NCBI RefSeq assembly: GCF_007988805.1
Contig: NZ_BJUV01000004.1
Coordinates: 62,001-126,000 of the forward strand
Length of the DNA stretch: 64,000 bases
Source: Frigoribacterium faeni
GTDB lineage: Bacteria; Actinomycetota; Actinomycetes; Actinomycetales; Microbacteriaceae
Reading direction: 5' to 3'
Positions 1 through 64,000 of the stretch are shown piece after piece. The translations under genes were made by a program, and so were the position numbers. How positions within the stretch are numbered: position 1 is the first letter of the stretch; every line of letters begins with the position of its first letter. Below the pieces are notes generated by a model. The model was not told the DNA's origin, did not search any database, and worked only from the letters and a program-made list of their open reading frames with translations.

Positions 1-7
1 TGCAGCC

Positions 8-478
8 ATGACCGACACCCCTCCTTCGCAGCCGAACGATCCCCGCGCCGGAGGCCAGCAGCCCTCCGGGCAGCAGGGCTACGGCCAGCCCGGCCACGGA
101 CAGCCCGGGTACGGACAGCAGCCCTACGGCGGCCAGCAGCAGGTCCCGCCGATGCGACCCGAGGACGAGAAGCTCTGGGCGACGCTCATCCACCTGGGCG
201 GCATCCTCTTCTGGTTCGTCCCGTCGCTGGTCGGCTACCTCGTGCTGAAGGACCGCGGCCCGTTCATCCGCGAGCACACCCGCGTGGCCCTGAACTTCCA
301 GATCACGATGGCGATCGTCCTCGTGGCCTCGGGCCTGCTGTCGGTCATCGTCATCGGCGCCATCACCGGCTTCGCCGCCGGCGTCGTGGTGGTCATCTTC
401 TCGATCATCGCCGCGGTGGCGGCGAACAGGGGCGAGTACTACAAGTACCCCCTCAGCTTCGAGTTCATCAAGGCGTAG
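8..478 (+). CDS. DUF4870 membrane protein, 3' end rebuilt by prophage
   Basis: A 156-residue membrane protein of the DUF4870 type. Residues 1-45 are a Gln/Gly/Pro-rich low-complexity tail with repeated GYGQP units. The DUF4870 region follows, with an aromatic first segment (about 58-75) and two strongly hydrophobic helices (about 98-118 and 120-140), ending in KYPLSFEFIK. Function is unknown. The last 43 bases before the final codon are repeated at 37394-37436, so the gene is the chromosomal integration site. The present last codon is GCG (Ala) with stop TAG, both phage-derived; the displaced copy continues AAC TGA, so the native protein should end in Asn. The coding change is a single residue. 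No terminator follows the gene here. Confidence 0.9.
   Translation: MTDTPPSQPNDPRAGGQQPSGQQGYGQPGHGQPGYGQQPYGGQQQVPPMRPEDEKLWATLIHLGGILFWFVPSLVGYLVLKDRGPFIREHTRVALNFQITMAIVLVASGLLSVIVIGAITGFAAGVVVVIFSIIAAVAANRGEYYKYPLSFEFIKA
430..472 (+). repeat. attL core (43-bp repeat copy 1)
   Basis: Identical to 37394-37436. It is flanked by G on the left here and C at the other copy, and by GCGTAG versus AACTGA on the right. Inside it, GTACT-ACA-AGTAC (436-448) is an inverted repeat of the size expected for the core-type sites of a tyrosine recombinase. The left integrase stop codon lies only 11 bp beyond the core. Confidence 0.92.
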
Positions 479-483
479 CCCGC

Positions 484-1605
484 CTACTTACTGGCTTCCG
501 CGGCTGCCGCGGACTCGCCGGTCCGCAAGGGGTCCGCAAGAGGCTCGAGCGCGGCCCGCATGAGTCCCGCGGCAGCCGTTCTCGTTCGGTCCTCAGCGGT
601 CGGCCAGAGGTGCGCATAGGTATTGAGCGTGACCGTTGCTTGAGCATGTCCGAGAGCACGCTGCACGGTCACGACGTCACAGCCGGAGGCAATGAGGCCC
701 GAAGCAAAGTAGTGCCGCAGATCGTGCGGGCTGATCCCTGTGACCCCTGCCGCTGCAGCTGCAGCTGCCCTACCAAACCAGTACCGGAGGCTCGCCGGCG
801 TCGGGGGTGCACCGGGGAACAGCCAGCCGTCATCGCCGAACGTGCCTAACCGCTCGAGGTGCTGCGCGATCAGCGTCACCAGCTCGTCGGGAATCGAGAC
901 GACGCGCTCGGACCCCGACTTCGGCGGCGACACTTCAGTTACTCCCCCGTTGTTCTGAGCCTGCCTCTGCACATGCAAGGTCCGTCGCAGAAAGTCGATG
1001 TCGCCGACCTGAAGACCAGCCGCTTCGCCAATGCGAAGACCCGCGAACGCGCATACAGCGATGAACGGCCTGTAAGCCTCCTCTACGGCATCTAGCAGCC
1101 AGCCCACCTGGTCGCTCGTCGGAATGCTCATACGGTGCTCAGCGCGGCGCTGACGTGGCAGAACGACGCCCGCAGACGGATCCGCCGCAAGCACCTGGTC
1201 ACGGACTGCTCCCCGCAACACCCCACGGATGAACCGCATCCGAGTGGAGATCGTTGACGGCTGCATCGTCAGCGTCATCGCCTTAACCCACGACTCGACG
1301 TGGCTCCGGCGCACGCGGTCGAGCGGCACGTCGCGGAACGTGCACCCCTTGACGGCATTGCGGGCCGTGCGCAAGGTTGCAGGTGCCCACACCTGCCGAG
1401 AAGACCAGTCTGCGAAGAAGGACTCGAGCGTCACCTTGCCCGACTGCGGGTCAACGTAGGTCCCCGTCAGCAGCGAAGCGGTCACCTTGTCGAGGTGCTG
1501 TTGTGCGTCCACTTTCCGGTCGAAGTGCCGCGAGTGCTCCTTGCCCTGCTCATCTCGGTAGCGGGCTCGCCATTTGCCGCTAGGGCGCTTCTGGATGCTT
1601 GCCAT
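484..1605 (-). CDS. Tyrosine integrase (left end)
   Basis: A 373-residue tyrosine recombinase that would join phage attP to the DUF4870 attB site. An N-terminal arm-binding segment (about 1-55, starting MASIQKRPSGKW) is followed by a SAM-like core-binding domain (about 58-150) and the catalytic domain. Catalytic residues are visible: R191 (AGLRIGE), K229 (PPKSG), H294 and R297 (HDLRH), H320 (LGHAQ) and Y330 (NTYAHL). The MASIQ start is chosen because the 49 residues upstream are Arg/Ser-rich shadow of the overlapping repressor gene. The gene overlaps the 3' end of the repressor gene by 26 nt, so the two are probably co-transcribed. Its 3' end abuts attL. A second integrase lies at the other end of the prophage. 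Confidence 0.93.
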   Translation of the reverse strand: MASIQKRPSGKWRARYRDEQGKEHSRHFDRKVDAQQHLDKVTASLLTGTYVDPQSGKVTLESFFADWSSRQVWAPATLRTARNAVKGCTFRDVPLDRVRRSHVESWVKAMTLTMQPSTISTRMRFIRGVLRGAVRDQVLAADPSAGVVLPRQRRAEHRMSIPTSDQVGWLLDAVEEAYRPFIAVCAFAGLRIGEAAGLQVGDIDFLRRTLHVQRQAQNNGGVTEVSPPKSGSERVVSIPDELVTLIAQHLERLGTFGDDGWLFPGAPPTPASLRYWFGRAAAAAAAGVTGISPHDLRHYFASGLIASGCDVVTVQRALGHAQATVTLNTYAHLWPTAEDRTRTAAAGLMRAALEPLADPLRTGESAAAAEASK

Positions 1606-2077
1606 CTTCAGCCTTGTTGTCATCCCAGAGGGCGTTCTCGGCCTCATTCTGCAGCGCCCTGCGCTTACGGACGTGCTCAACGGTGGCTTCGACCGTGAGG
1701 TCGAGCCAGCCACCCATAAGCTCCCGGACGCGATCCGATTCGCCGTCCCCAAGGATGGCGCTGATTTCCTCTTGAGTATCGAGAAAAAGCTCGATCGCTT
1801 CCTCGAGAGATTGATGAGCGTCCTTCATCCGACGCGATGCGCTCACGAGGGCCGTGTCGCCGTCGGCAAGGGTCAGTGGCCATGCCGTGCCGATTATCTC
1901 TTTGATGTCTTCAGACTCTGCCAGGCGGAGTGGCCGCTTACCCTGCTCGACGGTATGCACCGTGGTCTGAGACCACTTCCACCCACGAGAGGACATTGCT
2001 TCCGCGAGTTCTTTCTGGGTCATTTGACCTCGTAGTCGCGCGAGGTTGCGTCCGATCTGAGTGTCACTGATGGCCAT
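1580..2077 (-). CDS. XRE-family phage repressor (likely immunity repressor)
   Basis: A 165-residue DNA-binding protein with an N-terminal HTH of the XRE type (about 3-60: IGRNLARLRG, then MTQKELAEAM and TVHTVEQGKRPL). A helical, acidic C-terminal half probably mediates oligomerisation. Position next to integrase and opposite the excisionase-like gene is typical of a CI-like immunity repressor. ATG 2077 is chosen because it sits 7 nt after a TATGCT hexamer that has TTGGAA 17 nt upstream, giving a leaderless mRNA. Longer in-frame starts (up to 2170) would cross that promoter. There is no recognisable LexA-like peptidase domain, so induction may not go through autocleavage. Confidence 0.85.
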   Translation of the reverse strand: MAISDTQIGRNLARLRGQMTQKELAEAMSSRGWKWSQTTVHTVEQGKRPLRLAESEDIKEIIGTAWPLTLADGDTALVSASRRMKDAHQSLEEAIELFLDTQEEISAILGDGESDRVRELMGGWLDLTVEATVEHVRKRRALQNEAENALWDDNKAEDGKHPEAP

Positions 2078-2084
2078 GTCCACC

Positions 2085-2113
2085 AGCATATGGCAAACGA
2101 CCATAATTTCCAA
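2085..2113 (-). promoter_or_regulatory. Leaderless promoter of the repressor gene
   Basis: On the minus strand, TTGGAA (2113-2108), a 17-nt spacer and TATGCT (2090-2085) are followed by 7 nt and the repressor ATG at 2077. An octamer CGACCATA (2098-2105, plus strand) lies in the spacer and recurs inverted over the opposing promoter. Confidence 0.65.
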
Positions 2114-2131
2114 CACGCTCTGAATCGCATG

Positions 2132-2162
2132 TGGACGGATTACGAAAGCCCATGTATGGTCG
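2132..2162 (+). promoter_or_regulatory. Candidate early rightward promoter with operator
   Basis: TGGACG (2132-2137), a 17-nt spacer and TATGGT (2155-2160) precede the excisionase-like gene. The inverted copy of octamer CGACCATA covers 2155-2162, exactly over the -10, and CCAT-GT-ATGG (2150-2159) is a small palindrome. Together with the copy in the repressor promoter these are the best operator candidates. A further inverted repeat TCGATT-N4-AATCGA lies at 2175-2190. Confidence 0.45.
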
Positions 2163-2211
2163 ATAGTCATCAGCTCGATTTGTTAATCGAATCCAACGCG
2201 AGAGGCAAGAC

Positions 2212-2388
2212 ATGTCCAAGCTCCTGACGATCGAAGAGGTGGCAGCACTACTTCGACGCACGCCGGCAGCGGTGCGCTATATGCGGCATGCCGGAACCGG
2301 TCCAAAATCAGCCAAGGTTGCGGGCCGAGTGATGTTTCGCGAAGACGACGTGACTGCGTACATCGAGGCCGCTTTCCAGGACGCGTAG
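2212..2388 (+). CDS. Small HTH protein, excisionase/Cro-like
   Basis: A 58-residue protein of the MerR-like HTH_17 or excisionase type. It starts MSKLLTIEEVAALLRRTPAAV, continues with the wing residues RYMRHAGTGPKS and the strand segment VMFREDDVTAYIEA. Such proteins bend DNA for integrase during excision or act as the early regulator opposite a repressor. AGAGG at 2201-2205 is a reasonable ribosome site 6 nt from the ATG. The gene is divergent from the repressor and is the first gene of the rightward region. Excision versus Cro-like function cannot be separated by sequence. Confidence 0.8.
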   Translation: MSKLLTIEEVAALLRRTPAAVRYMRHAGTGPKSAKVAGRVMFREDDVTAYIEAAFQDA

Positions 2389-2784
2389 CAAGTAGCTCTC
2401 CCCTATCCCCGAGCGAGCCGCGACGACCCGCCCCACAAGGTCACTAGCTGTCGCGCCCTGGATCGCCTGCCCTTTCACCACTTCAAGGAAGGCAACAGAG
2501 TCGACTTCGCCCTGCGCCTAGCGAGGGCGAAGCGACGAAAACACGTCGAGGCCTTAGCCAAGAGGTCGGGATCTGTCGAAGAGCATGACGCACAGATGGC
2601 CTGAGAAGCAGGTGCCCGCACACGAGCTAAGCGATCACAACGTGCAACCACCAGAACATACGAATGGCCCCGGTCGGTGTCCTACCACCGCCGAGGCCCT
2701 ATCCCCGGAGGGATGTCTTCACATGGCCACCATATCCAAATGCAACGCTCGAAACCAAGTTTTGAGCTTCACGACGAGTGCCGC
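2389..2784. other. Intergenic stretch without a convincing gene
   Basis: About 400 nt between the excisionase-like gene and the next HTH gene. Short open frames exist on both strands (for example 2585-2788 plus), but they lack ribosome sites and family resemblance. It may hold an early leader or a decayed gene; nothing specific can be supported. Confidence 0.4.
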
Positions 2785-3072
2785 ATGAGGTCCGTCGTCA
2801 TACGAACCGGCGGAGGCATTCCACCGAGGCCCGTCCCGGAGGCTCGAATCCGCAACGACCAACCAGCTAAGAACGGCGGAGACCCCGTCGGTCCCATGCT
2901 GCGGCAAGTCCGCGAACAGTACGGGCTCTCTACCCACGACGTTTCCCGAAGCTCTGGGTACACCGTCGCATTCATCGGCGGCGTTGAGACCGCCACTATC
3001 GCCCCAAGCGAATTTGTCGTGTTTCGCCTGCTGAGGACGATCCTCACAGCCAGCACGTCGCACGCGCCATGA
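2785..3072 (+). CDS. Small HTH-like regulatory protein
   Basis: A 95-residue protein whose C-terminal two thirds look like an XRE-type helix-turn-helix: PMLRQVREQYGLSTHDVSRSS, then GYTVAFIGGVETATIAPSEF and a final helix. This suggests a second early regulator. The start is uncertain: ATG 2785 begins the part with sensible composition, but no good ribosome site is seen and upstream ATGs at 2677 or 2713 are in frame. Its stop overlaps the next start (ATGA at 3069-3072), which supports it being real and translationally coupled. Confidence 0.5.
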   Translation: MRSVVIRTGGGIPPRPVPEARIRNDQPAKNGGDPVGPMLRQVREQYGLSTHDVSRSSGYTVAFIGGVETATIAPSEFVVFRLLRTILTASTSHAP

Positions 3073-3233
3073 CGTCTCATCTGACGCGAAGCGAACGCCG
3101 ACAGGCGCACCTCATCAAGCCGCTCACACGCGCCGCTCGTGCAGTGCGTGACCTCTGGACCGTCGTCGGCGTGTTGCTACTCATCAACGCCGCAGCCCCC
3201 GCGCTGCTCTCAGCATTTGGAGTCAACCCGTGA
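3069..3233 (+). CDS. Small single-pass membrane protein
   Basis: A 54-residue protein with a basic N-terminal half (RSERRQAHLIKPLTRAARAV) and one transmembrane helix (about 31-51, VVGVLLLINAAAPALLSAF). It overlaps the preceding stop by ATGA and the following start by GTGA, so it sits in a tightly coupled early operon. No family recognised. The overlaps are the main evidence for translation. Confidence 0.55.
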   Translation: MTSHLTRSERRQAHLIKPLTRAARAVRDLWTVVGVLLLINAAAPALLSAFGVNP

Positions 3234-3505
3234 ACGCACCTACCCCCGCCGCAATCCTCCGTTCCGTCGCCTACCGCCTCACGATCGCCCGCAAGCTGCG
3301 CAGAGCCGCCAGAGCGAAGTACCTGCACATCGCCGACCTGCGTGCCATCGAACGTCAGAACGACCTCACCCCCGGTCGCCTGCTGATGGCCCTCGCCGGC
3401 TTGCGCCTGTCCACGTGGGATGCCGTGATCCTGCAGCGCGTGCTGGGCCTCAACCTCAGCGACGTGTTCGCCACCGCCGGCACCACGAAGGCAGGTGCAG
3501 CATGA
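3230..3505 (+). CDS. Early phage protein, possible HTH
   Basis: A 91-residue basic protein starting at GTG 3230, overlapping the previous stop. Residues about 35-80 (ADLRAIERQNDLTPGRLLMA and LSTWDAVILQRVLGLNLSDV) have the helix spacing of an XRE-like HTH, so it may bind DNA, but the match is weak. It ends in an ATGA overlap with the next gene. Probably an early regulatory or replication accessory protein. Confidence 0.65.
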   Translation: MNAPTPAAILRSVAYRLTIARKLRRAARAKYLHIADLRAIERQNDLTPGRLLMALAGLRLSTWDAVILQRVLGLNLSDVFATAGTTKAGAA

Positions 3506-3939
3506 CCGTCGCAACTACCGCCCACGGCCTGATCGGTGGCCGCATTGCCACCGCCGACGTCCGCGCCGCCGCATGGTGCGACAACGGCTGCACCCAAGAA
3601 GCCGACACCGCCAGCGAAGCCATCGCCCTGCTCCCCTGCCTCAGCAGCGAACACGCCAGCCGCGGGAACAAACTGCAGAACGCTGTCCACGCCCTGTCCA
3701 AAGTTATCCAGTCCAGCAGCCGCGATTACCTGCCGGGCGACCTCATGGCCGACATCGGCGTCGACACCAGCCGCCACGGCTACCGCATCGCACTCGCCAT
3801 GCAGAGCGTGCTGCAACTCGCGATGCACGCCGCCGCCGGGCGCATCACTCCCGAGTCCGTCGCGACGCACCTCGAGTACGCCGCCGCCAACCTCGCCAAC
3901 GCAGTCACCAAGGGAGGTAAGCGAACCGATGCCACGTGA
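3502..3939 (+). CDS. Hypothetical early phage protein
   Basis: A 145-residue soluble protein, start ATGA-coupled to the upstream gene, with no recognised domain. It is Ala-rich and predicted mostly helical; two His-containing stretches and CDNGC near residue 30 are visible, but no metal-site spacing I recognise. The 3' end overlaps the start of the replication gene. Position suggests a role in early phage DNA metabolism, which is inference only. Confidence 0.65.
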   Translation: MTVATTAHGLIGGRIATADVRAAAWCDNGCTQEADTASEAIALLPCLSSEHASRGNKLQNAVHALSKVIQSSSRDYLPGDLMADIGVDTSRHGYRIALAMQSVLQLAMHAAAGRITPESVATHLEYAAANLANAVTKGGKRTDAT

Positions 3940-4951
3940 CCGCGCCAACATCCGCACCGATATCTGGTCGGACGACGACTGGCGACAGCTCAGCTTCGGT
4001 GCGCAGTGGCTCTACAACTACGTCCTGACACACGGAACACTGAACGCCGTTGGAGTGGCTGACTGGCGTCCCCGGCGCATCTTGAGAGTCACCACAACGA
4101 TGACTGAAGCCGTCCTGCGCGAACTCGTCGCGGAGCTGACTAACTCGTTCTTCCTCGTGCTCGACGAAGACACCGAAGAGGTGTTGGTGCGGTCGTTCTT
4201 CCGGCACGACGGGATCCTTACCAACCCGAACATGCTCGCCACGATCAAGCGGGACTATGCCGCGGTGTCGTCTCCGCTGCTACTTGGAGTGATCGCGCAC
4301 GAGGCGAATCGACTCCGCACTGAGTACCCGGATGGCATCACCAAGAAGTTCAACCCGTGGGATCGAAGCGAGCTGACGACGCTCCTCAAGGGAACGCAGA
4401 TCGACATACGGACACAGGCACTGAGAGTGCCTAACGAAGAACTCCCGTCGCCCCTGTTCGGAGACGACACCCCCTCCCCCACCCCCTATAGGACCCCCTC
4501 CCCTACCCCGTCGGACAGGGGGTCCGGCACAACTACATCTACAGCTACATCTACAGAAAAACCTTTGTCGCCCGATGAATCGGACGACGGAGGGTTTCTG
4601 ATCCGCCCTAACTGGGCACCGAATCAGAAGCACCGTGACAAAGCGACGTCGCTGCACATCGACGTCGACCGCCAGGCAGCGCGCTTCATCGAGCACGCCA
4701 ACCGGAACGTCAGACGGCTCAAGAACTGGAACGCCGCATTCACGAACTGGCTGAAACAGGAGGCCGTCTACGCACAGCAACGCAGCGCGTCAGATGCAAC
4801 CCGTCCCGCCCCCCGCGCACAGAAGCGGACCGCTGCCGATGTCGCTTTCGAAAACTTCACCCGCAAGTACGGAGGATCCCCCAATGAACCACATGGAAAC
4901 CGAAGCGCTCTTGATCCAGGTAGCAGCCATCGACTCGCGAACGGTCAGTGA
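3929..4951 (+). CDS. Phage replication-initiation-like protein
   Basis: A 340-residue protein starting MPRDRANIRTDIWSDDDWRQ, preceded by AGGGAGG at 3911-3917. The N-terminal region (about 1-130) resembles the winged-helix replication or transcription proteins found upstream of actinophage helicase genes: a helix-rich opening, a GVADWRPRRIL segment and a beta-hairpin ending FFRHDGILTNPNML. A Pro/Thr/Ser-rich linker (about 170-210) separates a basic C-terminal domain (about 225-310). It likely binds the phage origin or recruits the downstream primase/ATPase. No origin repeats were recognised. Family assignment is by pattern, not search. Confidence 0.65.
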   Translation: MPRDRANIRTDIWSDDDWRQLSFGAQWLYNYVLTHGTLNAVGVADWRPRRILRVTTTMTEAVLRELVAELTNSFFLVLDEDTEEVLVRSFFRHDGILTNPNMLATIKRDYAAVSSPLLLGVIAHEANRLRTEYPDGITKKFNPWDRSELTTLLKGTQIDIRTQALRVPNEELPSPLFGDDTPSPTPYRTPSPTPSDRGSGTTTSTATSTEKPLSPDESDDGGFLIRPNWAPNQKHRDKATSLHIDVDRQAARFIEHANRNVRRLKNWNAAFTNWLKQEAVYAQQRSASDATRPAPRAQKRTAADVAFENFTRKYGGSPNEPHGNRSALDPGSSHRLANGQ

Positions 4952-5207
4952 TCTGACCGTTGCAGCGTGGCAGGCCGTTCTTGCAGACATGAGCTATGCC
5001 GATGCCGAACAGGCCCACATCGCGCATCGTCGCAACAACCCTGGCATCTACCTCGAGCCGGGACACCTGATCCAGCAGAAGTGCATCGCTCGACAGCGCC
5101 ACCAAGAGATTCACGGCGTTCACCCCGCACCGCCCGCGGGCAAGCGCTGGGCGGTCGATGTCATCGAATCCGTGCCGGACACCGACCTGCCGGAGTTGAG
5201 GGCGTGA
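4884..5207 (+). CDS. Possible helicase-loader-like phage protein
   Basis: A 107-residue protein starting MNHMETEALLIQVAAID with GGAGG at 4871-4875. The pattern DSRTVSDLTVAAWQAVLADM, then YADAEQAHIAHRRNNPGIYLEPGHL, is frequent in small proteins next to actinophage primase/helicase genes and recalls the G39P-like loader-inhibitor fold; that link is tentative. It overlaps the upstream gene by 68 nt in another frame and the next gene by GTGA. Likely part of the replication module. Confidence 0.6.
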   Translation: MNHMETEALLIQVAAIDSRTVSDLTVAAWQAVLADMSYADAEQAHIAHRRNNPGIYLEPGHLIQQKCIARQRHQEIHGVHPAPPAGKRWAVDVIESVPDTDLPELRA

Positions 5208-5344
5208 GCCGGGCGCTGAGCGTCGCGCGGGAGGAACGCGACCAGGCGCGCCAGGAGTGCGACCGCCAGAGGAGAGAAGCGGTACGCCTGTCGGGGCTGC
5301 TGTTCGAGGCGTTGGACAACGCCGAAGGGAGGCGACATGGGTAA
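5204..5344 (+). CDS. Small coiled-coil phage protein
   Basis: A 46-residue protein from GTG 5204, coupled by GTGA to the upstream gene and overlapping the primase start by 8 nt. It is almost entirely one charged helix (REERDQARQECDRQRREAVR). No family recognised; it may be a bridging or regulatory peptide of the replication operon. Support is limited to the tight gene overlaps. Confidence 0.5.
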   Translation: MSRALSVAREERDQARQECDRQRREAVRLSGLLFEALDNAEGRRHG

Positions 5345-6857
5345 GGCATATGACCGCGTGATCGACGCAGCCAACGGGCTGGGGTTGCGCACGAAGAACA
5401 ACGGCAAGACAGCACAGATCCAGGCACCCGGCCATTCCAACGCTGACCTGTCCGTCACCCTGACCGACATCGGCGGGCAGGTGCTGCTGTATTCGCACTC
5501 TGACCCGACCGACACGGTTCTCGACGCTCTAGGCCTGTCGATGGCTGACCTGTTCGATGAGCCCAAAGGGGTTACGTACACCTACGGCGACAGTAGGCAG
5601 GTGCACCGGTCCCCGCTTAAGAAATTTAGCCAGAGCGGGAACACGAAAGGCACCCAGCTCTACCGCGCCGACAAGCTGGCCGCAGCGTCCGTCGTGTTCT
5701 TCGTCGAAGGCGAGAAGGACGTCCACGCGCTCGAAGCCGCAGGGGCAACCGCAACGTGCACGGCCATGGGCGCGGGCAAAGCCCACATGTTCGACCTGAC
5801 GCCGCTGCACGGCAAGCATGTCCGTATCGTGCGTGACCTCGACGATGCCGGCATGAAACACGCCGAGCAGGTCGCCGGGATCCTCATGGGCAAGGCCGCA
5901 TCCGTCAAGCTGCTCACTGCCGTTGAGGGCAAGGACGCTGCCGACCACATCGGCAGCGGCCACACCCTCGACGAGTTCCACACCGAAGAGTTCCCCGCTC
6001 CCGTCGAGACCATCGACCCCGAGTTCGAACGTGAAGTCGAAGGGCTGATCCGATACGAACGAGCAAAGACCGAAGCCCGGAACCGTCAGTCCGCAGCACA
6101 CGCCGTCGCCCTGAACCCGAAGCTGCTCCGTGACATCCTCGCCATGGACGTCACGTATGACTGGCTCGTCGAGGGGCTGCTCGAGGTACAGGATCGCTTG
6201 ATCCTCACCGGAGGCGAAGGCGCTGGCAAGTCCTACCTGACTCGCCAGCTCGCCATCAGCATCGCCGCCGGCGTCCATCCGTTCCGCGTCACGGAGCGCA
6301 TCGAACCCCGACGCGTTCTCGTCATCGACGCAGAAAACACCGAACGGCAGTGGGCACGAAACACCAGGTACGTCACCGCGCTGACCGGCCAACACGGCCG
6401 CGGCAAGCCCGGCGAGAACGTGCTCGTCAGCGCCGGCACACGCTTGAACTTCAAACTTCAGGCCGACGTCGACAACGTGCACAAGCTGATGGACGAGTTC
6501 AAGCCCTCAGTGCTCTACATCGGACCGCTCTACAAACTGCTCGACGGAGCCGTGAACAACGACGACGACGCAGCACCGCTCATCATGGCGCTCGACAGCT
6601 TCCGCGAACGCGGAGTCGCCCTGCTCATGGAAGCGCATGCCGGGCACGCCAAATCACTCGGCGGTGAGCGCGACCTCAGGCCACGCGGATCCTCGCAACT
6701 CCTCGGCTGGCCCGAGTTCGGACTCGGGCTCCGCGCCATGGAGGAAGACGACGACATGGCCACCCTTGTCCACTGGCGCGGCGACCGAGACGTCCGGAAC
6801 TGGCCCACACGCCTCCGGCGCGGCGTCGAGGGCGAAATGCCATGGATGCCGGCATGA
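5337..6857 (+). CDS. TOPRIM primase / RepA-like ATPase fusion
   Basis: A 506-residue replication protein. The N-terminal half holds a primase-type TOPRIM domain (about 115-185) with EGEKD at 124-128 and DLDDAG at 167-172. The C-terminal half is a RecA-like ATPase of the RepA/AAA_25 type: Walker A GGEGAGKS at 292-299, Walker B VLVIDAEN at 327-334 and a LLMEAHAGH motif near the end of the fold. It has no obvious zinc-binding N-terminus, so it may rely on a partner for template binding. It probably primes and unwinds DNA for phage replication. It is the last gene of the coupled early operon. Confidence 0.87.
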   Translation: MGKAYDRVIDAANGLGLRTKNNGKTAQIQAPGHSNADLSVTLTDIGGQVLLYSHSDPTDTVLDALGLSMADLFDEPKGVTYTYGDSRQVHRSPLKKFSQSGNTKGTQLYRADKLAAASVVFFVEGEKDVHALEAAGATATCTAMGAGKAHMFDLTPLHGKHVRIVRDLDDAGMKHAEQVAGILMGKAASVKLLTAVEGKDAADHIGSGHTLDEFHTEEFPAPVETIDPEFEREVEGLIRYERAKTEARNRQSAAHAVALNPKLLRDILAMDVTYDWLVEGLLEVQDRLILTGGEGAGKSYLTRQLAISIAAGVHPFRVTERIEPRRVLVIDAENTERQWARNTRYVTALTGQHGRGKPGENVLVSAGTRLNFKLQADVDNVHKLMDEFKPSVLYIGPLYKLLDGAVNNDDDAAPLIMALDSFRERGVALLMEAHAGHAKSLGGERDLRPRGSSQLLGWPEFGLGLRAMEEDDDMATLVHWRGDRDVRNWPTRLRRGVEGEMPWMPA

Positions 6858-6965
6858 GGCGTAGGGGCATAGAGCAAGAAGTTGCGGCAGATCTAATGAT
6901 CTTTCGTGCAAATCAGAGTCAAAAATCAACCGTTTGAGGACAACGACCGGAAGGACATGCTCTGA

Positions 6966-7502
6966 CTAACTATGTTCTTGCTCATATTCGAGCTCGGTTA
7001 CTTTGGACGGATCCTTTACCCAAAATCTTAGCGTTAATTGTGCGCGATTCCGCGCCACGAGGGCTCCGCCGAGTGCGTCCATCGAGCTGGATCCCGCCTC
7101 GGCGAATGGTCTCTGCACGGCTGCCACAAGCAGCAACGCATTCGGGCTCTCGATGGCAAAGGCCTTCGCCGTCAGCGTCGCCGCTTTGTCGGCGCTCGAC
7201 GAAGCCAACTGATTCGCGGCCCGTTCCCGGTAGGCCCGAAAGATGTAGTCGCTCACATCTTCGGCGAAATCCTGCCGCTCCGCGCGAAGACGAGCCGCTT
7301 CGCTCTCTTCACGCATCTGCCTCGCAAGAGCATGCGACTGACGAGCCACTCGCCACGCACCAAAACCGATAGCCAACGACGCCATACCGACAATGGCCGG
7401 AACCATGACAAGCGAGACCCAGTCGAACCAACTCGGTTGCTGTTCCAGCTGACGCGAAACCTCTTCCAACGCGCGAACCAAGCGCGAACTATCACACCCC
7501 AT
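6966..7502 (-). CDS. Membrane-anchored coiled-coil protein (moron)
   Basis: A 178-residue protein with one transmembrane helix (about 28-50, WVSLVMVPAIVGMASLAIGF), a charged coiled-coil (about 55-85) and a soluble C-terminus. It is on the opposite strand to the lytic genes and carries its own leaderless promoter, TAGGGT at 7514-7509 with 6 nt to the ATG at 7502. That arrangement suggests expression in the lysogen. No family recognised. The layout resembles the 8765-9358 protein. Superinfection exclusion or abortive defence are possible roles, by inference only. Confidence 0.65.
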   Translation of the reverse strand: MGCDSSRLVRALEEVSRQLEQQPSWFDWVSLVMVPAIVGMASLAIGFGAWRVARQSHALARQMREESEAARLRAERQDFAEDVSDYIFRAYRERAANQLASSSADKAATLTAKAFAIESPNALLLVAAVQRPFAEAGSSSMDALGGALVARNRAQLTLRFWVKDPSKVTELEYEQEHS

Positions 7503-7508
7503 CCTTCA

Positions 7509-7514
7509 ACCCTA
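7509..7514 (-). promoter_or_regulatory. Leaderless -10 of the 6966-7502 gene
   Basis: TAGGGT on the minus strand, followed by TGAAGG and then the ATG. It fits TANNNT-N6-start. No clear -35 is seen. Confidence 0.55.
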
Positions 7515-7560
7515 TTGGGCAGATCCGACTCGAGATGCCCCGCAAGGAGTCACTTACCCG

Positions 7561-8454
7561 ATGAACCAGCCAGACGCACTTGAGCTCACACCCGACCAGT
7601 ACCTCCACCTCGCCACCGCCCGCGCTCGCCGCAGCCTCGTCGAGGCCCCGGGACTCATCGCCTACGTCCGCACACTCATCACACCCGGACTCGGCGGGGC
7701 CAGCGACGGGATGCCTCGACCGGCTTCAAGGACAGCACCACTTCCCCTAAGAGCCGACGCAGTCGACGACACCGACGACGTCTTTGCGCGACTCCTGCAC
7801 TGGGTCAGCTACTGGGCGGGCGTCTACCAGACCGCCCCGCCCTCGACCATGCAGGTCCACTGGGCACAAGACGGCGAGATCACTGGCTTCCGCGCATCCA
7901 CGACCCCCGAAGGTGCCGGAGCGCTCACCCAGCAGGCCACCCTCTGGCTGCTCGCCCGACACGACCTCATCACCACACACGACACCGGCATGACCTACTT
8001 CGAAGACGTCGCCGACATGATGCGCGACCTCCGCGGCCGGTTCCCCCGCGCACCCCGTCCACCCCGTGGTGTCCTCGATCGCCCCTGCCCCGTCTGCGAC
8101 CAGTACGCATTCGGCGCTACCTGGACCGGCAACAGCGTCGAACAGTTCGAGCTCCGGTGCTCCAAGTGCGAACACACCGAAGACGCAGCGTCGTTTATCA
8201 AGGCCGGCCGCGTTCGCGAACTGCTCCACGAACTACGCGAGGAACACGCTGAGCCCAAGTCCGAATGGTGGTCGAAACGACAGTCAGCACTCGAACTTGG
8301 CATCACACCGCAAACACTGAACCGATACATCGCCGAGGGACTTAGAACAGTCACGCTCGCAGGTGGCGTCTACGTCAAGACCGACGATCTCCTCGACCTC
8401 TGGCGAGAAAAAAGGCTGCGCATGAAGACACGCGGTGCGACACGGACCGCATAA
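7561..8454 (+). CDS. Zinc-ribbon plus HTH phage protein
   Basis: A 297-residue protein of a type common in actinophage early regions. Residues about 1-170 are helical. A CPVC...CSKC zinc ribbon follows (about 178-207), then a C-terminal HTH-like domain (about 238-285: KRQSALELGITPQTLNRYIA, then VTLAGGVYVKTDDLLDLWRE) resembling excisionase or MerR-type DNA readers. AAGGAG precedes the ATG. A DNA-binding or late-gene regulatory role is plausible but not established. A strong hairpin follows at 8502-8527. Confidence 0.7.
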   Translation: MNQPDALELTPDQYLHLATARARRSLVEAPGLIAYVRTLITPGLGGASDGMPRPASRTAPLPLRADAVDDTDDVFARLLHWVSYWAGVYQTAPPSTMQVHWAQDGEITGFRASTTPEGAGALTQQATLWLLARHDLITTHDTGMTYFEDVADMMRDLRGRFPRAPRPPRGVLDRPCPVCDQYAFGATWTGNSVEQFELRCSKCEHTEDAASFIKAGRVRELLHELREEHAEPKSEWWSKRQSALELGITPQTLNRYIAEGLRTVTLAGGVYVKTDDLLDLWREKRLRMKTRGATRTA

Positions 8455-8501
8455 ACTAGGGCCTGTTCAAATATCTGTTAAGCTTTGCTCAAGCAAGAGG
8501 T

Positions 8502-8527
8502 CCGCCCGCGGTACTTACCTCGGGCGG
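8502..8527. terminator. Hairpin terminator between convergent genes
   Basis: CCGCCCG (8502-8508), a 12-nt loop and CGGGCGG (8521-8527) form a perfect 7-bp GC stem between the plus-strand gene ending at 8454 and the minus-strand gene ending at 8529. It probably works for both. Confidence 0.65.
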
Positions 8528-8528
8528 G

Positions 8529-8750
8529 CTACTGCTTTCCGGACAATGCCGGCTCCTCTGACTGCGCCGGAACCGTTGCTTCGGCAAGGAAGTTGAACAA
8601 CTCGTCAGCCAGCGCTTCCTCGCTGCCATACCCTTCCCCGAGCCGATGCACCACTCCCATCAGCAGGTAATGCCAGCCGACCTCGTCGGTTGATTCCTTA
8701 CCCTGTGCCTCGATTAACGCGGCCAGCAGATCATACTTTGTGAATGCCAT
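8529..8750 (-). CDS. Small acidic accessory protein
   Basis: A 73-residue soluble, acidic protein (MAFTKYDLLAALIEAQ). No family recognised. The ribosome site AAGGGGAG lies just upstream of the ATG and close to the stop of the 8765-9358 gene, so the pair forms a two-gene operon read leftwards from one leaderless promoter. A small cytosolic partner of a membrane-anchored protein is a typical layout for exclusion or toxin-control pairs, but nothing in the sequence proves it. Confidence 0.6.
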   Translation of the reverse strand: MAFTKYDLLAALIEAQGKESTDEVGWHYLLMGVVHRLGEGYGSEEALADELFNFLAEATVPAQSEEPALSGKQ

Positions 8751-8764
8751 GACGGCTCCCCTTG

Positions 8765-9358
8765 CTATCGGTCGAATTGTTTCTCGTATTCGGTGAGTGC
8801 CTCACGGCAGAAGTCCGCGCCAGTGCTGAGATCGTTCGAGAGCACCTCATCCGACTGCTCCTCATTCAGATACCCAGCCACGACCGTCCGCATTTTTTGC
8901 AACACATCAACGTGCAGCGACTGTATGGAATCACCAGACCAGAGCAGATCGATCGTGGCCTGGCTCCCATAGAAGATGTCGAGGCCATTTCTAAGATCCT
9001 TCCGGACCTGCGGGCTTGGAATTCGTTCGAGCAGGCCACCAATCAGACGGTTGAGACTTGTTGATGACAACGGATAAGTGGCCTGGTGGCCGTTCACGAT
9101 AGCCAAGAAGTTGTCGAGGATGTCAAAGACCTCTTGCGCAATACGCGAACCGCTTGACCGCTGACGTTCGGCACGCGCAATCTCTTGTTGTCGTCGCCGC
9201 TCAGCGTCCTCTTCCGCTGCAACGAGGGCTCTTCTGGCTGCCTCGTCTTTTTTGGCGAAGTGGCGAGCGATTGCAGCCCTTAGCGGCTCGACGATAACAC
9301 CAGCGACGAACGTGGCCACTGGCAGCAGCGCAAGCACCCAGGGCAGCCAATCGTTCAT
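8765..9358 (-). CDS. Membrane-anchored coiled-coil protein (moron)
   Basis: A 197-residue protein with an N-terminal transmembrane helix (about 5-25, LPWVLALLPVATFVAGVIV), a long charged coiled-coil (about 33-70) and a helical cytosolic domain. No family recognised. Its start codon lies 6 nt after TATGCT (9370-9365, minus strand), fitting a leaderless transcript. It is first in an operon with the 8529-8750 gene, opposite in direction to lytic transcription, so expression in the lysogen is likely. Possible exclusion function is inference. Confidence 0.65.
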   Translation of the reverse strand: MNDWLPWVLALLPVATFVAGVIVEPLRAAIARHFAKKDEAARRALVAAEEDAERRRQQEIARAERQRSSGSRIAQEVFDILDNFLAIVNGHQATYPLSSTSLNRLIGGLLERIPSPQVRKDLRNGLDIFYGSQATIDLLWSGDSIQSLHVDVLQKMRTVVAGYLNEEQSDEVLSNDLSTGADFCREALTEYEKQFDR

Positions 9359-9364
9359 TCACTG

Positions 9365-9370
9365 AGCATA
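9365..9370 (-). promoter_or_regulatory. Leaderless -10 of the 9358-to-8529 operon
   Basis: TATGCT on the minus strand, then CAGTGA, then the ATG at 9358. The hexamer is the same as that of the repressor gene. Confidence 0.55.
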
Positions 9371-9500
9371 GGGGTCGCCGCGGACGAGCTGCACCATCGT
9401 CCGGAGGCTGTGGGTTTGCAAGCGCCCACCGGCTCATCCTCGTGCTGCCTTCCATCCATCCGGCAGGCTGCATTACCTGCCGTCGAGGGGCACAGGGCAG

Positions 9501-10013
9501 CTAGCTCAGTGGCGAGCCAGCCTTCATGCGTTTGACGAGAGCCTGGCCGCTCGATGTCAACGAATAGGTCACGAGTTGAGCAACCGGCATCCCACCGATG
9601 AACATGCCCCCACTGTCGGCTCTTGCCGTGAGATGACCATCGCGTAGCAAGTAGTAAAGGTCTAGCTCGCGGCCCGTATTGAGTTGGACCGAGCTTGAGT
9701 TGGTCTGAGCGAACTGTTCTAAAAGCCGACGCTCGAACTCCCCGTAGCGACCATGAAGCAATGCCAAGTTTGCCTTGTACTGCTGGATCGATTTGCGGGG
9801 AATCTTGCCTTCCAAGTCGTACATGGTGTGGCACACAGAGCACAGGGTTATCAAGTTCTCGAACTCGTGAGTTCGAACCTCCACCCACGGAACGATGTGG
9901 GCTATCTCGAGCGCGGACGTCCCCTTACATGTCGGAATCGCGCAGCGATAGCCGGACTCCTCCTTGACCGCTCGCTGCAACGCCAATGGGATGGACGGCC
10001 TTCTCTCAGCCAT
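9501..10013 (-). CDS. HNH nuclease-domain accessory protein
   Basis: A 170-residue protein with an N-terminal HNH endonuclease fold: Cys pair in RCAIPTCKG (about 23-31), EIAHIVPW (about 36-43) supplying the first His, NLITLC-VCH (about 53-62) supplying the Asn and second Cys pair. The C-terminal half (about 95-165) looks like a small winged-helix domain. It is separate from the packaging HNH gene at 12685. GGGAG 6 nt before the ATG is the ribosome site. Possible roles are restriction-like defence or a homing-type nuclease; the minus-strand position favours an accessory function. Confidence 0.75.
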   Translation of the reverse strand: MAERRPSIPLALQRAVKEESGYRCAIPTCKGTSALEIAHIVPWVEVRTHEFENLITLCSVCHTMYDLEGKIPRKSIQQYKANLALLHGRYGEFERRLLEQFAQTNSSSVQLNTGRELDLYYLLRDGHLTARADSGGMFIGGMPVAQLVTYSLTSSGQALVKRMKAGSPLS

Positions 10014-10024
10014 TGGAGTCTCCC

Positions 10025-10246
10025 ATGTACTCTTTCCGTTTCCTTGGAATCAGGTTCCATCGAGTGGGCGATGGCTGGGTATATGCGGACGACGGCGGTT
10101 GGATACCAGGACGTCGCCGTGCACTTCTCCCGGCGATCCTGGCCGCTCTTGCGTACCGAAGCAACCCCCTCGAGAGGCAGATGATGTCAAGCGCGTCCCT
10201 CGATGGCCGAGATACTGATAGCCAGCGCCCTGCGCAGGGCTTCTGA
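10025..10246 (+). CDS. Small hypothetical protein divergent from HNH gene
   Basis: A 73-residue frame starting MYSFRFLGIRFHRVGDGWVY. Its ATG lies 11 nt from the HNH start on the other strand. GGAG 6 nt upstream is a fair ribosome site, and the shared near-palindrome TGGAGTCTCCCA supplies sites in both directions. The first 50 residues have balanced composition; the last 25 look random. Could be a real small protein or a coincidental frame. Confidence 0.35.
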   Translation: MYSFRFLGIRFHRVGDGWVYADDGGWIPGRRRALLPAILAALAYRSNPLERQMMSSASLDGRDTDSQRPAQGF

Positions 10247-10430
10247 AACCCAGCAGGACGCACTTGCTGATGAGGGGCACGGCACGGGTAGCCGTCATTG
10301 AGAGCGCTGCATCAAGAACCCCGAACGCAGCCGTCACGCCCACGACACGGGCGCTCAGCTTGGTCTGATGGCTCGAGGCAATGAGCGTTTTCACATAACG
10401 GAGACGTCGTCGGTTCGCCGAACCTGCCGC

Positions 10431-10808
10431 CTAGTACCGGTCAGGGGCCAGATCGTTTGCTACGTCCTGCGCCGCATCCCGTAGCTCGAGGCTCTGCGGG
10501 AACAACCTCGACCGGTTCGCGCGCCCCTGGTCGAGAAGTAGGGCAAGAGCCTTGTGGATAGCCTCCCGTTCCTCATGCGCTCGCCAGGCTTCAACGCGGA
10601 CAGCAACTAGAAAGATTGCTCCGGCCAGCGCCACCGCGACGAGAACGATGCCCGGGATGATCGTATTGCTCGGCCACGCAAGGGCTACGGCCGACAACAT
10701 GAACGCCGCTAGGCCAACAAAGAAGGCTGCGGTAACCGAGTCCCCGAGCCAGCCGTACATCCGAAACATAATTCGCCACGGTTTCTTCGGGGCGTTGGCA
10801 CTAGTCAT
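10431..10808 (-). CDS. Small two-helix membrane protein
   Basis: A 125-residue protein with two adjacent transmembrane helices (about 25-45 and 49-70) and a cytosolic C-terminal helix rich in Glu/Arg (EAWRAHEEREAIHKALALLL). ATG 10808 is preferred over 10817 because CAATAT at 10821-10816 (minus) is 7 nt away, fitting a leaderless start. No family recognised. Another opposite-strand accessory gene likely expressed in the lysogen. Confidence 0.6.
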   Translation of the reverse strand: MTSANAPKKPWRIMFRMYGWLGDSVTAAFFVGLAAFMLSAVALAWPSNTIIPGIVLVAVALAGAIFLVAVRVEAWRAHEEREAIHKALALLLDQGRANRSRLFPQSLELRDAAQDVANDLAPDRY

Positions 10809-11024
10809 ACCTCTCATATTGGTGCAACTTGCCCGCCCGCATCACCACACACTTCCCCGCGACCGAGCGACATACACTCTTACTGCGCTGAGAGCCCGGG
10901 GAACCTCGTCATCATCGCTACCTGCTCTGGTCACGGCGCGGCGAGGACCCCAAAGTTGAGACCGAGCGCTCTTCCGAAAGCGATGCTGTGTCATGCTGAG
11001 TCCTCATTAACATGGGGTGGGGCA

Positions 11025-11924
11025 ATGGCAGGCAAGGCACGCACGGTCTTCTTCTACAGCGCGGTAGAAATCGATAAGGACGGGAGAGCACACCAGTTCG
11101 GGAAGGACTGGTGGGGTAACTTCCTCGCACACGTTGCGTCGCTGGACGAACCAGACAGGCAGACCTACTACCACCGTCGTCACTTCACAGGCGAAGTGGC
11201 CGAAACCATCTCGCCGGCCGTCAGATACCTCCGGGTGGGCAAGCAACGCCCTGGGGCTGACTGGCCAGACATCGAGTTTGACGAGGGCGACGAGGGAGCC
11301 AGGATCGCCGCGATCGTCGAACCTCTTTACATCGTCCCAGTGACGGGCACAGCGTATGTCGCGATCGTACGTACCTCAGGCGCGGCCACCTGGGAAGCAC
11401 TCACTGACTGGATCTCAACCGTGGGCAAGTTCATCGAGGGCGATACCGCATTCGCTCTCGAGCCGTACACCAACCGTGACCAGCTCGACAGGTTGGCGAG
11501 CGCAGTCGGCGCATCCAAGGTTTATCTCAAGGTTGATCCAGAGGGGCTAGACCGCCTGCCGGGAAAGTCCGAACTCGGCCAGGCCGTCGCGCGCGCTGCA
11601 GGCGCTGGTGCAGGCGCAGTCTCCGTCGAGATCACCGTGAGCTTTGGCCGAAGTCGCGCCGAGGAGGCAGGAGCCGAAAGCCTCATCGAGGGAGTCCGCG
11701 AGGTCATCTCGTCGGGGAGCTACACGCACGCGAAAGCGACGCTGCTCCAACCGTCTGACGACGGGGCCGGCGTATCAAAAGATCCGATTGATTTCGTGAT
11801 GGACCGAGTCACTTTCCGAGAAGCAGTCGGAGACTCCGAGGACGAAGTTCTCACTCCGGATGACGTTATCGGCGCAATGTCCGACGCCATCACTAGGTTC
11901 AGGGAACGACTTCCGAAGGGGTAA
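11025..11924 (+). CDS. RexA-like phage-exclusion sensor (candidate)
   Basis: A 299-residue soluble protein, start ATG 11025 after GGGGTGGGG. From memory of lambda RexA (279 residues) the order of elements matches: a beta-rich N-terminus opening with an aromatic strand (RTVFFYSAVEID), a central block around EGDTAFALEPYTNRDQL, a GASKVYLKVDP strand, a helix-rich segment with repeated Val/Ile/Phe strands (VSVEITVSFGRSR) and a C-terminal helix pair after LTPDDVIGAMSDAITRFRER. Sequence identity is low, so this is a fold-level guess. The next gene, 5 nt away, encodes a four-helix membrane protein like RexB, in the same order as lambda rexA-rexB. Kiwa KwaB is the main alternative. Confidence 0.5.
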   Translation: MAGKARTVFFYSAVEIDKDGRAHQFGKDWWGNFLAHVASLDEPDRQTYYHRRHFTGEVAETISPAVRYLRVGKQRPGADWPDIEFDEGDEGARIAAIVEPLYIVPVTGTAYVAIVRTSGAATWEALTDWISTVGKFIEGDTAFALEPYTNRDQLDRLASAVGASKVYLKVDPEGLDRLPGKSELGQAVARAAGAGAGAVSVEITVSFGRSRAEEAGAESLIEGVREVISSGSYTHAKATLLQPSDDGAGVSKDPIDFVMDRVTFREAVGDSEDEVLTPDDVIGAMSDAITRFRERLPKG

Positions 11925-11929
11925 CACAG

Positions 11930-12484
11930 ATGCGCAGCCAGCTGAACGTGGTCGATCACCCCATCCTCGTGGACGGCGCGCTCTTCGTCCTGGTCCTGGC
12001 CCACGCCGTCTTCACATGGCTGACACCAGTCCCCAACATATGGGAACCGATGATTCAGTATGATGCCGGGGTCCAGTCAGCGCTCTACCTGGCGTTCTTC
12101 GGTGCCGCTGCTTTAGTGAGCAGCTTCGCTGGAGTCGTCATCATTTTCGGACTCACACCGCAGAGCATCCGGTGGCAACGCTTCCGAGTTGAGGCGGGCG
12201 AAACCCTTGCGCGAAACTGGACTTCGACATCAGCCTCCGGATTTGTCGGTGCAGGACTGGCGCTGGCAGCCGGCGTGGCAGCACTAAGCGGAGGCACATG
12301 GCTCGCGCCTTGGCTCTTCGAATTGGCCATCGGTCTCGTGGCTCACAGCTCCGTTCGTTTAATCCTCCTGATGCGCAAGCTCATCGACGTGATTCGTGGT
12401 GACGACGTGGAGGCGGTACGCAAGGCCGATGATCGCCCCGCGTCGGACGCGCCTTGGAACCGGAATGCGAGCGCGAACGACTGA
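11930..12484 (+). CDS. RexB-like four-helix membrane protein (candidate)
   Basis: A 184-residue membrane protein with four predicted helices: about 13-32, 50-75, 100-121 and 123-146, then a basic cytosolic tail (LLMRKLIDVIRGDDVEAVRK). Lambda RexB is a four-helix inner-membrane channel of 144 residues encoded directly after rexA; size class, topology and order agree. It starts 5 nt after the upstream stop, so the two genes are one unit. If the parallel holds, the soluble partner senses infection and this protein depolarises the membrane. Topology is seen; function is inferred. The Kiwa membrane protein KwaA also has four helices but normally precedes its partner. Confidence 0.5.
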   Translation: MRSQLNVVDHPILVDGALFVLVLAHAVFTWLTPVPNIWEPMIQYDAGVQSALYLAFFGAAALVSSFAGVVIIFGLTPQSIRWQRFRVEAGETLARNWTSTSASGFVGAGLALAAGVAALSGGTWLAPWLFELAIGLVAHSSVRLILLMRKLIDVIRGDDVEAVRKADDRPASDAPWNRNASAND

Positions 12485-12684
12485 GGCGGCAAGTGAACCC
12501 CGGACGAGGGATCCACGACAACGCGCACCCAGTTGCGCCACAGTGCAGCGCCGCCGCGGACGCACCGTCGTGGCCCCCCGTCGACAGGTTGACCGAGACT
12601 CCCTAACAACCCGGATGGGCACACACCCGGACTCCCCGGCTAACCGGATACCCCCGTAACACACCGATGCCGGGAGGGCAGCCC

Positions 12685-12996
12685 GTGGGGCAGCAATGGT
12701 CAGGATCCACCCGCAAGGAACGCCTACCCGACGACTGGCAAGAGCGACGAGCGGCCACCCGCGACCGTGCAGGCGGACGATGCCAAGCCACCATGCGCGA
12801 CGGCACACGCTGCGTCGAAGCCGGCACTGACTGCGACCACATCGTGCACGGCGACAACCACGCCCTCTCGAACCTGCAATGGCTGTGTCGCTGGCACCAC
12901 GACAAGAAGACCGCACGCGAAGCACTCGAAGCACGACGGTTCATGCCACGACCATCAGCACGCAAGCCACAAGAGAAACACTTCGGCCTTCGATAG
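12685..12996 (+). CDS. Phage HNH endonuclease (packaging-linked)
   Basis: A 103-residue HNH nuclease of the kind encoded just before terminase genes in many HK97-like phages, where it supports terminase cleavage. Motifs: Cys pair in RCQATMRDGTRC, DHIVHG with the first HNH His, a central Asn in HALSNLQWLC and WHH at the end. GTG 12685 is chosen because GGGAGG lies at 12672-12677; an in-frame ATG at 12667 lacks a ribosome site. Its location 1 kb before terminase fits the family. Confidence 0.85.
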   Translation: MGQQWSGSTRKERLPDDWQERRAATRDRAGGRCQATMRDGTRCVEAGTDCDHIVHGDNHALSNLQWLCRWHHDKKTAREALEARRFMPRPSARKPQEKHFGLR

Positions 12997-13382
12997 GTGC
13001 CACACCCACAGGCCACGTCAACCGCACCCGCCACCGACTGCCAGCCACCTGAACCGGCCGGCAATCACGCAGCCTGCGAGCACGTCAACGACGACACGCT
13101 CAGCCGCCGCCTAAGGCATTGAAGAGCCAGGCCACACGGCGGGTCACACGCTCGTCACGATCTGCCCGCACGCGCCGACACAGCCACGCACAAGGGTGCT
13201 CCACCCCCTCCCCCGGGCTGGCTTGGCGCGTAGAGGTGCTGTGGCTAAGGCTGTGTACGGGTCTGGGGATTTCACCCCCTCACCGCTCGCACGCCCGCTT
13301 CTCGCAGCCGAAGGTCGTCAGCGCAGGCGTTGGCGAGCCGCAGCGAGATCGGCCCGCAGATCGCGCTTGACGGCGTAAACCG
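12997..13382. other. Non-coding gap before packaging genes, possible cos/pac
   Basis: About 386 nt with no convincing frame on either strand. It contains C-rich and G-rich tracts (CCACCCCCTCCCCCGGG near 13202) between the packaging HNH gene and terminase. In related phages the cohesive-end or pac site lies in this interval. I cannot identify the cut site itself. Confidence 0.35.
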
Positions 13383-13916
13383 TTACAGCGGCAGGAGCTG
13401 CCCGCGCTGGAAGACCTGGCCGGTGACAGTGATGTAGCGCGCGTGACTGTACCGCTCGACGTGCAATCCGTCCGGCTGGGTGACCTTCCGGCCAGGCCCG
13501 GGCTCGGCAGTTCCCCAGATGTGCAGCCCGTCGCCGGAGGGTGAGACCTCGACGTGGTGCCGCGGATATTGCTCGAGGAAGACCTTCGCTGCTTCGGTCG
13601 GGACGCCGTCGACGAGACAGTGGTCGAGGTCAATGCACGCGAACCCGTCACCGAGCACGAATCCGAGGCCGACGCCGGCGCTCGATGCTGCAGCTTCGGC
13701 ATGCGTCGACCACGTCGCCGGGTCCGTGCTACTCGCCGAGGTCCCGGTAGTCGTCAGAGGCACCTTCCGGGCATCGCGCCGAACCCAGCGGCCGGCGGAA
13801 GTCATCGCCTGCGGGAGCGGGTTGCGGTGCGCGTAGACGCGGCACTTGCTCGAGCAGAACCGGGCTTGCCGGTTCTTCGCGACGATCGACCGACCGCACC
13901 ACTCACACGTTCTCAC
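13383..13916 (-). CDS. Mini primase-polymerase domain protein
   Basis: A 177-residue protein. An N-terminal zinc-binding stretch (CEWCGRS at 4-10 and FCSSKCR at 20-26) is followed by a short primase/polymerase (Prim-Pol) domain: GVGLGFVLGDGFACIDLDHC holds the DLDH metal-binding acidic pair, HHVEVSPSGDGLHIWG the second catalytic block, and YSHARYITVTGQ the closing strand. It lacks the C-terminal helicase seen in full-length prophage Prim-Pols. It lies on the strand opposite the lytic genes and starts at GTG 6 nt after TACAAT, a leaderless promoter. Its role could be replication restart, plasmid-like priming, or a lysogen-expressed accessory function. Confidence 0.75.
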   Translation of the reverse strand: MRTCEWCGRSIVAKNRQARFCSSKCRVYAHRNPLPQAMTSAGRWVRRDARKVPLTTTGTSASSTDPATWSTHAEAAASSAGVGLGFVLGDGFACIDLDHCLVDGVPTEAAKVFLEQYPRHHVEVSPSGDGLHIWGTAEPGPGRKVTQPDGLHVERYSHARYITVTGQVFQRGQLLPL

Positions 13917-13922
13917 CTGCCC

Positions 13923-13928
13923 ATTGTA
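13923..13928 (-). promoter_or_regulatory. Leaderless -10 of the mini Prim-Pol gene
   Basis: TACAAT on the minus strand, then GGGCAG, then the GTG start at 13916. It is a close match to the TANNNT-N6-start signature. Confidence 0.6.
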
Positions 13929-14002
13929 ACGGTTTAAGCCGCCTGATTAGAGGCATCCGGGAAGTTTCGGCGTCGGTGCCTTGCTCACTTCCGGAGGTCA
14001 TG

Positions 14003-14485
14003 ATGCCTGGTCGTGGACCCGCACCGAAGGCCGCGAACAAGCGAGCCCGACGCAACGCCGAGCCCGTCACGATGCGGATCCTGCCAGCGATCATCGCCGA
14101 GCAGCCCGAGCTGCCGACCCGATACAAGGCGAAGGACGACGAGGACGGCACCTGGCGCGACGAGGTCGACTGGCCGATGGTCACCGTGCGCTGGTGGGCG
14201 ATGTGGCGGGACTCTCCGCTCGCCGCCGCGTTCACGTTCAACGACTGGTCCTTCCTCATGGACACAGCACTCCTACACGCCGAGTTCTGGGAGGGCAACG
14301 TCAAGCTCGCTCCCGAGCTCCGGCTGCGCGAAGCGAAGTTCGGCGCAACCCCCGAGGACCGTGCCCGCCTGCGGATCACGTTCGCGCAGGCCGAGGAAGC
14401 CGAGACGAAGACCGCCACCCGCCGCTCGAGCTCGCGCGATCGGTTCGGCGGCGTTGCTCTGCCGCAGGAAGCGACGGGAGACTGA
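14003..14485 (+). CDS. terS: Terminase small subunit
   Basis: A 160-residue basic protein starting MPGRGPAPKAANKRARRNAE, typical of actinophage small terminase subunits that recognise the packaging site and load the large subunit. GGAGG at 13993-13997 precedes two in-frame ATGs (14000 and 14003); the second has better spacing. The stop overlaps the start of the large-subunit gene (TGATG). Identity rests on the N-terminal signature and on position. Confidence 0.82.
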   Translation: MPGRGPAPKAANKRARRNAEPVTMRILPAIIAEQPELPTRYKAKDDEDGTWRDEVDWPMVTVRWWAMWRDSPLAAAFTFNDWSFLMDTALLHAEFWEGNVKLAPELRLREAKFGATPEDRARLRITFAQAEEAETKTATRRSSSRDRFGGVALPQEATGD

Positions 14486-16134
14486 TGCCCTGGCGACCGC
14501 TCGACGGCGAGACGTTCCCCACGCTCGGCTACCACGTCGCCGACCAGATGGCCGAGTACCTGGAATACGTCGTCTCGCGCGAACAACTCGAGTTCCTGGT
14601 GCGTCTGTACGAGATCGACCCGGCGACCGACCGTCGTGTGAAGGCCCGCGCCGTGATCCAGCGCCCCCGAGGGTGGGGCAAGTCCCCGCTCCTCGCGTCG
14701 ATCGGGATCAGCGAAGCACTGTTCGAGGTCGTCCCCGACGGCTGGGATTCCGATGGGCAGCCCGTCGCGCGCCCCTGGGCCGACTTCAAGAGCATCATCA
14801 ACGTCCCGATCACCGCGACCTCCGACGACCAGGTGCAGAACACGTGGGCCCCGATGCTCGAGATGGCGCGCACAGACGCGCTCGTCAACGAGTTCGACGT
14901 CGACCCGATGGACACTTTCATTGGGATCCCCGGCGGCAAGATCGAGCCCCGCACGTCGTCGGGACGCTCGATCAAGGGCCTCCCGGGCCAGGTCGCGGCG
15001 ATCATGGACCAGACCGAGGAGTGGGTCCGCGGCAACGGCGGCATCCGCCTCGCCCAGAACATCCGCGACAACTCGACGAAGGCGTCCGGCGTCGTGATCG
15101 AGTCGCCGAACGCGTTCACCCCGGGTGAGAACTCGGTCGCTGAGGCATCGGCGCGGGACTGGGACCTGATCAAGTCGAAGAAGTACGTCGACCTCAGCAA
15201 GGCGCGGCAGATCCACTACGACCACCGCGAAGCGCCCGCCGACATCGATCCGACGGACTCCGCGTCGCTCGAGTACGGCTTGCGGTACGCGTACGGTGAC
15301 AGCTCGGATCACCCCGACGGCTGCGTCATCCACGAGCCACCGTGCGAGCCCGGTTGGGCCCCGATCGAGCGGCAGATGCTGGCGTTCCTCGACACGTCCA
15401 ACGATCCCCAGTCGCTCCGCGCGAACTTCCTCAACCAGATCACCCACGCGACGAACTCGTTCGTCTCGCAGCCCGAACTTCGCGCGATTCAGAACCTCGA
15501 CAAGGTCATCACGAAGACCGAACCGGTCACGCTCGGCTTCGACGGCTCCGAAGGGCGCAAGCCCGGCCGCGGCACCGCCGACTCGACGGTCCTGGTCGGC
15601 TACTCCGTCACCCAGAAGCACCTCTTCAAGATCGGCATTTGGGAACAGCCCGACGGGCCCAAGGGCGAGGGCTGGCGACCGCCTGTCCTCGATGTCGAGG
15701 CGGTCGTCCGGCAGGCGTTCAAGGACTACAACGTTGTCGGGTTCTACGCGGACCCGTCCGCGGGCTGGGCGGGCCACGTGAAGACGTGGGAGGCCGAGTA
15801 CGGGAAGCGACTCAAGGTCCGGATGTCCCGCGACGAACCGATCCGGTGGCGGCAGAAGGACCTAGCCCGCACGACGGGCACCTTCGACCAGCTCGAGTCG
15901 GCCATCAGCGCCGGAGACATCTCCTACGACGGCTCGCCTGAGCTCACCTCCCACTTCCTCAACGCGCGTCGCGACCCGCGCCGGTCCGGCTACGTGCTGA
16001 AGAAGCCAGACGAGGACCAGGACGGCTCGAAGATCGACGCGACCTGGGGCGCGATGTTCGCCTACGCGGCCGGCATCGACGCCCTCGGCGCGAAGCTCAC
16101 AAAGAAGAAGACGGGCGCGCGGCGCATCTACTGA
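14485..16134 (+). CDS. terL: Terminase large subunit
   Basis: A 549-residue packaging motor. The ATPase has a deviant Walker A PRGWGKSP (61-68), typical of phage terminases, and a Walker B AIMDQTEE (172-179). The C-terminal RNase H-like nuclease starts near LGFDGSEG and includes FYADPSAGW, both carrying likely metal-binding Asp residues. Start overlaps the small-subunit stop. It cuts concatemers and drives DNA into the portal. Length is normal for the family. Confidence 0.93.
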   Translation: MPWRPLDGETFPTLGYHVADQMAEYLEYVVSREQLEFLVRLYEIDPATDRRVKARAVIQRPRGWGKSPLLASIGISEALFEVVPDGWDSDGQPVARPWADFKSIINVPITATSDDQVQNTWAPMLEMARTDALVNEFDVDPMDTFIGIPGGKIEPRTSSGRSIKGLPGQVAAIMDQTEEWVRGNGGIRLAQNIRDNSTKASGVVIESPNAFTPGENSVAEASARDWDLIKSKKYVDLSKARQIHYDHREAPADIDPTDSASLEYGLRYAYGDSSDHPDGCVIHEPPCEPGWAPIERQMLAFLDTSNDPQSLRANFLNQITHATNSFVSQPELRAIQNLDKVITKTEPVTLGFDGSEGRKPGRGTADSTVLVGYSVTQKHLFKIGIWEQPDGPKGEGWRPPVLDVEAVVRQAFKDYNVVGFYADPSAGWAGHVKTWEAEYGKRLKVRMSRDEPIRWRQKDLARTTGTFDQLESAISAGDISYDGSPELTSHFLNARRDPRRSGYVLKKPDEDQDGSKIDATWGAMFAYAAGIDALGAKLTKKKTGARRIY

Positions 16135-16145
16135 GAAGGGGTCTT

Positions 16146-17486
16146 GTGGCTACCACACCTGCCGAATGGCTCCCGATACTGGCGGCACGTCTCGACGCCC
16201 GCCAGGCACGCATCGCGAAGAACCGGTCGTACTCAAACGGTCACGCACCGCTGCCCGAGATGGGTGCGAACACGAAGGCCACGTGGAAGGCGTTCCAGAA
16301 GAAGGCACGCACCAACTACGGCGGTCTGGCGTGTGAGTCGCTGGGTGGCCGCATGGTCCCTAACGGTGTCCGTGTGGGTACGTCGATGACGAGCCCGGGC
16401 GTTCTCGCTGCACGGCGTGTGTGGCGGGACAACCGCCTCGACGTGGTGTTCGGCGATGCGATCTCGAACATGCTGACCACGAGTGTCGGGTACCTGGTGA
16501 CAGGTGTTCTCAACGGTGACCCGGTGATCACGTCGGAGATGCCTGAGCAGGTCATCACCGCACCGGATCCGACGCAGCCGTGGCGTGCTCGGGCGGCGCT
16601 CAAGGCGTGGCGTGACCAGGATGCTGGCAAGGACTACGCACTCGTGTGGCTGCCGGGCCAACGACAGTTGTTCGTGCGTGACTCGAAGACCATCAGTGGC
16701 ACCCTCATCGGCCTCGTTGCCGGCGACTGGGAGCCCCTGGGTACGGTCGAGACGTACGCGGGCGGTGTCCCGGTGTACGTCCTCGAGAACAAAGACGGTG
16801 TGGCTGAGTTCGAGCCACACATCGACGTCATCGACCGCATCAACCTCGGCAAGCTGCAGCGTCTCGTCGTGACCGCGATGCAGGCGTTCAAGCAGCGCGC
16901 CATGAAGGGTGGCCTGCCCGAGCAGGACGAAGACGGCAACGACATCAACTGGGCGAAGGTCTTCGAGCCCGCTCCGGGTGCGCTGTGGGACCTGCCTGAG
17001 GGCATCGACGTGTGGGAGTCGGAACAGACCGACATCCGCCCGCTGCTCGAGGGCGAGAAGGCCGATGCGCGCGACTTCGCAGGTGCGATTCGCACGCCGA
17101 TCTCGGTGTTCATCCCGTCTGGTGAGAACCAGTCGGTTGAGGGTGCCGCGAACGCGAAGGAAGGCGAGATCCAGAAGGCGAAGAACCGTATCGCCCGGGT
17201 GACTGCCCCCATGTCGGCCGCGCTACTCGAGGCGCTCCGGATTCTGGGCATCGACGACGGTGAGACCGTCGAGGTGCTGTGGATGCCGCCCGAGCACGTC
17301 TCCTTCACGGAGAAGACGCAGGCGGCAAAGCAGGCCAAGGATGCAGGCATGTCGGCTCGGTGGATCAAGCAGAACATCATGGGCACGTCGCCGGACGAGA
17401 TCGCTCAGGACGAGACGGATGCTGCGACCGACCAGCTGTTGGCGGCGACGCTGATAGGGGCTGGTAGTGGCAACGGCAACGCTTGA
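16146..17486 (+). CDS. Portal protein (SPP1 gp6-like)
   Basis: A 446-residue portal that forms the dodecameric vertex through which DNA passes. Features include the conserved block WRDNRLDVVFGDAISNM near residue 92, a central stem region, the segment RTPISVFIPSGENQSVEGA and the helix KNRIARVTAPMSAALLEAL. GTG start after GAAGGGG. It directly follows terL and overlaps the MuF gene by 20 nt, the canonical head-gene order. Confidence 0.92.
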   Translation: MATTPAEWLPILAARLDARQARIAKNRSYSNGHAPLPEMGANTKATWKAFQKKARTNYGGLACESLGGRMVPNGVRVGTSMTSPGVLAARRVWRDNRLDVVFGDAISNMLTTSVGYLVTGVLNGDPVITSEMPEQVITAPDPTQPWRARAALKAWRDQDAGKDYALVWLPGQRQLFVRDSKTISGTLIGLVAGDWEPLGTVETYAGGVPVYVLENKDGVAEFEPHIDVIDRINLGKLQRLVVTAMQAFKQRAMKGGLPEQDEDGNDINWAKVFEPAPGALWDLPEGIDVWESEQTDIRPLLEGEKADARDFAGAIRTPISVFIPSGENQSVEGAANAKEGEIQKAKNRIARVTAPMSAALLEALRILGIDDGETVEVLWMPPEHVSFTEKTQAAKQAKDAGMSARWIKQNIMGTSPDEIAQDETDAATDQLLAATLIGAGSGNGNA

Positions 17487-18312
17487 GCAGCTGACGGCAG
17501 CACACCAGCAGACCACGGCGCAGATCCGTGACCGGACTCTTGCCTTGACGGCTGCACGGTGGGATGCGTCGCCGGCGTACCGAGATGCAGACATCGACCG
17601 GCTGATCGCACAGATCATGCCTCAGGTGCAGGCGGGCCAGATCGCTACGGCGACGCTGACGAACGCGTATATCGGTCAGGCTGCAGCGCTCACGGGGACA
17701 CCGTGGGGCGCGACGGTCGACCGTGACGCAATCCTCGGCTACCGGGGTGTCGACTCGCGTGACGTGTACCGGCGAAGCGCGGTGACGCTGTACACCGCAC
17801 TGTCGAACGGGTCGGCGTTCGATGCCGCCGTGGCGTACGGGCTTGACCGGATGGTCAGCATCGTGTCAACCGAGCTGCAGCAGGCGAAGAACAGGCAGGC
17901 TCAACGGTCGCTCGAGGATTCAGGCTTCTACGGCTACCGACGGGTCATCACCGGCCTCGAGAACTGCGCCCTGTGCGTGATTGCCTCTACGCAGCGGTAC
18001 CACAAGTCGGAACTCATGCCAATCCATCCTGGCTGCGACTGTGGTGTCCAACCGATCCGTGGACCTAAGGACCCCGGGCAGGTCATCGACCCCGACCTGC
18101 TCGAGCGCACACACGCGCTGATCGACCGGAAACTCGGCGGCACTGACCGTGGCGCACGAGACCTCGTCCTCGACAAGACGTCATCGGCCGGCAAACCGAT
18201 CAGTGACTTCACGGACCTCATCGTGGTGAACAACCACGGCGAGCTCGGACCGACCCTCGCCTGGCGGTCCGACAAGTTCACCAGCGCCCCGGACATCGCA
18301 GCGCTCAATTAG
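17467..18312 (+). CDS. MuF-like minor head protein
   Basis: A 281-residue capsid-associated protein starting at GTG 17467 inside the end of the portal gene. N-terminal helical region (about 1-110), then a MuF-like fold with ENCALCVIASTQRYHKSELM (about 160-180), a PIHPGCDCGVQPI motif and downstream helices. Such proteins are packaged in the head and help infection or head assembly. No C-terminal toxin domain is fused. Position after portal supports the assignment. Confidence 0.83.
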   Translation: MATATLEQLTAAHQQTTAQIRDRTLALTAARWDASPAYRDADIDRLIAQIMPQVQAGQIATATLTNAYIGQAAALTGTPWGATVDRDAILGYRGVDSRDVYRRSAVTLYTALSNGSAFDAAVAYGLDRMVSIVSTELQQAKNRQAQRSLEDSGFYGYRRVITGLENCALCVIASTQRYHKSELMPIHPGCDCGVQPIRGPKDPGQVIDPDLLERTHALIDRKLGGTDRGARDLVLDKTSSAGKPISDFTDLIVVNNHGELGPTLAWRSDKFTSAPDIAALN

Positions 18313-18375
18313 CTTCCCCGCATCCGTGGGGATTGACCGAAACGGTCAACTATCAACCCGAAACGGGAGATAACG

Positions 18376-18870
18376 ATGCCAGACGACGACACGCAGCAGC
18401 AGCAAGCCGCTGAGAGCGCAACGCTAGAAGAGCAGCTGAAGGCGGCACTCGCCGAGGTCGAGAAGTGGAAGGGCCTGTCTCGTAAGAACGAGGCACGGGC
18501 CGAGTCGAACGCCGACAAGGCCAAGAAGTTCGACGAACACGAAGAGGCCAATAAGTCCGAGATCGAGAAGATCACGGCACGTGCTGAGGCAGCCGAGAAG
18601 GCCATCGCGGAACGCGAGACCAAGGAAGCCGCCGCCAAGCTCCGCGAGGAGATCGCCACTGAGAAGGGCTTCGCCGATCGCAAGATCAAGGCGTCCGCAC
18701 TCCGTGGCTCCACTCGCGAAGAGCTCGAAGCACACGCCGACGAACTGCTCGAGCTGGTCCCCGCACCGCCCGCTGCACCCTCTGCTGAGGGTCAGGGCCA
18801 GGTCGGTGCGGCCATCAAGGACGGCGAGATGTCGGCAGACGACATCGTCGCGGCGGCAACCACGCCGTAA
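18376..18870 (+). CDS. Scaffolding protein
   Basis: A 164-residue highly charged, helical protein: acidic Gln-rich N-terminus (DDDTQQQQ), long coiled-coil (about 15-95) and a C-terminal basic/hydrophobic segment. It sits between the MuF and capsid genes, the standard place for the scaffold that directs procapsid assembly. Composition and position are the evidence; there is no protease gene nearby, so it is probably released intact. Confidence 0.85.
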   Translation: MPDDDTQQQQAAESATLEEQLKAALAEVEKWKGLSRKNEARAESNADKAKKFDEHEEANKSEIEKITARAEAAEKAIAERETKEAAAKLREEIATEKGFADRKIKASALRGSTREELEAHADELLELVPAPPAAPSAEGQGQVGAAIKDGEMSADDIVAAATTP

Positions 18871-18928
18871 TCCCCGCTGGCGTTCGCCACGAACCCAAGC
18901 GGCCACAACACACCACTAAGGAGGAATC

Positions 18929-19906
18929 GTGGCGGACAACATCTTCACGAAGGGCACGAAGTTCGCGCAGACCGCGCTGGCTCTGCTCCGCAAGACCATC
19001 AAGGCCCCCGGCCTGTTCACCACCCGGTACAGCGTCGCGGACTTCCGCGGTGCCGAGGGCGACACCATCGGTGTCAAGCGCCCCGCCGTCCTCGTCGCTC
19101 GCGAGAAGGAGTGGCGCGGCGACGACGCGATCGTCATCGACAAGCTCGTCAACACCAAGATCCAGATCGCCCTGAACCGGCACATCTACAGTGCCGTGGC
19201 GCTCTCGCCCGAGGAAGAGACCCTCGACGAGGTCAACTACGTGCGGGACGTGCAGGCACCGCAGGTCGACGCGGTCGGCAACGCGATCGCAGCGGTCACG
19301 GTCTCGGCGCTCACGAGTGCGAGCTTCGTCAACACGGTGAAGTTCAACCCAAACAGTGCCGACCCCTTCGAGTCCGACCCCCGCAAGGTCGCGATCCGCG
19401 CCCGCAAGCTCTTCCAGAAGGCGCACGTGCCGACCACCGGGCGGTACTGGATCGTCGGTGCGGACATCTCCGAGGCCATCGCCTCGAACGACAAACTGCT
19501 CGACGTCGACACGTCCGGGCTGCCGGAGGCGCTGCGCGACGGAGTCGTGGGTCGCCTCGGCGGCTTCATCATCGTGGAGCTCGACGAGCTCGACCCGACC
19601 GCGTCGTACTTCATCCACGAGTCGGCGATCGCATGGGTGGTCGTCGCCCCGGTGGTCCCGAACGGTGTCGCCAAGGGTGGTGGTGTCGCGGCCGGCAACG
19701 GTCTCGCCGTCACGCAGCTGTGGGACTACGACAGCGACCACCTCCGGGACCGCTCGATCGTCCACGCCTTCACTGGCGCGGCACCGGTCACTGACCCGAA
19801 GGTCAACGCGGATGGCTCACTCGTCCTCGACGGCGACAACCAGCCGACGCTGCAGTTCGTCCGCGCCATCAAGGTCACCTACAGCACCACCGCGCCCACC
19901 GCGTAA
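18929..19906 (+). CDS. Major capsid protein (P22 coat-like)
   Basis: A 325-residue coat protein. It opens MADNIFTKGTKFAQTALALL and contains GDTIGVKRPAVLVAREKEWR, a pattern of P22 coat/protein 5-type actinophage capsids with the HK97 fold. The lack of a prohead protease gene fits this group. Start GTG 18929 has AAGGAGG at 18918-18924. It is flanked by scaffold and connector genes. Confidence 0.9.
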   Translation: MADNIFTKGTKFAQTALALLRKTIKAPGLFTTRYSVADFRGAEGDTIGVKRPAVLVAREKEWRGDDAIVIDKLVNTKIQIALNRHIYSAVALSPEEETLDEVNYVRDVQAPQVDAVGNAIAAVTVSALTSASFVNTVKFNPNSADPFESDPRKVAIRARKLFQKAHVPTTGRYWIVGADISEAIASNDKLLDVDTSGLPEALRDGVVGRLGGFIIVELDELDPTASYFIHESAIAWVVVAPVVPNGVAKGGGVAAGNGLAVTQLWDYDSDHLRDRSIVHAFTGAAPVTDPKVNADGSLVLDGDNQPTLQFVRAIKVTYSTTAPTA

Positions 19907-19921
19907 GGAAGGAGCGAGGTC

Positions 19922-20497
19922 ATGGCCGAAGCACTAGCAACGACCGACGATGTCTCGGCGGCTCTCGGCCGTGACCTCACCGCCTCCGAGGTAGCTTCCG
20001 TTGAGGAGCACCTTGACAAGACCTCTGAGCTGTTCCGCCTCGAGGCCCGTCAGCAGTTCACTGCTGGCGAGTCCAGGAACCGTCTCAGGGTCACGGACGG
20101 TGCCGTCACCTTGCCCCAGAAGCCCGTTGCCGAGGTCATCTCGGTGACGGGTGACTGGGCGCAGGCTCAGCCCGTCCCCCATGAACTCTTCGGCCAGCGA
20201 CTCAACATCGCTGGCCTCACCACGGGCGATTACATCCGTGTCCACTACAGCCACGGCGGCCCCGTCCCGGACCTGGCCCGCCTCACGGTTGCCGGCATCG
20301 TTGCGCAGCTGCTTGAGGCCGACCCGCGCGCCAAGGCCGGTGTCACGCAGCGTGGCGAGACCCGCGGCCCGTTCAGCGTCCAGGAGACTTACGCAGCTTG
20401 GGCACAGGGTTCAGCCCCGCGCCTGGCACCGGATGACGTCAAAGTCGCCCGGTCGTTCCGGGTCCGCTCGTACGGCTCGATCATCCAGGGGTACTGA
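19922..20497 (+). CDS. Head-tail connector (adaptor) protein
   Basis: A 191-residue protein with an N-terminal helical bundle (DDVSAALGRDLTASEVASVE, then LDKTSELFRLEARQQF) typical of gp6-like adaptors that bind beneath the portal, followed by a beta-rich region (about 55-110). Preceded by AAGGAAGGAGC. Start codon of the next gene overlaps its stop. Function is inferred from fold pattern and gene order. Confidence 0.82.
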   Translation: MAEALATTDDVSAALGRDLTASEVASVEEHLDKTSELFRLEARQQFTAGESRNRLRVTDGAVTLPQKPVAEVISVTGDWAQAQPVPHELFGQRLNIAGLTTGDYIRVHYSHGGPVPDLARLTVAGIVAQLLEADPRAKAGVTQRGETRGPFSVQETYAAWAQGSAPRLAPDDVKVARSFRVRSYGSIIQGY

Positions 20498-20835
20498 TGG
20501 CTGGCGAGACCGTCACGTGGCACCACCGGGTAGCGACTGCCGAGCTCGACAGGTACGGCAAGCCTGTCTTCGAGCTCATCGACGACCCGATCAATTCGGT
20601 TCTCGTCGCACCGAACCTAGGCGACGAGGTCACCGGCACGGACGCCGACACCTCGAGCACGCGCATCACGCTCTACTTCAACGAGCAGGTGGGCATCGGC
20701 GCTGACGACCAGTTCACGGTTCGCGGCACCCGCTACGAGGTGAACGGCGGCGAGGCGGACTGGTCGTCGGGCTTCTCGAACTGGGATCCCGGTTCCGTCG
20801 TGCAGCTCTCCCGGACGGAGTACGTCGATGGCTAA
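20497..20835 (+). CDS. Head closure (stopper) protein
   Basis: A 112-residue beta-rich protein (MAGETVTWHHRVATAELDRYG) with the length and position of head-closure proteins that seal the portal after packaging. The motif DQFTVRGTRYEVNGGEADW is common in this group. Overlaps both neighbours by a few bases. Confidence 0.77.
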   Translation: MAGETVTWHHRVATAELDRYGKPVFELIDDPINSVLVAPNLGDEVTGTDADTSSTRITLYFNEQVGIGADDQFTVRGTRYEVNGGEADWSSGFSNWDPGSVVQLSRTEYVDG

Positions 20836-21097
20836 GTCTCGTGTGGTTCTGAACCGGCGCGGGTTCGGTGAGCAGGTCATGGCGTCACCTGGCATGGAAG
20901 CCGAGCTCACTCGTCACGCCTCCCAGATCGCAGCGCAGGTCCCTGGCGCATCGGTGCGTGCGATCCGGACGACAGCGGCCGGCGGTGGATCCCGTGTTCG
21001 CGTCCGTGTCGAGGCGGAGAACAGCTTCGAGCATCAGACCCGTGCAGCCCTCGTCGCTGCGATGCGCGCCGTCATGGGTAGCGCCACTCCCCGTTAG
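20828..21097 (+). CDS. Minor head-tail protein, small basic
   Basis: An 89-residue basic protein (MAKSRVVLNRRGFGEQVMAS), overlapping the upstream gene by 8 nt. Pattern of helix (GMEAELTRHASQIAAQV) then beta strands (SRVRVRVEAEN) resembles short HK97 gp10-like tail-completion proteins. Role in head-tail joining is inferred from position. Confidence 0.72.
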   Translation: MAKSRVVLNRRGFGEQVMASPGMEAELTRHASQIAAQVPGASVRAIRTTAAGGGSRVRVRVEAENSFEHQTRAALVAAMRAVMGSATPR

Positions 21098-21104
21098 GAG
21101 CCCC

Positions 21105-21518
21105 GTGGACGGCATCATCTACATTGACGTGCTCGCTGCCCTCATCCGCCGCGTCACCTTCATGTTGAGCGAGAGAGACGAACCGTTCGCATCCGACGTC
21201 GAGGTCTCGAACCGCAAGTCATCCGAACTCAGTCGAGCGGTCGTCCTGACGGTCGCACCTGGCGGCGGCACAGCGGACACGCTGCGGACCAGCTACGTCA
21301 CTGTCGACGTCATCTGCCGTGACGAGTTCGAAGCGGTCGACCTGATCAACCTGGTCCTGGCCCTGGCTACCAGCCGAGGGAACGGCGGGATGGTCGACGG
21401 GAAGCCATTCACACGCGCTGCCGTCAACGGAGGTCCGAACGAGGATTACGCGGCGGATGGCTGGTTTAAGCAGACCGCTCAGCTCGAGGTTGGGCATCGC
21501 GGCCGCAACCTCGTCTGA
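21105..21518 (+). CDS. Tail terminator/completion protein
   Basis: A 137-residue protein from GTG 21105, with TAGGAG just upstream. An N-terminal helix (YIDVLAALIRRVTFML) is followed by alternating strands and helices (SYVTVDVICRDEFEAVDLIN). Size and location between the connector genes and the major tail protein fit the tail terminator that caps the tube. A strong terminator follows the gene. Confidence 0.75.
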   Translation: MDGIIYIDVLAALIRRVTFMLSERDEPFASDVEVSNRKSSELSRAVVLTVAPGGGTADTLRTSYVTVDVICRDEFEAVDLINLVLALATSRGNGGMVDGKPFTRAAVNGGPNEDYAADGWFKQTAQLEVGHRGRNLV

Positions 21519-21533
21519 CCCACCACTCACTTC

Positions 21534-21558
21534 GGCCCTGCCGTCTGGCGGGGCCTTT
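21534..21558 (+). terminator. Rho-independent terminator between head and tail genes
   Basis: GGCCCTGCC (21534-21542), loop GTCT and GGCGGGGCC (21547-21555) form a 9-bp stem with one G-T pair, followed by TTT. It may separate or attenuate transcription ahead of the major tail gene. Confidence 0.7.
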
Positions 21559-21646
21559 CGCATGCCCGGAACACCGGGACTCTTCCCACCGAGCCGGGAA
21601 CGCAAGGGGCACATGCCCGCCACTCAACTACTGGAAGGGGGGCCTC

Positions 21647-22204
21647 GTGGCCCTGAACTCAGAGAACGTCCGCGTCGCGGTCACGGGGGCGTGGTACGTC
21701 GGCCCCACGACGGCGACCGCACCCACCAGCGCGACCAGTCAGCTGCCCGTCACCATGGCCGACCTCGGCTACCTGTCCGAGGACGGTCTGACCGAGACTC
21801 GCGACCGGTCCACGAACCAGATCCGTGCATGGCAGAACTCGGCCCTCGTCCGTGAGAACGTGACCGAGTCGTCGATCCAATACACCGGCACCCTCATCGA
21901 GACGAAGAAGGAGACGGTCGAGGCGTACTACGGCACCGCGGTCGCCGCCGACGGGTCGATCAAGATCGATCCCGGCAAGACCGGTGGCCGCAAGTCCTAC
22001 GTCGTCGACGTCATCGACGGGGACGACCTCATCCGCATCTGGGTCCCGTCGGGTGAAGTCACCGAAGTCGGAGACCAGGTCTACGCGAACGGCGAGCCGA
22101 TTGGCTACGAGATCACGGTCACTGGCTACTCGGTCACCATCGCCGGCGAGACCTACTCCGCCGTCAAGTGGTACTCCGCCCTCGACACCACCGACGGGGA
22201 GTGA
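21647..22204 (+). CDS. Major tail protein
   Basis: A 185-residue tube protein (MALNSENVRVAVTGAWYVGP), GTG start after GGAAGGGGGG. The pattern of a Thr/Ala-rich early loop, then GYLSEDGLTETRDRSTNQIR and later beta strands, is typical of actinophage tail tubes. It precedes the chaperone and tape-measure genes. The short length suits a non-contractile tail without an added Ig domain. Confidence 0.87.
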   Translation: MALNSENVRVAVTGAWYVGPTTATAPTSATSQLPVTMADLGYLSEDGLTETRDRSTNQIRAWQNSALVRENVTESSIQYTGTLIETKKETVEAYYGTAVAADGSIKIDPGKTGGRKSYVVDVIDGDDLIRIWVPSGEVTEVGDQVYANGEPIGYEITVTGYSVTIAGETYSAVKWYSALDTTDGE

Positions 22205-22206
22205 GC

Positions 22207-22434
22207 ATGTACACCCGCCACGTGCAGACGGACGAGATCCGCGAGGTCACCGCAGAACAGCGAGCGGCTCAGGACAAGAACTTCTGGGTCCCCGTCACCG
22301 GTGACAACGTCACGGCTACCGAGCCGACCGTCGAGCCCACCCCCGCCGGCGAGCAGTCCGACGAGGGCGCTCCGGCCGGCGAACCGGTGGCCGTGCCCAA
22401 GACCACTCGGAAAGCGTCCGCGCCCACCAAGTGA
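22207..22434 (+). CDS. Small tail-region protein
   Basis: A 75-residue protein (MYTRHVQTDEIREVTAEQRA) with a disordered, Glu/Pro/Thr-rich C-terminal half. It lies directly after the tail-tube gene, GAGTGAGC before the ATG. No family recognised. Could be a tail-tube-associated or assembly protein. Confidence 0.65.
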   Translation: MYTRHVQTDEIREVTAEQRAAQDKNFWVPVTGDNVTATEPTVEPTPAGEQSDEGAPAGEPVAVPKTTRKASAPTK

Positions 22435-22514
22435 ACCACCGGCATGCCGGGGCGCTCGGGTCCCGGCATGCCGCCACACCCACCGAGCATCTTCTACCGA
22501 GCCAGGAGAACACC

Positions 22515-22853
22515 ATGACCGACGTCGCACCCGCGAACGCACCTGTCCAGATCAAGCCGAAGTCCCGCCCGCCGCTCGTCGTCGAGTACGGGGGCCCCAC
22601 ATACACCCTGACGGGCCGCATCCCGTCGGAGATCATGACCATCCAGGCGCAGTCGAAGGCCCCGCGCAACCCCGCGAAGGACGCGCAGGACGCGTACAAG
22701 CGCGAGGTCGGCATCGCGGTCATCGACAAGTTCTACGACCTCGTCGTCCCCGACGACTTCAAGGCCGTGCTCGACATGGAAGACCTCGCGCCCGTCTTCG
22801 AAGCATGGTCGGGGCACGTCGGCCTGGGGGAATCGAAGGACTCCGGCAACTAG
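22515..22853 (+). CDS. Tail assembly chaperone, short product
   Basis: A 112-residue protein (MTDVAPANAPVQIKPKSRPP), the gpG-like product made when ribosomes do not shift. Contains PSEIMTIQAQSKAPRNPAKD and a helical middle. AGGAG precedes the ATG. Immediately upstream of its stop lies a GGGGGAA slip site. Confidence 0.85.
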   Translation: MTDVAPANAPVQIKPKSRPPLVVEYGGPTYTLTGRIPSEIMTIQAQSKAPRNPAKDAQDAYKREVGIAVIDKFYDLVVPDDFKAVLDMEDLAPVFEAWSGHVGLGESKDSGN

Positions 22854-23197
22854 CGGAGTCCTACCCCGACGAGCTCCTCTGGGAGCTCCACAAGCTCGGG
22901 ATCCGCGTTGAGGACATTGGTGAGGCGGTCGACCACGTACAGGTCGACCGCCTTCTGCGTGTAGCCACGCGGAACCCATCCTCGGTGCTTTACGCGGCCC
23001 GCGCCGGCTGGGACTACCCCGTCAGCCGCGAATGGATGGCCGTCGCCGACTTCATCGACGCCTTCTATTCCGCGAACAGCAAGCGGAAACCGAAGCCGTA
23101 CCCACGCCCCTGGAAAGACAACAACACGAGCCGCTTGGGCAAGACGTCCCTCTCCCCTGCCGAAGCGCGGGAGGTGTTGCGGAAGAACAGGGGATGA
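22515..23197 (+). CDS. Tail assembly chaperone, -1 frameshift product
   Basis: The gpGT-like fusion. After GGG at 22827-22829 a -1 shift reads GGA from 22829 and continues to 23197, giving about 227 residues. The downstream part has no start codon of its own near the junction and contains the chaperone-T pattern YPDELLWELHKLGIRVEDIG and a conserved ending NNTSRLGKTSLSPAEAREVL. Both products bind the tape measure before tube assembly. Confidence 0.8.
22826..22832 (+). other. -1 ribosomal frameshift slip site GGGGGAA
   Basis: The heptamer G-GGG-GAA is in the right phase for P-site slippage from GGG to GGG. The two chaperone frames are related by -1 and overlap here. Confidence 0.75.
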
Positions 23198-23200
23198 CGC

Positions 23201-25948
23201 ATGTCGACCGAATCTGCCGTCGCCTACGTGAGTGTCGTCCCGGTCGCCAAGGGTGCCGGGAAGCTGATCGAGAAGGAGATCGACCCGGCGAGCCTCGGCA
23301 CGTCAGTCGGTTCCAAGATGTCGGGCGGGTTCCTCAAGTCCGTCGGGTCGATGGCCGTGAAAACGACCGCTGTAATCGGCGGTGCCGTCACGGCCATCGG
23401 TGCGACCATCGCCGGCGTCGCCGCTAAGAAGGGCATCGACCGGCTCCTCGACATCGATGATGCCCAGGGCAAGCTCAAGGGCCTCGGTCACAACGTCGAT
23501 GGCATCGCGAAGATCATGGACAGCGCTCTAGCGTCCGTGAAGGGCACCGCGTTCGGTCTCGGTGACGCAGCCACCGTCGCAGCTTCCGCGGTCGCCGCCG
23601 GTATCAAGCCCGGCACCGACCTGACGAAGTACCTGTCTCTGACAGCCGACGCCGCCACCATCGCGGGCGTCTCGCTTGACGAGATGGGCTCCATCATCAA
23701 CAAGACCACGACGAGCGGCAAGGTCTACACCGACAGCCTGAACCAGCTCGCCGACCGTGGCATCCCGATCTTCCAATGGCTACAGGATGAGTACGGCGTC
23801 AGCGCCGAGAAGCTCTCCGAGATGGTCCAGAAGGGCGAGGTCGACTCGGCCACGTTCCGCAAGGTCATCGAGGACAACATCGGCGGCGCAGCCCTCGCCT
23901 CAGGCCAGACCGTCCGCGGCGCTTGGGCAAACGTCGGAGCCGCTCTCGGCCGTCTCGGAGCCATGTTCCTCAAGGGCGGCGTCGCAGGCGCTCCGGCCCT
24001 GTTCACGTCCATCATGAACGCCGTCGACCGGGCCGCGACTGCACTGCAGCCCTACGCCGACACCTTCAACACCAAGATCGTCGACGGCATGGCAGCCCTC
24101 GCAGGCTGGATCGACCGCATCGACTTCGGAAAAGTCGTCGGCGGCGTCCAAGGCCTCTACGACTTGATCGTCAAGGGCGACTTCACCGGCCAGCTCGGGT
24201 CGGCATTCAGCATCACCGAGGACTCCGGATTCGTCGACTTCATCCTCACCGTCCGAGACGCCATCACCGACCTTTTCTCGTCAGCCCAGTCCGGAGACTT
24301 CTCCGGAATGTCGACGTCACTGACCAGCATCGGCGGCGCAGTCAAGCCGCTCCTGCCGTTCTTCGCGCAGGTCGGTAAAGGCTTCTCGCAGATCGCCGGC
24401 GCGGCTGGTGAAGTCGTCGCGAGCGGGCTCCCGCTGCTGGTGCCGATCCTCGAGTCGTTCTCGGAGATCCTCGGCTACCTCGGCGACAACACGCAGCTGC
24501 TCACACCTCTGATCCTCGCGCTCGCCGCCGGGTTCGTCGTGTACCGGTCAGCGCAGGTAGCGGCGACAGCCGCGGCCGTCATCGGCCTTCCCATCAAGAT
24601 CGCTTCCATCGCGGCCGACATCGCGCGCACGCAAGCCCTGAATCGCAGCAGCGCTGCCACGATCCGACAGATGGGTCTCGAACGGGCGTCGACTGCTACG
24701 AGGATTGCCGCGACTGGGTCCATCACGGCATCCACGATCGGACTGACCGCTCAGGCGGTCGCTCAGAAAGCTGTCACGGCGGCGCAGAAGGTCGGCATCG
24801 TCGTCACGAAGGCATTCAACGCCGTCCTTCGCGCGAACCCTATCGGCATCATCATCACGCTGATCGCGGGACTCGTGGCCGGCCTTATCTGGTTCTTCAC
24901 CCAGACCGAGGTTGGGCAGGACGCATGGGCCTCGTTCATGTCGTTCCTCGGAACCGCGTGGACGTGGATCCAGAACGCGTTCTCGATCGGCATCGACTTA
25001 ATCGTCAACGCGTGGCAGACCTTCTGGGCCGGCCTTGTGTCGATCGTGACGGTCGTGTGGACGGCCATCGTCTTCGCGGTGACTACCTACATCAACATGG
25101 TCGTGACCGTCATCTCCACAGTGGTCGCATTCGTGGTCGGGTTGTGGAACGCCTTCTGGACTGGGCTCAGCCTGATCGTGTCCACGGTGTGGTCGGCAAT
25201 CGTGTTCGTAGTCACCACCTACATCACCATGGTGCAGACGATCATCACCACGATCGTGACGACGATCATGACGGTCTGGTCCACAGTCTGGGGCGGCATC
25301 AGTGCCTTCTTCGCGCTCGTCTGGGCCGGGATCGTCTTCGCCGTCACCGCCTACATCACGACGGTCCGGACAGTGATCACCACAGTCATCACGGCGATCA
25401 GTGGAGTCTGGAACAGCATCTGGTCCGGCGTCAGTTCGTTCTTCGCCGGCATCTGGTCGGGCATCGTCTCCACGGTCAGCACCGTCGGGGCGGTCTTCGC
25501 GTCAGCATTCGGTGGAATCGCCGACACTGTCCGCAATGCCTTCGACGGCGTCGTGGGGATCATCCGGACGTCCATCAATGGCGTGATCGGACTGGCGAAC
25601 AGTGCCATCAATTCTCTGAACGGCATCTCGGTCGCCATCCCGGACTGGGTGCCAGGCATCGGCGGCGGCAGCTTCGGCTTCGCCATCCCTAACATCCCGA
25701 TGCTCGCCGAGGGCGGGATCGTATCCCGCCGACCCGGTGGGATCCCAGCGATCGTCGGCGAGGGACGTTACGACGAGGCCGTGGTGCCGCTGTCGCCGAG
25801 GAACCTCGAGCAGCTGTCCGGCGGACGTTCTGGGCCGACGACACAGACCACCGTTCAGGTCGATGTCCACGCTGTGGACGGCATGGACGCGGCGACCGTC
25901 GGGCAGATCGCTGGCGACACCATCAATTGGCAGCTCCGGAGGGCCTGA
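23201..25948 (+). CDS. Tape measure protein with 44-residue repeats
   Basis: A 915-residue tape measure that sets tail length. The N-terminal region holds the typical SVGSKMSGGFLKSVGSMAVK opening and small helical segments; several transmembrane stretches follow (about 425-445, 540-566). From residue 608 to about 775 a Trp-rich hydrophobic unit repeats at exact 44-residue steps: FWAGL at 608, FWTGL at 652, VWGGI at 696, IWSGV at 740. No muramidase or peptidase motif is evident. By the usual 1.5 angstrom per residue rule the tail would be near 137 nm. It follows the chaperone genes and overlaps the distal tail gene. Confidence 0.93.
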   Translation: MSTESAVAYVSVVPVAKGAGKLIEKEIDPASLGTSVGSKMSGGFLKSVGSMAVKTTAVIGGAVTAIGATIAGVAAKKGIDRLLDIDDAQGKLKGLGHNVDGIAKIMDSALASVKGTAFGLGDAATVAASAVAAGIKPGTDLTKYLSLTADAATIAGVSLDEMGSIINKTTTSGKVYTDSLNQLADRGIPIFQWLQDEYGVSAEKLSEMVQKGEVDSATFRKVIEDNIGGAALASGQTVRGAWANVGAALGRLGAMFLKGGVAGAPALFTSIMNAVDRAATALQPYADTFNTKIVDGMAALAGWIDRIDFGKVVGGVQGLYDLIVKGDFTGQLGSAFSITEDSGFVDFILTVRDAITDLFSSAQSGDFSGMSTSLTSIGGAVKPLLPFFAQVGKGFSQIAGAAGEVVASGLPLLVPILESFSEILGYLGDNTQLLTPLILALAAGFVVYRSAQVAATAAAVIGLPIKIASIAADIARTQALNRSSAATIRQMGLERASTATRIAATGSITASTIGLTAQAVAQKAVTAAQKVGIVVTKAFNAVLRANPIGIIITLIAGLVAGLIWFFTQTEVGQDAWASFMSFLGTAWTWIQNAFSIGIDLIVNAWQTFWAGLVSIVTVVWTAIVFAVTTYINMVVTVISTVVAFVVGLWNAFWTGLSLIVSTVWSAIVFVVTTYITMVQTIITTIVTTIMTVWSTVWGGISAFFALVWAGIVFAVTAYITTVRTVITTVITAISGVWNSIWSGVSSFFAGIWSGIVSTVSTVGAVFASAFGGIADTVRNAFDGVVGIIRTSINGVIGLANSAINSLNGISVAIPDWVPGIGGGSFGFAIPNIPMLAEGGIVSRRPGGIPAIVGEGRYDEAVVPLSPRNLEQLSGGRSGPTTQTTVQVDVHAVDGMDAATVGQIAGDTINWQLRRA
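25022..25530 (+). repeat. 132-bp tandem repeat inside the tape measure gene
   Basis: The Trp-Gly motif recurs at 25022, 25154, 25286 and 25418, each exactly 132 nt apart. Units are diverged at DNA level but aligned at protein level (about 44 residues each, alternating TAIVFAVTTYI-type helices and Trp-Gly turns). Confidence 0.8.
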
Positions 25949-26724
25949 TGCTTCTGATCGACATCGCAGGCTTGACCTTCCACGGGCAAGAGTCAACGGC
26001 ACCGGCGAGTGACTACTTGCTCATCGAGCCGGATGGTTTCACCGGGTGGGATGACGGGGTCGACATACGCCGAACGGAAGTCGAACGGGCCAACGCACAC
26101 GGTTCGTTCGACGCGTTCGGCTTCCTCTCCGCCCGGGTCGCGTCAGTGTCCGGTGTATGCATCGGCTCGAGCCAAGCGAGCACAGAGCAGATAGGCAGTC
26201 GGCTGACTGGTCTGCTGGCCGGTGGTGGAGCCGGCCGCATGCTGGTGCAACGTGACAGCGGGAACCAGTTCGCTACAGGCCGTCTGGCCGCAAGGACCCG
26301 GTTCGCACCGCGATCTTCGAACCCTGAGCTTGCCGACTTCCAGATCCAGATGTGGTTCCACAACCCGCGAAAGTACGGCGGGGCCCAGGAGTTCACATCC
26401 GCCGCCGATGGCCGGTGGACGGCCTACCACCGAGGGAACTTCGACGCCTCTCCTTTCATCACGGTGACGGGCAATGCGCCGAGCTACACCATCGGCGGGC
26501 CCAACAGCACCGTCTACAAAGTGCAGGAGCCCGTCACCCCCGCCGCGCCACACGTGATCGACCTAGGAAGTGGACAGATCACGGTCGGCGGGGAGCTTCG
26601 TTTCGGGATTGCCTCACAGGCCGACACGTGGGTCATTCCGTCCGGACAGCAGATCGCACAGCGGATCGTGCCTGACGGCGGCACCATCCAAGCAACCGAG
26701 CTCGTAAGGGACACCTTTATCTGA
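25948..26724 (+). CDS. Distal tail protein
   Basis: A 258-residue protein (MLLIDIAGLTFHG) matching the size and place of Dit-type hub proteins: an N-terminal beta-barrel (about 1-110), a linker and a C-terminal galectin-like region. ATG 25948 overlaps the tape-measure stop (TGATG) and is preferred to the TTG at 25927. It joins the tube to the baseplate. Confidence 0.83.
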   Translation: MLLIDIAGLTFHGQESTAPASDYLLIEPDGFTGWDDGVDIRRTEVERANAHGSFDAFGFLSARVASVSGVCIGSSQASTEQIGSRLTGLLAGGGAGRMLVQRDSGNQFATGRLAARTRFAPRSSNPELADFQIQMWFHNPRKYGGAQEFTSAADGRWTAYHRGNFDASPFITVTGNAPSYTIGGPNSTVYKVQEPVTPAAPHVIDLGSGQITVGGELRFGIASQADTWVIPSGQQIAQRIVPDGGTIQATELVRDTFI

Positions 26725-27827
26725 TGTGGACTTTCGACATCTGTGACACCGTCACCGGTGAACGCTTGGACTCGCTCTACCCCAGCGCAGGATCGTTCTC
26801 ACGAGTCCTCAACGGCATCGGAAGCGGCACCCACACATTCGTCACTCGTGAGATCGGTGTGACGGGTGACCGGGCTAGCTTCCAGCGGCAGAGGAAAGCG
26901 CTGACAGCGCCGTGGGCTCGAACGCTTGTCCAGTCATGGGACGCTGTTCCACGCTACGCAGGACTGATCACCCAGCGCACCATGAACGAGCAGGCCGGGA
27001 CCGTTGTCGTCCAGCACTCCGAGGTACGCGAGATCCTCAAACGTCGGTTCACTTTCGGCGAGAACGGCTACCAAGGTGAGGGCGGTGGCCGATTCACCAT
27101 CGGGAACAACACGCTGGAATCGCTCGTCTCTTGGCTCATCTGGCAAGGCATGCAGGGCATCAGAGGCAACTGGGGTCTCCCCGTCCGTGTCCCACCCCGC
27201 AATGTCGTAGGCCGCCACACTCGGACCTGGTGGGACTACAACTTTCCAGTCATCGAGACCGAGATGACGGAGCTGCAAAACGCCTACGGCGGACCCGATA
27301 TCGACTTCCAGCAGCAATGGTCAGCAAGCAAGACACTCGAGTGGCAAGCCCGTGTCGGGGCTCTCACCGACGGCAAGACCCTTGAGTGGAATCTCACAGC
27401 TGACGAGCGTCCACGGGTGACCGACTTCGAGATCGTCCATGACGGGTCCAAGACAGCGAACATGGTCTACACGATCGGCGACGGTCAGGAACGCGACATG
27501 CTCGTACGCAAAGCCCTTGCAGAGACCGCGCAGCCCGCACTTGAGCGCATCGAGCCTTATGGGCAGATGAAACGCCTCGACTGGTTGCAGGAGCATGCCG
27601 ATGCTGACCTACAGACGTTCCGCGTGCCCACGGAGCAGATGAGTTTCAGCATCATGGCCGGCGACAAGCCGGGCGTGAACGACCTCGTTTTGGGGCAGAC
27701 CCTCCGGCTGTACACGAAGAACCACATCTGGATCGAAGACGGCTGGCACGACTACCGACTAATCGGGTACTCCGGCGACCTCACCGACAAGATCGCCCTC
27801 CAAGTTCAACTCAAGCAGGGGGTCTGA
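26724..27827 (+). CDS. Baseplate/minor tail protein (Gp37-like)
   Basis: A 367-residue protein (MWTFDICDTVTGERLDSLYP) resembling the siphovirus ReqiPepy6 gp37-type minor tail proteins of actinophages, which occupy the tail-hub position of gp27-like domains. Beta-rich, Trp-rich. Four-base overlaps on both sides (TGATG) tie it to the Dit and beta-helix genes. Confidence 0.8.
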   Translation: MWTFDICDTVTGERLDSLYPSAGSFSRVLNGIGSGTHTFVTREIGVTGDRASFQRQRKALTAPWARTLVQSWDAVPRYAGLITQRTMNEQAGTVVVQHSEVREILKRRFTFGENGYQGEGGGRFTIGNNTLESLVSWLIWQGMQGIRGNWGLPVRVPPRNVVGRHTRTWWDYNFPVIETEMTELQNAYGGPDIDFQQQWSASKTLEWQARVGALTDGKTLEWNLTADERPRVTDFEIVHDGSKTANMVYTIGDGQERDMLVRKALAETAQPALERIEPYGQMKRLDWLQEHADADLQTFRVPTEQMSFSIMAGDKPGVNDLVLGQTLRLYTKNHIWIEDGWHDYRLIGYSGDLTDKIALQVQLKQGV

Positions 27828-28609
27828 TGGGACGCATCGACAACACGAACGCGTCGGAGATCCCTGACATTCTCCGTCGACTTCGACAGCTCGAGACCCG
27901 TTCACCGGGCGGAAACACATCCGTCACGGAAGGACGTCTACGCATCGCGGGTCAGGACTCGCTCCTACTCGAGGGCAGCGGCCGGGTTTCCGGCCAGCTG
28001 TACGTAGAAGGTCTCGAGGAGGTCTCCGGTCAGCTCCGCGTCACAGGCAGCTTGGTTCTATCGGGCAATGCGGACTTCACCGGCCCCATGTCGGTTTCGG
28101 GCAACCTCGACATCCGCGGCAACACAACCATCATCGGTCCACTTCGCGTTGAGGGCGAGACCACGGTCGTCGGCACGATGGTCATCGAGGGGGCGCTGAA
28201 CATCAAGGGCAAGACCACCGTCACCGGCGAGCTCATCGTTCAAGGTGACGTGACCTTTACCGGCGTCACGAAGCTGAACGGGCAGACGGATATCCGAGGC
28301 GATACGACCATCACCGGCGACGTCGAGATCAAGGGCCAGGGCGGTATCCGCGCCGGCGTTCTGCACTTCGGGCCGTCGTACAACGGCGGCAACGGCGGCC
28401 TCTACTCCGACCAGTCGATGTCTCTTACTGCCGCGGGGCTGATCGACCTCGTCACGATCGCGAATGTGAACGTCACGACAGGCGACGGATTCGTGATCCG
28501 AGCCGGCGGCATCCGGGTCCTCGCCATGCAGCAGGTAGCCGCCAACGCATCGGGCTACAGCCAAGTCCTCGTCCACAACGCCACGGGCGCGCTCGTCCGC
28601 GTCACCTAG
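27827..28609 (+). CDS. Minor tail protein with beta-helix repeats
   Basis: A 260-residue protein. The first 35 residues are helical (NTNASEIPDILRRLRQLETR). Residues about 40-180 are a run of short alternating strands with repeats of the type VSGQLRVTG, NLDIRGNTTIIG and ETTVVGTMVIEG, as in a bactofilin-like right-handed beta-helix. The C-terminal region (about 195-260) looks like a fibre tip. Possibly a tail fibre or a cell-surface binding needle. Confidence 0.75.
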   Translation: MGRIDNTNASEIPDILRRLRQLETRSPGGNTSVTEGRLRIAGQDSLLLEGSGRVSGQLYVEGLEEVSGQLRVTGSLVLSGNADFTGPMSVSGNLDIRGNTTIIGPLRVEGETTVVGTMVIEGALNIKGKTTVTGELIVQGDVTFTGVTKLNGQTDIRGDTTITGDVEIKGQGGIRAGVLHFGPSYNGGNGGLYSDQSMSLTAAGLIDLVTIANVNVTTGDGFVIRAGGIRVLAMQQVAANASGYSQVLVHNATGALVRVT

Positions 28610-28618
28610 GAGGCCCCC

Positions 28619-29038
28619 ATGGCAACCGTCACCGGCACGCTCTCCGACTTCGGGTACGCGTCCCTTGCGCCCTTACGCCCCGAGATTGCCTTCATCCCCT
28701 CGGGAGCTGGCGTCTTCGGGGGTCGCCTCATGGCCACACGCCCAGTCACAGTCACTCCTGGGACCAGCGGGTACTTCGAGGTCGACCTCGTACCCGCGGA
28801 CGACAGATGGTTCCAGATCCGGATCGCATGGCTGGACCCGGTGTCGGGAGCACCCGACAACGACTACGTCGAGCCGCGCCTCTACGTTCCAGAGCTCGGC
28901 GGACCTATCGGGCATCTCCTCAAGGCCCCGTCCACACCATCAACAGATGTTGCCTGGCAACCCACTGCACCCAAGCCCTGGCCAGTCGGCCTGGTGTGGG
29001 TCAACTCGATCACTGGCAGAGTCCAGAGGCAGGTGTAG
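28619..29038 (+). CDS. Small minor tail protein
   Basis: A 139-residue beta-rich protein (MATVTGTLSDFGYASLAPLR) with TAGGAGG upstream. Patterns like RPVTVTPGTSGYFEVDLVPA resemble short carbohydrate-binding or fibre-attachment domains of actinophage tails. Located between the beta-helix and fibre genes. Function inferred from position. Confidence 0.7.
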   Translation: MATVTGTLSDFGYASLAPLRPEIAFIPSGAGVFGGRLMATRPVTVTPGTSGYFEVDLVPADDRWFQIRIAWLDPVSGAPDNDYVEPRLYVPELGGPIGHLLKAPSTPSTDVAWQPTAPKPWPVGLVWVNSITGRVQRQV

Positions 29039-29040
29039 AT

Positions 29041-30990
29041 ATGCCCATCGTCGACCTCGGTTCCATCCGCGGCCCCGAAGGCCCTCAAGGTGCTCGCGGC
29101 TTGCCCGGGCTGACCGCCGTTCCCACGGACCAGGGCCTCGCCGACTACATCCGCGCTGGCAAGGACTCGAAGACCGGGCAGGCGCTGGACCTCGCGCCGC
29201 TGCTCGACAAGCCCACCATCCTGTCGAACTCGCGCCGCGTCTACACGATCAACAACGGGCCCTGGGGTGCCGCCCTCGGCGCTGTCCGCGACGGTATCCG
29301 TGACGCCCGGATCTTGGTCGTCAGCGACAGCACGGGGCAGGGCGTCGGCGGGTCCAGCATGGACTCGTTCCCGCAGCGCACGTCGTGGCCCTCGTTCCTG
29401 GCGCAGCTCATGGACGACCTCGTCGTGCCGACTGCGCACGGGCTCGGCATCCCGAAGTCGAACAGCTCCGCGCAGCCGTACGACACCCGGTGGACGCTCG
29501 GCGCGGGGTGGGCCGCCGGCGCGACCTACGTCGGGTTCGGCGGCAAGCAGACGAACTACGTCGCCGCCCCCGGGTCGGGTGCGCTGGTCTACAACGACCC
29601 GCGCGTGTACGCGAACACGTACGACATCTACTACGCCGTGTCGAACAACGCCACGTACGGACAGCTCACCGCCGTCGCGACCGGCGGCGGTACGAACACG
29701 GTGCAGACCGGGTCGCAGTCCGTCCGCGAGATCCGCAAGATGACCGTCGTCGCGGGGTCGGCGTCGGGGAACAACGTCGTGCAGATCACGAACTCCGGCT
29801 CGGCCGGCAACGTCACGATCGTCGGTATCGAGCCGCGGCTGTCGTCTCAGAAGAAGGTCATCGTCGGCAACGCGTCGGTGTCCGGGTCGACGACAAGCGA
29901 CTGGGTCGCGTATCACGACAACACCGTGACGAACGGGTGGAACGCGTTCTCGTACATGTCCGCCTACCAGCCGGACCTCGTCATCATCGACCTCGGCATC
30001 AACGACGCGATCCCGTCCGCGCAGGCATCGGTCGAGACGTACACCGCGAACATCCGGCAGCTCATCACGGCAGCCGAGTCCGCGGGCGCATCGGTCGTCC
30101 TCAAGTCCATGATCCCGTCGGTCGCTGCTCGAGCGGCCCGGGAGGCGCAGTACGTCGCCGCCCTCGATTCGCTGCGGTACCCGTTCGTCGACCTGTTCAA
30201 CCGGTACGGGTCGTACGAGAAGACCTCGGCCGAGGGGTGGATGGCGGACGACGTCCACGGCAACGACCGCATCTACCAAGACGAGGGCCGGTACATGCTG
30301 CAGGCGCTCATCATGTCGCCCATGTCTCTGGCGGCGAAGAGCGTCACTATCCCCGCGCTGCCGGCGCTGCCGGTGGAGGGATGGTCGGAGCGGTGGCGGG
30401 CCGACCAGATCCCGCTCACCGTCGGGTCCGACGTCCGCGCGTTCATGAGCGTCGCACGCACCGCGCTCAAGCCCGAGTCGACCTGGACGCCGCCAACGCT
30501 CGCGATCGGCGACGGCGGCCGGAAGGTGGTCCGCTTCAACGGGACCACCGACGGACTGTCCCTTGCCGCGACGCGGACGCAGCCGCACACGGTTGTCGTG
30601 CTCGGACGCCTGCGGGCGATCAGCACGGCGGCCAACAACGGCATCGTCGGTGCGGGGCAGTCCGCGGGCTCCCGGTCGTCGCTGTTCGTCAGCACCGACG
30701 GAAAGCTCGTCATCAACGCGGGCGTGTCCCTGACGAACCCGGCGGCGGTGCCGACGACGACCCAGGTCTTCATCGGCGTCTTCAACGGCAACAACTCCGT
30801 GGCCGGCCTCACCGGCGCGGACACGGCCGGTGCTGCCGGGTCCGAGGGTGCGACCGCGATGTACGTCGGTCGTCTCGGTAACACGGGCATGGCGCAGCTC
30901 GACGTGGAGGAGATCATCATCTACCCCCGCGGGCTGTCGTCCGCCGAGCGCACGTCCCTCACCGCTGCGCTGGCCGCCCTGGCCAAGTAG
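29041..30990 (+). CDS. Tail fibre with SGNH hydrolase domain
   Basis: A 649-residue fibre. Residues 11-24 are a collagen-like stretch (GPEGPQGARGLPGL). A SGNH/GDSL-type esterase domain (about 85-425) has VVSDSTGQGV with candidate nucleophile S97, GIND with N321 and DDVH with D403 and H406. The C-terminal part (about 450-649) resembles a concanavalin/LamG-like binding domain (DGGRKVVRFNGTTDGLSLAA). It probably binds and deacylates a surface polysaccharide to reach the receptor. GC-rich, host-like codon use differs from the tail genes upstream. A strong terminator follows. Confidence 0.85.
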   Translation: MPIVDLGSIRGPEGPQGARGLPGLTAVPTDQGLADYIRAGKDSKTGQALDLAPLLDKPTILSNSRRVYTINNGPWGAALGAVRDGIRDARILVVSDSTGQGVGGSSMDSFPQRTSWPSFLAQLMDDLVVPTAHGLGIPKSNSSAQPYDTRWTLGAGWAAGATYVGFGGKQTNYVAAPGSGALVYNDPRVYANTYDIYYAVSNNATYGQLTAVATGGGTNTVQTGSQSVREIRKMTVVAGSASGNNVVQITNSGSAGNVTIVGIEPRLSSQKKVIVGNASVSGSTTSDWVAYHDNTVTNGWNAFSYMSAYQPDLVIIDLGINDAIPSAQASVETYTANIRQLITAAESAGASVVLKSMIPSVAARAAREAQYVAALDSLRYPFVDLFNRYGSYEKTSAEGWMADDVHGNDRIYQDEGRYMLQALIMSPMSLAAKSVTIPALPALPVEGWSERWRADQIPLTVGSDVRAFMSVARTALKPESTWTPPTLAIGDGGRKVVRFNGTTDGLSLAATRTQPHTVVVLGRLRAISTAANNGIVGAGQSAGSRSSLFVSTDGKLVINAGVSLTNPAAVPTTTQVFIGVFNGNNSVAGLTGADTAGAAGSEGATAMYVGRLGNTGMAQLDVEEIIIYPRGLSSAERTSLTAALAALAK

Positions 30991-31001
30991 CACCCCGCCA
31001 G

Positions 31002-31029
31002 AAGGGCCCCACCGGTTGGTGGGGCCCTT
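31002..31029 (+). terminator. Strong terminator after tail fibre gene
   Basis: A perfect 12-bp stem (31002-31013 with 31018-31029) and GGTT loop, ending in CTT. Separates structural genes from the lysis region. Confidence 0.85.
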
Positions 31030-31050
31030 CGTCGTTCCCGAAGGAGCACC

Positions 31051-31797
31051 ATGAGCGACGCACCCGATCTCGTTCTCATCCCGAACACCGCCGACGTCAT
31101 CACCAACGGCCCGCAGTACATCGCCCGGTCGCTGCTCGCGCCGTTCCAGGCCGCCGCAGCAGAGTTCCGTGCTGAGGCCGGCCGCCCGGTCTACGTCGCC
31201 GAGGCATACCGGTCGGACACCGAGCAGCGCCGCATCTTCCTTGAGCGCTACTACCGCGTCGACTACCCGACCAGCGTCCTGTACGAGGGCAGCTACTGGG
31301 TCAAGCGCACAGGAGTCGCGACGGCCGCCGTGCCGGGCAGCATCTACGCCCGCCACCGTCTGGGCGAGGCCCTCGACCTGTGGTCGGGCATCGACACGTC
31401 GTTCCTGTCGCCCAACCACCTCATCTGGGTGCGCGTTGCAAAAAAGCACGGCTGGGACAACACCGGTCGCGGCTTCGGCGAACCCTGGCACCAGCAAGGC
31501 ACACCGGTCACATCACCCGCACCAGCCCCCATCCCAGAGTCCCAGGAGGACGACGACATGACCGAAGACGACCGCAAGATCCTCAAGCAGGCTGCCGCAG
31601 ATGCGAAGGCTGCACGCGACCACGCGGACACGGCCAAGCAGGCCGTCGCCCGCCTCGAGGCCGCAACGATCGGGACCGGTAAGTACACGATCGTGAACAA
31701 CCTCGAGACGATCAAGAAGTCGCAGGCTCGGGTCGAAGTTCTTGCTAACACCATCAGCAACGGTGTCGGCAAACGCATTGCCAAGCTCAAAGCCTGA
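31051..31797 (+). CDS. Endolysin, M15 peptidase
   Basis: A 248-residue lysin. The N-terminal 150 residues are a VanY/M15 D,D-carboxypeptidase-type domain: SDTEQRR near residue 55, the zinc motif H102-x6-D109 in ARHRLGEALDLW, and EPWH with E144 and H147. A Pro-rich linker leads to a coiled-coil C-terminal segment (about 170-248) that may bind the wall or oligomerise. It cleaves peptidoglycan stem peptides at the end of infection. Neighbouring membrane proteins provide export. Confidence 0.87.
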   Translation: MSDAPDLVLIPNTADVITNGPQYIARSLLAPFQAAAAEFRAEAGRPVYVAEAYRSDTEQRRIFLERYYRVDYPTSVLYEGSYWVKRTGVATAAVPGSIYARHRLGEALDLWSGIDTSFLSPNHLIWVRVAKKHGWDNTGRGFGEPWHQQGTPVTSPAPAPIPESQEDDDMTEDDRKILKQAAADAKAARDHADTAKQAVARLEAATIGTGKYTIVNNLETIKKSQARVEVLANTISNGVGKRIAKLKA

Positions 31798-31825
31798 CCT
31801 TTCCACCTAACCCTGGGGAGGGCAA

Positions 31826-32149
31826 ATGGATCTGTTGACCTTTCTCAGCGACTACTCCGAAGTCGGCTTCGGTTCGATTGTTGTCGCCGTGGTGGTACTC
31901 ATCATCACGGGCAGGCTCGTGCCGATCACAACTCATAGGCGCGAACTGGAACGTGAACGTGCCCGCGGCGACGAGTGGAAAGAAGCACACGGCACCTCAG
32001 AGCAAGGCCGGAAAGCGGCGCTCGAGCAGAACGGTGCACTTCTCGCGGGCGTCAGGATTGCGGACAAGTTTTACCGCGACTTCCTGCCACCCGTACCCGA
32101 CGAACACACGATCCCGCACATGACGGGAGGTTCAGATGTGGCCGTTTAG
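31826..32149 (+). CDS. Single-pass membrane protein, lysis region
   Basis: A 107-residue protein with one N-terminal transmembrane helix (about 15-35, GFGSIVVAVVVLIITGRLV) followed by a charged helix (HRRELERERARGDEWKEAHG). This layout is common between endolysin and holin in actinophages and could be a pinholin- or spanin-like factor or holin regulator. It overlaps the next gene. Confidence 0.68.
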   Translation: MDLLTFLSDYSEVGFGSIVVAVVVLIITGRLVPITTHRRELERERARGDEWKEAHGTSEQGRKAALEQNGALLAGVRIADKFYRDFLPPVPDEHTIPHMTGGSDVAV

Positions 32150-32336
32150 ACGCAAGGCACCACCCCGCACTGACGTGTTCGAGGCGCAAGAAGCGAAGCG
32201 CGCCGCGACCACAGACCTCGAGAAGGTCGAGTCGCAGACGGAGGAAGTGCGCCAGATCGTGAACTCTCTTGAACGCCGCCGCATCAAGAACAACTTCGGT
32301 GACGCACTCGTCATCGCCATGGAGGCACGCAAGTGA
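32136..32336 (+). CDS. Small coiled-coil protein, DUF7620-like
   Basis: A 66-residue protein opening MWPFRRKAPPRTD followed by a charged helix (EEVRQIVNSLERRRIKNNFG). I associate this pattern with a small conserved family (DUF7620) of actinophage lysis regions, from memory. Overlaps both neighbours by a few bases, indicating coupled translation. Confidence 0.65.
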   Translation: MWPFRRKAPPRTDVFEAQEAKRAATTDLEKVESQTEEVRQIVNSLERRRIKNNFGDALVIAMEARK

Positions 32337-32695
32337 GACCAATCAGCAACGGCATCGCTTGGCTCGACGTCATCCCAAACGCGATCGCTGGTGCGGCCTG
32401 TGTCGCAGCCATCCTCTTCGTAATCATCTACGCCTCCTTCTCCAACTGGCGCAAGACCAGTCCAGGCCGGTCCCTCATGTACGCGGTGCTCGCCCTGGCC
32501 GCTGTTCTCGCCATGAACACACTCCACCTCGCCTTCGCCCCGTATCCCGGCGTCGAGTTCGTCCGAATCGCCGTCTACTCAGGCCTCCTCATAGCGATTG
32601 TTCGCCTCGTCATCGCGCTCGTCGCCATCCTTCGGGACACCGAGGACGTCGACCTCAACTCGTTCATCCACCACGAGCACAAGGAGCCCCAGTGA
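32333..32695 (+). CDS. Three-helix membrane protein, lysis region
   Basis: A 120-residue membrane protein with helices at about 15-36, 48-68 and 78-100 and a His/Glu-rich tail (DLNSFIHHEHKEP). Such proteins accompany holins in actinophages. GTGA overlap at its 5' end with the preceding gene and at its 3' end with the next. Could itself be a holin. Confidence 0.65.
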   Translation: MRPISNGIAWLDVIPNAIAGAACVAAILFVIIYASFSNWRKTSPGRSLMYAVLALAAVLAMNTLHLAFAPYPGVEFVRIAVYSGLLIAIVRLVIALVAILRDTEDVDLNSFIHHEHKEPQ

Positions 32696-32832
32696 CCCAC
32701 ATTGACACCAGCAACATCCAGGAGATTTGGTTCAAAACGCAGCGCGTGCAGCACGCCCTCGATTCCGAGGTCGAAGCGCTCGCGGTAGGCAATTCGGTCG
32801 AAACGACTGGTTCGAAGGACGGCGTCGCGTGA
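32692..32832 (+). CDS. Truncated holin-paralogue peptide
   Basis: A 46-residue frame from GTG 32692, overlapping the previous stop. Its first 18 residues (MTHIDTSNIQEIWFKTQR) closely match the first 18 of the holin at 33395 (MTHVDTIRVQEIWFKTQR). The rest is unrelated and has no transmembrane helix. It looks like the residue of a diverged partial duplication, possibly caused by insertion of the following minus-strand gene. May be non-functional. Confidence 0.55.
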   Translation: MTHIDTSNIQEIWFKTQRVQHALDSEVEALAVGNSVETTGSKDGVA

Positions 32833-32846
32833 CGCCCGTGCAGCGA

Positions 32847-33164
32847 CTACTGATTGCTGGAGTCAGTCTGGTCGTCTTCGGCGTTCTCAGCGGCCATGTT
32901 CGCGAAGATTTCAGCAACGTTGGGCGTCATCGACGGAATGAAGACCCCTCCAGTCTCCGCGCCGACGTGGGCGGAGAATTGCGTTGCCGCGTTGACGAGA
33001 ACCATCTGACGGATGTCACGACCATCTTGGTCCGTCCCCTCAATGACAAGGATCTGCGTGATGTTCTTGCGCGCGAGATAGGCAATTACCGTCGTGAGCT
33101 GCACGATGGTCCTGGCGTTCGAGCGAATTTTTTCGCCGTTGATAAGAATCCAGCTGTCGTTCAT
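32847..33164 (-). CDS. Orphan accessory protein within lysis region
   Basis: A 105-residue soluble protein (MNDSWILINGEKIRSNARTI) on the minus strand between two holin-like N-termini. Beta-alpha pattern with a hydrophobic core (NITQILVIEGTD, IRQMVLVNAATQF) and a low-complexity acidic tail. GGGAG about 11 nt before the ATG. No family recognised. Its position, orientation and bracketing repeats suggest later insertion. Confidence 0.6.
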   Translation of the reverse strand: MNDSWILINGEKIRSNARTIVQLTTVIAYLARKNITQILVIEGTDQDGRDIRQMVLVNAATQFSAHVGAETGGVFIPSMTPNVAEIFANMAAENAEDDQTDSSNQ

Positions 33165-33254
33165 AAGACTTCTCCCTCAGTTGTGGCTCCGGTGCTCGTT
33201 ACACAGGATGCCGATGACGCAACTGTAGGGGCCGTCGTCGACAGGGCAGGGGAA

Positions 33255-33398
33255 ATGTCTTCCCTTGGTACCGGTGACAGAGGCCTTGACGACAAGACCC
33301 AGGAACTGCTGAACAAGCAGGCCGAGATCCTCGCGATGTCCTACCCGCACGCTGCCGTTCAGGACATCCGACGCGACATGAAGGAGAGCAACTCATGA
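33255..33398 (+). CDS. Small helical protein upstream of holin
   Basis: A 47-residue frame (MSSLGTGDRGLDDKTQELLN) with CAGGGG upstream and an ATGA overlap with the holin start. It is mostly one amphipathic helix (KQAEILAMSYPHAAVQDIRR). The overlap suggests translational coupling to the holin. Could be an antiholin-like or regulatory peptide, unproven. Confidence 0.55.
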   Translation: MSSLGTGDRGLDDKTQELLNKQAEILAMSYPHAAVQDIRRDMKESNS

Positions 33399-33703
33399 CA
33401 CACGTTGACACCATCCGCGTACAGGAAATCTGGTTCAAGACACAGCGGGCCCTGCGGACAGGCGCACAGGTCCTCGTCTCGGGTGCGCTTCTGCTCGCCG
33501 GCGTATCCGCCGTGGCTCCCGCTGTTCTCGAAGCCGTGCAGGATGTGCTGCCAGGACCGGCCGTCGTCTGGTTGACCGGCTCTATTGCGACACTTGCCGC
33601 CGTCAGTACGGCCCTGGCCCGTGTCATGGCTATCCCTGCCGTCAACCAGTGGCTGACAAAGGTCGGCCTGGGGTCAGTGCCCCGCTCCAGCGTCGAAAGC
33701 TGA
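33395..33703 (+). CDS. Holin
   Basis: A 102-residue protein with an amphipathic N-terminal segment and two transmembrane helices (about 24-46 and 57-80), the topology of class II holins. It would permeabilise the membrane to let the endolysin reach the wall. Starts at ATGA overlapping the preceding stop. It is the last gene of the late region; a very strong terminator follows. Confidence 0.75.
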   Translation: MTHVDTIRVQEIWFKTQRALRTGAQVLVSGALLLAGVSAVAPAVLEAVQDVLPGPAVVWLTGSIATLAAVSTALARVMAIPAVNQWLTKVGLGSVPRSSVES

Positions 33704-33717
33704 CAAGAAACAGCATC

Positions 33718-33752
33718 GCCCCCGCACTACCTTCTACGGGTAGTGCGGGGGC
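33718..33752. terminator. Strong bidirectional terminator
   Basis: A perfect 14-bp stem (33718-33731 with 33739-33752) and 7-nt loop between the plus-strand holin and the minus-strand gene at 33766-34353. It ends the late operon and shields the lysogeny block. Confidence 0.85.
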
Positions 33753-33765
33753 TTACTCCTTTGGG

Positions 33766-34353
33766 CTAGCTAGCTTTCGACCATTCTCCACAACCACGTG
33801 TCTCAAAAATGTCACCATCTACCAAGGTGACAGTTGCAGGGCCATTGACAATGTTGTTGTCAATGATGTCGGCATCTGCACCAGTGCTTGTCTTCCAGAC
33901 GTAGTAGCAGTCGGAGCTGTCCGCAAGAGAGTAGACGCCCGCAGCAACGTTGGTGCCGACGAGATGGATGCCATCTGAAAACTTGCTGTCCGCTACTACC
34001 TGCTCAGCAGCATCCAATGCGGCGTCGCGTGCGTCAAGTTCAGCTTCCTTCTCCTTGGCAGCAATCTCTTGCGCCTTAACAGCTTCGGCAGCCTCTTCCA
34101 GTTCACGGATCTGTTTGCTTTGGTCGGTAATTTTGGCGCTAGTTGAGTCAGCAGTGCGCCCCATACGCTCTTGAAGAGCGACGTATTCGCTTGTCTCTGT
34201 TGCCGCAGGGACGACAGCAAATGCCCCACCTGCGCCAGCTAACACCCCAACAACGAGGCTTCCACCCACAAGAAATACGCTTGATTTGCGGTTGCCATGT
34301 TGAAGCCAACGCGGACGGCTACGTCCTGGCTTCTCTTCACCCTGATCCTTCAT
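33766..34353 (-). CDS. Exported membrane-anchored protein (moron)
   Basis: A 195-residue protein with a basic N-terminus (RPRWLQHGNRKSS), one transmembrane or signal-anchor helix (about 26-49), a coiled-coil (about 60-120, Lys/Glu/Ala-rich) and a compact C-terminal domain (about 125-190) with GTNVAAGVYSLADSSDCYYVWK and TRGCGEW. That C-terminal pattern with two Cys is shared by many actinobacterial secreted or lipoprotein-like domains. TAAGAT at 34365-34360 (minus) is 6 nt before the ATG: a leaderless, lysogen-type promoter. Likely surface-exposed; superinfection exclusion is a guess. Confidence 0.72.
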   Translation of the reverse strand: MKDQGEEKPGRSRPRWLQHGNRKSSVFLVGGSLVVGVLAGAGGAFAVVPAATETSEYVALQERMGRTADSTSAKITDQSKQIRELEEAAEAVKAQEIAAKEKEAELDARDAALDAAEQVVADSKFSDGIHLVGTNVAAGVYSLADSSDCYYVWKTSTGADADIIDNNIVNGPATVTLVDGDIFETRGCGEWSKAS

Positions 34354-34359
34354 AGGTGG

Positions 34360-34365
34360 ATCTTA
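34360..34365 (-). promoter_or_regulatory. Leaderless -10 of the exported moron gene
   Basis: TAAGAT on the minus strand, then CCACCT, then the ATG at 34353. Good fit to TANNNT-N6-start. Confidence 0.6.
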
Positions 34366-34400
34366 GGGAACGGGGTGTCTTCTCCGGTAGTGAACGATGG

Positions 34401-34715
34401 CTATCCGTGTCGTCGTGCGAACCACTCAAGGCATGCCAGCGGTCCGATACGTGTAGCGAACCGTTGGTCACCGTCGTACACAACCCACCCGTCGTGCGCG
34501 TCGTAGGAGACGCCGTAACCACGTGGGAAACCTGGCCGGTCGCAGCGGATCTCGTAACCGCGCGGGTTCGTGTACATCGCCATCGCCTGCAACGTGTAGA
34601 CGCCCACCCGGTACCGCTCGGTCAGGTTGTGGCCGTCCGCTTCGAGTCGTGCTTGCCGGGAACGTTTGTCGGGTTGAACTGCCACGACACGAAGGGTAAG
34701 GCCGCCCTCTGACAT
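34401..34715 (-). CDS. Hypothetical protein
   Basis: A 104-residue basic, beta-rich protein (MSEGGLTLRVVAVQPDKRSR) with conserved-looking blocks NPRGYEIRCDRPGFPRGYG and VVYDGDQRFATRIGPLACLE. No family recognised. Its start is 14 nt from the divergent Lsr2-like gene, so its promoter must lie within that gene. Confidence 0.6.
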   Translation of the reverse strand: MSEGGLTLRVVAVQPDKRSRQARLEADGHNLTERYRVGVYTLQAMAMYTNPRGYEIRCDRPGFPRGYGVSYDAHDGWVVYDGDQRFATRIGPLACLEWFARRHG

Positions 34716-34729
34716 GAGAGCCTGGACGC

Positions 34730-34957
34730 ATGTCGCAACGAACCATCACCCAGCTCATCGACGACCTCGACGGCTCAGTCATTCCAGGAGGGATGGGCCG
34801 CACGGTCTTGTTTGAGCTCGACGCCACCACCTACGAACTAGATTTGACGGACGCCCACTTGGACGATCTCAGGGCCGTCCTGGCTCCTTACGTTCGCGCT
34901 GGGCGTCGAACATCGAAAAGCCTGGCTACGAAGCAGCGAAAAAAGAGGGCCGCCTGA
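34730..34957 (+). CDS. Lsr2-like dimerisation-domain protein
   Basis: A 75-residue protein. MSQRTITQLIDDLDGSVIPG, then TVLFELDATTYELDLTDAHL and LRAVLAPYVRAGRR reproduce the N-terminal dimerisation domain of actinobacterial Lsr2, a nucleoid protein that silences AT-rich foreign DNA. The usual C-terminal domain with its RGR minor-groove motif is absent; only a short basic tail (SKSLATKQRKKR) remains. Such a protein could poison host Lsr2 oligomers or form a minimal phage nucleoid protein. GAGCCT (34718-34723) 6 nt before the ATG is close to a leaderless signature. Confidence 0.8.
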   Translation: MSQRTITQLIDDLDGSVIPGGMGRTVLFELDATTYELDLTDAHLDDLRAVLAPYVRAGRRTSKSLATKQRKKRAA

Positions 34958-35066
34958 TCTCTCCTGGCAGTGACCCAGGGTTGCGAAGTATCCGGTGAAC
35001 AAGATGAGGACCTAGGCACGAACCAGCTTTTCACCCGACCCTCGGCAGGCAGTTCCCGTTCCAGTG

Positions 35067-35651
35067 CTAGCTGATGATGGCGACTGCTAGCTCATCCGCG
35101 GCAGCACTCAGGGCGTCCCAATCGTAGGCGTCGGCGTCTCGTGGGCGGAGAAAGTTCACGCGGATCCGCAGCGGCTCTTCGGTGCCAGCTAGCAATGCAT
35201 TGCCAGACGCTTTCGCCAGCTCACCCTGCGCATCCAGAAGAGTCCCGGGGCCAGCGAGATCATGCGCGACTAGCTGCTTCCGGGCCGTCTCGACTATCTT
35301 CGTCAAGTTTTTGCGTGCTGCAGCATCGAGGTTGTGTGTGCCCCACTCTCTCGCAAGCGAATGCAGCCCGGCGAGGAACTGGGCGGCCTCAGCGTGGACG
35401 ACATCGTCCCGGGCGGCGACGCGAGTGTACCGGTTCGCCTCGATCTCGACCAGACCGTAGGTGTGGAGCTGCGCGATCGCCTCCCGGACGGGTGTCCGTG
35501 AGACGCCGAGCCAGTTGCACAATTCATCGTCGTTGAGCCGTTCGCCAGGCTCGAGCGTGCCGTCGACGATCGCAGCGAGCATCTTGTCGAAGACGACATC
35601 GCGTAGAAGTCGGCGCGGACCAGTAGATGAGTCGGAAGGAGGGATAGGCAT
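35067..35651 (-). CDS. GntR-family transcriptional regulator
   Basis: A 194-residue regulator. N-terminal winged HTH (about 15-75) with VFDKMLAAIVDGTLEPGERL and LCNWLGVSRTPVREAI, then a helical FadR/FCD-like sensor domain. It is divergent from the right-end integrase and may govern its expression or the lysogeny block. ATG 35651 is chosen because TATCGT (35663-35658, minus) lies 6 nt upstream; the longer start at 35666 would overlap this hexamer. TTGACA lies 19 nt further up, slightly long for a standard promoter. The ligand is unknown. Confidence 0.85.
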   Translation of the reverse strand: MPIPPSDSSTGPRRLLRDVVFDKMLAAIVDGTLEPGERLNDDELCNWLGVSRTPVREAIAQLHTYGLVEIEANRYTRVAARDDVVHAEAAQFLAGLHSLAREWGTHNLDAAARKNLTKIVETARKQLVAHDLAGPGTLLDAQGELAKASGNALLAGTEEPLRIRVNFLRPRDADAYDWDALSAAADELAVAIIS

Positions 35652-35885
35652 GTCCTGACGATACATGAGTTCGTGTCTGATATGTCAAGCGCGCCGGATT
35701 GTGACGAGGGCGCTAGATAGTCTCAGAGATGGCGACAGTCGGCCAGGACCATCTCCTCAGAAAGGCTGGCGCGCGTAACCTCAATACTCTGCAGAGGGCA
35801 GATGTGGTGACGCACAGATCAGACTTGACAGATTCGGCGTCTTCATCTCGTCGACTGAAGTAACAAAGCACCTGTGCAAGGCCTC

Positions 35886-37190
35886 ATGAACCAGCCTGCT
35901 GCAATGAGAAGAACGAGCAGAGCAACAGTTCGACGTGTACCTAAAGACGAAACCCAGCCGCTGCTGTATTGGCAGGCGTCTATCGAGACAGACCCAGATC
36001 GGTATGGCAAACGGCGTCGCCGAGTCGTCCGTTCTAAAGACCCCGACGAATGCCAACGAAAGCTGTACGCCGCCCTCGCAGAGGAAGCCCGCAAAGTACG
36101 CCGCCCAGTTCAGCCGCTTCTTCCTCCGATGCCAGCTCTCCACACGAGCGGCAGCACGGGCGAGTGGGTCCAATACTGGTACGAGGCCATCGCAAAAATG
36201 GAAGTTGCGCCAAAAACCGCTGCGACCTACAAGAGCATGATTCAAGGGCAGATTCTCCCAACGCTAGGTGACGTCCCTCTCATCGAGCTCAGTGCAGCTG
36301 ACGTTAGGTCTCTTAGCGCCGCCGTCCGCGACAAAGGCCTGTCAGGAGCAACGGCACTGCAGGCGCATCGCGTCCTCTCGGCTTCACTCACCCAGGCATA
36401 CCGCGAGGGCTACGTGCACCGAAACGTTGCACGGCTGACCAAGCCACCCAAGAAAGACGCGAATCGACTTGCAACGTTGACCGTCTACGACGCCCAACAA
36501 ATTCTGAAAGAGGCAATCAGGGAACGGCTCGGTTCACGGTGGGCCGCAGCACTCCTGACCGGCGCGCGCCAGGGAGAGCTCCTCGGTCTCGAGCTTGACC
36601 GAATTAGCGACACACTCGACCTCTCCTGGCAACTACAGCGCCTCACCTGGGTGCACGGCTGCAAGTCATTTTGCGGCTGGCAACGCGGGGCGGAATGCCC
36701 CGAACGGTTCGTAGATGCACCTGCCGGTCATGAGCGTCGCGAACTCGCAGGTGGACTATGGCTCACCCGCCCGAAGTCCGCTGCCGGGTGGCGCGTCATC
36801 CCCCTTGTAGAACCACTTCGAACTCTGATCGACGCGAGGATTGAGGCTGCTCAACAGGAGCACAACCCCCACGGCCTTCTGTGGACGATGGACACCGGCC
36901 GTCGGCGACGCGACACCCAGGGACGACCTATCGATCCAGGGATAGACAGCAAGAACTGGCACCGACTTCTCGACCAGGTTGGTGTCCCGCACGTGCGCCT
37001 GCACGACGCTCGTCATGCCGCGATCGACCTGCTCTACGAAGCTGGGGCACCCGAAATAGTGATCAAGGACATCGTCGGGCACGCAAGCATCGACATGTCT
37101 CGCCGGTATCGAGGAAGACGCTCGATGACTCCCATGCAAGACGCGCTCAAGGCCATGGCCCAGATCCTCGAGTCACGGCACGGTGCATAG
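35886..37190 (+). CDS. Second tyrosine integrase (right end)
   Basis: A 434-residue tyrosine recombinase only distantly similar to the left one. N-terminal AP2-like arm-binding domain (about 15-70), core-binding domain (about 90-190), catalytic domain with R228 (LTGARQGE), K297 (RPKSAAG), H373, R376 and H377 (HDARH), H399 (VGHAS) and Y408 (SRRYRG). A Cys-containing insert (C259, C263, C271) precedes the catalytic Lys. ATG 35886 has AAGG upstream; the GTG at 35874 is an alternative. It points to attR, with a 200-nt non-coding arm region between. Either this or the left integrase made the present junctions. Confidence 0.92.
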   Translation: MNQPAAMRRTSRATVRRVPKDETQPLLYWQASIETDPDRYGKRRRRVVRSKDPDECQRKLYAALAEEARKVRRPVQPLLPPMPALHTSGSTGEWVQYWYEAIAKMEVAPKTAATYKSMIQGQILPTLGDVPLIELSAADVRSLSAAVRDKGLSGATALQAHRVLSASLTQAYREGYVHRNVARLTKPPKKDANRLATLTVYDAQQILKEAIRERLGSRWAAALLTGARQGELLGLELDRISDTLDLSWQLQRLTWVHGCKSFCGWQRGAECPERFVDAPAGHERRELAGGLWLTRPKSAAGWRVIPLVEPLRTLIDARIEAAQQEHNPHGLLWTMDTGRRRRDTQGRPIDPGIDSKNWHRLLDQVGVPHVRLHDARHAAIDLLYEAGAPEIVIKDIVGHASIDMSRRYRGRRSMTPMQDALKAMAQILESRHGA

Positions 37191-37393
37191 CTAGCACCTA
37201 GCACGACGACTATGTCCCGCGCTCACGTCTTTCCACAGCCTGTCCCAGCTCGGCCAGTGCCGTGCAAGGCTGCGCAGTCCGCACAGAGTCCGCAGAAAGT
37301 ACCAATCAGTACCTCTACCGACCACTACCTACCGACATCAGAAGCCTGCATTTCCGGGCTTCGCGCACACCAACAACATCCCACATAGGTAGC
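37191..37393 (+). other. Candidate attP arm region
   Basis: A 203-nt non-coding stretch between the right integrase and attR. It has a tandem CTAGCAC repeat (37191-37204), AGTACC twice (37298-37303, 37308-37313; the same hexamer as the right half of the core at 444-449) and CTACCGAC twice (37315-37322, 37329-37336). These are plausible integrase or excisionase arm sites. Confidence 0.5.
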
Positions 37394-37436
37394 GGGCGAG
37401 TACTACAAGTACCCCCTCAGCTTCGAGTTCATCAAG
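37394..37436 (+). repeat. attR core (43-bp repeat copy 2)
   Basis: Identical to 430-472. It is followed by AAC TGA, the native last codon and stop of the DUF4870 gene. Confidence 0.92.
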
Positions 37437-37460
37437 AACTGACGGCGGTCCCGTCACGCT

Positions 37461-37487
37461 GGGCGCGCCTCCTCGGGGAGACGCGCC
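37461..37487 (+). terminator. Displaced terminator of the DUF4870 gene
   Basis: GGGCGCG and CGCGCCC form a 7-bp GC stem with a partly paired loop, 19 nt after the native stop. In the uninfected chromosome it would end DUF4870 transcription; it now lies beyond attR. It may also serve hemW from the other side. Confidence 0.6.
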
Positions 37488-37523
37488 CTTCGTCGTCCCC
37501 GCTCCGGACCGGAGGAGAGGGAC

Positions 37524-38750
37524 CTAGGACGGGAGGAGGCGGCGGACCACCGCGTCCGCCATCAGCCGGCCCTCGCGCGTGAGGACGACACGCCCCTGCA
37601 GCGCGGGCCGACCCTCGACCCAGCCGTCGGCGATGAGCCCGGCCACGGCACGACGGCCGTCGTCGTCGAGCTCGGAGGTCGGCAGGCCCTCGCGGATGCG
37701 CACGCCGAGGAGGACCCGCTCGACACGGCGGGTCTCGTCGTCGAGGGTCTCGCGCCCGGCCCCGGGAGACTCGCCCGCGACCATGCGCTGCTGATACGCG
37801 GCCGGGTGCTTGACGTTCCACCAGCGCACTCCGCCGACGTGACTGTGCGCGCCCGGTCCGACGCCCCACCAGTCGTGTCCCTGCCAGTAGGCCAGGTTGT
37901 GGCGCGACCGGTGGTCGACGCCGCGCGACCAGTTGCTGACCTCGTACCAGTCGTAGCCGGCGGCGGCCAGACGGTCGTCCGCCAGCTCGTACATGTCGGC
38001 GGCCACGTCGTCGTCGGGGGTCGCGACCTCGCCACGGCGGATCTGCCGGGCGAGCTTGGTGCCCTCCTCGACGATCAGGGCGTAGGCCGAGAGGTGGTCG
38101 GGCTCCTGGGCGAGGGCGGCGTCGAGGGATCGCTCCCAGTCGTCGAGGGTCTCACCGGGGGTGCCGTAGATGAGGTCGAGGCTGACGTCCAGGCCGGCGG
38201 CGCGAGCCCACTCGACCACGAGCGGGATGCGTGCGGGGTCGTGAGTGCGTTCGAGCGTGGCGAGCACGCTCGGCACGGCGGACTGCATGCCGAAGCTGAC
38301 CCGGGTGAAACCGGCGTCGGCCAGGGCGAGGAGGTACTCGGCGTCGACGGAGTCGGGGTTCGCCTCGGTGGTCACCTCCGCGCCGGGGGCGAGGCCCCAG
38401 GTGTCGCGGACGGCGTGCAGCATGCTGGTCAGGTCGGAGTGCGGGAGCATCGTCGGGGTGCCCCCGCCGAAGAAGACGGTGGATGCGAGGCGCGAGGGCA
38501 GCCCGACGCCCGACAGCACCCGGCCGCCGAGAGCCACCTCCTCGATCGCCTGGGAGGCGTAGTCGTCGCGACGCGCCCCGCGGAGCTCGTCGCCCGTGTA
38601 CGTGTTGAAGTCGCAGTACCCGCATCGGACCCGGCAGAACGGCACGTGCAGGTAGACGCCGAAGTTGCGGTCGTCAGCGCCGGCGACGACCGACGAGGGC
38701 AGCTCGCCGTCCGCGGGAGCCGGATCACCGAGCGGGAGGGTGCTCGGCAC
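37524..38750 (-). CDS. hemW: Radical SAM heme chaperone HemW
   Basis: A 408-residue radical SAM protein that inserts heme into target enzymes. FCRVRCGYCDFNTY carries the CxxxCxxC iron-sulfur ligands plus the extra Cys of HemW; downstream motifs GGGTPTML and a glycine-rich SAM-binding region are present. GTG 38750 starts 2 nt after the DUF1990 stop; the longer frame upstream is shadow of that gene. Operon lepA-DUF1990-hemW read leftwards. The hemW next to lepA arrangement is common in bacteria. Confidence 0.9.
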   Translation of the reverse strand: MPSTLPLGDPAPADGELPSSVVAGADDRNFGVYLHVPFCRVRCGYCDFNTYTGDELRGARRDDYASQAIEEVALGGRVLSGVGLPSRLASTVFFGGGTPTMLPHSDLTSMLHAVRDTWGLAPGAEVTTEANPDSVDAEYLLALADAGFTRVSFGMQSAVPSVLATLERTHDPARIPLVVEWARAAGLDVSLDLIYGTPGETLDDWERSLDAALAQEPDHLSAYALIVEEGTKLARQIRRGEVATPDDDVAADMYELADDRLAAAGYDWYEVSNWSRGVDHRSRHNLAYWQGHDWWGVGPGAHSHVGGVRWWNVKHPAAYQQRMVAGESPGAGRETLDDETRRVERVLLGVRIREGLPTSELDDDGRRAVAGLIADGWVEGRPALQGRVVLTREGRLMADAVVRRLLPS

Positions 38751-38752
38751 CG

Positions 38753-39508
38753 TCAGTCGTCCGTCCGGCGGAGGGTCGGATCCTCGGGCGCCGTCTCGGG
38801 CGACTCGGCGGCCGTGACGGCGGCCGCACCGAGGTCGGTCTCCGGCTCCGGACCCGGCTCGTTCAGGCTCAGCGCCCGCAGGTAGCGGCGCGTGTAGAGG
38901 GCCTGCGTGCGGCGCATGAAGGGCTCGACCAGCTTCCAGCGGAAGGAGGACGGGCGCGAGAACGACCGGATCGAGAGCCAGACCGAGCCGTCGTCGGTCT
39001 GGTCGACGATCCAGGACTCCTCCCCGCTCTCGGGGTGACCGTCGAGGGTGCCGTAGGCGAATCCCTTGCGCTTGGGCTCGTCGATCACGTACACGACGCG
39101 GACGGGCGCCTCGACCCGACGCCCGTAGGCCTCGATCGTCAGCGTGGCCGTGGTGCCCGCGGTGAGGAACGGCGTGCCGTCGGGGGCGAAACGGGACTCG
39201 TCGGGCGAGCGCGTCCAGTGGGCGGGATCGACCGGCGCGCCGTTCTCGTCGAAGGTGACCGGCGTGTACCCGCCCTCCTCCACGGAGGGGACGTCGTCGA
39301 CGCGCACCTCGATGCCGCTGCGCTTCTGGATCTGCCAGGTCATCGTGGCGGTCCACGCGGCCTCGAACCGGGCGTCGCCGTGCCCGACCCGGGTCCGGTA
39401 CTCGGCGGGGGTGAATCCGCTCGGCGGGTACTGCATCAGGTCGGGCGCCTGGGTGGCCCCCACCTCGCCGTACGTGGTGCGGGTCTCGGTGTGCGTCGCG
39501 CGCCTCAT
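38753..39508 (-). CDS. DUF1990 family protein
   Basis: A 251-residue protein whose middle (about 25-215: GFTPAEYRTRVGHGDARFEA, then VVYVIDEPKRKGFAYGTLDG and SGEESWIVDQTDDGSVWLSI) matches the DUF1990 pattern, a START-like fold of unknown role. Disordered acidic C-terminal tail. It sits between lepA and hemW and is probably co-transcribed with both. Confidence 0.85.
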   Translation of the reverse strand: MRRATHTETRTTYGEVGATQAPDLMQYPPSGFTPAEYRTRVGHGDARFEAAWTATMTWQIQKRSGIEVRVDDVPSVEEGGYTPVTFDENGAPVDPAHWTRSPDESRFAPDGTPFLTAGTTATLTIEAYGRRVEAPVRVVYVIDEPKRKGFAYGTLDGHPESGEESWIVDQTDDGSVWLSIRSFSRPSSFRWKLVEPFMRRTQALYTRRYLRALSLNEPGPEPETDLGAAAVTAAESPETAPEDPTLRRTDD

Positions 39509-39512
39509 CGGT

Positions 39513-41363
39513 CTACTTCTTGTCCTTCTTCTCGACGTCGCCGCTCAGGGCGGCGATGAAGGCCTCTTGAGGGACCTCCACGCGACCGATGGTCTTCATG
39601 CGCTTCTTGCCCTCCTTCTGCTTCTCGAGCAGCTTGCGCTTCCGGGAGATGTCGCCTCCGTAGCACTTCGCGAGGACGTCCTTCCGCATCGCACGGATGC
39701 TCTCGCGGGCGATGATCCGCGCGCCGATGGCGGCCTGGATCGGCACCTCGAACTGCTGGCGAGGGATCAGCTCGCGCAGACGTCCGGTCATCAGGACGCC
39801 GTAGGCGTACGCCTTGTCGCGGTGCACGATGGCGCTGAACGCGTCGACGGTCTCGCCCTGCAGCAGGATGTCCACCTTGACGAGGTCGGCCTCCTGGTCG
39901 CCGATGGGCTCGTAGTCGAGGCTCGCGTAGCCCGCGGTCTTCGACTTGAGGCTGTCGAAGAAGTCGAACACGATCTCTCCGAGCGGGATCGAGTAGCGGA
40001 TCTCGACGCGGTCCTCGCCGAGGTACTCCATGCCGAGCAGGTTGCCGCGACGCTGCTGGCAGAGCTCCATGATGACGCCGACGTAGTCCTTCGGGGCGAG
40101 GATCGCGGCCTTGACCATGGGCTCGCTCACGCTGGCGATCTTCCCGCCGGGGAACTCGCTCGGGTTCGTGACCGTCACGGTCTTCTTGTCGTCCGTGGTG
40201 ACCTCGTAGACCACGCTGGGAGCGGTCGTGATGAGGTCGAGCCCGAACTCGCGCTCCAGGCGCTCGGTGATGATCTCGAGGTGCAGCAGGCCGAGGAATC
40301 CGCAGCGGAAGCCGAAGCCGAGGGCGACGGAGGTCTCGGGCTCGTAGACCAGCGCGGCGTCGGACAGCTTGAGCTTGTCGAGCGCCTCGCGGAGATCGGG
40401 GTAGTCGCTGCCGTCGATGGGGTACAGGCCCGAGTAGACCATCGGGAGGGGCTCAACGTAGCCGGCCAGCGCCTCCGTGGCGGGCTTCGCCGACGTCGTG
40501 ACCGTGTCACCCACCTTGGACAGCCGCACGTCCTTGACACCGGTGATGAGGTATCCGACCTCACCGACGGAGAGCCCCTTGCTGGGCGTCGGCTCGGGCG
40601 ACGAGACGCCGATCTCGAGGATCTCGTGCGTCGACTTGGTCGACATCATCTGCACCTTCTCGCGAGGGTGCAGGGTGCCGTCGATCATGCGGATGTAGGT
40701 GACGACCCCGCGGTAGCTGTCGTAGACGGAGTCGAAGATCATCGCGCGAGGCGAGGCGTCGAAGTCGCCGACGGGCGAGGGGATGCGGTCGACGACCCGG
40801 TCGAGGAGCTCCTCGACGCCCATGCCGGTCTTGCCGCTCACCCGGAGGACGTCGTCGGGGTCGCCGCCGATGAGACCGGCCAGCTCGGCCGCGTACTTCT
40901 CGGGATCGGCGGCGGGGAGGTCGATCTTGTTCAGGACCGGGATGATCTCGAGGTCGTTCTCGAGCGCCAGGTAGAGGTTCGCCAGGGTCTGCGCCTCGAT
41001 GCCCTGCGCGGCGTCGACCAGGAGGATGGCGCCCTCGCACGCGGCGAGCGAGCGGCTGACCTCGTAGCTGAAGTCGACGTGGCCGGGGGTGTCGATCATG
41101 TTGAGCGCGAAGGTCTTCCCGTCGCGCTCCCACGGCATGCGCACGGCCTGGCTCTTGATCGTGATGCCGCGCTCGCGCTCGATGTCCATGCGATCGAGGT
41201 ACTGAGCCCGCATCGCACGGTCCTCGACGACGCCGGTGATGCCCAGCATGCGGTCGGCGAGGGTCGACTTGCCGTGGTCGATGTGCGCGATGATGCAGAA
41301 GTTGCGGAGGGACTCGGGCGGCGTCGACGCCGGCTCGAGTGCTCGAGATGCTAGGGGGCTCAC
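39513..41363 (-). CDS. lepA: Elongation factor 4 (LepA)
   Basis: A 616-residue translational GTPase that can back-translocate ribosomes. P-loop AHIDHGKST at 26-34, switch-region motif [14 protein letters not shown] and the C-terminal LepA-specific domain ending in a Lys-rich tail. GTG 41363 is preceded by AGAGGA and gives the family length; upstream residues in the longer frame are GC-rich noise. First gene of the operon with DUF1990 and hemW. Confidence 0.95.
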
Positions 41364-41479
41364 ACGATCCTCTGGGGGTGACGGGCGGGGGTTCCGTCGA
41401 TTCTCCCACGGCTGCGCCCCGGGTCGGGTCCGAGCGGAGCGCTGCGAGTGACTCCGGCCCCGGGAGCGCGGACGCCGGA

Positions 41480-41566
41480 GTCGGCAACTCCTGCCCCCTG
41501 CGGGCGACGGGGCCGCACCACCGCGGGGCCGCGGCGCCACCGCGACAGGGGTGAGGAGTTGCCGAC
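41480..41566. repeat. Extragenic inverted repeat (large hairpin)
   Basis: Arms at 41480-41500 and 41546-41566 match at 19 of 21 positions around a 45-nt GC-rich centre that has its own CCGCGG palindrome. Each arm contains GGCAACTCCT or its complement. It could be a REP-like element, a lepA-region terminator or a regulatory RNA. A degenerate G-rich direct repeat follows to about 41650. Confidence 0.6.
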
Positions 41567-41649
41567 GCGGCGGCGGGCGCGGGGTGCGGGGGGCGGGGGC
41601 GGGCGCGGGGTGCGGAGCGCGGGGTGCGGTCAGCCGGGGCGGGATGCGG

Positions 41650-41970
41650 TCAGCCGGCGAGGCCGTGGAGCAGGCCGAGCACGCCGGCGGGCACGACGAC
41701 CGCCAGTCCGATCGCGAGGGCGACGACGGAGCCGAGCAGCATCACGGCGGATGAGATCAGACCGACGAGGGCCATCGTCCGACCCTCGGGCTCACGGCGA
41801 CGGGAGAGCACGCCGAGCACGATTCCGGCGATGGGGACGAAGAGGGTGAAGCCGAAGGCGATGGACGAGAGCCCGAGCACGAGGCTCCAGACGGCGAGGG
41901 GCGATCGGATGCCCGTCTCGACCGGGCGGTAGGACGAGGTGGTGTGGACGTTGTCGTTGACGTTGGACAT
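41650..41970 (-). CDS. DUF4190 family membrane protein
   Basis: A 106-residue protein ([20 protein letters not shown]) with a short polar N-terminus and two transmembrane helices separated by [12 protein letters not shown], the DUF4190 layout (about 32-56 and 70-96). ATG 41970 gives the conserved length; the longer frame runs into the divergent region. Function unknown. Confidence 0.85.
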
Positions 41971-42056
41971 GTCCTCGAGCCTAGGAACGCCTCGTCGGCG
42001 GTGACAGGGGGTTGTCCCCCCGATCCCGGCGGGGGCGGACCGCTCCGCCGGGCCGA

Positions 42057-43226
42057 TCAGACGGCGGGTGCGGTCGCGTCCATCGTCGCGGGGGCGGGGA
42101 GCTTCGACAGCCCGCGGGTGATGACCTCGGGCGACGACGCCAGACAGACGCGGATCCACCCCTCGCCGCTCCGACCGAAGGCGCTGCCCGGTGCCACGGC
42201 GACGCGCTCGGACAGCAGGAACCCCTCGGCCCAGGCGGCGACGTCCCCACCCGTCGCGTAGCCGACGTCGATCCAGAGGTAGAAGGCGCCGGTCGGCTCG
42301 AGGTAGCGGATGCCCCGCCGGTCGAGCAGCGACGTCGCGAGCTCGAGGTTGCGACGGTAGTGGTCGCGTGCGTCGGCCACCGGCTGGTGGTCGCCCAGGA
42401 TCGCGGCGAGGGCCGCATGCTGGTCGGGCTCGGCCACGCAGCTGATGGCGGCCTCCTGGACGGTGCGCATCGTGTCGGCGAGCCCGCGCGGCGTGACGAG
42501 GTAGCCCACCCGCACCCCGGTCATGGCGTAGGTCTTGCTGAGGGAGAAGACGCTGAACACGCGGTCGTCGTCGTCGAGCGACGCGAGGCTGACGTGCGCC
42601 GGGCCGTAGGTGAAGTACTCGTAGACCTCGTCGCTGATCACCCAGAGGTCGTGGCGACGGGCGAAGTCGAGCAGACCCCGGAGAGTCTCCTCGTCGTAGA
42701 CCACGCCGAGCGGGTTGGAGGGCGAGTTGACGATGATGGCGCGGGTGCGCTCGCCGACGAGGTTCTCGAGCTCCGCCAGGTCGGGGACGAACCGGGCCGC
42801 CGGGGCCAGCGTGTAGGGCACCGGCACGGCATCGAGCATGTGGGCGTTCATGGTGAACGTCGTGTAGCCGGGATCGGGCACCAGGATCTCGTCGCCCGCG
42901 GCCAGCAGCAGCCCCATGGTCTGGTGGAGGGCCTGCGTCCCGCCGACGGTGACCCAGACCTGCTCGACGTCGACGTGGACGTCGTTCTCCCGGGCCAGCT
43001 TGGCGACGAGAGCCTCACGCAGCGGAGCGATGCCGCCGTTCGGGGTGTAGTTGGTGAGGTCGTCCGCCCACGCCCGACGCGCCGCATCGCTGATGTGCCG
43101 GGCCACGGGGACGTCCGGCTCGCCGACGACGAGCATGTCGACGTCGTCGAGCTTCGCGGCGATCTCGAAGACGCGGCGGATTCCCGAGGCGGGCACAGTG
43201 GTCATGTGCGGGGCGAGCTGCGGCAT
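42057..43226 (-). CDS. PLP-dependent aminotransferase, class I/II
   Basis: A 389-residue fold-type I aminotransferase. PLP lysine in SLSKTYAMTGVRVGYL, NSPSNPLG motif, ISDEVYEYF for the cofactor Asp/Tyr and RVCLAS near the C-terminal Arg for the substrate carboxylate. Similar to aspartate/alanine-type enzymes; substrate cannot be set from sequence. TACCGT (43238-43233, minus) is 6 nt before the ATG, a leaderless promoter. Confidence 0.88.
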   Translation of the reverse strand: MPQLAPHMTTVPASGIRRVFEIAAKLDDVDMLVVGEPDVPVARHISDAARRAWADDLTNYTPNGGIAPLREALVAKLARENDVHVDVEQVWVTVGGTQALHQTMGLLLAAGDEILVPDPGYTTFTMNAHMLDAVPVPYTLAPAARFVPDLAELENLVGERTRAIIVNSPSNPLGVVYDEETLRGLLDFARRHDLWVISDEVYEYFTYGPAHVSLASLDDDDRVFSVFSLSKTYAMTGVRVGYLVTPRGLADTMRTVQEAAISCVAEPDQHAALAAILGDHQPVADARDHYRRNLELATSLLDRRGIRYLEPTGAFYLWIDVGYATGGDVAAWAEGFLLSERVAVAPGSAFGRSGEGWIRVCLASSPEVITRGLSKLPAPATMDATAPAV

Positions 43227-43471
43227 GATGGCACGGTACTACGGGCGACGCGACGCGCCGACCAGCCGCCGCTCGTTGAGAGTCGCGCGACCTGCTGGTA
43301 ACGTTGCCTGTTGGCTTGCGCGTTACGTCTAGCAGTGGCGGAACGCGAACGCAGCCGAGAGCCGCTCCGGTGGCCATCACCGGCGGCAGCACCGGGTCGA
43401 TCGACGCACGTCGCTCGAACGCTCGGCTGGCGCACATCCGTCCGAGACACAGAATCCAGAAAGTAGTTCAC

Positions 43472-43732
43472 GTGGCAAACATCAAGTCGCAGATCAAGCG
43501 CATCGGAACCAACAAGAAGGCTCAGGACCGCAACCGCGCCGTCAAGAGCGAGCTGAAGACCGCCATCCGCGCCACGCGCGAGGCGATCACCGCCGGCGAC
43601 AAGGACAAGGCCACCTCGGCTCTCCTCCTCGCGTCGAAGAAGCTCGACAAGGCCGCCAGCAAGGGCGTCATCCACCAGAACCAGGCCGCGAACCGCAAGT
43701 CGTCGATCGCGAAGCAGGTCGGCGCCCTCTGA
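43472..43732 (+). CDS. rpsT: 30S ribosomal protein S20
   Basis: An 86-residue basic helical protein ([20 protein letters not shown]) with the S20 signature and GKVHQ-type ending ([20 protein letters not shown]). It binds 16S rRNA. GTG 43472 starts after a leader with a weak purine-rich site. Followed by a very strong terminator. The upstream 240 nt hold a likely promoter (TTGCCT with TCTAGC 18 nt on) but nothing else. Confidence 0.95.
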
Positions 43733-43744
43733 GCCCGCCCCCGT

Positions 43745-43780
43745 ACGAAGGCCCCGTCTCGATCGAGACGGGGCCTTCGT
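43745..43780. terminator. Terminator of rpsT (bidirectional)
   Basis: A perfect 16-bp inverted repeat with GATC loop, between rpsT and the convergent holA gene. Confidence 0.9.
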
Positions 43781-43873
43781 CGTCCCCTCGGAGCGACGGT
43801 GGAACCGCAGGACATCAGGAGGCGCGCCGCAGCCCGGGCGGGAACGACCCCGCCACCCGAGAGCGGGCCGGTG

Positions 43874-44908
43874 TCAGCGCGGGTCCGAGCCGCGCAAGGA
43901 CACGGTCGTCACCATGCGCTCGAGCGCGTACACCGCGTCGCGCTCCGCTCCCTTGACCGCGGCGTCGGTGGCGGCGACCACCTCGATGCACCGCCCCAGC
44001 CCCTCCTCGCTCCAGCCCCGGACCTCGCGCTGGGCCCTCTCGACCTGCCACGGAGCCATGCCGAAGCGCGAGGCGAGCTGACCGGAGGGGCCGTAGGCGC
44101 CCTGCACCTTCGCCATGCCGCGGATCTTCATCGCGAACGCGGCCACCACCGGCACGGGGTCCGCTCCGGACGCGAGCGCGTGGCGCAGCAGCACCAGGGC
44201 CTCGCCCTGCCTCCCCGCCACGGCGGCGTCGGCGACCTTGAACGCGTTGGTCTCGACGCGACCCGCGTAGTACTTCTCGACGGTGGCCTCGGTGATCTCC
44301 TCGGCCGCGTCGGAGATGAGCTGCTGGCACGCGCTCGCCAGCTCGGCGAGGTCGTCGTTGAAGGCGGTCACGAGGGCGCGCAGGGCACCGGAGGTGATCC
44401 GGCGACGTTCGCTCGCGAACTCGGCCGCCGCGAAGTCGAGCTTCTCGGTGTCCTTCTTGAGTTCGGCGCAGACGACCTCGAGCCCCCCGCCCGCTCCGGA
44501 GCGCACCGTGTCGAGCAGCTTCTTGCCCCGCACTCCCCCGCCGTGCCGGAGCACCAGATAGGTGTCGTCGGCGGGCGACTCCAGGTAGCGGAGGGTCTCG
44601 GTCAGGAAGGCGTCGGTGCACTTCTCGACGTTGGCCACGCGGATCAGCCGCGGCTCGGCGAAGAGCGACGGGCTGGCGAGCGTGATGAGCTCGCCCGGCT
44701 GGTAGTGGTCGGCCTCGAGGTCGTTGACCTCGAGGCTGGGGTCCTCGGCCACCAGCTGGTCGCGGAGCTGCCGGACGGCGCGGTCGGCGAGGAACTGCTC
44801 GGGCCCGCTGACGAGGATCACGGCGGCGGGCCGGATCTGCTCCCACCCGACCTGGTCGATGACGACGCCGGTCTTCTTCGCCGGTCTCCCGGTCGCCCGT
44901 GCGGCCAC
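43874..44908 (-). CDS. holA: DNA polymerase III delta subunit
   Basis: A 344-residue clamp-loader subunit. AVILVSGPEQFLADRAVRQL marks the N-terminal AAA-like region, and the C-terminal helical collar (about 215-340) contains AAAFAMKIRGMAK-type residues. It opens the beta clamp for loading. GTG 44908 has GGAGGAGG upstream. The start overlaps the comEC 3' end by 91 nt, a common actinobacterial arrangement. Confidence 0.9.
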   Translation of the reverse strand: MAARATGRPAKKTGVVIDQVGWEQIRPAAVILVSGPEQFLADRAVRQLRDQLVAEDPSLEVNDLEADHYQPGELITLASPSLFAEPRLIRVANVEKCTDAFLTETLRYLESPADDTYLVLRHGGGVRGKKLLDTVRSGAGGGLEVVCAELKKDTEKLDFAAAEFASERRRITSGALRALVTAFNDDLAELASACQQLISDAAEEITEATVEKYYAGRVETNAFKVADAAVAGRQGEALVLLRHALASGADPVPVVAAFAMKIRGMAKVQGAYGPSGQLASRFGMAPWQVERAQREVRGWSEEGLGRCIEVVAATDAAVKGAERDAVYALERMVTTVSLRGSDPR

Positions 44909-47322
44909 GATCCTCCTCCGGCGACCGGATGCGGAACGGGCGCCGCGACCAGCGTAGACGAGGCGTCGGGTGCCGTGTCCCGCTGACGCCAGAGCCGCAT
45001 CCTGGACTCGCCGACGACGACCGCCGCCGCACCGTCGAGGTCCGTCCGGGTGACGGCCGCCCCCGTCTCGCCGAGCACGTCGAGCAGACTCCGGCTCGGG
45101 TGCCCGTAGGTGTTCCCGGCCCCCACTCCGATCAGGGCCACGCCCGCCCCGATCTCGCGGTAGAGCGCGGCGTCCTGATCGGCGGAGCCGTGATGGGCCA
45201 CCTTGACGACGTCGACCCCGGTCAGCGCCCCGGAGACCGCGCCCCGGAACCGTCGCTGCGCGGTCTCGCCCAGGTCGCCGAGCGCGAGCAGGTCGAGACA
45301 CCCCTCTCGGCACGACGCCCCCGGAGAGAAGCGCAGGACGAGGCTGGCGTCGTTGCCGGCCGCGGGAGCCAAACCCTCGCCCGGAGGCCAGAGGACCTCC
45401 CACGACAGCTCGCCGAGTCCCCCCGACGTGCCTGCCCGTGCGTCGACCACCGACGCCCCCGCGGTCTGCAGACCGTCGATCACAGCCCGGTCGCGGTCGC
45501 GTCCCGGCGGCCCGACGAGGACCACCTCGGTGCGACCCTCCACGACGCTCACGGCCCCCACGTGGTCGGAGTCGAAGTGGGTCAGGACGAGGAGGTGCAC
45601 CTCCCCCACCCCGAACAGCTCCAGACAGTCTCGGAGCGCGTCGACGTCGTCGCCCACGTCGATCAGGGCCACGTCGTCTCCGCTGCGGACCAGCACGGCG
45701 TCTCCCTGCCCCACGTCGCACTGGGCGATCGTCCAGTCCCGGGGAACGCCGACGCGGGCCCCCAGGCGGGTGCCCGCCACCGCCCCGGCGGAGAGCACGA
45801 CGACGGCGACGAGCGACACGGCCGCGGCCCGCCGGACGCGCCCTCCCCGGGCCGCCAGCACGAGGACGACGATCAGCGCCGTCAGGAGCACGAGGAGCCC
45901 GACCGCCGCCGCGCTCCGCCCCCACTCGAGACGAGCCGCGGGCCACGTCGAGACCGACCGGGCCACGGCGGCCACCCACGACGCCGGGCCCCACGCGATG
46001 CCCGCGACGAACGCCGCCGGACCCGGCGCCCACCCGGCGGTGGCGCACACCACGAGCCCGAGCACGGTGGCCAGGGGCGCGGCGGGCTCGGCGAGCACGT
46101 TCGCGACCACGCCGTGCACGGGCAGCCCCGGGTCGAGCAGCAGCAGGACGGGCCCGCAGGCGAGCTGCGCCGCGATCGGCACCGCGAGGATCAGGGCGAG
46201 GGGTTCGGGGAGCACACGCGCCAGGAGCCGGGCGACGGGCGCGGCGAGCACGACGAGGCCGGCGGTCGCGAGCACGGAGAGCGCGAACCCGACGTCGCGG
46301 GAGATCCAGGGATCGGCGATGAGCATCACGCTGACGGCGACCGCCACGACGGGCAGCCCGGACACCGGTCGCGAGCCGGCGAGATGCCCCAGCACGAGCA
46401 ACGCCATGATCGTCGCGCGCACGATGCTGGCGTCGGGGGTGACGAGCACGAGGAACGCCGCGAGGACCCCGGACGCCGCGACGACCCGCACGACCCGGCG
46501 GAGCCGCAGCACTCCGCCGATCATCATCGTCAGGGCCACCAGGACGGCGCAGTTCGAGCCCGACACCGCGGTGAGGTGCGAGAGCGAGGAGGTGCGCATC
46601 GCGTCGCGCAGGTCGTCGGGCACTGCCGACGTGTCGCCGATCGTCAGGCCCGGCAGCAGGGCGCCGCCGTCGCCCGGCAGCCCTTCGGCGACATCCCGGA
46701 AGGAGGCGCGCATCGCCTCGGTGCGCCCGGCGAGACCCGCTGCCGGGGCACCCGCTCGCAGGACGCCCCGGGCCGCGACGACGAACGCCGCGTCTCCCCC
46801 GGGCTCGACGGGCAGGACGGTGGCTCGGAACGTGATCGCCTGCCCCACGCCGACCGGCTGATCGACCCGCGGACCCAGGACGAGCATCGACGCGGCGCCC
46901 TGCCAGACCCGCTGACCGCTGCGCACCGTCCGCGCCTCGACGGCCGCCGCCGACGAGTCGGCGGTGATGCGCTCCCCCGCCACGGCCTCGATCTCGACGG
47001 TGTGCGCGACGGACGCCACGAGGTCGGGCGGATAGCGCACGTCGTGGCGCAGGGCCGCCCCGCCCAGCAGGAGCCCCGTCAGCCCGGTCACCAGCGCCAC
47101 GACCGGGGCCAGCCCCGAGACGGCGGACCGGCCGCGGGTCGATCGACCGGGCGAGCGGCGGCCGATGAGCTCGACCACGAGCGATGCGAGCGAGAGGGCC
47201 GCCAGAGCGGCCGCGGTCGGCCCGACGAGCGGCGGCTGGGGCAGCGCCAGCACGAGGCCGAGCCAGCCGACCCCGACCGGAAGGGCCCAGCGCAGGTCGA
47301 GCGGGGCGGGCCCGTCGTTCAC
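44818..47322 (-). CDS. comEC: ComEC/Rec2 competence membrane protein
   Basis: An 834-residue DNA-uptake channel. N-terminal helices and an OB-like region (about 75-190), the competence core with many transmembrane helices (about 220-540) including HLTAVSGSN, and a C-terminal metallo-beta-lactamase domain with THFDSDHVG, DVGQGD and VKVAHHGS. It moves single-stranded DNA inward. GTG 47322 overlaps the comEA stop by GTGA. Full length, no break. Confidence 0.92.
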   Translation of the reverse strand: MNDGPAPLDLRWALPVGVGWLGLVLALPQPPLVGPTAAALAALSLASLVVELIGRRSPGRSTRGRSAVSGLAPVVALVTGLTGLLLGGAALRHDVRYPPDLVASVAHTVEIEAVAGERITADSSAAAVEARTVRSGQRVWQGAASMLVLGPRVDQPVGVGQAITFRATVLPVEPGGDAAFVVAARGVLRAGAPAAGLAGRTEAMRASFRDVAEGLPGDGGALLPGLTIGDTSAVPDDLRDAMRTSSLSHLTAVSGSNCAVLVALTMMIGGVLRLRRVVRVVAASGVLAAFLVLVTPDASIVRATIMALLVLGHLAGSRPVSGLPVVAVAVSVMLIADPWISRDVGFALSVLATAGLVVLAAPVARLLARVLPEPLALILAVPIAAQLACGPVLLLLDPGLPVHGVVANVLAEPAAPLATVLGLVVCATAGWAPGPAAFVAGIAWGPASWVAAVARSVSTWPAARLEWGRSAAAVGLLVLLTALIVVLVLAARGGRVRRAAAVSLVAVVVLSAGAVAGTRLGARVGVPRDWTIAQCDVGQGDAVLVRSGDDVALIDVGDDVDALRDCLELFGVGEVHLLVLTHFDSDHVGAVSVVEGRTEVVLVGPPGRDRDRAVIDGLQTAGASVVDARAGTSGGLGELSWEVLWPPGEGLAPAAGNDASLVLRFSPGASCREGCLDLLALGDLGETAQRRFRGAVSGALTGVDVVKVAHHGSADQDAALYREIGAGVALIGVGAGNTYGHPSRSLLDVLGETGAAVTRTDLDGAAAVVVGESRMRLWRQRDTAPDASSTLVAAPVPHPVAGGGSWPHGRPGDRRRRPASSSTRSGGSRSGPPP

Positions 47323-48011
47323 ACCGTCACCTGCGGACGCAGCTTCTCGAGCGTCTTCTCGCCGATGCCGGACACCCCGAGCAGGTCGTCGACCGAGCGG
47401 AAGGTCCCGTTCTGCTGGCGCCAGTCGAGGATGGCGCCAGCCGTCGCCGGCCCCACACCGGGCAGGGTCTGCAACGCGGCGTCGTCGGCCGTGTTGAGGT
47501 TCACCAGCGACCCGGCACCGCCCCCACCGGCGGCACCTCCGTCTCCGTCGACCGCACCTCCGCCGACCGCGCCCCCGCCGTCCGCCCCGGAGTCCGCGAC
47601 GACCTCGCCCACCGCCGGCACCTTCAGCTGCTCGCCGTCGACGAGGGGCCGCGCGAGGTTGACCCCGGCAGGATCGGCCTCGTCGCCGAACCCGCCGGCC
47701 GCGGCGATCACGTCGACCACCCGGGCCCCCGCGGCCAGCTCGTAGAGCCCGGGCGAGACGACCGCGCCGTGGACGTGGACGAACAGCACGCCGCCCACCG
47801 ACGACGGCTCGGACGTGGCCGCCCACGACGACGCGTCCGCAGACGGCGCCGACGTGACCGTGGTCGACCCCGCACCCTGCGCCGTCGACAGCGCCGAGAC
47901 CGCGATGGTCACGGCGAGAGCGGCGAGCACGAGGACGACGGCGGCCCCCGCACCCGTCCGCCAGCGCGGACCGCGCGACGGATCGGGAGCGGAGCGGAAG
48001 GCGACGGTCAT
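47319..48011 (-). CDS. comEA: ComEA DNA-binding protein
   Basis: A 230-residue membrane-anchored DNA receptor. One transmembrane helix near the N-terminus (about 20-45), an SLBB-type domain (about 80-140: VHVHGAVVSPGLYELAAGAR), a Gly/Ala-rich linker and a C-terminal helix-hairpin-helix pair (LVNLNTADDAALQTLPGVGP and SGIGEKTLEKL). TAGCGT (48023-48018, minus) is 6 nt before the ATG, a leaderless promoter for comEA-comEC-holA. Confidence 0.9.
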   Translation of the reverse strand: MTVAFRSAPDPSRGPRWRTGAGAAVVLVLAALAVTIAVSALSTAQGAGSTTVTSAPSADASSWAATSEPSSVGGVLFVHVHGAVVSPGLYELAAGARVVDVIAAAGGFGDEADPAGVNLARPLVDGEQLKVPAVGEVVADSGADGGGAVGGGAVDGDGGAAGGGGAGSLVNLNTADDAALQTLPGVGPATAGAILDWRQQNGTFRSVDDLLGVSGIGEKTLEKLRPQVTV

Positions 48012-48118
48012 GGAGGCACGCTACGAGCCGCCCACCGACCCGCCGGAACGACCGCGGCCGCCCTGGGGATCCAGGACGGCCGCGGTGATCCGGGGAGGAC
48101 TCATCCCCCTCGGGCGGG

Positions 48119-50746
48119 CTACTTCACGGCGATGTTCACCAGACGCGGGGCGCGCACGATCACGTTGACTATCTCCTTGTCGCCGATCGAGCGCTGCACG
48201 GCGGCCGATGCCCGGGCCAGCGCCTCGAGCTCGTCGGACGAGATCTTCGGCGACACCTCGAGCCGGTCGCGCACCTTGCCGTTGACCTGGACGACCGCGG
48301 TGACGCTCGTCTCGACCAGCAGGGTCGAATCGGCCTTGCGCCAGCCGTGGGTCGCCACGGAGACGCCCTCGTAGCCCAGCTTCTCCCACATCTCGGACGC
48401 GGTGTACGGCGCGAAGAGCGACAGTCCGAGGGCGACGGTCTCGACCGCCTCGCGCACGGCGGGGTCGCCCGCACCGGCGCCGCTGTCGACGACCTTGCGG
48501 ATCGCGTTGACGAGCTCCATCAGACGGGCGACGACCACGTTGAACTTGAACGCCTCGGTCAGCCCGGGGGCCTCGGCCAGGAACCGGTGCGTGACCCGCC
48601 GGAGGGCCTGGTCGCCGTCGGCCCAGACCACGTCGGGCGAGCTCGAGACCTCGCCCGACAGGCGGAACGCCCGTGCGAGGAACTTCGCCGAGCCCGCGGC
48701 CGAGACGTCGGCCCAGTCGATGTCGTCCTCCGGCGGGCCGGCGAACGCCATGGTGAGGCGGATCGCGTCGACGCCGTGCTTCTCGATCTCCTCGGAGAGC
48801 GTGACGAGGTTCCCCTTGCTCTTGCTCATCTTCGCGCCGTCCTGCAGCACCATGCCCTGGTTCAGCAGCGCGCTGAACGGCTCGGTGAAGTCGAGGTGGC
48901 CGAGGTCGAAGAGCACCTTCGTGATGAAGCGCGCGTAGAGCAGGTGCAGGATCGCGTGCTCGACCCCGCCGACGTACTGGTCGACGGGCGCCCAGCGGTT
49001 GACCACGGCCGGGTCGAACGCCTTGTCGGCGTCGTTCGGGCTGAGGAACCGCAGGAAGTACCACGAGCTGTCGACGAAGGTGTCCATCGTGTCGGCGTCG
49101 CGCCGGGCCGGCGAGCCGTCGCGCGGGTCGGGCACGTTGACCCAGTCGGCGGCGGCGCCGAGCGGCGAGCTGCCCTTCGGCTTGAGGTCGAGACCCTCGG
49201 TGGGCGGCAGCAGCACCGGCAGCTGGTCGAGCGGGACCGGCACCTCGGCTCCGTCGGCGCCGTGCACGATCGGGATGGGAGTGCCCCAGAAGCGCTGGCG
49301 CGAGATGAGCCAGTCGCGCAGACGGTAGGTCTTGGCGGCCTTGCCGTCACCCGAGGCCTCGAGCAGCTCGATGACGCGCTTGATCGCGTTCGACTTGCTC
49401 AGACCGGTCAGCGGACCGGAGTTCATCAGGCGGCCCTCGCCGGTCAGCGCGACGCCGGTCGCGAGGGGGTTCAGCTCGGGCAGGTCGTCGGGCAGGATCG
49501 CCTGGCCGTCCTCGTCGAGCTCGAGCTTGGGGATGACGCCGGTCACGGCCGCGTTCGTGTCGACGACCACCCGCACGGGGAGGTCGTAGGCGCGGGCGAA
49601 GTCGAGGTCGCGCTGATCGTGGGCCGGGACGGCCATGACCGCGCCGTGGCCGTAGTCGGCGAGCACGTAGTCGGCGGCCCAGACCGGCATGGGGTCGCCG
49701 GTCAGCGGGTTGACGGCGACGCGGCCGAGCGGCACGCCGGTCTTCGGCCGATCGCTCGACTGACGCTCGATCTCGGTCGCCTTCTGCACCTGGGTCAGGT
49801 ACTCGGCGAAGCGCTCGCGGACGTCGTCGGTGGCCTCGGCCACGAGCTCGGCGGCGAGGTCGGAGTCGGGGGCGACCACCATGAACGTCGCCCCGTAGAG
49901 CGTGTCGGGGCGGGTGGTGAAGACCGTGACCTTCTCGTCACGCCCCTCGATCGTGAAGTGCACGTCGGCGCCGATGGACCGGCCGATCCAGTTGCGCTGC
50001 ATGTTGAGCACCTTGGTCGGCCACCGGCCCTCGAGCTGGTTGAGGTCGTCGAGCAGGCGGTCGGCGTAGTCGGTGATCTTGAAGTACCACTGCGTCAGCT
50101 TCTTCTTGACGACGACGGCGCCCGAGCGCTCGCTCGTGCCGTCGGCCAGGACCTGCTCGTTGGCGAGGACGGTCTGGTCGACCGGGTCCCAGTTGACCCA
50201 GCTGTCCTTCCGATAGGCGAGGCCCTTCTCGTACATGGCGAGGAACAGCCACTGGTTCCACTTGTAGTACTCGGGGTCGCTCGTGTGCAGCACGCGATCC
50301 CAGTCGAACGAGGGCGCGTAGAGCTTCATGCTCTGCTTCTGCTGCTCGATGTTGGCGTAGGTCCACTCGCGCGGGTCGACGCCCCGCTTGATGGCGGCGT
50401 TCTCGGCCGGCAGCCCGAAGCTGTCCCAGCCGATCGGGTGCAGCACGTTGAAGCCCTGCTGGCGCCAGTAGCGCGCGATCACGTCACCGAGCGCGTAGCC
50501 CTCGGCGTGGCCCATGTGCAGGTCGCCCGAGGGGTAGGGGAACATGTCGAGGATGTACTTGCGCGGCCGTTTGTCGGCGGGGTCGACGGCGAAGGGCTTC
50601 GCCTCCTCCCAGACGGCCTGCCACTTGCGCTGCAGGCGCGCGACGTCGTACTCGCGTTCGTCGTCGTGCGGTCGGGTCGGCCGGTCGCCGGTCTGATCGG
50701 CGGGCGCTGTCATGTCGTGCTCGTGTGCCACGGGACTCTCATTCAT
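48119..50746 (-). CDS. leuS: Leucine-tRNA ligase
   Basis: An 875-residue class I synthetase. HIGH-type motif HMGH at 77-80 within [12 protein letters not shown], an editing domain, and KMSKSKGN in the C-terminal half. ATG 50746 ([11 protein letters not shown]) has AGGA upstream; ATG 50713 is an alternative. A TACGCT hexamer (50817-50812, minus) lies about 65 nt upstream and may be its -10. Confidence 0.95.
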
Positions 50747-50854
50747 TCCTGGGGAGGGACGCACCGGCTGCAGGGCACGTCGACGTGCGGGCACGGCGAC
50801 CCGACAACCCAGCGTAGATGACCGACCCGACCTCCGACGAACGTGACGCGACCG

Positions 50855-52249
50855 TCAGGAGGCGCGGGTCGGCGACTCTTCGAGCACCCGCAGCAGGGCG
50901 GCCGCCTTGAGCTTGACCTCGGCGAGCTCGTCGGCCGGGACGGACGACGCGGTGACGCCTCCCCCGACCCCGATCGTCGCCGTCGAGGGGGCGCCCGCGG
51001 GACGGGTCACCACGATGGACCGGATCACCATCGCCAGCGAGACGCCGCCGTCGAGCCCGAACGTCCCGATCGCCCCGGAGTAGATCCCCCGGGGGCGTCC
51101 CTCCCACTCGGCCAGCAGCTCGACCGCGCGTCTCTTCGGGGCGCCGGTCATCGACCCGGCCGGGAACGTCGCCTCGACGGCGTCGAGCCCGACGGCCCCG
51201 GGCCGCAGCCGACCGCGGACCGTGCTGACGAGCTGGTGCACCGCGGGATACGAGTGCACGCCGAACAGCTCGACGACCTCGACGCTCCCGGGGTCGCAGA
51301 CCCGGATGAGATCGTTCCGCACGAGGTCGACGATCATCAGGTTCTCGGCGCGCTCCTTCTCGCTCGTCGCGAGCTCGTGGGCCAATCGCGCGTCGGACCC
51401 GGCGTCGCCCCCTCGGGGGCGGGTGCCCTTGATCGGCGACGACGACACGACGCCCTCGGGCGTCACGTCGAGGAACGACTCGGGCGACGCTCCCAGCACG
51501 GCCGTCTCGCCGATCCGCACGAACGAGGCCCGGGGCGCGGCCGAGGCGCGACGGAGCCGCCGGTACACGGCGAGGTCGTCGTCGACGCCCGCGACCGCCA
51601 CGCTCGTCGTCAGGCAGAGGACGTACGCGGAGCCGTCGGCGATGGCCGAGCGGCAGCGCGCCACCAGCTCGAGGTAGGCGCCGTCGTCGTGCGCCCAGCG
51701 AGGGGGAGCCGAGGAGGCGCGGTGCGGGACGGACCCGACCCGCGCCTCCTCGACGTCCGGATCGGGCCAACGGGCCGCGACCCCGTCGATCCAGCCGGCG
51801 CCGACGGCGCTGACGGCCTCGACGGTGCGTCGCGCGTGGTCGAAGACGAGCGCGCGATCGGTGCGCAGCAGGGCGAGGTCGGGAGGAGTCCCCTCCGTCG
51901 GGACGCCCCGGGCGCCGAGCCGCGCGGGGGCGCCTCGGCCCGGGCCGAGCGACCCGTCGCGGTCGAGCAGCCAGAGGCCCATGCCGTAGCCGAGCCAGCC
52001 CGACCAGCCCAGCGGGTCGGCGTCGCCCGTCCCGTCGGCGAGGTCGGCCCGGACCAGCTGCCACGCCTCGTCGAGGTCACCGTCGGCGGCGGACGCCGTG
52101 AGGGCCGTCCCCCATGCGACGACGGACCGTCCCTCGACCGCGTCGACGCCCGCGTCGATCCAGACGACGTCGCCCACGGCACCGAGACGGGACACGACGA
52201 GTTCTGGGTCGCGCCAGTCGAGCGGCGCGCGGACCACCGGGGGGCGCAT
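50855..52249 (-). CDS. pabB: Aminodeoxychorismate synthase component I
   Basis: A 464-residue chorismate-using enzyme of folate synthesis. The motif PIKGTRPRG has the catalytic Lys that separates PabB from anthranilate synthase (PIAGT). Downstream ERAENLMIVDLVRNDL, FPAGSMTGAPKRRA and GIYSGAIG are conserved. With the PabC-like product next door it makes p-aminobenzoate. Its start is 11 nt from pabC on the other strand and fits a leaderless transcript (TACACT, then CAGGCT, then ATG). Confidence 0.9.
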   Translation of the reverse strand: MRPPVVRAPLDWRDPELVVSRLGAVGDVVWIDAGVDAVEGRSVVAWGTALTASAADGDLDEAWQLVRADLADGTGDADPLGWSGWLGYGMGLWLLDRDGSLGPGRGAPARLGARGVPTEGTPPDLALLRTDRALVFDHARRTVEAVSAVGAGWIDGVAARWPDPDVEEARVGSVPHRASSAPPRWAHDDGAYLELVARCRSAIADGSAYVLCLTTSVAVAGVDDDLAVYRRLRRASAAPRASFVRIGETAVLGASPESFLDVTPEGVVSSSPIKGTRPRGGDAGSDARLAHELATSEKERAENLMIVDLVRNDLIRVCDPGSVEVVELFGVHSYPAVHQLVSTVRGRLRPGAVGLDAVEATFPAGSMTGAPKRRAVELLAEWEGRPRGIYSGAIGTFGLDGGVSLAMVIRSIVVTRPAGAPSTATIGVGGGVTASSVPADELAEVKLKAAALLRVLEESPTRAS

Positions 52250-52261
52250 AGCCTGAGTGTA
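52249..52261. promoter_or_regulatory. Back-to-back leaderless promoters of pabB and pabC
   Basis: Plus strand: TAGCCT (52249-52254), GAGTGT, ATG 52261 (pabC). Minus strand: TACACT (52261-52256), CAGGCT, ATG 52249 (pabB). Each -10 touches the other gene's start codon, so the two complexes cannot form together. No good -35 is seen in either direction. Confidence 0.6.
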
Positions 52262-53118
52262 TGAGCAGCCCGACGACCTTCCGGTGGATCGACGGCGGCC
52301 TCGTGGCCGGACCGGGCGCCGACGGCGCGGATCCCGCGGCCGGACGGCTCCTGGTCGCCGACTCCTGGCTGGTCGACGACGGCCTCGTGCGGGCCCTCGA
52401 CGTGCACCGCGACCGCTTCGCCGACTCGGTGGCCGCCGCCCTGGGCGAGGCGGCCCCCACCGCCGACGCCGCCGACGGCGCCGACGGCAGGCTCGACGTC
52501 GACGCGTTCTGGTCGGCGGCGGTCGCCCGCCTGCCCCGGACGGGCGCCTGGTTCCCCCGGGTCGAGCTGGTGTCCGGCGCGGGGCGAGACGGACGAGACG
52601 ACGGCCCGCCCGAACTGCGACTGCTGCTGCGCCCGGCGCCGGCCCTGACCCGTTCGGTCGTGCTGGCGACCGCGCCGCACGACCCCCGCACCCGCCCGAC
52701 GGTCAAGGGCCCCGACCTCCGGGCCCTGGGCCGGCTGCGGGAGGACGTCGGACCCCTCGGGGCCGACGAGGCCGTCCTGCTGGACCCCGACGGGCACGTC
52801 GTCGACGGCGCCTGGAGCTCGATCGTCTGGTGGCGCGGCGACGCCCTCTGCCTCCCGGCGGACGACCTCCCCCGCCTGCCCGGTGTGACGGTGCGCACCC
52901 TCGCGACCCTCGCCGCCGTCCTGGGCGTCGACGTGCTGCATGAGCGCACCACCCCCGCCGAGCTCGACGGCTTCGAGATCTGGACGACGAGCGCCCTGCA
53001 GGGGATCCGCATCGTCACCGACTGGGTGGACGGCCCGACGCCGGCCGAGCAGCCGGGCCGTTTCGCCCTCTGGCGCTCGCGCCTCGAGGCGCTGCGCCGA
53101 CCGCTCGCCGACGCCTGA
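52261..53118 (+). CDS. pabC: Aminodeoxychorismate lyase-like class IV aminotransferase
   Basis: A 285-residue fold-type IV PLP enzyme. Candidate PLP Lys at K149 (TVKGPDL), DEAVLLDPDGHVVDGAWSSI contains the Glu and helix of the cofactor site, and a TTSALQGIR segment is near the C-terminus. Divergent from pabB, which supports the lyase that releases p-aminobenzoate, although D-amino-acid transaminases look alike. Confidence 0.82.
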   Translation: MSSPTTFRWIDGGLVAGPGADGADPAAGRLLVADSWLVDDGLVRALDVHRDRFADSVAAALGEAAPTADAADGADGRLDVDAFWSAAVARLPRTGAWFPRVELVSGAGRDGRDDGPPELRLLLRPAPALTRSVVLATAPHDPRTRPTVKGPDLRALGRLREDVGPLGADEAVLLDPDGHVVDGAWSSIVWWRGDALCLPADDLPRLPGVTVRTLATLAAVLGVDVLHERTTPAELDGFEIWTTSALQGIRIVTDWVDGPTPAEQPGRFALWRSRLEALRRPLADA

Positions 53119-53184
53119 CCCGCGATCTCCCCGCGGACGCGGCCCGACGACCCCGGGAGGCGCGGCGACGGTCGCCCGACGAGC

Positions 53185-54888
53185 TCAGAGCTCGACGGCG
53201 CGGCCCGCCTCGAGCCGCACCCGGCGGGTCACGAGGGAGTCGTCGACGGGCACGTGCGAGATCAGGACGACCGTCGTGCCGTCCCGTCGTGCCGTCGTGA
53301 GGACGTCGGCCACGAGACGCTCCGCGAGCTCGGCGTCCAGGCCGGCCGTCGGCTCGTCGAGCACCAGCACGGGGAACCCGTGCAGGAGCGCCCTGGCCAG
53401 AGAGATGCGCTGGGCCTGACCGCCCGACACGAGGGCGCCCCGCTCGCCGAGGCGGGCGTCGAGGCCGCCGCGCTCCCGCACCCAGTCGGCCAGGTCGACC
53501 CGCTCGAGCACGCGCCGGAGGTCGTCGTCGGTGGCGGTGTCGCGGGCGAAGAGCAGGTTCTGCCGCACGGACTCGTCGAACAGGTAGGGCGACTGCTCGA
53601 TCAGCCCCACCGTGGCCCTGACCCGGTCGGCGGACACGGTCGACGCGTCGACGCCGCCGACCTCGTACCGGCCGCGGTGCTCAAGGAACCGCACCAGCAC
53701 GGCGGCCAGGGTGCTCTTGCCGGCGCCGCTCGGGCCCTCCACGACGATCCGGTCGCCGACCCGGACCTCGAGGTCGACGTCGACGAGGGCGGCGGAGGAC
53801 GCTCCCGGCCAGGTCGCCGACAGGCCGGCGAGGCGGAGCGCGACTCCCCCGGGCCCCGGGGACGGCAGACGGGCCGAGTCGACGTCGACGGTCGTGGTGT
53901 CGTCGGCCGCCCCGACCTCGTCGACGACGACCCCCTCGGGCGGCGTCGCGGGCGCCGCCGACTCCACCCGGGCCGCGCTGGCGCGGACCCGGCGCCAGGC
54001 GAGCACCGCGGTCGGCACCGCGGCGACGACCTCGAAGACGGCGATCGGCACGAGCACGACGAGGGCGAAGGCCGGCCCGCCGAGATCGCCGCGTTCGAGC
54101 ACCGGCGCGGCGGCCAGGGCGGTCGCGAGCACCGTCGCCCCCGACAGGAGCGAGATCGTCGCCGCCACCACCCCGGTCGAGGTCGCACGGCGGCGCCCCG
54201 ACCGTCGCAGGTCGGCGTCGAGTCGCGCGACCCGGTCGAGCTGCTGGTCGACCGCGTCGAAGGCGACCAGGACGTCGAGGTTCTGCACGGTGTCGAGCAC
54301 GGCGCCGGACAGGGCCCCGCGGCGGTCGGCGAGGGCGCGTTCGCTGCGCCGGGCGAGGGCGTCGGCGAGGACGCAGCCGACGACGAACGCCACGACGAGC
54401 CCGACCAGCAGCACCAGGGCGGCCCGGGGCGAGAAGAACGCGACGCCGACGACGGACGCGACCGACACGACCCCCGAGACGACGAGCGGCTGGACGACGC
54501 GCAGCGGGAGGTCCTGGAGGGCGTCGACGTCGGTCACCATGCGCGAGAGCAGGTCGCCCCGGTCGGTCCGACCGAGGCCCGCCGGCGCGATGCGCACGAG
54601 CCGCCGGTAGAGCTCGGTCCGGACCACGGCGAGCTGGCGGAACGCCGCGTCGTGGCTCGCGAGCCGCTCGAGGTAGCGGAAGAACGCCCGGGCCAGGGCG
54701 AACGCCCGCACGCCGACCATCGACAGCGTCAGGTAGAGGATCGGCGGCTGCTCGGCGGCGTGCGTGATGAGGTAGGCGGACGCCGCGAGCAGGGCCACTC
54801 CGCTCAGGGCGCTGAGCACCCCGGAGGCGATGCCCGGCCAGGCCCGCCGGACGTCCGGCTGGGCGGAGCGGAGCAGGGAGGCGTTCAT
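53185..54888 (-). CDS. cydC: Thiol reductant ABC exporter subunit CydC
   Basis: A 567-residue half-transporter. Six transmembrane helices (about 18-290), then an ATPase with Walker A GPSGAGKST, signature VSGGQAQR and Walker B VLVLDEPT. With CydD it exports cysteine or glutathione needed for cytochrome bd assembly. ATG 54888 overlaps the cydD stop. Confidence 0.92.
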   Translation of the reverse strand: MNASLLRSAQPDVRRAWPGIASGVLSALSGVALLAASAYLITHAAEQPPILYLTLSMVGVRAFALARAFFRYLERLASHDAAFRQLAVVRTELYRRLVRIAPAGLGRTDRGDLLSRMVTDVDALQDLPLRVVQPLVVSGVVSVASVVGVAFFSPRAALVLLVGLVVAFVVGCVLADALARRSERALADRRGALSGAVLDTVQNLDVLVAFDAVDQQLDRVARLDADLRRSGRRRATSTGVVAATISLLSGATVLATALAAAPVLERGDLGGPAFALVVLVPIAVFEVVAAVPTAVLAWRRVRASAARVESAAPATPPEGVVVDEVGAADDTTTVDVDSARLPSPGPGGVALRLAGLSATWPGASSAALVDVDLEVRVGDRIVVEGPSGAGKSTLAAVLVRFLEHRGRYEVGGVDASTVSADRVRATVGLIEQSPYLFDESVRQNLLFARDTATDDDLRRVLERVDLADWVRERGGLDARLGERGALVSGGQAQRISLARALLHGFPVLVLDEPTAGLDAELAERLVADVLTTARRDGTTVVLISHVPVDDSLVTRRVRLEAGRAVEL

Positions 54889-56597
54889 CGGTCGGACCCT
54901 CCGGTGGCGGTCGAGCCGGTGGCGGTCGCGCCCCGGACGGCGGCGCCCGTGGCTGCGACGGACGCCTCGGCGGGAGTGGCGATCACGACGACGTGGTCGG
55001 CGGCGTCGCGCACGGCGGCCCGGTGGGTCACCACGATCACGGCGACGCCGGTCCGCGCGACGGCGCAGAGGCCGTCGACGAGACGCGCCTCGGTGACCGG
55101 GTCGAGGGCCGACGAGGGCTCGTCGACCAGCAGGAGGCGCGCCCGGCGTCGCCGCAGCCGGTACAGGGCACGCGCCAGGGCGACCCGCTGGGCCTGACCG
55201 CCCGAGAGCCCCGAGCCGCCGGCCCCGAGGACGACGGCCGGGTCGATGCCCCGTCCACCCGCCGTGTCGAGGGCGTCGAGCACGTCGTCGAGCTCGACCG
55301 AGTCGCCGAGGGCGACGTTCTCGGCGACCGTGCCGGACACGAGGCCCGGCACCTGACCCGACCAGGCGATGTCGACGCCGACGGGGCGCGAGCCGGCGTC
55401 GCGCCAGGCGACGCTCCCCGAGAACGTCAGTCCTCCGAGCAGGGCCGCGAGCAGCGTCGACTTGCCGACGCCGCTCGGCCCGACGACGGCCGTGACCCGG
55501 CCCACCTCGGCGACGAACGACGTCGCCGCCAACGCGGGCGCGCCTCCTCGGTCCACCGAGAGACCGTCGACGACGAGCGCGTCGGTCTCCGCGACGCGGG
55601 CCGAGGGGGCGGACGCCGTCGCGGCCGTCGGGCCGTCGGCGACGTCCGCGTCGTCGAGCACCTCGAACACGTCGTCCGCGGCGGCGACCCCGTCGGACGC
55701 CGCGTGGAAGTGGGCCCCCACCTGTCGGAGCGGCAGGTACGCCTCCGGCGTCAGGAGGAGCACGAAGAGGGCGACGGGCAGTCCGAGCGACCCGTCGACC
55801 AGGCGGATGCCGATCGAGACCGCGACGAGCGCGACCGACAGCGACGCGGCGAGCTCGAGCGCGAAGCCGCTGAGGAACGACACCCGCAGCACGGACATCG
55901 TCTGCGACCGGTACTCGTCGGTCAGACGTCCGATCCGCGCCACCTGACGTCGTTCGCGCCCGAAGACCTTGAGGGTCGACAGCCCGTTGACCGCGTCGAG
56001 GAACGACGACGCGAGCCCGGCGAGGCGATCCCACTGACGCGCCTGCGCCGCGCGCGTCGTCCAGCCGATCAGGACCATGAAGAGCGGGATCAGTGGAAGC
56101 GTCACCACGACGATCACGGCCGAGAGCCCGTCGTTCAGGGCCATGACGACGACGATCGCCGGGGTGGCGAGGGCGGTGAGGATCAGCTGCGGCAGGTACT
56201 TGGCGAAGTACTCGTCGAGGGCGTCCAGCCCGGGGCCGACGAGCGTCGCGAGCCGAGCCGAGTTCCGACGCGCGAGCCACTCGTGGCCCCGCTCGGTCAC
56301 GGCCCGCACCACGCGCAGGCGGAGCTGGCTCTTCACGACCGCCGCGGTGCGCGCCGCGACCGCCTCGAGCGACCAGGAGACCGCCGACCGGGCGACGACC
56401 GCGACGGCGAGGCCCACCGCGGCATCCCTCAGAGCCTCCGGCCCCCGGCCGTCCACGACGGCGACCACGGCCCGCGAGGCGAACCAGGCGAACGCGACGA
56501 CGCACGCCGTCTGGACGACGCCGAGCAGCGCACCGAGGGCGAGGAACGACCGGGCGGCGGCGGCGTAGCGGAGGAGGCGCGGGTCGAGTGGCTTCAC
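54885..56597 (-). CDS. cydD: Thiol reductant ABC exporter subunit CydD
   Basis: A 570-residue half-transporter partner of CydC. Six helices (about 15-300), Walker A GPSGVGKST, signature LSGGQAQR, Walker B LLLVDEPS. Part of the cydA-cydB-cydD-cydC operon, 10 nt after cydB. Confidence 0.92.
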   Translation of the reverse strand: MKPLDPRLLRYAAAARSFLALGALLGVVQTACVVAFAWFASRAVVAVVDGRGPEALRDAAVGLAVAVVARSAVSWSLEAVAARTAAVVKSQLRLRVVRAVTERGHEWLARRNSARLATLVGPGLDALDEYFAKYLPQLILTALATPAIVVVMALNDGLSAVIVVVTLPLIPLFMVLIGWTTRAAQARQWDRLAGLASSFLDAVNGLSTLKVFGRERRQVARIGRLTDEYRSQTMSVLRVSFLSGFALELAASLSVALVAVSIGIRLVDGSLGLPVALFVLLLTPEAYLPLRQVGAHFHAASDGVAAADDVFEVLDDADVADGPTAATASAPSARVAETDALVVDGLSVDRGGAPALAATSFVAEVGRVTAVVGPSGVGKSTLLAALLGGLTFSGSVAWRDAGSRPVGVDIAWSGQVPGLVSGTVAENVALGDSVELDDVLDALDTAGGRGIDPAVVLGAGGSGLSGGQAQRVALARALYRLRRRRARLLLVDEPSSALDPVTEARLVDGLCAVARTGVAVIVVTHRAAVRDAADHVVVIATPAEASVAATGAAVRGATATGSTATGGSDR

Positions 56598-56607
56598 GAT
56601 CGCCGGC

Positions 56608-57609
56608 TCAGTGCGCGGCCGGGATCGCCGCGCGGGAGATGCGCTTGCGGAAGATCCAGTACGTGAAGGCCTGGTAGCCGAGGATCAGCGGCACGAAGAC
56701 GAGCGCCACCCAGCTCATCACCGTGAGGGTGTACTCGGAGCTCGAGGCGTTGGCGATGGTCAGACTGTTCGCCGGATCGTTGCTCGCCGGCATGACCCCG
56801 GGGAAGAGCGCCGCGAACAGGCTCGCCACGGCGAGGCCGATGGTCACGGCCATGAGACCGAACGCGCGCCCCTCGCGGCCCCGCAGGTTCGCGACGAACG
56901 ATCCGATCAGCGCGACGGCGGCGACGATCGACAGCAGGATCGAGGCGAGGGTCCCGTGCATCAGCGAGGTGATCGCGAGGAACGCCGCCGCGACGACGAT
57001 CGTCACGAGCCCGGACCGCACCGCGAGCCGCCGGGCCCGCTCCCGGATCTCGCCCTCGGTCTTGAGCGAGACGAAGACGACGCCGTGGGTGAAGAACAGC
57101 AGCAGCGTGGTCAGTCCGCCGAGCAGCGCATAGGGGTTCAGCAGGTCGAGCAGCGTGCCCGTGTAATCGAACCCCTCGTCGAGGGGCACGCCCCGCACGA
57201 CGTTGGCGAAGACGAGACCCCAGACGAACGCCGGCACGGCGGAGCCGACGGTGATCATCAGGTCGAATCTGCGCTTCCACGCGGCCTCGGGGCGCTGGTG
57301 CCGGTACTCGAACGAGACGCCCCGCGCGATGAGAGCGAGCAGGATCAGCAGCATCAGCAGGTAGAAGCCGCTGAACAGCGTCGCGTACCACTCGGGGAAC
57401 GCCGCGAAGAGGAACGCGCCCGCGACGATGACCCAGGTCTCGTTGAGGTCCCAGACCGGACCGATGGTGTTGATCAGGACGCGACGGTCGGTGTCGTCCC
57501 GTCCGAGGAACGGCAACGACATGCCGACCCCGAAGTCGAACCCGTCGAGCACGAAGTACCCGACGAAGAAGAACGCGAGGATGAAGAACCAGAGGGTGGG
57601 GAGGTCCAT
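56608..57609 (-). CDS. cydB: Cytochrome bd oxidase subunit II
   Basis: A 333-residue membrane subunit with eight or nine helices and the N-terminal DLPTLWFFILAFFFVGYFVL and GFDFGVGM motifs of CydB. Stabilises the heme-bearing subunit I. ATG 18 nt after the cydA stop. Confidence 0.95.
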   Translation of the reverse strand: MDLPTLWFFILAFFFVGYFVLDGFDFGVGMSLPFLGRDDTDRRVLINTIGPVWDLNETWVIVAGAFLFAAFPEWYATLFSGFYLLMLLILLALIARGVSFEYRHQRPEAAWKRRFDLMITVGSAVPAFVWGLVFANVVRGVPLDEGFDYTGTLLDLLNPYALLGGLTTLLLFFTHGVVFVSLKTEGEIRERARRLAVRSGLVTIVVAAAFLAITSLMHGTLASILLSIVAAVALIGSFVANLRGREGRAFGLMAVTIGLAVASLFAALFPGVMPASNDPANSLTIANASSSEYTLTVMSWVALVFVPLILGYQAFTYWIFRKRISRAAIPAAH

Positions 57610-57627
57610 GTCAGCAGTCGCCTTCCA

Positions 57628-59040
57628 TCAGTAGACCGTCGCTTCGTGCCGGATCTCGCCGGACTCGGGGTCGGGCTCGGGAGCGTCGCCCGGACCCTTC
57701 TGGGCGGCCTTGACGATCAGCCGGAACTCGACGACGGCGAGACTGCCGTAGATGAGCGTGAACGCGATCAGCGAGATCAGCACCGTGAGGCCCGTGACGC
57801 CGGGCGAGACGCCGTCCTCGGTCTTCAGCAGGCCGAAGACGAGCCACGGCTGACGCCCCATCTCGGTGAAGACCCAGCCGACGATCATGGCCAGCAGCGG
57901 CAGCGGGTACGACCAGACCGCCGCCCGCCAGACCCACCTGTTCGTCGGCATCCGGCCCTTGCGGGTGACCCAGAGCCCGACCAGCGAGATGAGCACGGCG
58001 ACCATGCCGAGGCCCATCATCCAGCGGAACGACCAGTAGGTCACCCAGATGATCGGCGTGTAGTCGCCGGGGCCGTAGAGCTGCGTGTACTGGGCCTGGA
58101 GGTCGTTGATGCCCTCGACCGTCCCGTCGAAGGTGTGCGTCGACAGGAAGCTCAGCAGATACGGGACCCGGATGCTGAAGAGCTCGTGCACGCCGTCGGG
58201 CGTCCCCAGGGTGAAGATCGAGAACGAGGCGTCCGCTCCGGTGGAGGTCCTGTAGAGCGCCTCGGCCGCCGCCATCTTCATCGGCTGCGTCTCGACCATC
58301 GCGAGTCCGAGCTGATCTCCCGTGAGCACGGTGAGGGCGCCGGCGGCCACCATCGTCCAGAGGCCGAAGCGGAGCGCCGGACGCATCGTCTCGAGGTTCT
58401 GGTTGCGCGACAGGTGCCAGGCGGAGACGGCGACGATGACGGCGGCCGAGACCATGAAGCAGGCGAAGATCGTGTGCGGGAAGGCGGCCAGGGCGACCTT
58501 GTTCGTCAGGACCTCCGCGATGCTCGTGAGCTCCGCGCGGCCCTTCTCCTCGTTGATGGCGTAGCCGACCGGGTTCTGCATGAACGCGTTCGCCGCGATG
58601 ATGAAGTAGGCCGACAGGATGCTGCCGACCGTCGCACCCCAGATGCTCGCGAGGTGGAGCTTCTTCGGGACCTTGTCCCAGCCGAAGATCCAGATGCCGA
58701 TGAAGGTCGCCTCCAGGAAGAACGCGAGCAGGCCCTCGAGAGCGAGAGGCGCCCCGAACACGTCGCCGACGAACCTCGAGTAGTCGGACCAGTTCATGCC
58801 GAACTGGAACTCCTGCACGATGCCGGTGACGACGCCCATCGCGAAGTTGATCAGGAAGATCCTGCCGAAGAACTGCGTCAGCTGGAGGTAGTGCACCTTG
58901 CCGGTCCGCACCCAGGCGGTCTGGAAGACGGCGACGGTGAAGGCCATGCCGATCGTCAGGGGCACGAAGAGGAAGTGGTAGATCGTCGTCAGACCGAACT
59001 GCCACCTCGAGAGGAGGAGAGGGTCGAGGAGCTCGTTCAC
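57628..59040 (-). CDS. cydA: Cytochrome bd oxidase subunit I
   Basis: A 470-residue quinol oxidase subunit. Axial heme ligand H22 (in TIYHFLF), conserved GRQPW, and the short Q-loop form typical of Gram-positive bd oxidases. GTG 59040 lies 6 nt after CATACT (59052-59047, minus), fitting a leaderless operon promoter. It reduces oxygen at high affinity. Confidence 0.95.
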   Translation of the reverse strand: MNELLDPLLLSRWQFGLTTIYHFLFVPLTIGMAFTVAVFQTAWVRTGKVHYLQLTQFFGRIFLINFAMGVVTGIVQEFQFGMNWSDYSRFVGDVFGAPLALEGLLAFFLEATFIGIWIFGWDKVPKKLHLASIWGATVGSILSAYFIIAANAFMQNPVGYAINEEKGRAELTSIAEVLTNKVALAAFPHTIFACFMVSAAVIVAVSAWHLSRNQNLETMRPALRFGLWTMVAAGALTVLTGDQLGLAMVETQPMKMAAAEALYRTSTGADASFSIFTLGTPDGVHELFSIRVPYLLSFLSTHTFDGTVEGINDLQAQYTQLYGPGDYTPIIWVTYWSFRWMMGLGMVAVLISLVGLWVTRKGRMPTNRWVWRAAVWSYPLPLLAMIVGWVFTEMGRQPWLVFGLLKTEDGVSPGVTGLTVLISLIAFTLIYGSLAVVEFRLIVKAAQKGPGDAPEPDPESGEIRHEATVY

Positions 59041-59113
59041 ACAGACAGTATGCGTCCGGGTTTACGCAACACCTGTCGTATAGGGCGTCCAGCCGCTGTC
59101 GAAGCCCTGTGAA

Positions 59114-59119
59114 TAGGAT
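59114..59119 (+). promoter_or_regulatory. Leaderless -10 of the DedA gene
   Basis: TAGGAT, then 7 nt, then GTG 59127. This decides the start against the in-frame GTG at 59109, which lies inside the promoter. Confidence 0.6.
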
Positions 59120-59126
59120 CGGACGG

Positions 59127-59783
59127 GTGAACGACCTCCTCGGCACCCTGCTCGACCTCGTCCAATCGGTGGACCCGGTGCTGCGGACCCTCCTCGCGGG
59201 CGTGGCGATGGTGCTCGAGACCTCGGTGCTGCTGGGACTCGTCGTGCCGGGCGACACGGTCGCCATCGTGTCGGCCACGGCGGTGGCCTCGCCGGTCGAG
59301 TTCGCCGCGCTCGTGATCGCGCTCGTGCTCGGCGCCTTGACCGGCGAGAGCATCGGCTTCGCCCTCGGACGGCACTTCGGCCCGGCGATCCGGCGGAGCG
59401 CCGTCGGTCGTCGCATCGGCGAACGCAATTGGATCCGGGCCGAGAACTATCTCGCCCGCCGGGGCGGCGTCGCCGTGTTCGTGTCGAGGTTCCTGCCGGT
59501 GCTGCACTCGCTGATACCGCTCACCGTGGGGACGAGCCCCATGCGGTACCGCACCTTCCTGGCCTGGACCGCTCCGGCCTGCGTCCTGTGGTCGCTGGCG
59601 TACGTCTCGGTCGGCGCGGCGGCGGCGGGCGGCTATCGCGAGCTCGCCGACCGCCTGCACTGGGCCGGATACGCGTTCGTGGCGATCATCGTCGTCTTCG
59701 CCGCGCTGGTCGTCGTCGTGAAGCGGATCGTGCACTCGCGGGAGGAGCGGCACATGGCCGATCCGCACGACGGCGAGGACTGA
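59127..59783 (+). CDS. DedA family membrane protein
   Basis: A 218-residue membrane protein of the DedA/SNARE-associated type, linked to lipid flipping and membrane homeostasis. Characteristic blocks LEGLVVPGDT-like (LGLVVPGDTVAIVS), GALTGESIGFALGRHFG and FVSRFLPVLHSLIPLTVG. Start set by the leaderless hexamer. Confidence 0.87.
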   Translation: MNDLLGTLLDLVQSVDPVLRTLLAGVAMVLETSVLLGLVVPGDTVAIVSATAVASPVEFAALVIALVLGALTGESIGFALGRHFGPAIRRSAVGRRIGERNWIRAENYLARRGGVAVFVSRFLPVLHSLIPLTVGTSPMRYRTFLAWTAPACVLWSLAYVSVGAAAAGGYRELADRLHWAGYAFVAIIVVFAALVVVVKRIVHSREERHMADPHDGED

Positions 59784-59831
59784 CGGGCATGTCGCCCGGG
59801 CGACGGACGGGATGAGCCGACGTGCGATGCC

Positions 59832-60479
59832 TCAGCGGACGGTGACGACCGGCTCGAGATAGGCGGTCACGACGCGGCGGCACTCGTGGACGAATCGGGC
59901 GTCGCCGTCGCCGCCGGTGACGAAGGCTCGGGCGAGCAGGGCGTTCCCGATCTCGACGACGACCTGGATCGCCAGCTCGGTCGCCTCGTCGCGGACGACC
60001 CCGAACCGCTCGGCGAGCAGGGTCGTGATCTGGTCGGCGAGCGGGCTCGCGGCCTGCGCCTCCTGCGGGGCGCCGAGATCGGGGGCGTCGCCGAAGCGGA
60101 TGGCGCGGAACCCGGGCTCGTCGCGGTACATGGCGGCCTTGGCGTCGATCAGCGCGCCGATCGCCTCGCGCCAGTCGCCGATGTCGCCCTCGGCGACACG
60201 GTCGGCCACGCGCGACGAGAGCCGCTGGATGCAGCGCAGCGCGAGGGCGTCGACCACGGCGATGCGGTCGGGGAAGTACCGGTACACGGTGCCGATGGAG
60301 GCGCCGGCGCGCTCGGCGACCATCGCCGTGGTGAGCCGCTCGTAGCCGATCTCGTCGATGATCGAGGCCGCGGCGTCGAGCAACCCCGTGAGGCGTGCCG
60401 AGCTCCGGGCCTGGACGGGCTCGTTCCGCAGCAGTGATGAACCCCCGGGCAATGCGTCATTGACGTCGGTGACGAGCAA
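59832..60479 (-). CDS. TetR-family regulator
   Basis: A 215-residue repressor with the N-terminal HTH TAMVAERAGASIGTVYRYFP and a ligand-binding helical domain. TTG 60479 is chosen because AGAAGGAG lies 5 nt upstream; the longer ATG frame at 60560 lacks a site. Target genes unknown. Confidence 0.85.
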   Translation of the reverse strand: MLVTDVNDALPGGSSLLRNEPVQARSSARLTGLLDAAASIIDEIGYERLTTAMVAERAGASIGTVYRYFPDRIAVVDALALRCIQRLSSRVADRVAEGDIGDWREAIGALIDAKAAMYRDEPGFRAIRFGDAPDLGAPQEAQAASPLADQITTLLAERFGVVRDEATELAIQVVVEIGNALLARAFVTGGDGDARFVHECRRVVTAYLEPVVTVR

Positions 60480-60617
60480 CGTTTCTCCTTCTGGCGATTC
60501 GCGACGACGTCGCGACGTGGTGCTGGACGTCGGGGACAGGGCGGGACGCAGGGTGATCATGCACCCCGCGCCTGTCGATGGCGGTCGTTGTCGGTGGGAG
60601 CCGGGAGAATGGGACGC

Positions 60618-61340
60618 ATGTGCGGACGATTCGTGATGGCGCGCGCCTCGAGCGACCTGGTGGCCCTGTTCGACGTTGATGTATCAGGAGACACTCTCCC
60701 AGATCCTTCCTGGAATATCGCTCCGACCCGCTCGGTGCATCTGCTGGTCGACGCCGCCCCACGCGGCGCCGACGCCGGCGGACCGCCTGTGAGGCGTCTG
60801 GCCGCGGCCCGCTGGGGGCTCGTCCCGGGCGGGTCGGACGGCCCGGAAGGCCCCCCGGTGATCAACGCCCGCTCCGAGACCGCGGCCGGGAAGCCGATGT
60901 TCCAGGCGGCCGTCGCGGCCCGGCGCGGGCTGGTCCCCGCCACCGGGTACTACGAGTGGTCGACCGGCCCCGACGGCGTCAAGCGCCCTTACCTCGTGCG
61001 CCTGCCCGACGACGAGGTGATGCTGTTCGCCGCGCTCTACGAGTGGTGGCGCGACCCTCGCGCGGCCGCCGACTCGCCGTCTCGATGGCTGTTGTCGACG
61101 ACCCTGTTGACCCGCGCCTCCTCGGGACCGCTCGCCGCCCTGCACGACCGCATGCCGGTCGTCGTCGGAGCCGATGTGATGGACGACTGGCTCGACCCCG
61201 AGACCGAGGGCGACGACGACCTCGTCCAGGGGGTGGCGGGTCTGTCGCCCGAGATCGCCGACCGGGCGCTGTTCCATGAGGTCTCGCCCGAGGTGGGGTC
61301 GGTGTCCGCCGACTCGCCCGCCCTCGTGCAGCCGGTGTGA
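60618..61340 (+). CDS. SRAP/HMCES abasic-site protein
   Basis: A 240-residue SOS-response-associated peptidase (HMCES-like) that covalently caps abasic sites in single-stranded DNA. The N-terminal MCGRFVMA places the catalytic Cys at residue 2 after Met removal, so ATG 60618 must be the start; NIAPT, NARSET and GYYEW with conserved Asn/Glu follow. GAGAAT is 7 nt upstream, a leaderless-like signature. Confidence 0.93.
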   Translation: MCGRFVMARASSDLVALFDVDVSGDTLPDPSWNIAPTRSVHLLVDAAPRGADAGGPPVRRLAAARWGLVPGGSDGPEGPPVINARSETAAGKPMFQAAVAARRGLVPATGYYEWSTGPDGVKRPYLVRLPDDEVMLFAALYEWWRDPRAAADSPSRWLLSTTLLTRASSGPLAALHDRMPVVVGADVMDDWLDPETEGDDDLVQGVAGLSPEIADRALFHEVSPEVGSVSADSPALVQPV

Positions 61341-61357
61341 CGTGACAGGATGGGCGC

Positions 61358-62398
61358 ATGCCCGACACCCGTAGACCGGCCCCGGCCGGAGTCGAGCCCC
61401 TGCTGCATCGCGCCGCCCGGATCGAGAACGCCGTCCACCGGTTCCGCGAGAAGCGCGCCCGCAAGCGCGGCCTGCTCCCGACCGTGGTCCCCTACACGGG
61501 CTACGGCTCCCCCGGCTGGGCCCGCGTGCTGTCCCGGGTGCTCCTCACCCGCACGGGGACCCTCAAGGGCGTCGACCGGGCGAACGTGCGCGGCTGGCGG
61601 AGCTTCACGAGCGTCCCCGTCGAGAAGGCGCGCGTCGAGGTCGTCCTCGGCGGACGCACGCACCACCTCACCACCGACCGGGGCGGAGTCCTCGACGTCC
61701 GCGTCGAGGTGGACCTCGAACCCGGCTGGCACGTCGCCACCGTGAGCTGCGAGGGGTCGCTCCCCGTCGAGGCGCCCGTCTTCGTGATCGACCCCGAGGT
61801 CCGCTTCGGCATCGTCTCCGACATCGACGACACCGTCATGGTGACCTCGCTGCCGCGTCCGTTCCTCGCGGCGTGGAACACCTTCGTGCTCAACGAGCAC
61901 GCCAGGCGACCCGTCCCCGGGATGTCGGTCCTCTACGAGCGCCTGCACCGCACCTCCGGAGGCTGCCCGGTCATCTACCTGTCGACCGGCGCGTGGAACG
62001 TCGCCCCGACCCTGTCGCGATTCCTCTCGCGCAATCTCTACCCGAGCGGCCCTCTGCTGCTGACCGACTGGGGCCCCACGCACGACCGCATCTTCCGCAG
62101 CGGGCGTCAGCACAAGCAGGAGTCGCTGGATCGCCTGGCCGCGGAGTTCCCCCAGATGCGCTGGCTCCTGGTCGGCGACGACGGGCAGCACGACGAGGAG
62201 CTCTACGGTCGCTTCCTCCGCGACCACCCCAGCACGGTCGCGGCCGTGGCGATCCGTCAGCTCTCACCCAGCGAGGCGGTGCTCGCCGGCGGCCGGTCAC
62301 GGTCGGAGCACGCCAGCGGCAGCGAGGTCGCCTGGGTGTCCGCCCCTGACGGCGCCGGTCTCTGGGATCAGCTCGTCGAGTCGGGCGTCATCGACTGA
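61358..62398 (+). CDS. App1-type phosphatidate phosphatase
   Basis: A 346-residue HAD-like protein with the DUF2183/App1 domain: SDIDDTV supplies the catalytic DxDxT, YLSTGAWNV and DRIFRSGRQHKQES follow, and GDDGQHDEELYGRF closes the active site. CAGGAT is 6 nt before the ATG. It may dephosphorylate lipid substrates. Confidence 0.87.
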   Translation: MPDTRRPAPAGVEPLLHRAARIENAVHRFREKRARKRGLLPTVVPYTGYGSPGWARVLSRVLLTRTGTLKGVDRANVRGWRSFTSVPVEKARVEVVLGGRTHHLTTDRGGVLDVRVEVDLEPGWHVATVSCEGSLPVEAPVFVIDPEVRFGIVSDIDDTVMVTSLPRPFLAAWNTFVLNEHARRPVPGMSVLYERLHRTSGGCPVIYLSTGAWNVAPTLSRFLSRNLYPSGPLLLTDWGPTHDRIFRSGRQHKQESLDRLAAEFPQMRWLLVGDDGQHDEELYGRFLRDHPSTVAAVAIRQLSPSEAVLAGGRSRSEHASGSEVAWVSAPDGAGLWDQLVESGVID

Positions 62399-62482
62399 GG
62401 CACGATCCTCTTATCGTGGTTATTTCCGCTTTTGTAGCGCTCGATCGGTGCAATAGTGAGATAGTCGGGTATTGGAGGCATC

Positions 62483-62830
62483 ATGAGCACGAGTGCAGGT
62501 GACGGACCCCGTCGATCCACCGACGAGTGGGAGGCGATGATCGGCGAGCGGATCCGCTCCCGACGACTCGACGTAGGCATCGGCCAGGTCGATCTCGCCC
62601 GCCTCGCCGACGTCTCGACGAGCACCCTCCAGAATCTCGAGAACGGGCGCGGCAGCACGCTCCGCACGTTCGTCCGCGTCCTGCGCGCCCTCGACGCGGA
62701 CGACGCCCTCGACGCCGTGGTCCCGGCGAGCGCGGTGAGCCCGATCGACGTGCTGCGCAGCACGAGCCGGGAGCCGAGGAGGCGGGTGTACCGACCGCGG
62801 ACGCCCCCGGCCGACGAGGTCCCCCGATGA
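62483..62830 (+). CDS. XRE-type antitoxin-like regulator (HipB-like)
   Basis: A 115-residue HTH protein (GERIRSRRLDVGIGQVDLARLA and STSTLQNLENGRGSTLR) encoded just before a HipA-like kinase and overlapping it by ATGA. The pair would form a type II toxin-antitoxin unit with the regulator repressing its own promoter. GGAGG is 6 nt before the ATG. An inverted repeat CACGAT-N6-ATCGTG (62401-62418) upstream is an operator or terminator candidate. Confidence 0.82.
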   Translation: MSTSAGDGPRRSTDEWEAMIGERIRSRRLDVGIGQVDLARLADVSTSTLQNLENGRGSTLRTFVRVLRALDADDALDAVVPASAVSPIDVLRSTSREPRRRVYRPRTPPADEVPR

Positions 62831-64000
62831 GCTGGACGCCCGTGGAGGCCGTCGAGGTGTCGGCATGGGGCTCCCGAGTGGGCGCCGTGGCCCTCGACCC
62901 GGGGCTGGGCGCGTACGTGTTCGAGTACTACCCCGACTGGGTCGAGCGGGGCGTCGAGCTGGCGCCGTTGACCATGCCGGTGCGGATGCGACGACATGTG
63001 TTCCCGCAGCTGCCGGAGGCCACGTTCCACCGCCTTCCGGCCGTGCTGGCGGACGCCATGCCCGACGACTTCGGCAACGCGGTGATCGATGCGTGGCTGG
63101 CACGTCAGGGGGTGCGACGGGGCGCGGTGAGTCCACTCGACCGTCTGGCGTACATGGCCGACCGGGCGATGGGGGCCCTCGAGTTCCGGCCGGCGCGGGG
63201 GCCTCGTCACCGGCGCAGCAGCGCGGTGGAGCTGGGAGCGCTGGTCGAGGGCGCCCGCAGCGTGCTCGACGCGCAGTTCGACTCCGACCGCGAGACGGAG
63301 GCGGCGATCCAGTCGTTGATCCAGGTGGGCACCTCGGCGGGCGGGGCTCGGGCGAAGGCCGTGATCGCGTGGAACCGCGACTCGGGCGAGGTCCGGTCGG
63401 GTCAGCTGCCCGCCCCCGAGGGGTTCGAGCACTGGCTGATCAAGCTCGACGGCCTGGGAGCCGACGCGGAGCTCGGGTCGGGCGGATCGTCCGGACGGGT
63501 CGAGTACGCGTACTCGCTGATGGCCGGGGCGGCGGGCGTCGACATGGCCGAGTGCCGTCTGCTCGAGGAGAACGGCCGGGCGCACTTCATGACCCGTCGG
63601 TTCGATCGGGGGCCGCAGGGGAAGGTGCACTCGGTGACACTGTGCGGCACGGCCCATCTCGACTTCCGGCAGCGCCAGACGCACGAGTACGGCCAGCTGT
63701 TCGAGACGGTCGACGCGCTGGGGATGGGCGCCGAGGCGCGGGCGCAGGCGTTCCGCCGGATGGTCTTCAACGTCCTGACCGCGAACAACGACGACCACAC
63801 GAAGAACACGTCGTTCCTGCTGGCGTCGCCGGGGTCGTCGTGGGCTCTGGCGCCGGCCTACGACGTGACGTACGCGCACAACCCCACCGGGAGGTGGACG
63901 TACCAGCACCTGATGGGCGTCGACGGGGTGTTCCGCGACGTCGCCCGCGACGACGCGATGCGGGTCGCCGACCGCTACCTGGTTCCCGGCGCGTCGGAGA
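62827..64000 (+). CDS. HipA-like toxin kinase (cut by window edge)
   Basis: The first 391 residues of a HipA-family Ser/Thr kinase. The active-site block NNDDHTKN (320-327) and metal-binding AYDVT (D346) are intact, and KLDGLG and MTRRFDR lie in the expected nucleotide region. HipA toxins phosphorylate tRNA synthetases or other factors to arrest growth. The stop lies outside the window. ATG overlaps the regulator stop. Confidence 0.85.
   Translation, partial: MSWTPVEAVEVSAWGSRVGAVALDPGLGAYVFEYYPDWVERGVELAPLTMPVRMRRHVFPQLPEATFHRLPAVLADAMPDDFGNAVIDAWLARQGVRRGAVSPLDRLAYMADRAMGALEFRPARGPRHRRSSAVELGALVEGARSVLDAQFDSDRETEAAIQSLIQVGTSAGGARAKAVIAWNRDSGEVRSGQLPAPEGFEHWLIKLDGLGADAELGSGGSSGRVEYAYSLMAGAAGVDMAECRLLEENGRAHFMTRRFDRGPQGKVHSVTLCGTAHLDFRQRQTHEYGQLFETVDALGMGAEARAQAFRRMVFNVLTANNDDHTKNTSFLLASPGSSWALAPAYDVTYAHNPTGRWTYQHLMGVDGVFRDVARDDAMRVADRYLVPGASE

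What the first reader, a model, noticed from the sequence alone, without database searches (positions are those of the whole stretch)
11025..12484. Two-gene RexAB-like exclusion module in an actinobacterial prophage
A 299-residue soluble protein is followed 5 nt later by a four-helix membrane protein of 184 residues. Order, sizes and prophage setting match lambda rexA-rexB, and blocks of the first protein line up by eye with RexA (compared from memory). Identity is low, so it would be a new distant branch or a similarly built new system.
Basis: inference. Interest (0 to 1): 0.8.

Follow-up and report, generated by a model that had tools for sequence, protein, structure and literature searches.

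The report
RexAB-type phage-exclusion gene pair
A virus lying dormant in the chromosome of an actinobacterium carries two linked genes that look like a distant version of phage lambda's RexAB alarm, thought to make an infected cell's membrane leak so that a second virus cannot multiply; related pairs also sit among ordinary bacterial defence genes.

Summary
Observation confirmed: a 299-aa soluble protein (A, 11025-11924) and, 5 nt later, a 184-aa protein with four predicted membrane helices (B, 11930-12484), inside a prophage bounded by a perfect 43-bp repeat. The RexAB reading is supported. The best full-length relative is Gordonia phage Sidious gp41/gp40, deposited as RexA/RexB family. Lambda-type RexA ranks first in a profile comparison against 108 other reading frames. 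A low-confidence AlphaFold model of A (pLDDT 52) has lambda RexA (8TWQ) as top PDB match; most other full-span rows are kinetochore proteins of the kind already reported as structural relatives of RexA. I found 13 distinct A loci in Actinobacteria or their phages; 12 have a B-type gene directly downstream. Five are in phages or prophage-like elements; six lie near restriction or other defence genes. Pfam, NCBIfam and PADLOC models do not detect the window pair. B shows no significant sequence similarity to RexB or to the CarolAnn/Sbash partners; only topology matches. Exclusion itself is untested. Likely mechanism (inferred): A, a DNA-binding sensor, responds to infection and activates B, which damages the membrane and aborts infection. 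A new member, in a separate branch, of a known kind.

The parts
11025..11924 (+). gene A: RexA-like soluble protein, 299 aa (proposed infection sensor)
   Evidence: relatives; lambda RexA match
11930..12484 (+). gene B: 184-aa protein with four predicted membrane helices (proposed effector)
   Evidence: relatives
11916..11921 (+). likely ribosome-binding site of B (AAGGGG) inside the last codons of A
   Evidence: read by eye
430..472 (.). left copy of the 43-bp att-like repeat bounding the prophage
37394..37436 (.). right copy of the 43-bp att-like repeat
484..1752 (-). tyrosine integrase of the prophage
   Evidence: phrog_1 E 4.8e-66; PF00589
1580..2170 (-). likely CI-type repressor (helix-turn-helix by eye); overlaps the mechanical integrase ORF, so the true integrase start is probably downstream of the TTG given
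   Evidence: ORF; assignment by eye only
13981..16134 (+). terminase large subunit downstream of the pair (mechanical ORF; its N-terminal part is probably not coding)
   Evidence: phrog_9 E 1.7e-36, residues 175-706

Best explanation
The pair is a RexAB-type abortive-infection (exclusion) module carried by a prophage. A is a cytoplasmic RexA-fold protein, expected to dimerise and to bind DNA without sequence preference. Superinfection (phage DNA intermediates or a phage protein) switches A on; A then activates B, a four-helix membrane protein with a basic cytoplasmic loop between helices 2 and 3. Active B leaks or depolarises the membrane, growth stops and the infecting phage is not produced. 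Shown here: the two genes, their linkage, B's predicted topology, A's faint sequence and fold match to RexA, the prophage, and the defence-gene surroundings of several relatives. Inferred from characterised RexAB systems: DNA binding, dimerisation, activation of B by A, membrane damage and exclusion.
For: Sidious gp41/gp40 are full-length relatives annotated RexA/RexB family next to the immunity repressor. Lambda, Klebsiella and Hafnia RexA take ranks 1-3 against 108 other reading frames for the window clade (34.2, 29.7, 24.7; background mean 14.4, max 23.8) and for the whole family. Lambda RexA is the top PDB match of the A model by VIA-align (Z 8.6, 143 aligned) and by Foldseek (E 0.057). 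12 of 13 distinct A loci have a B-type gene next to them. A and B distances correlate (r 0.80 over 11 pairs, 0 of 20,000 permutations as high). Prophage bounds and genes. Defence genes near relatives.
Against: The A model is poor (pLDDT 52.2); Z 8.6 is only slightly above the 7-8 that the tool calls typical for a best match without a clear relative, and the Foldseek E-value is not significant. The distant clade on its own gives no RexA signal, and the Salmonella RexA relative scores inside the background (19.4-19.7). No similarity of A to CarolAnn, Sbash, Sejanus or Butters proteins, and none significant of B to RexB or to their partners. Curated RexA/RexB models do not match the window proteins. 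The pair is not next to the repressor. The A-B distance correlation may partly reflect shared host ancestry. No functional data.
Confidence: 0.7

Rival explanations
1. Butters-like division of labour: A itself is the antiviral effector and B holds it at the membrane or restrains it until infection.
For: Same gene order and topology as Butters gp30/gp31; that system is reported to work this way (passages of PMC7542560, and PMC12894663).
Against: No sequence link to Butters gp30 or gp31 was found; a passage of PMC12894663 states that three systems (RexABpp, CarolAnn, Sbash) resemble lambda Rex in using the membrane protein as effector.
Confidence: 0.1
2. A convergent two-gene defence system: a soluble sensor plus a four-helix membrane effector built like RexAB (as in Kiwa, from memory) but not related to it.
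For: B has no detectable sequence similarity to RexB; RexA similarity of A is faint and rests on a poor model.
Against: Two kinds of comparison (sequence profile, structure) put lambda RexA first; no PADLOC model matches A or B at E up to 10.
Confidence: 0.1
3. The pair mainly tunes this prophage's own lysis-lysogeny switch, as proposed for lambda RexA, and exclusion is a by-product.
For: Lambda RexA biases the bistable switch (abstract of PMC11077077); Sidious carries its pair beside the repressor.
Against: In the window the pair is about 8.9 kb from the likely repressor, on the other strand; several relatives lie outside prophages near defence genes.
Confidence: 0.08

Closest known systems
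Gordonia phage Sidious gp41/gp40 (MK967384), deposited as RexA/RexB family abortive infection proteins
   Same: Full-length relatives of both genes, same order; A 36%, B 29% over the BLASTP match
   Different: Genes overlap (-32 nt); beside the immunity repressor. No functional paper found for it
Phage lambda RexA/RexB (J02459; RexA structure 8TWQ)
   Same: Soluble gene then four-helix gene; top PDB match and top profile match of A
   Different: Below BLAST level; PF15969 and PF15968 do not match the window proteins though they match lambda's; B shorter in lambda (144 aa); lambda pair is next to cI
Gordonia phage CarolAnn gp44/gp43 and Mycobacterium phage Sbash gp30/gp31
   Same: Two-gene prophage defence with a four-helix partner in Actinobacteria (passages of PMC6426606 and PMC6426596); Sbash pair also away from the repressor
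   Different: A is 370 and 372 aa; no significant sequence similarity for A or B
Mycobacterium phage Butters gp30/gp31
   Same: Two-gene order and four-helix partner
   Different: A is 403 aa; no sequence similarity found
Pseudomonas putida RexABpp (PP_5643/PP_5644)
   Same: RexA recognised by profile and structure only; four-helix partner without detectable RexB similarity (passages of PMC12894663)
   Different: Not compared directly here: its sequence was not fetched

Membership tests
RexAB-type exclusion systems (broad class) | Soluble partner with the RexA fold | tested here: met
   Provisional: top PDB match 8twq by VIA-align (Z 8.6) and Foldseek (E 0.057) on a pLDDT-52 model; profile rank 1. 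None is decisive alone
RexAB-type exclusion systems (broad class) | Adjacent downstream gene for a membrane protein with four helices | tested here: met
   Four hydrophobic stretches in the window B; 5 nt gap; 12 of 13 distinct loci have a B-type gene next
RexAB-type exclusion systems (broad class) | Encoded by a temperate phage or prophage | tested here: met
   Window. Not general in the branch: several relatives lie outside prophages
RexAB-type exclusion systems (broad class) | Excludes superinfecting phages; both genes needed | not testable with these tools
   needs plaque assays
RexAB-type exclusion systems (broad class) | A dimerises and binds DNA non-specifically | not testable with these tools
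   needs protein; reported for lambda, Sbash, CarolAnn and Toast proteins (passages of PMC11077077)
Lambda-type Rex (Pfam PF15969/PF15968), narrow family | Match to the curated RexA and RexB models | tested here: not met
   No match for the window proteins; the models match lambda, but not CarolAnn or Butters proteins either
Lambda-type Rex, narrow family | Next to and transcribed with the immunity repressor | tested here: not met
   Likely repressor at 1580-2170 on the other strand, assigned by eye. Also not so in Sbash, Butters and Rubeelu (passage)
CarolAnn/Sbash subfamily | Sequence similarity of A and B to gp44/gp43 | tested here: not met
   A. B: best score 19.2-20.3, below the top unrelated membrane frames at 21.2-22.4
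Kiwa (KwaAB) | Match to KwaA/KwaB models; membrane gene first | tested here: not met
   No PADLOC family for A or B at E up to 10; here the soluble gene is first. That PADLOC holds Kiwa models, and the Kiwa gene order, are recalled

The most novel reading that the evidence does not exclude
RexAB is not a lambda oddity but a general innate-immunity module: this pair belongs to an unrecognised actinobacterial branch, missed by the family models tried here, that moves between prophages, plasmids and chromosomal defence neighbourhoods (beside type I restriction, HmaABC or NsnA-like genes) and works with a B effector whose sequence has diverged beyond recognition from RexB.
Probability: 0.5. Interest if true: 0.65.

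Novelty: new member of a known kind. Interest (0 to 1): 0.5.

Why it matters
A 2026 paper counts only five described RexAB-like systems (passage of PMC12894663). This branch adds 13 distinct loci in Actinobacteria or their phages. The window pair matches no curated model in Pfam, NCBIfam or PADLOC, and among 12 A members only one touches PADLOC's RexA model, at E 0.062. Several members lie near chromosomal or plasmid defence genes, which favours phage defence, rather than prophage housekeeping, as the selected function. It offers concrete pairs (window, Amnibacterium, Sidious) for testing whether a RexA-like sensor drives a four-helix effector of unrelated-looking sequence.

Tried and rejected
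Family searches of the window A and B: NCBIfam and PADLOC none at E up to 10; Pfam none for A and one sub-cut-off match for B (RSN1_TM, E 0.045); PHROGs one weak match for A (phrog_10865, unknown function, E 0.0021) and none for B. For the 12 A members, Pfam DUF6731 matches 4 at E up to 1 (best 5.6e-5; the one member shown in detail has 16.7 bits against a cut-off of 27) and PADLOC's RexA model matches 1 at E 0.062. DUF6731 was found in 0 of 296 genomes of the phylum and in no paper of the library; I left it as a weak lead.

Two marginal genome matches (G072, E 1.5e-4; G091, E 5.8e-4) were dropped as chance: they are partial, fall among other longer reading frames, and no B-like gene was seen beside them. 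G280 was counted with G211 (the same locus in two genomes of one genus), and the two Pseudonocardia plasmids as one (only one of them was looked at).

Scans of viral contigs with A8, Sidious gp41 and the G506 protein found no relative; A7 could not be used. A sequence search of the PDB with profile A5 gave only matches at E 0.6 or worse, RexA not among them, although RexA is in that file. BFVD gave no match at E up to 0.001 for A or B. The PDB look with B's model gave generic helical proteins, so B's fold is not assigned. The promoter and terminator scan of 10400-12750 found none of either. A Kiwa reading was considered and rejected; a paper search pairing Kiwa gene names with RexA was swamped by unrelated text.

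Full report
What is there. The two genes are as described: A at 11025-11924 (299 aa) and B at 11930-12484 (184 aa), same strand, five nt apart. The start of A at 11025, rather than the longer mechanical frame from 10956, is backed by relatives that begin at the same place. A likely ribosome-binding site of B lies inside the last codons of A (by eye). B has four hydrophobic stretches. Its TM2-TM3 loop has 4 basic and 2 acidic residues, its tail 7 and 8, while the two outer loops have no basic residue; this suggests that both ends and the middle loop face the cytoplasm, the topology described for Sbash gp31 (passages of PMC6426596).

Setting. A perfect 43-bp direct repeat at 430-472 and 37394-37436 bounds about 37 kb that holds a tyrosine integrase, a primase/helicase, a terminase, a portal and a major head protein. 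IMG/VR holds the region as part of a viral contig of 33,378 bases. The pair lies between the early genes and the terminase. A helix-turn-helix gene at 1580-2170 on the other strand is the likely repressor (by eye), about 8.9 kb away, so the pair is not in a lambda-like immunity operon. Sbash, Butters and Rubeelu also have their rex genes away from the repressor (passages of PMC11077077).

Relatives. In 50,697 phage records A matches only Sidious (two records of it), 36% identity over 99% of the length, E 1e-38; the next gene, gp40, is 29% identical to B over the BLASTP match; the record names the two RexA and RexB family, beside the immunity repressor. B itself finds nothing in the phage collection by tblastn at E up to 1. 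Whole-genome searches gave matches at E up to 0.001 in 5 of 199 relatives (two dismissed as chance), 6 of 396 genomes of the order, 4 of 394 of the class and 1 of 396 of the phylum, the window's own genome counted each time; as only a limited number of candidates per genome was scored, these are lower bounds. The locus found in Amnibacterium kyonggiense is the same as that of G111. One more viral contig (L018) and a Pseudonocardia plasmid locus (A 26% over 83% of the length, E 1e-5) were added. Counting duplicates once, 13 distinct A loci are known: window, Amnibacterium, Sidious, L018, G002, G506, G211/G280, G309, G183, G824, G686, G740, Pseudonocardia.

The pair. Twelve of the 13 have a B-type gene next, 3' on the same strand. 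Six B proteins (window, Amnibacterium, Sidious, L018, G002, G686) show four hydrophobic peaks; the others show three to five, depending on threshold. In 11 measured pairs the spacing is -44 to +54 nt. The Pseudonocardia B is 41% identical to the window B over 123 residues. The most distant B is only 15% identical to the window's in the alignment, so there membership rests on position and topology. In G309 only short frames remain downstream, one of which looks by eye like part of a B gene. A and B distances correlate over 11 pairs, r 0.80, with 0 of 20,000 permutations as high; shared host ancestry may contribute. In B the best-kept positions include R86 and W97 in the middle loop (10 of 11 each) and R143 in helix 4 (11 of 11). 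In Sbash gp31, two changes in the central cytoplasmic loop made defence fail (passage of PMC6426596); residue-by-residue equivalence is not claimed.

Is A a RexA? Sequence profiles: the window clade (seven A sequences) against lambda RexA scores 34.2, Klebsiella 29.7 and Hafnia 24.7, ranks 1 to 3 above a background of 108 other reading frames from the loci and the window (mean 14.4, sd 2.8, max 23.8); the whole family of 12 gives 27.4, 28.5 and 26.5, again ranks 1 to 3 (max 24.2). The background frames were picked mechanically, some may not be real genes, and Butters gp30 is among them. Against: the Salmonella RexA relative scores 19.4-19.7, within the background, and the distant clade of five alone shows no RexA signal, though the two clades match each other at E 7.9e-22. 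With reversed lambda-type targets the scores are 14.0-17.4; the highest of the 16 reversed controls is 20.5. hhalign's own probability for the lambda match is low, 8.5-22%.

Structure: the model of A, built on three rows, is poor (mean pLDDT 52.2, pTM 0.50). Of 998 PDB chains aligned, the best is lambda RexA 8twq_B (Z 8.6, rmsd 4.2, 143 aligned, model 6-299). The other listed rows that span the whole model are seven kinetochore entries (8ow1, 8ovw, 6qld, 6eqt, 6c0w, 7qoo, 7xhn; Z 4.3-6.6). PMC11077077 names the yeast kinetochore proteins IML3 and CHL4 as structural relatives of RexA (passage); that CENP-N, the protein of some of these entries, is the CHL4 counterpart is recalled. The tool notes that best Z values of 7-8 are common without true relatives, so Z 8.6 is only modestly above noise; what tells is which protein came first. 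Foldseek also ranks 8twq first, at E 0.057. These two structural looks share one model and one prefilter and are not independent of each other.

A shows no signal to CarolAnn, Sbash, Sejanus or Butters proteins; but lambda RexA shows none to CarolAnn-type proteins either in the same test, so that test cannot separate relatives from non-relatives at this distance.

Is B a RexB? By topology yes, by sequence not shown. The best score is to the CarolAnn/Sbash/Sejanus partners, 19.2 for all B and 20.3 for the window clade (0 and 1 of 100 column-shuffled controls reach it), but other multi-helix frames (n 24) reach 21.2 and 22.4; lambda RexB and Butters gp31 are at background. The model of B (pLDDT 63.3) gives generic helical matches. 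Weakly in favour, one metagenomic virus, Siphoviridae sp. ctylc9, supplies the best viral fold match of A (E 0.0084) and a non-significant one of B (rank 23, E 2.4).

Surroundings of relatives. Phage or prophage-like: window, Sidious, the viral contig L018, Amnibacterium (integrase and repressor-like gene by eye) and G506 (integrase and terminase by eye). Near defence genes: G211, 0.2 kb downstream of hsdR in a row with hsdM and, by eye, hsdS; G183, 0.14 kb from a convergent hsdR, with hsdM further on and a GmrSD-type gene 6.8 kb on the other side; G740, directly downstream of HmaABC; G686, 2 kb from an NsnA-like gene; G002, two genes from a gene with a match to a TIR-type effector model, E 1.3e-10; Pseudonocardia plasmid, within 3 kb of a restriction endonuclease and an N-6 methylase gene. 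G824 has an HsdS-like gene about 8 kb away and is counted as unclear, as is G309. I picked the neighbours to test by eye and computed no chance expectation.

How it likely works. In characterised RexAB systems A is a dimeric non-specific DNA binder, and B a membrane protein that A switches on, leading to membrane damage, growth arrest and aborted infection (passages of PMC11077077, PMC6426606, PMC6426596 and PMC12894663). Everything beyond gene structure, linkage and faint fold match is inference here. The trigger is unknown; in CarolAnn and Sbash defence depends on one or two non-essential genes of the attacking phage (passages). [quoted passage not shown]

Novelty. The pair is a member of a known kind, in a branch separate by sequence from the CarolAnn/Sbash and Butters branches and outside the curated lambda families. 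Searches of the paper library showed me no paper on this branch, on Sidious rex, or on RexAB pairs in actinobacterial defence islands; I saw most of those papers only as listings, and the library lacks most subscription journals. PMC11077077 already notes orphan RexA homologues outside prophages (passage). Papers: of PMC11077077 I saw the outline with abstract, passages and section 18; of PMC6426606, PMC6426596, PMC7542560 and PMC12894663 passages only.

Noticed in passing
430-472 and 37394-37436: Perfect 43-bp direct repeat next to the integrase gene, probably attL/attR; the left copy lies in the 3' end of the ORF 8-478.
   Followed up: partly
35874-37190: A second tyrosine integrase (PF00589, 38 bits) inside the right end of the same repeat-bounded element; perhaps a nested or composite element.
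   Followed up: no
8529-10817: Row of minus-strand genes just upstream of the pair, including an HNH protein (9501-10013, PF01844 E 4.1e-10; weak PADLOC match DpdF, E 1.8e-5) and a small membrane protein (10431-10817); possible further accessory genes.
   Followed up: partly
33395-33703: Small membrane protein 59% identical over 100 residues to one just upstream of the rex-like pair in the same-genus genome G002 (L036:8688-8993); suggests the G002 pair sits beside prophage-derived sequence.
   Followed up: partly
L044:3025-4396 (Pseudonocardia plasmid pBCI1-2): A/B pair on a large mobilizable plasmid near restriction genes; the annotated A lacks the N-terminal part that the window protein has.
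   Followed up: partly
BFVD A0A8S5S8L2 and A0A8S5S8H0 (Siphoviridae sp. ctylc9): One virus yields both the best viral fold match of A and a weak one of B; it may carry another member of the branch.
   Followed up: no
A family against Pfam PF20505 (DUF6731): Four of 12 A members touch DUF6731 at E up to 1 (best 5.6e-5); that family of unknown function may be related to RexA.
   Followed up: partly
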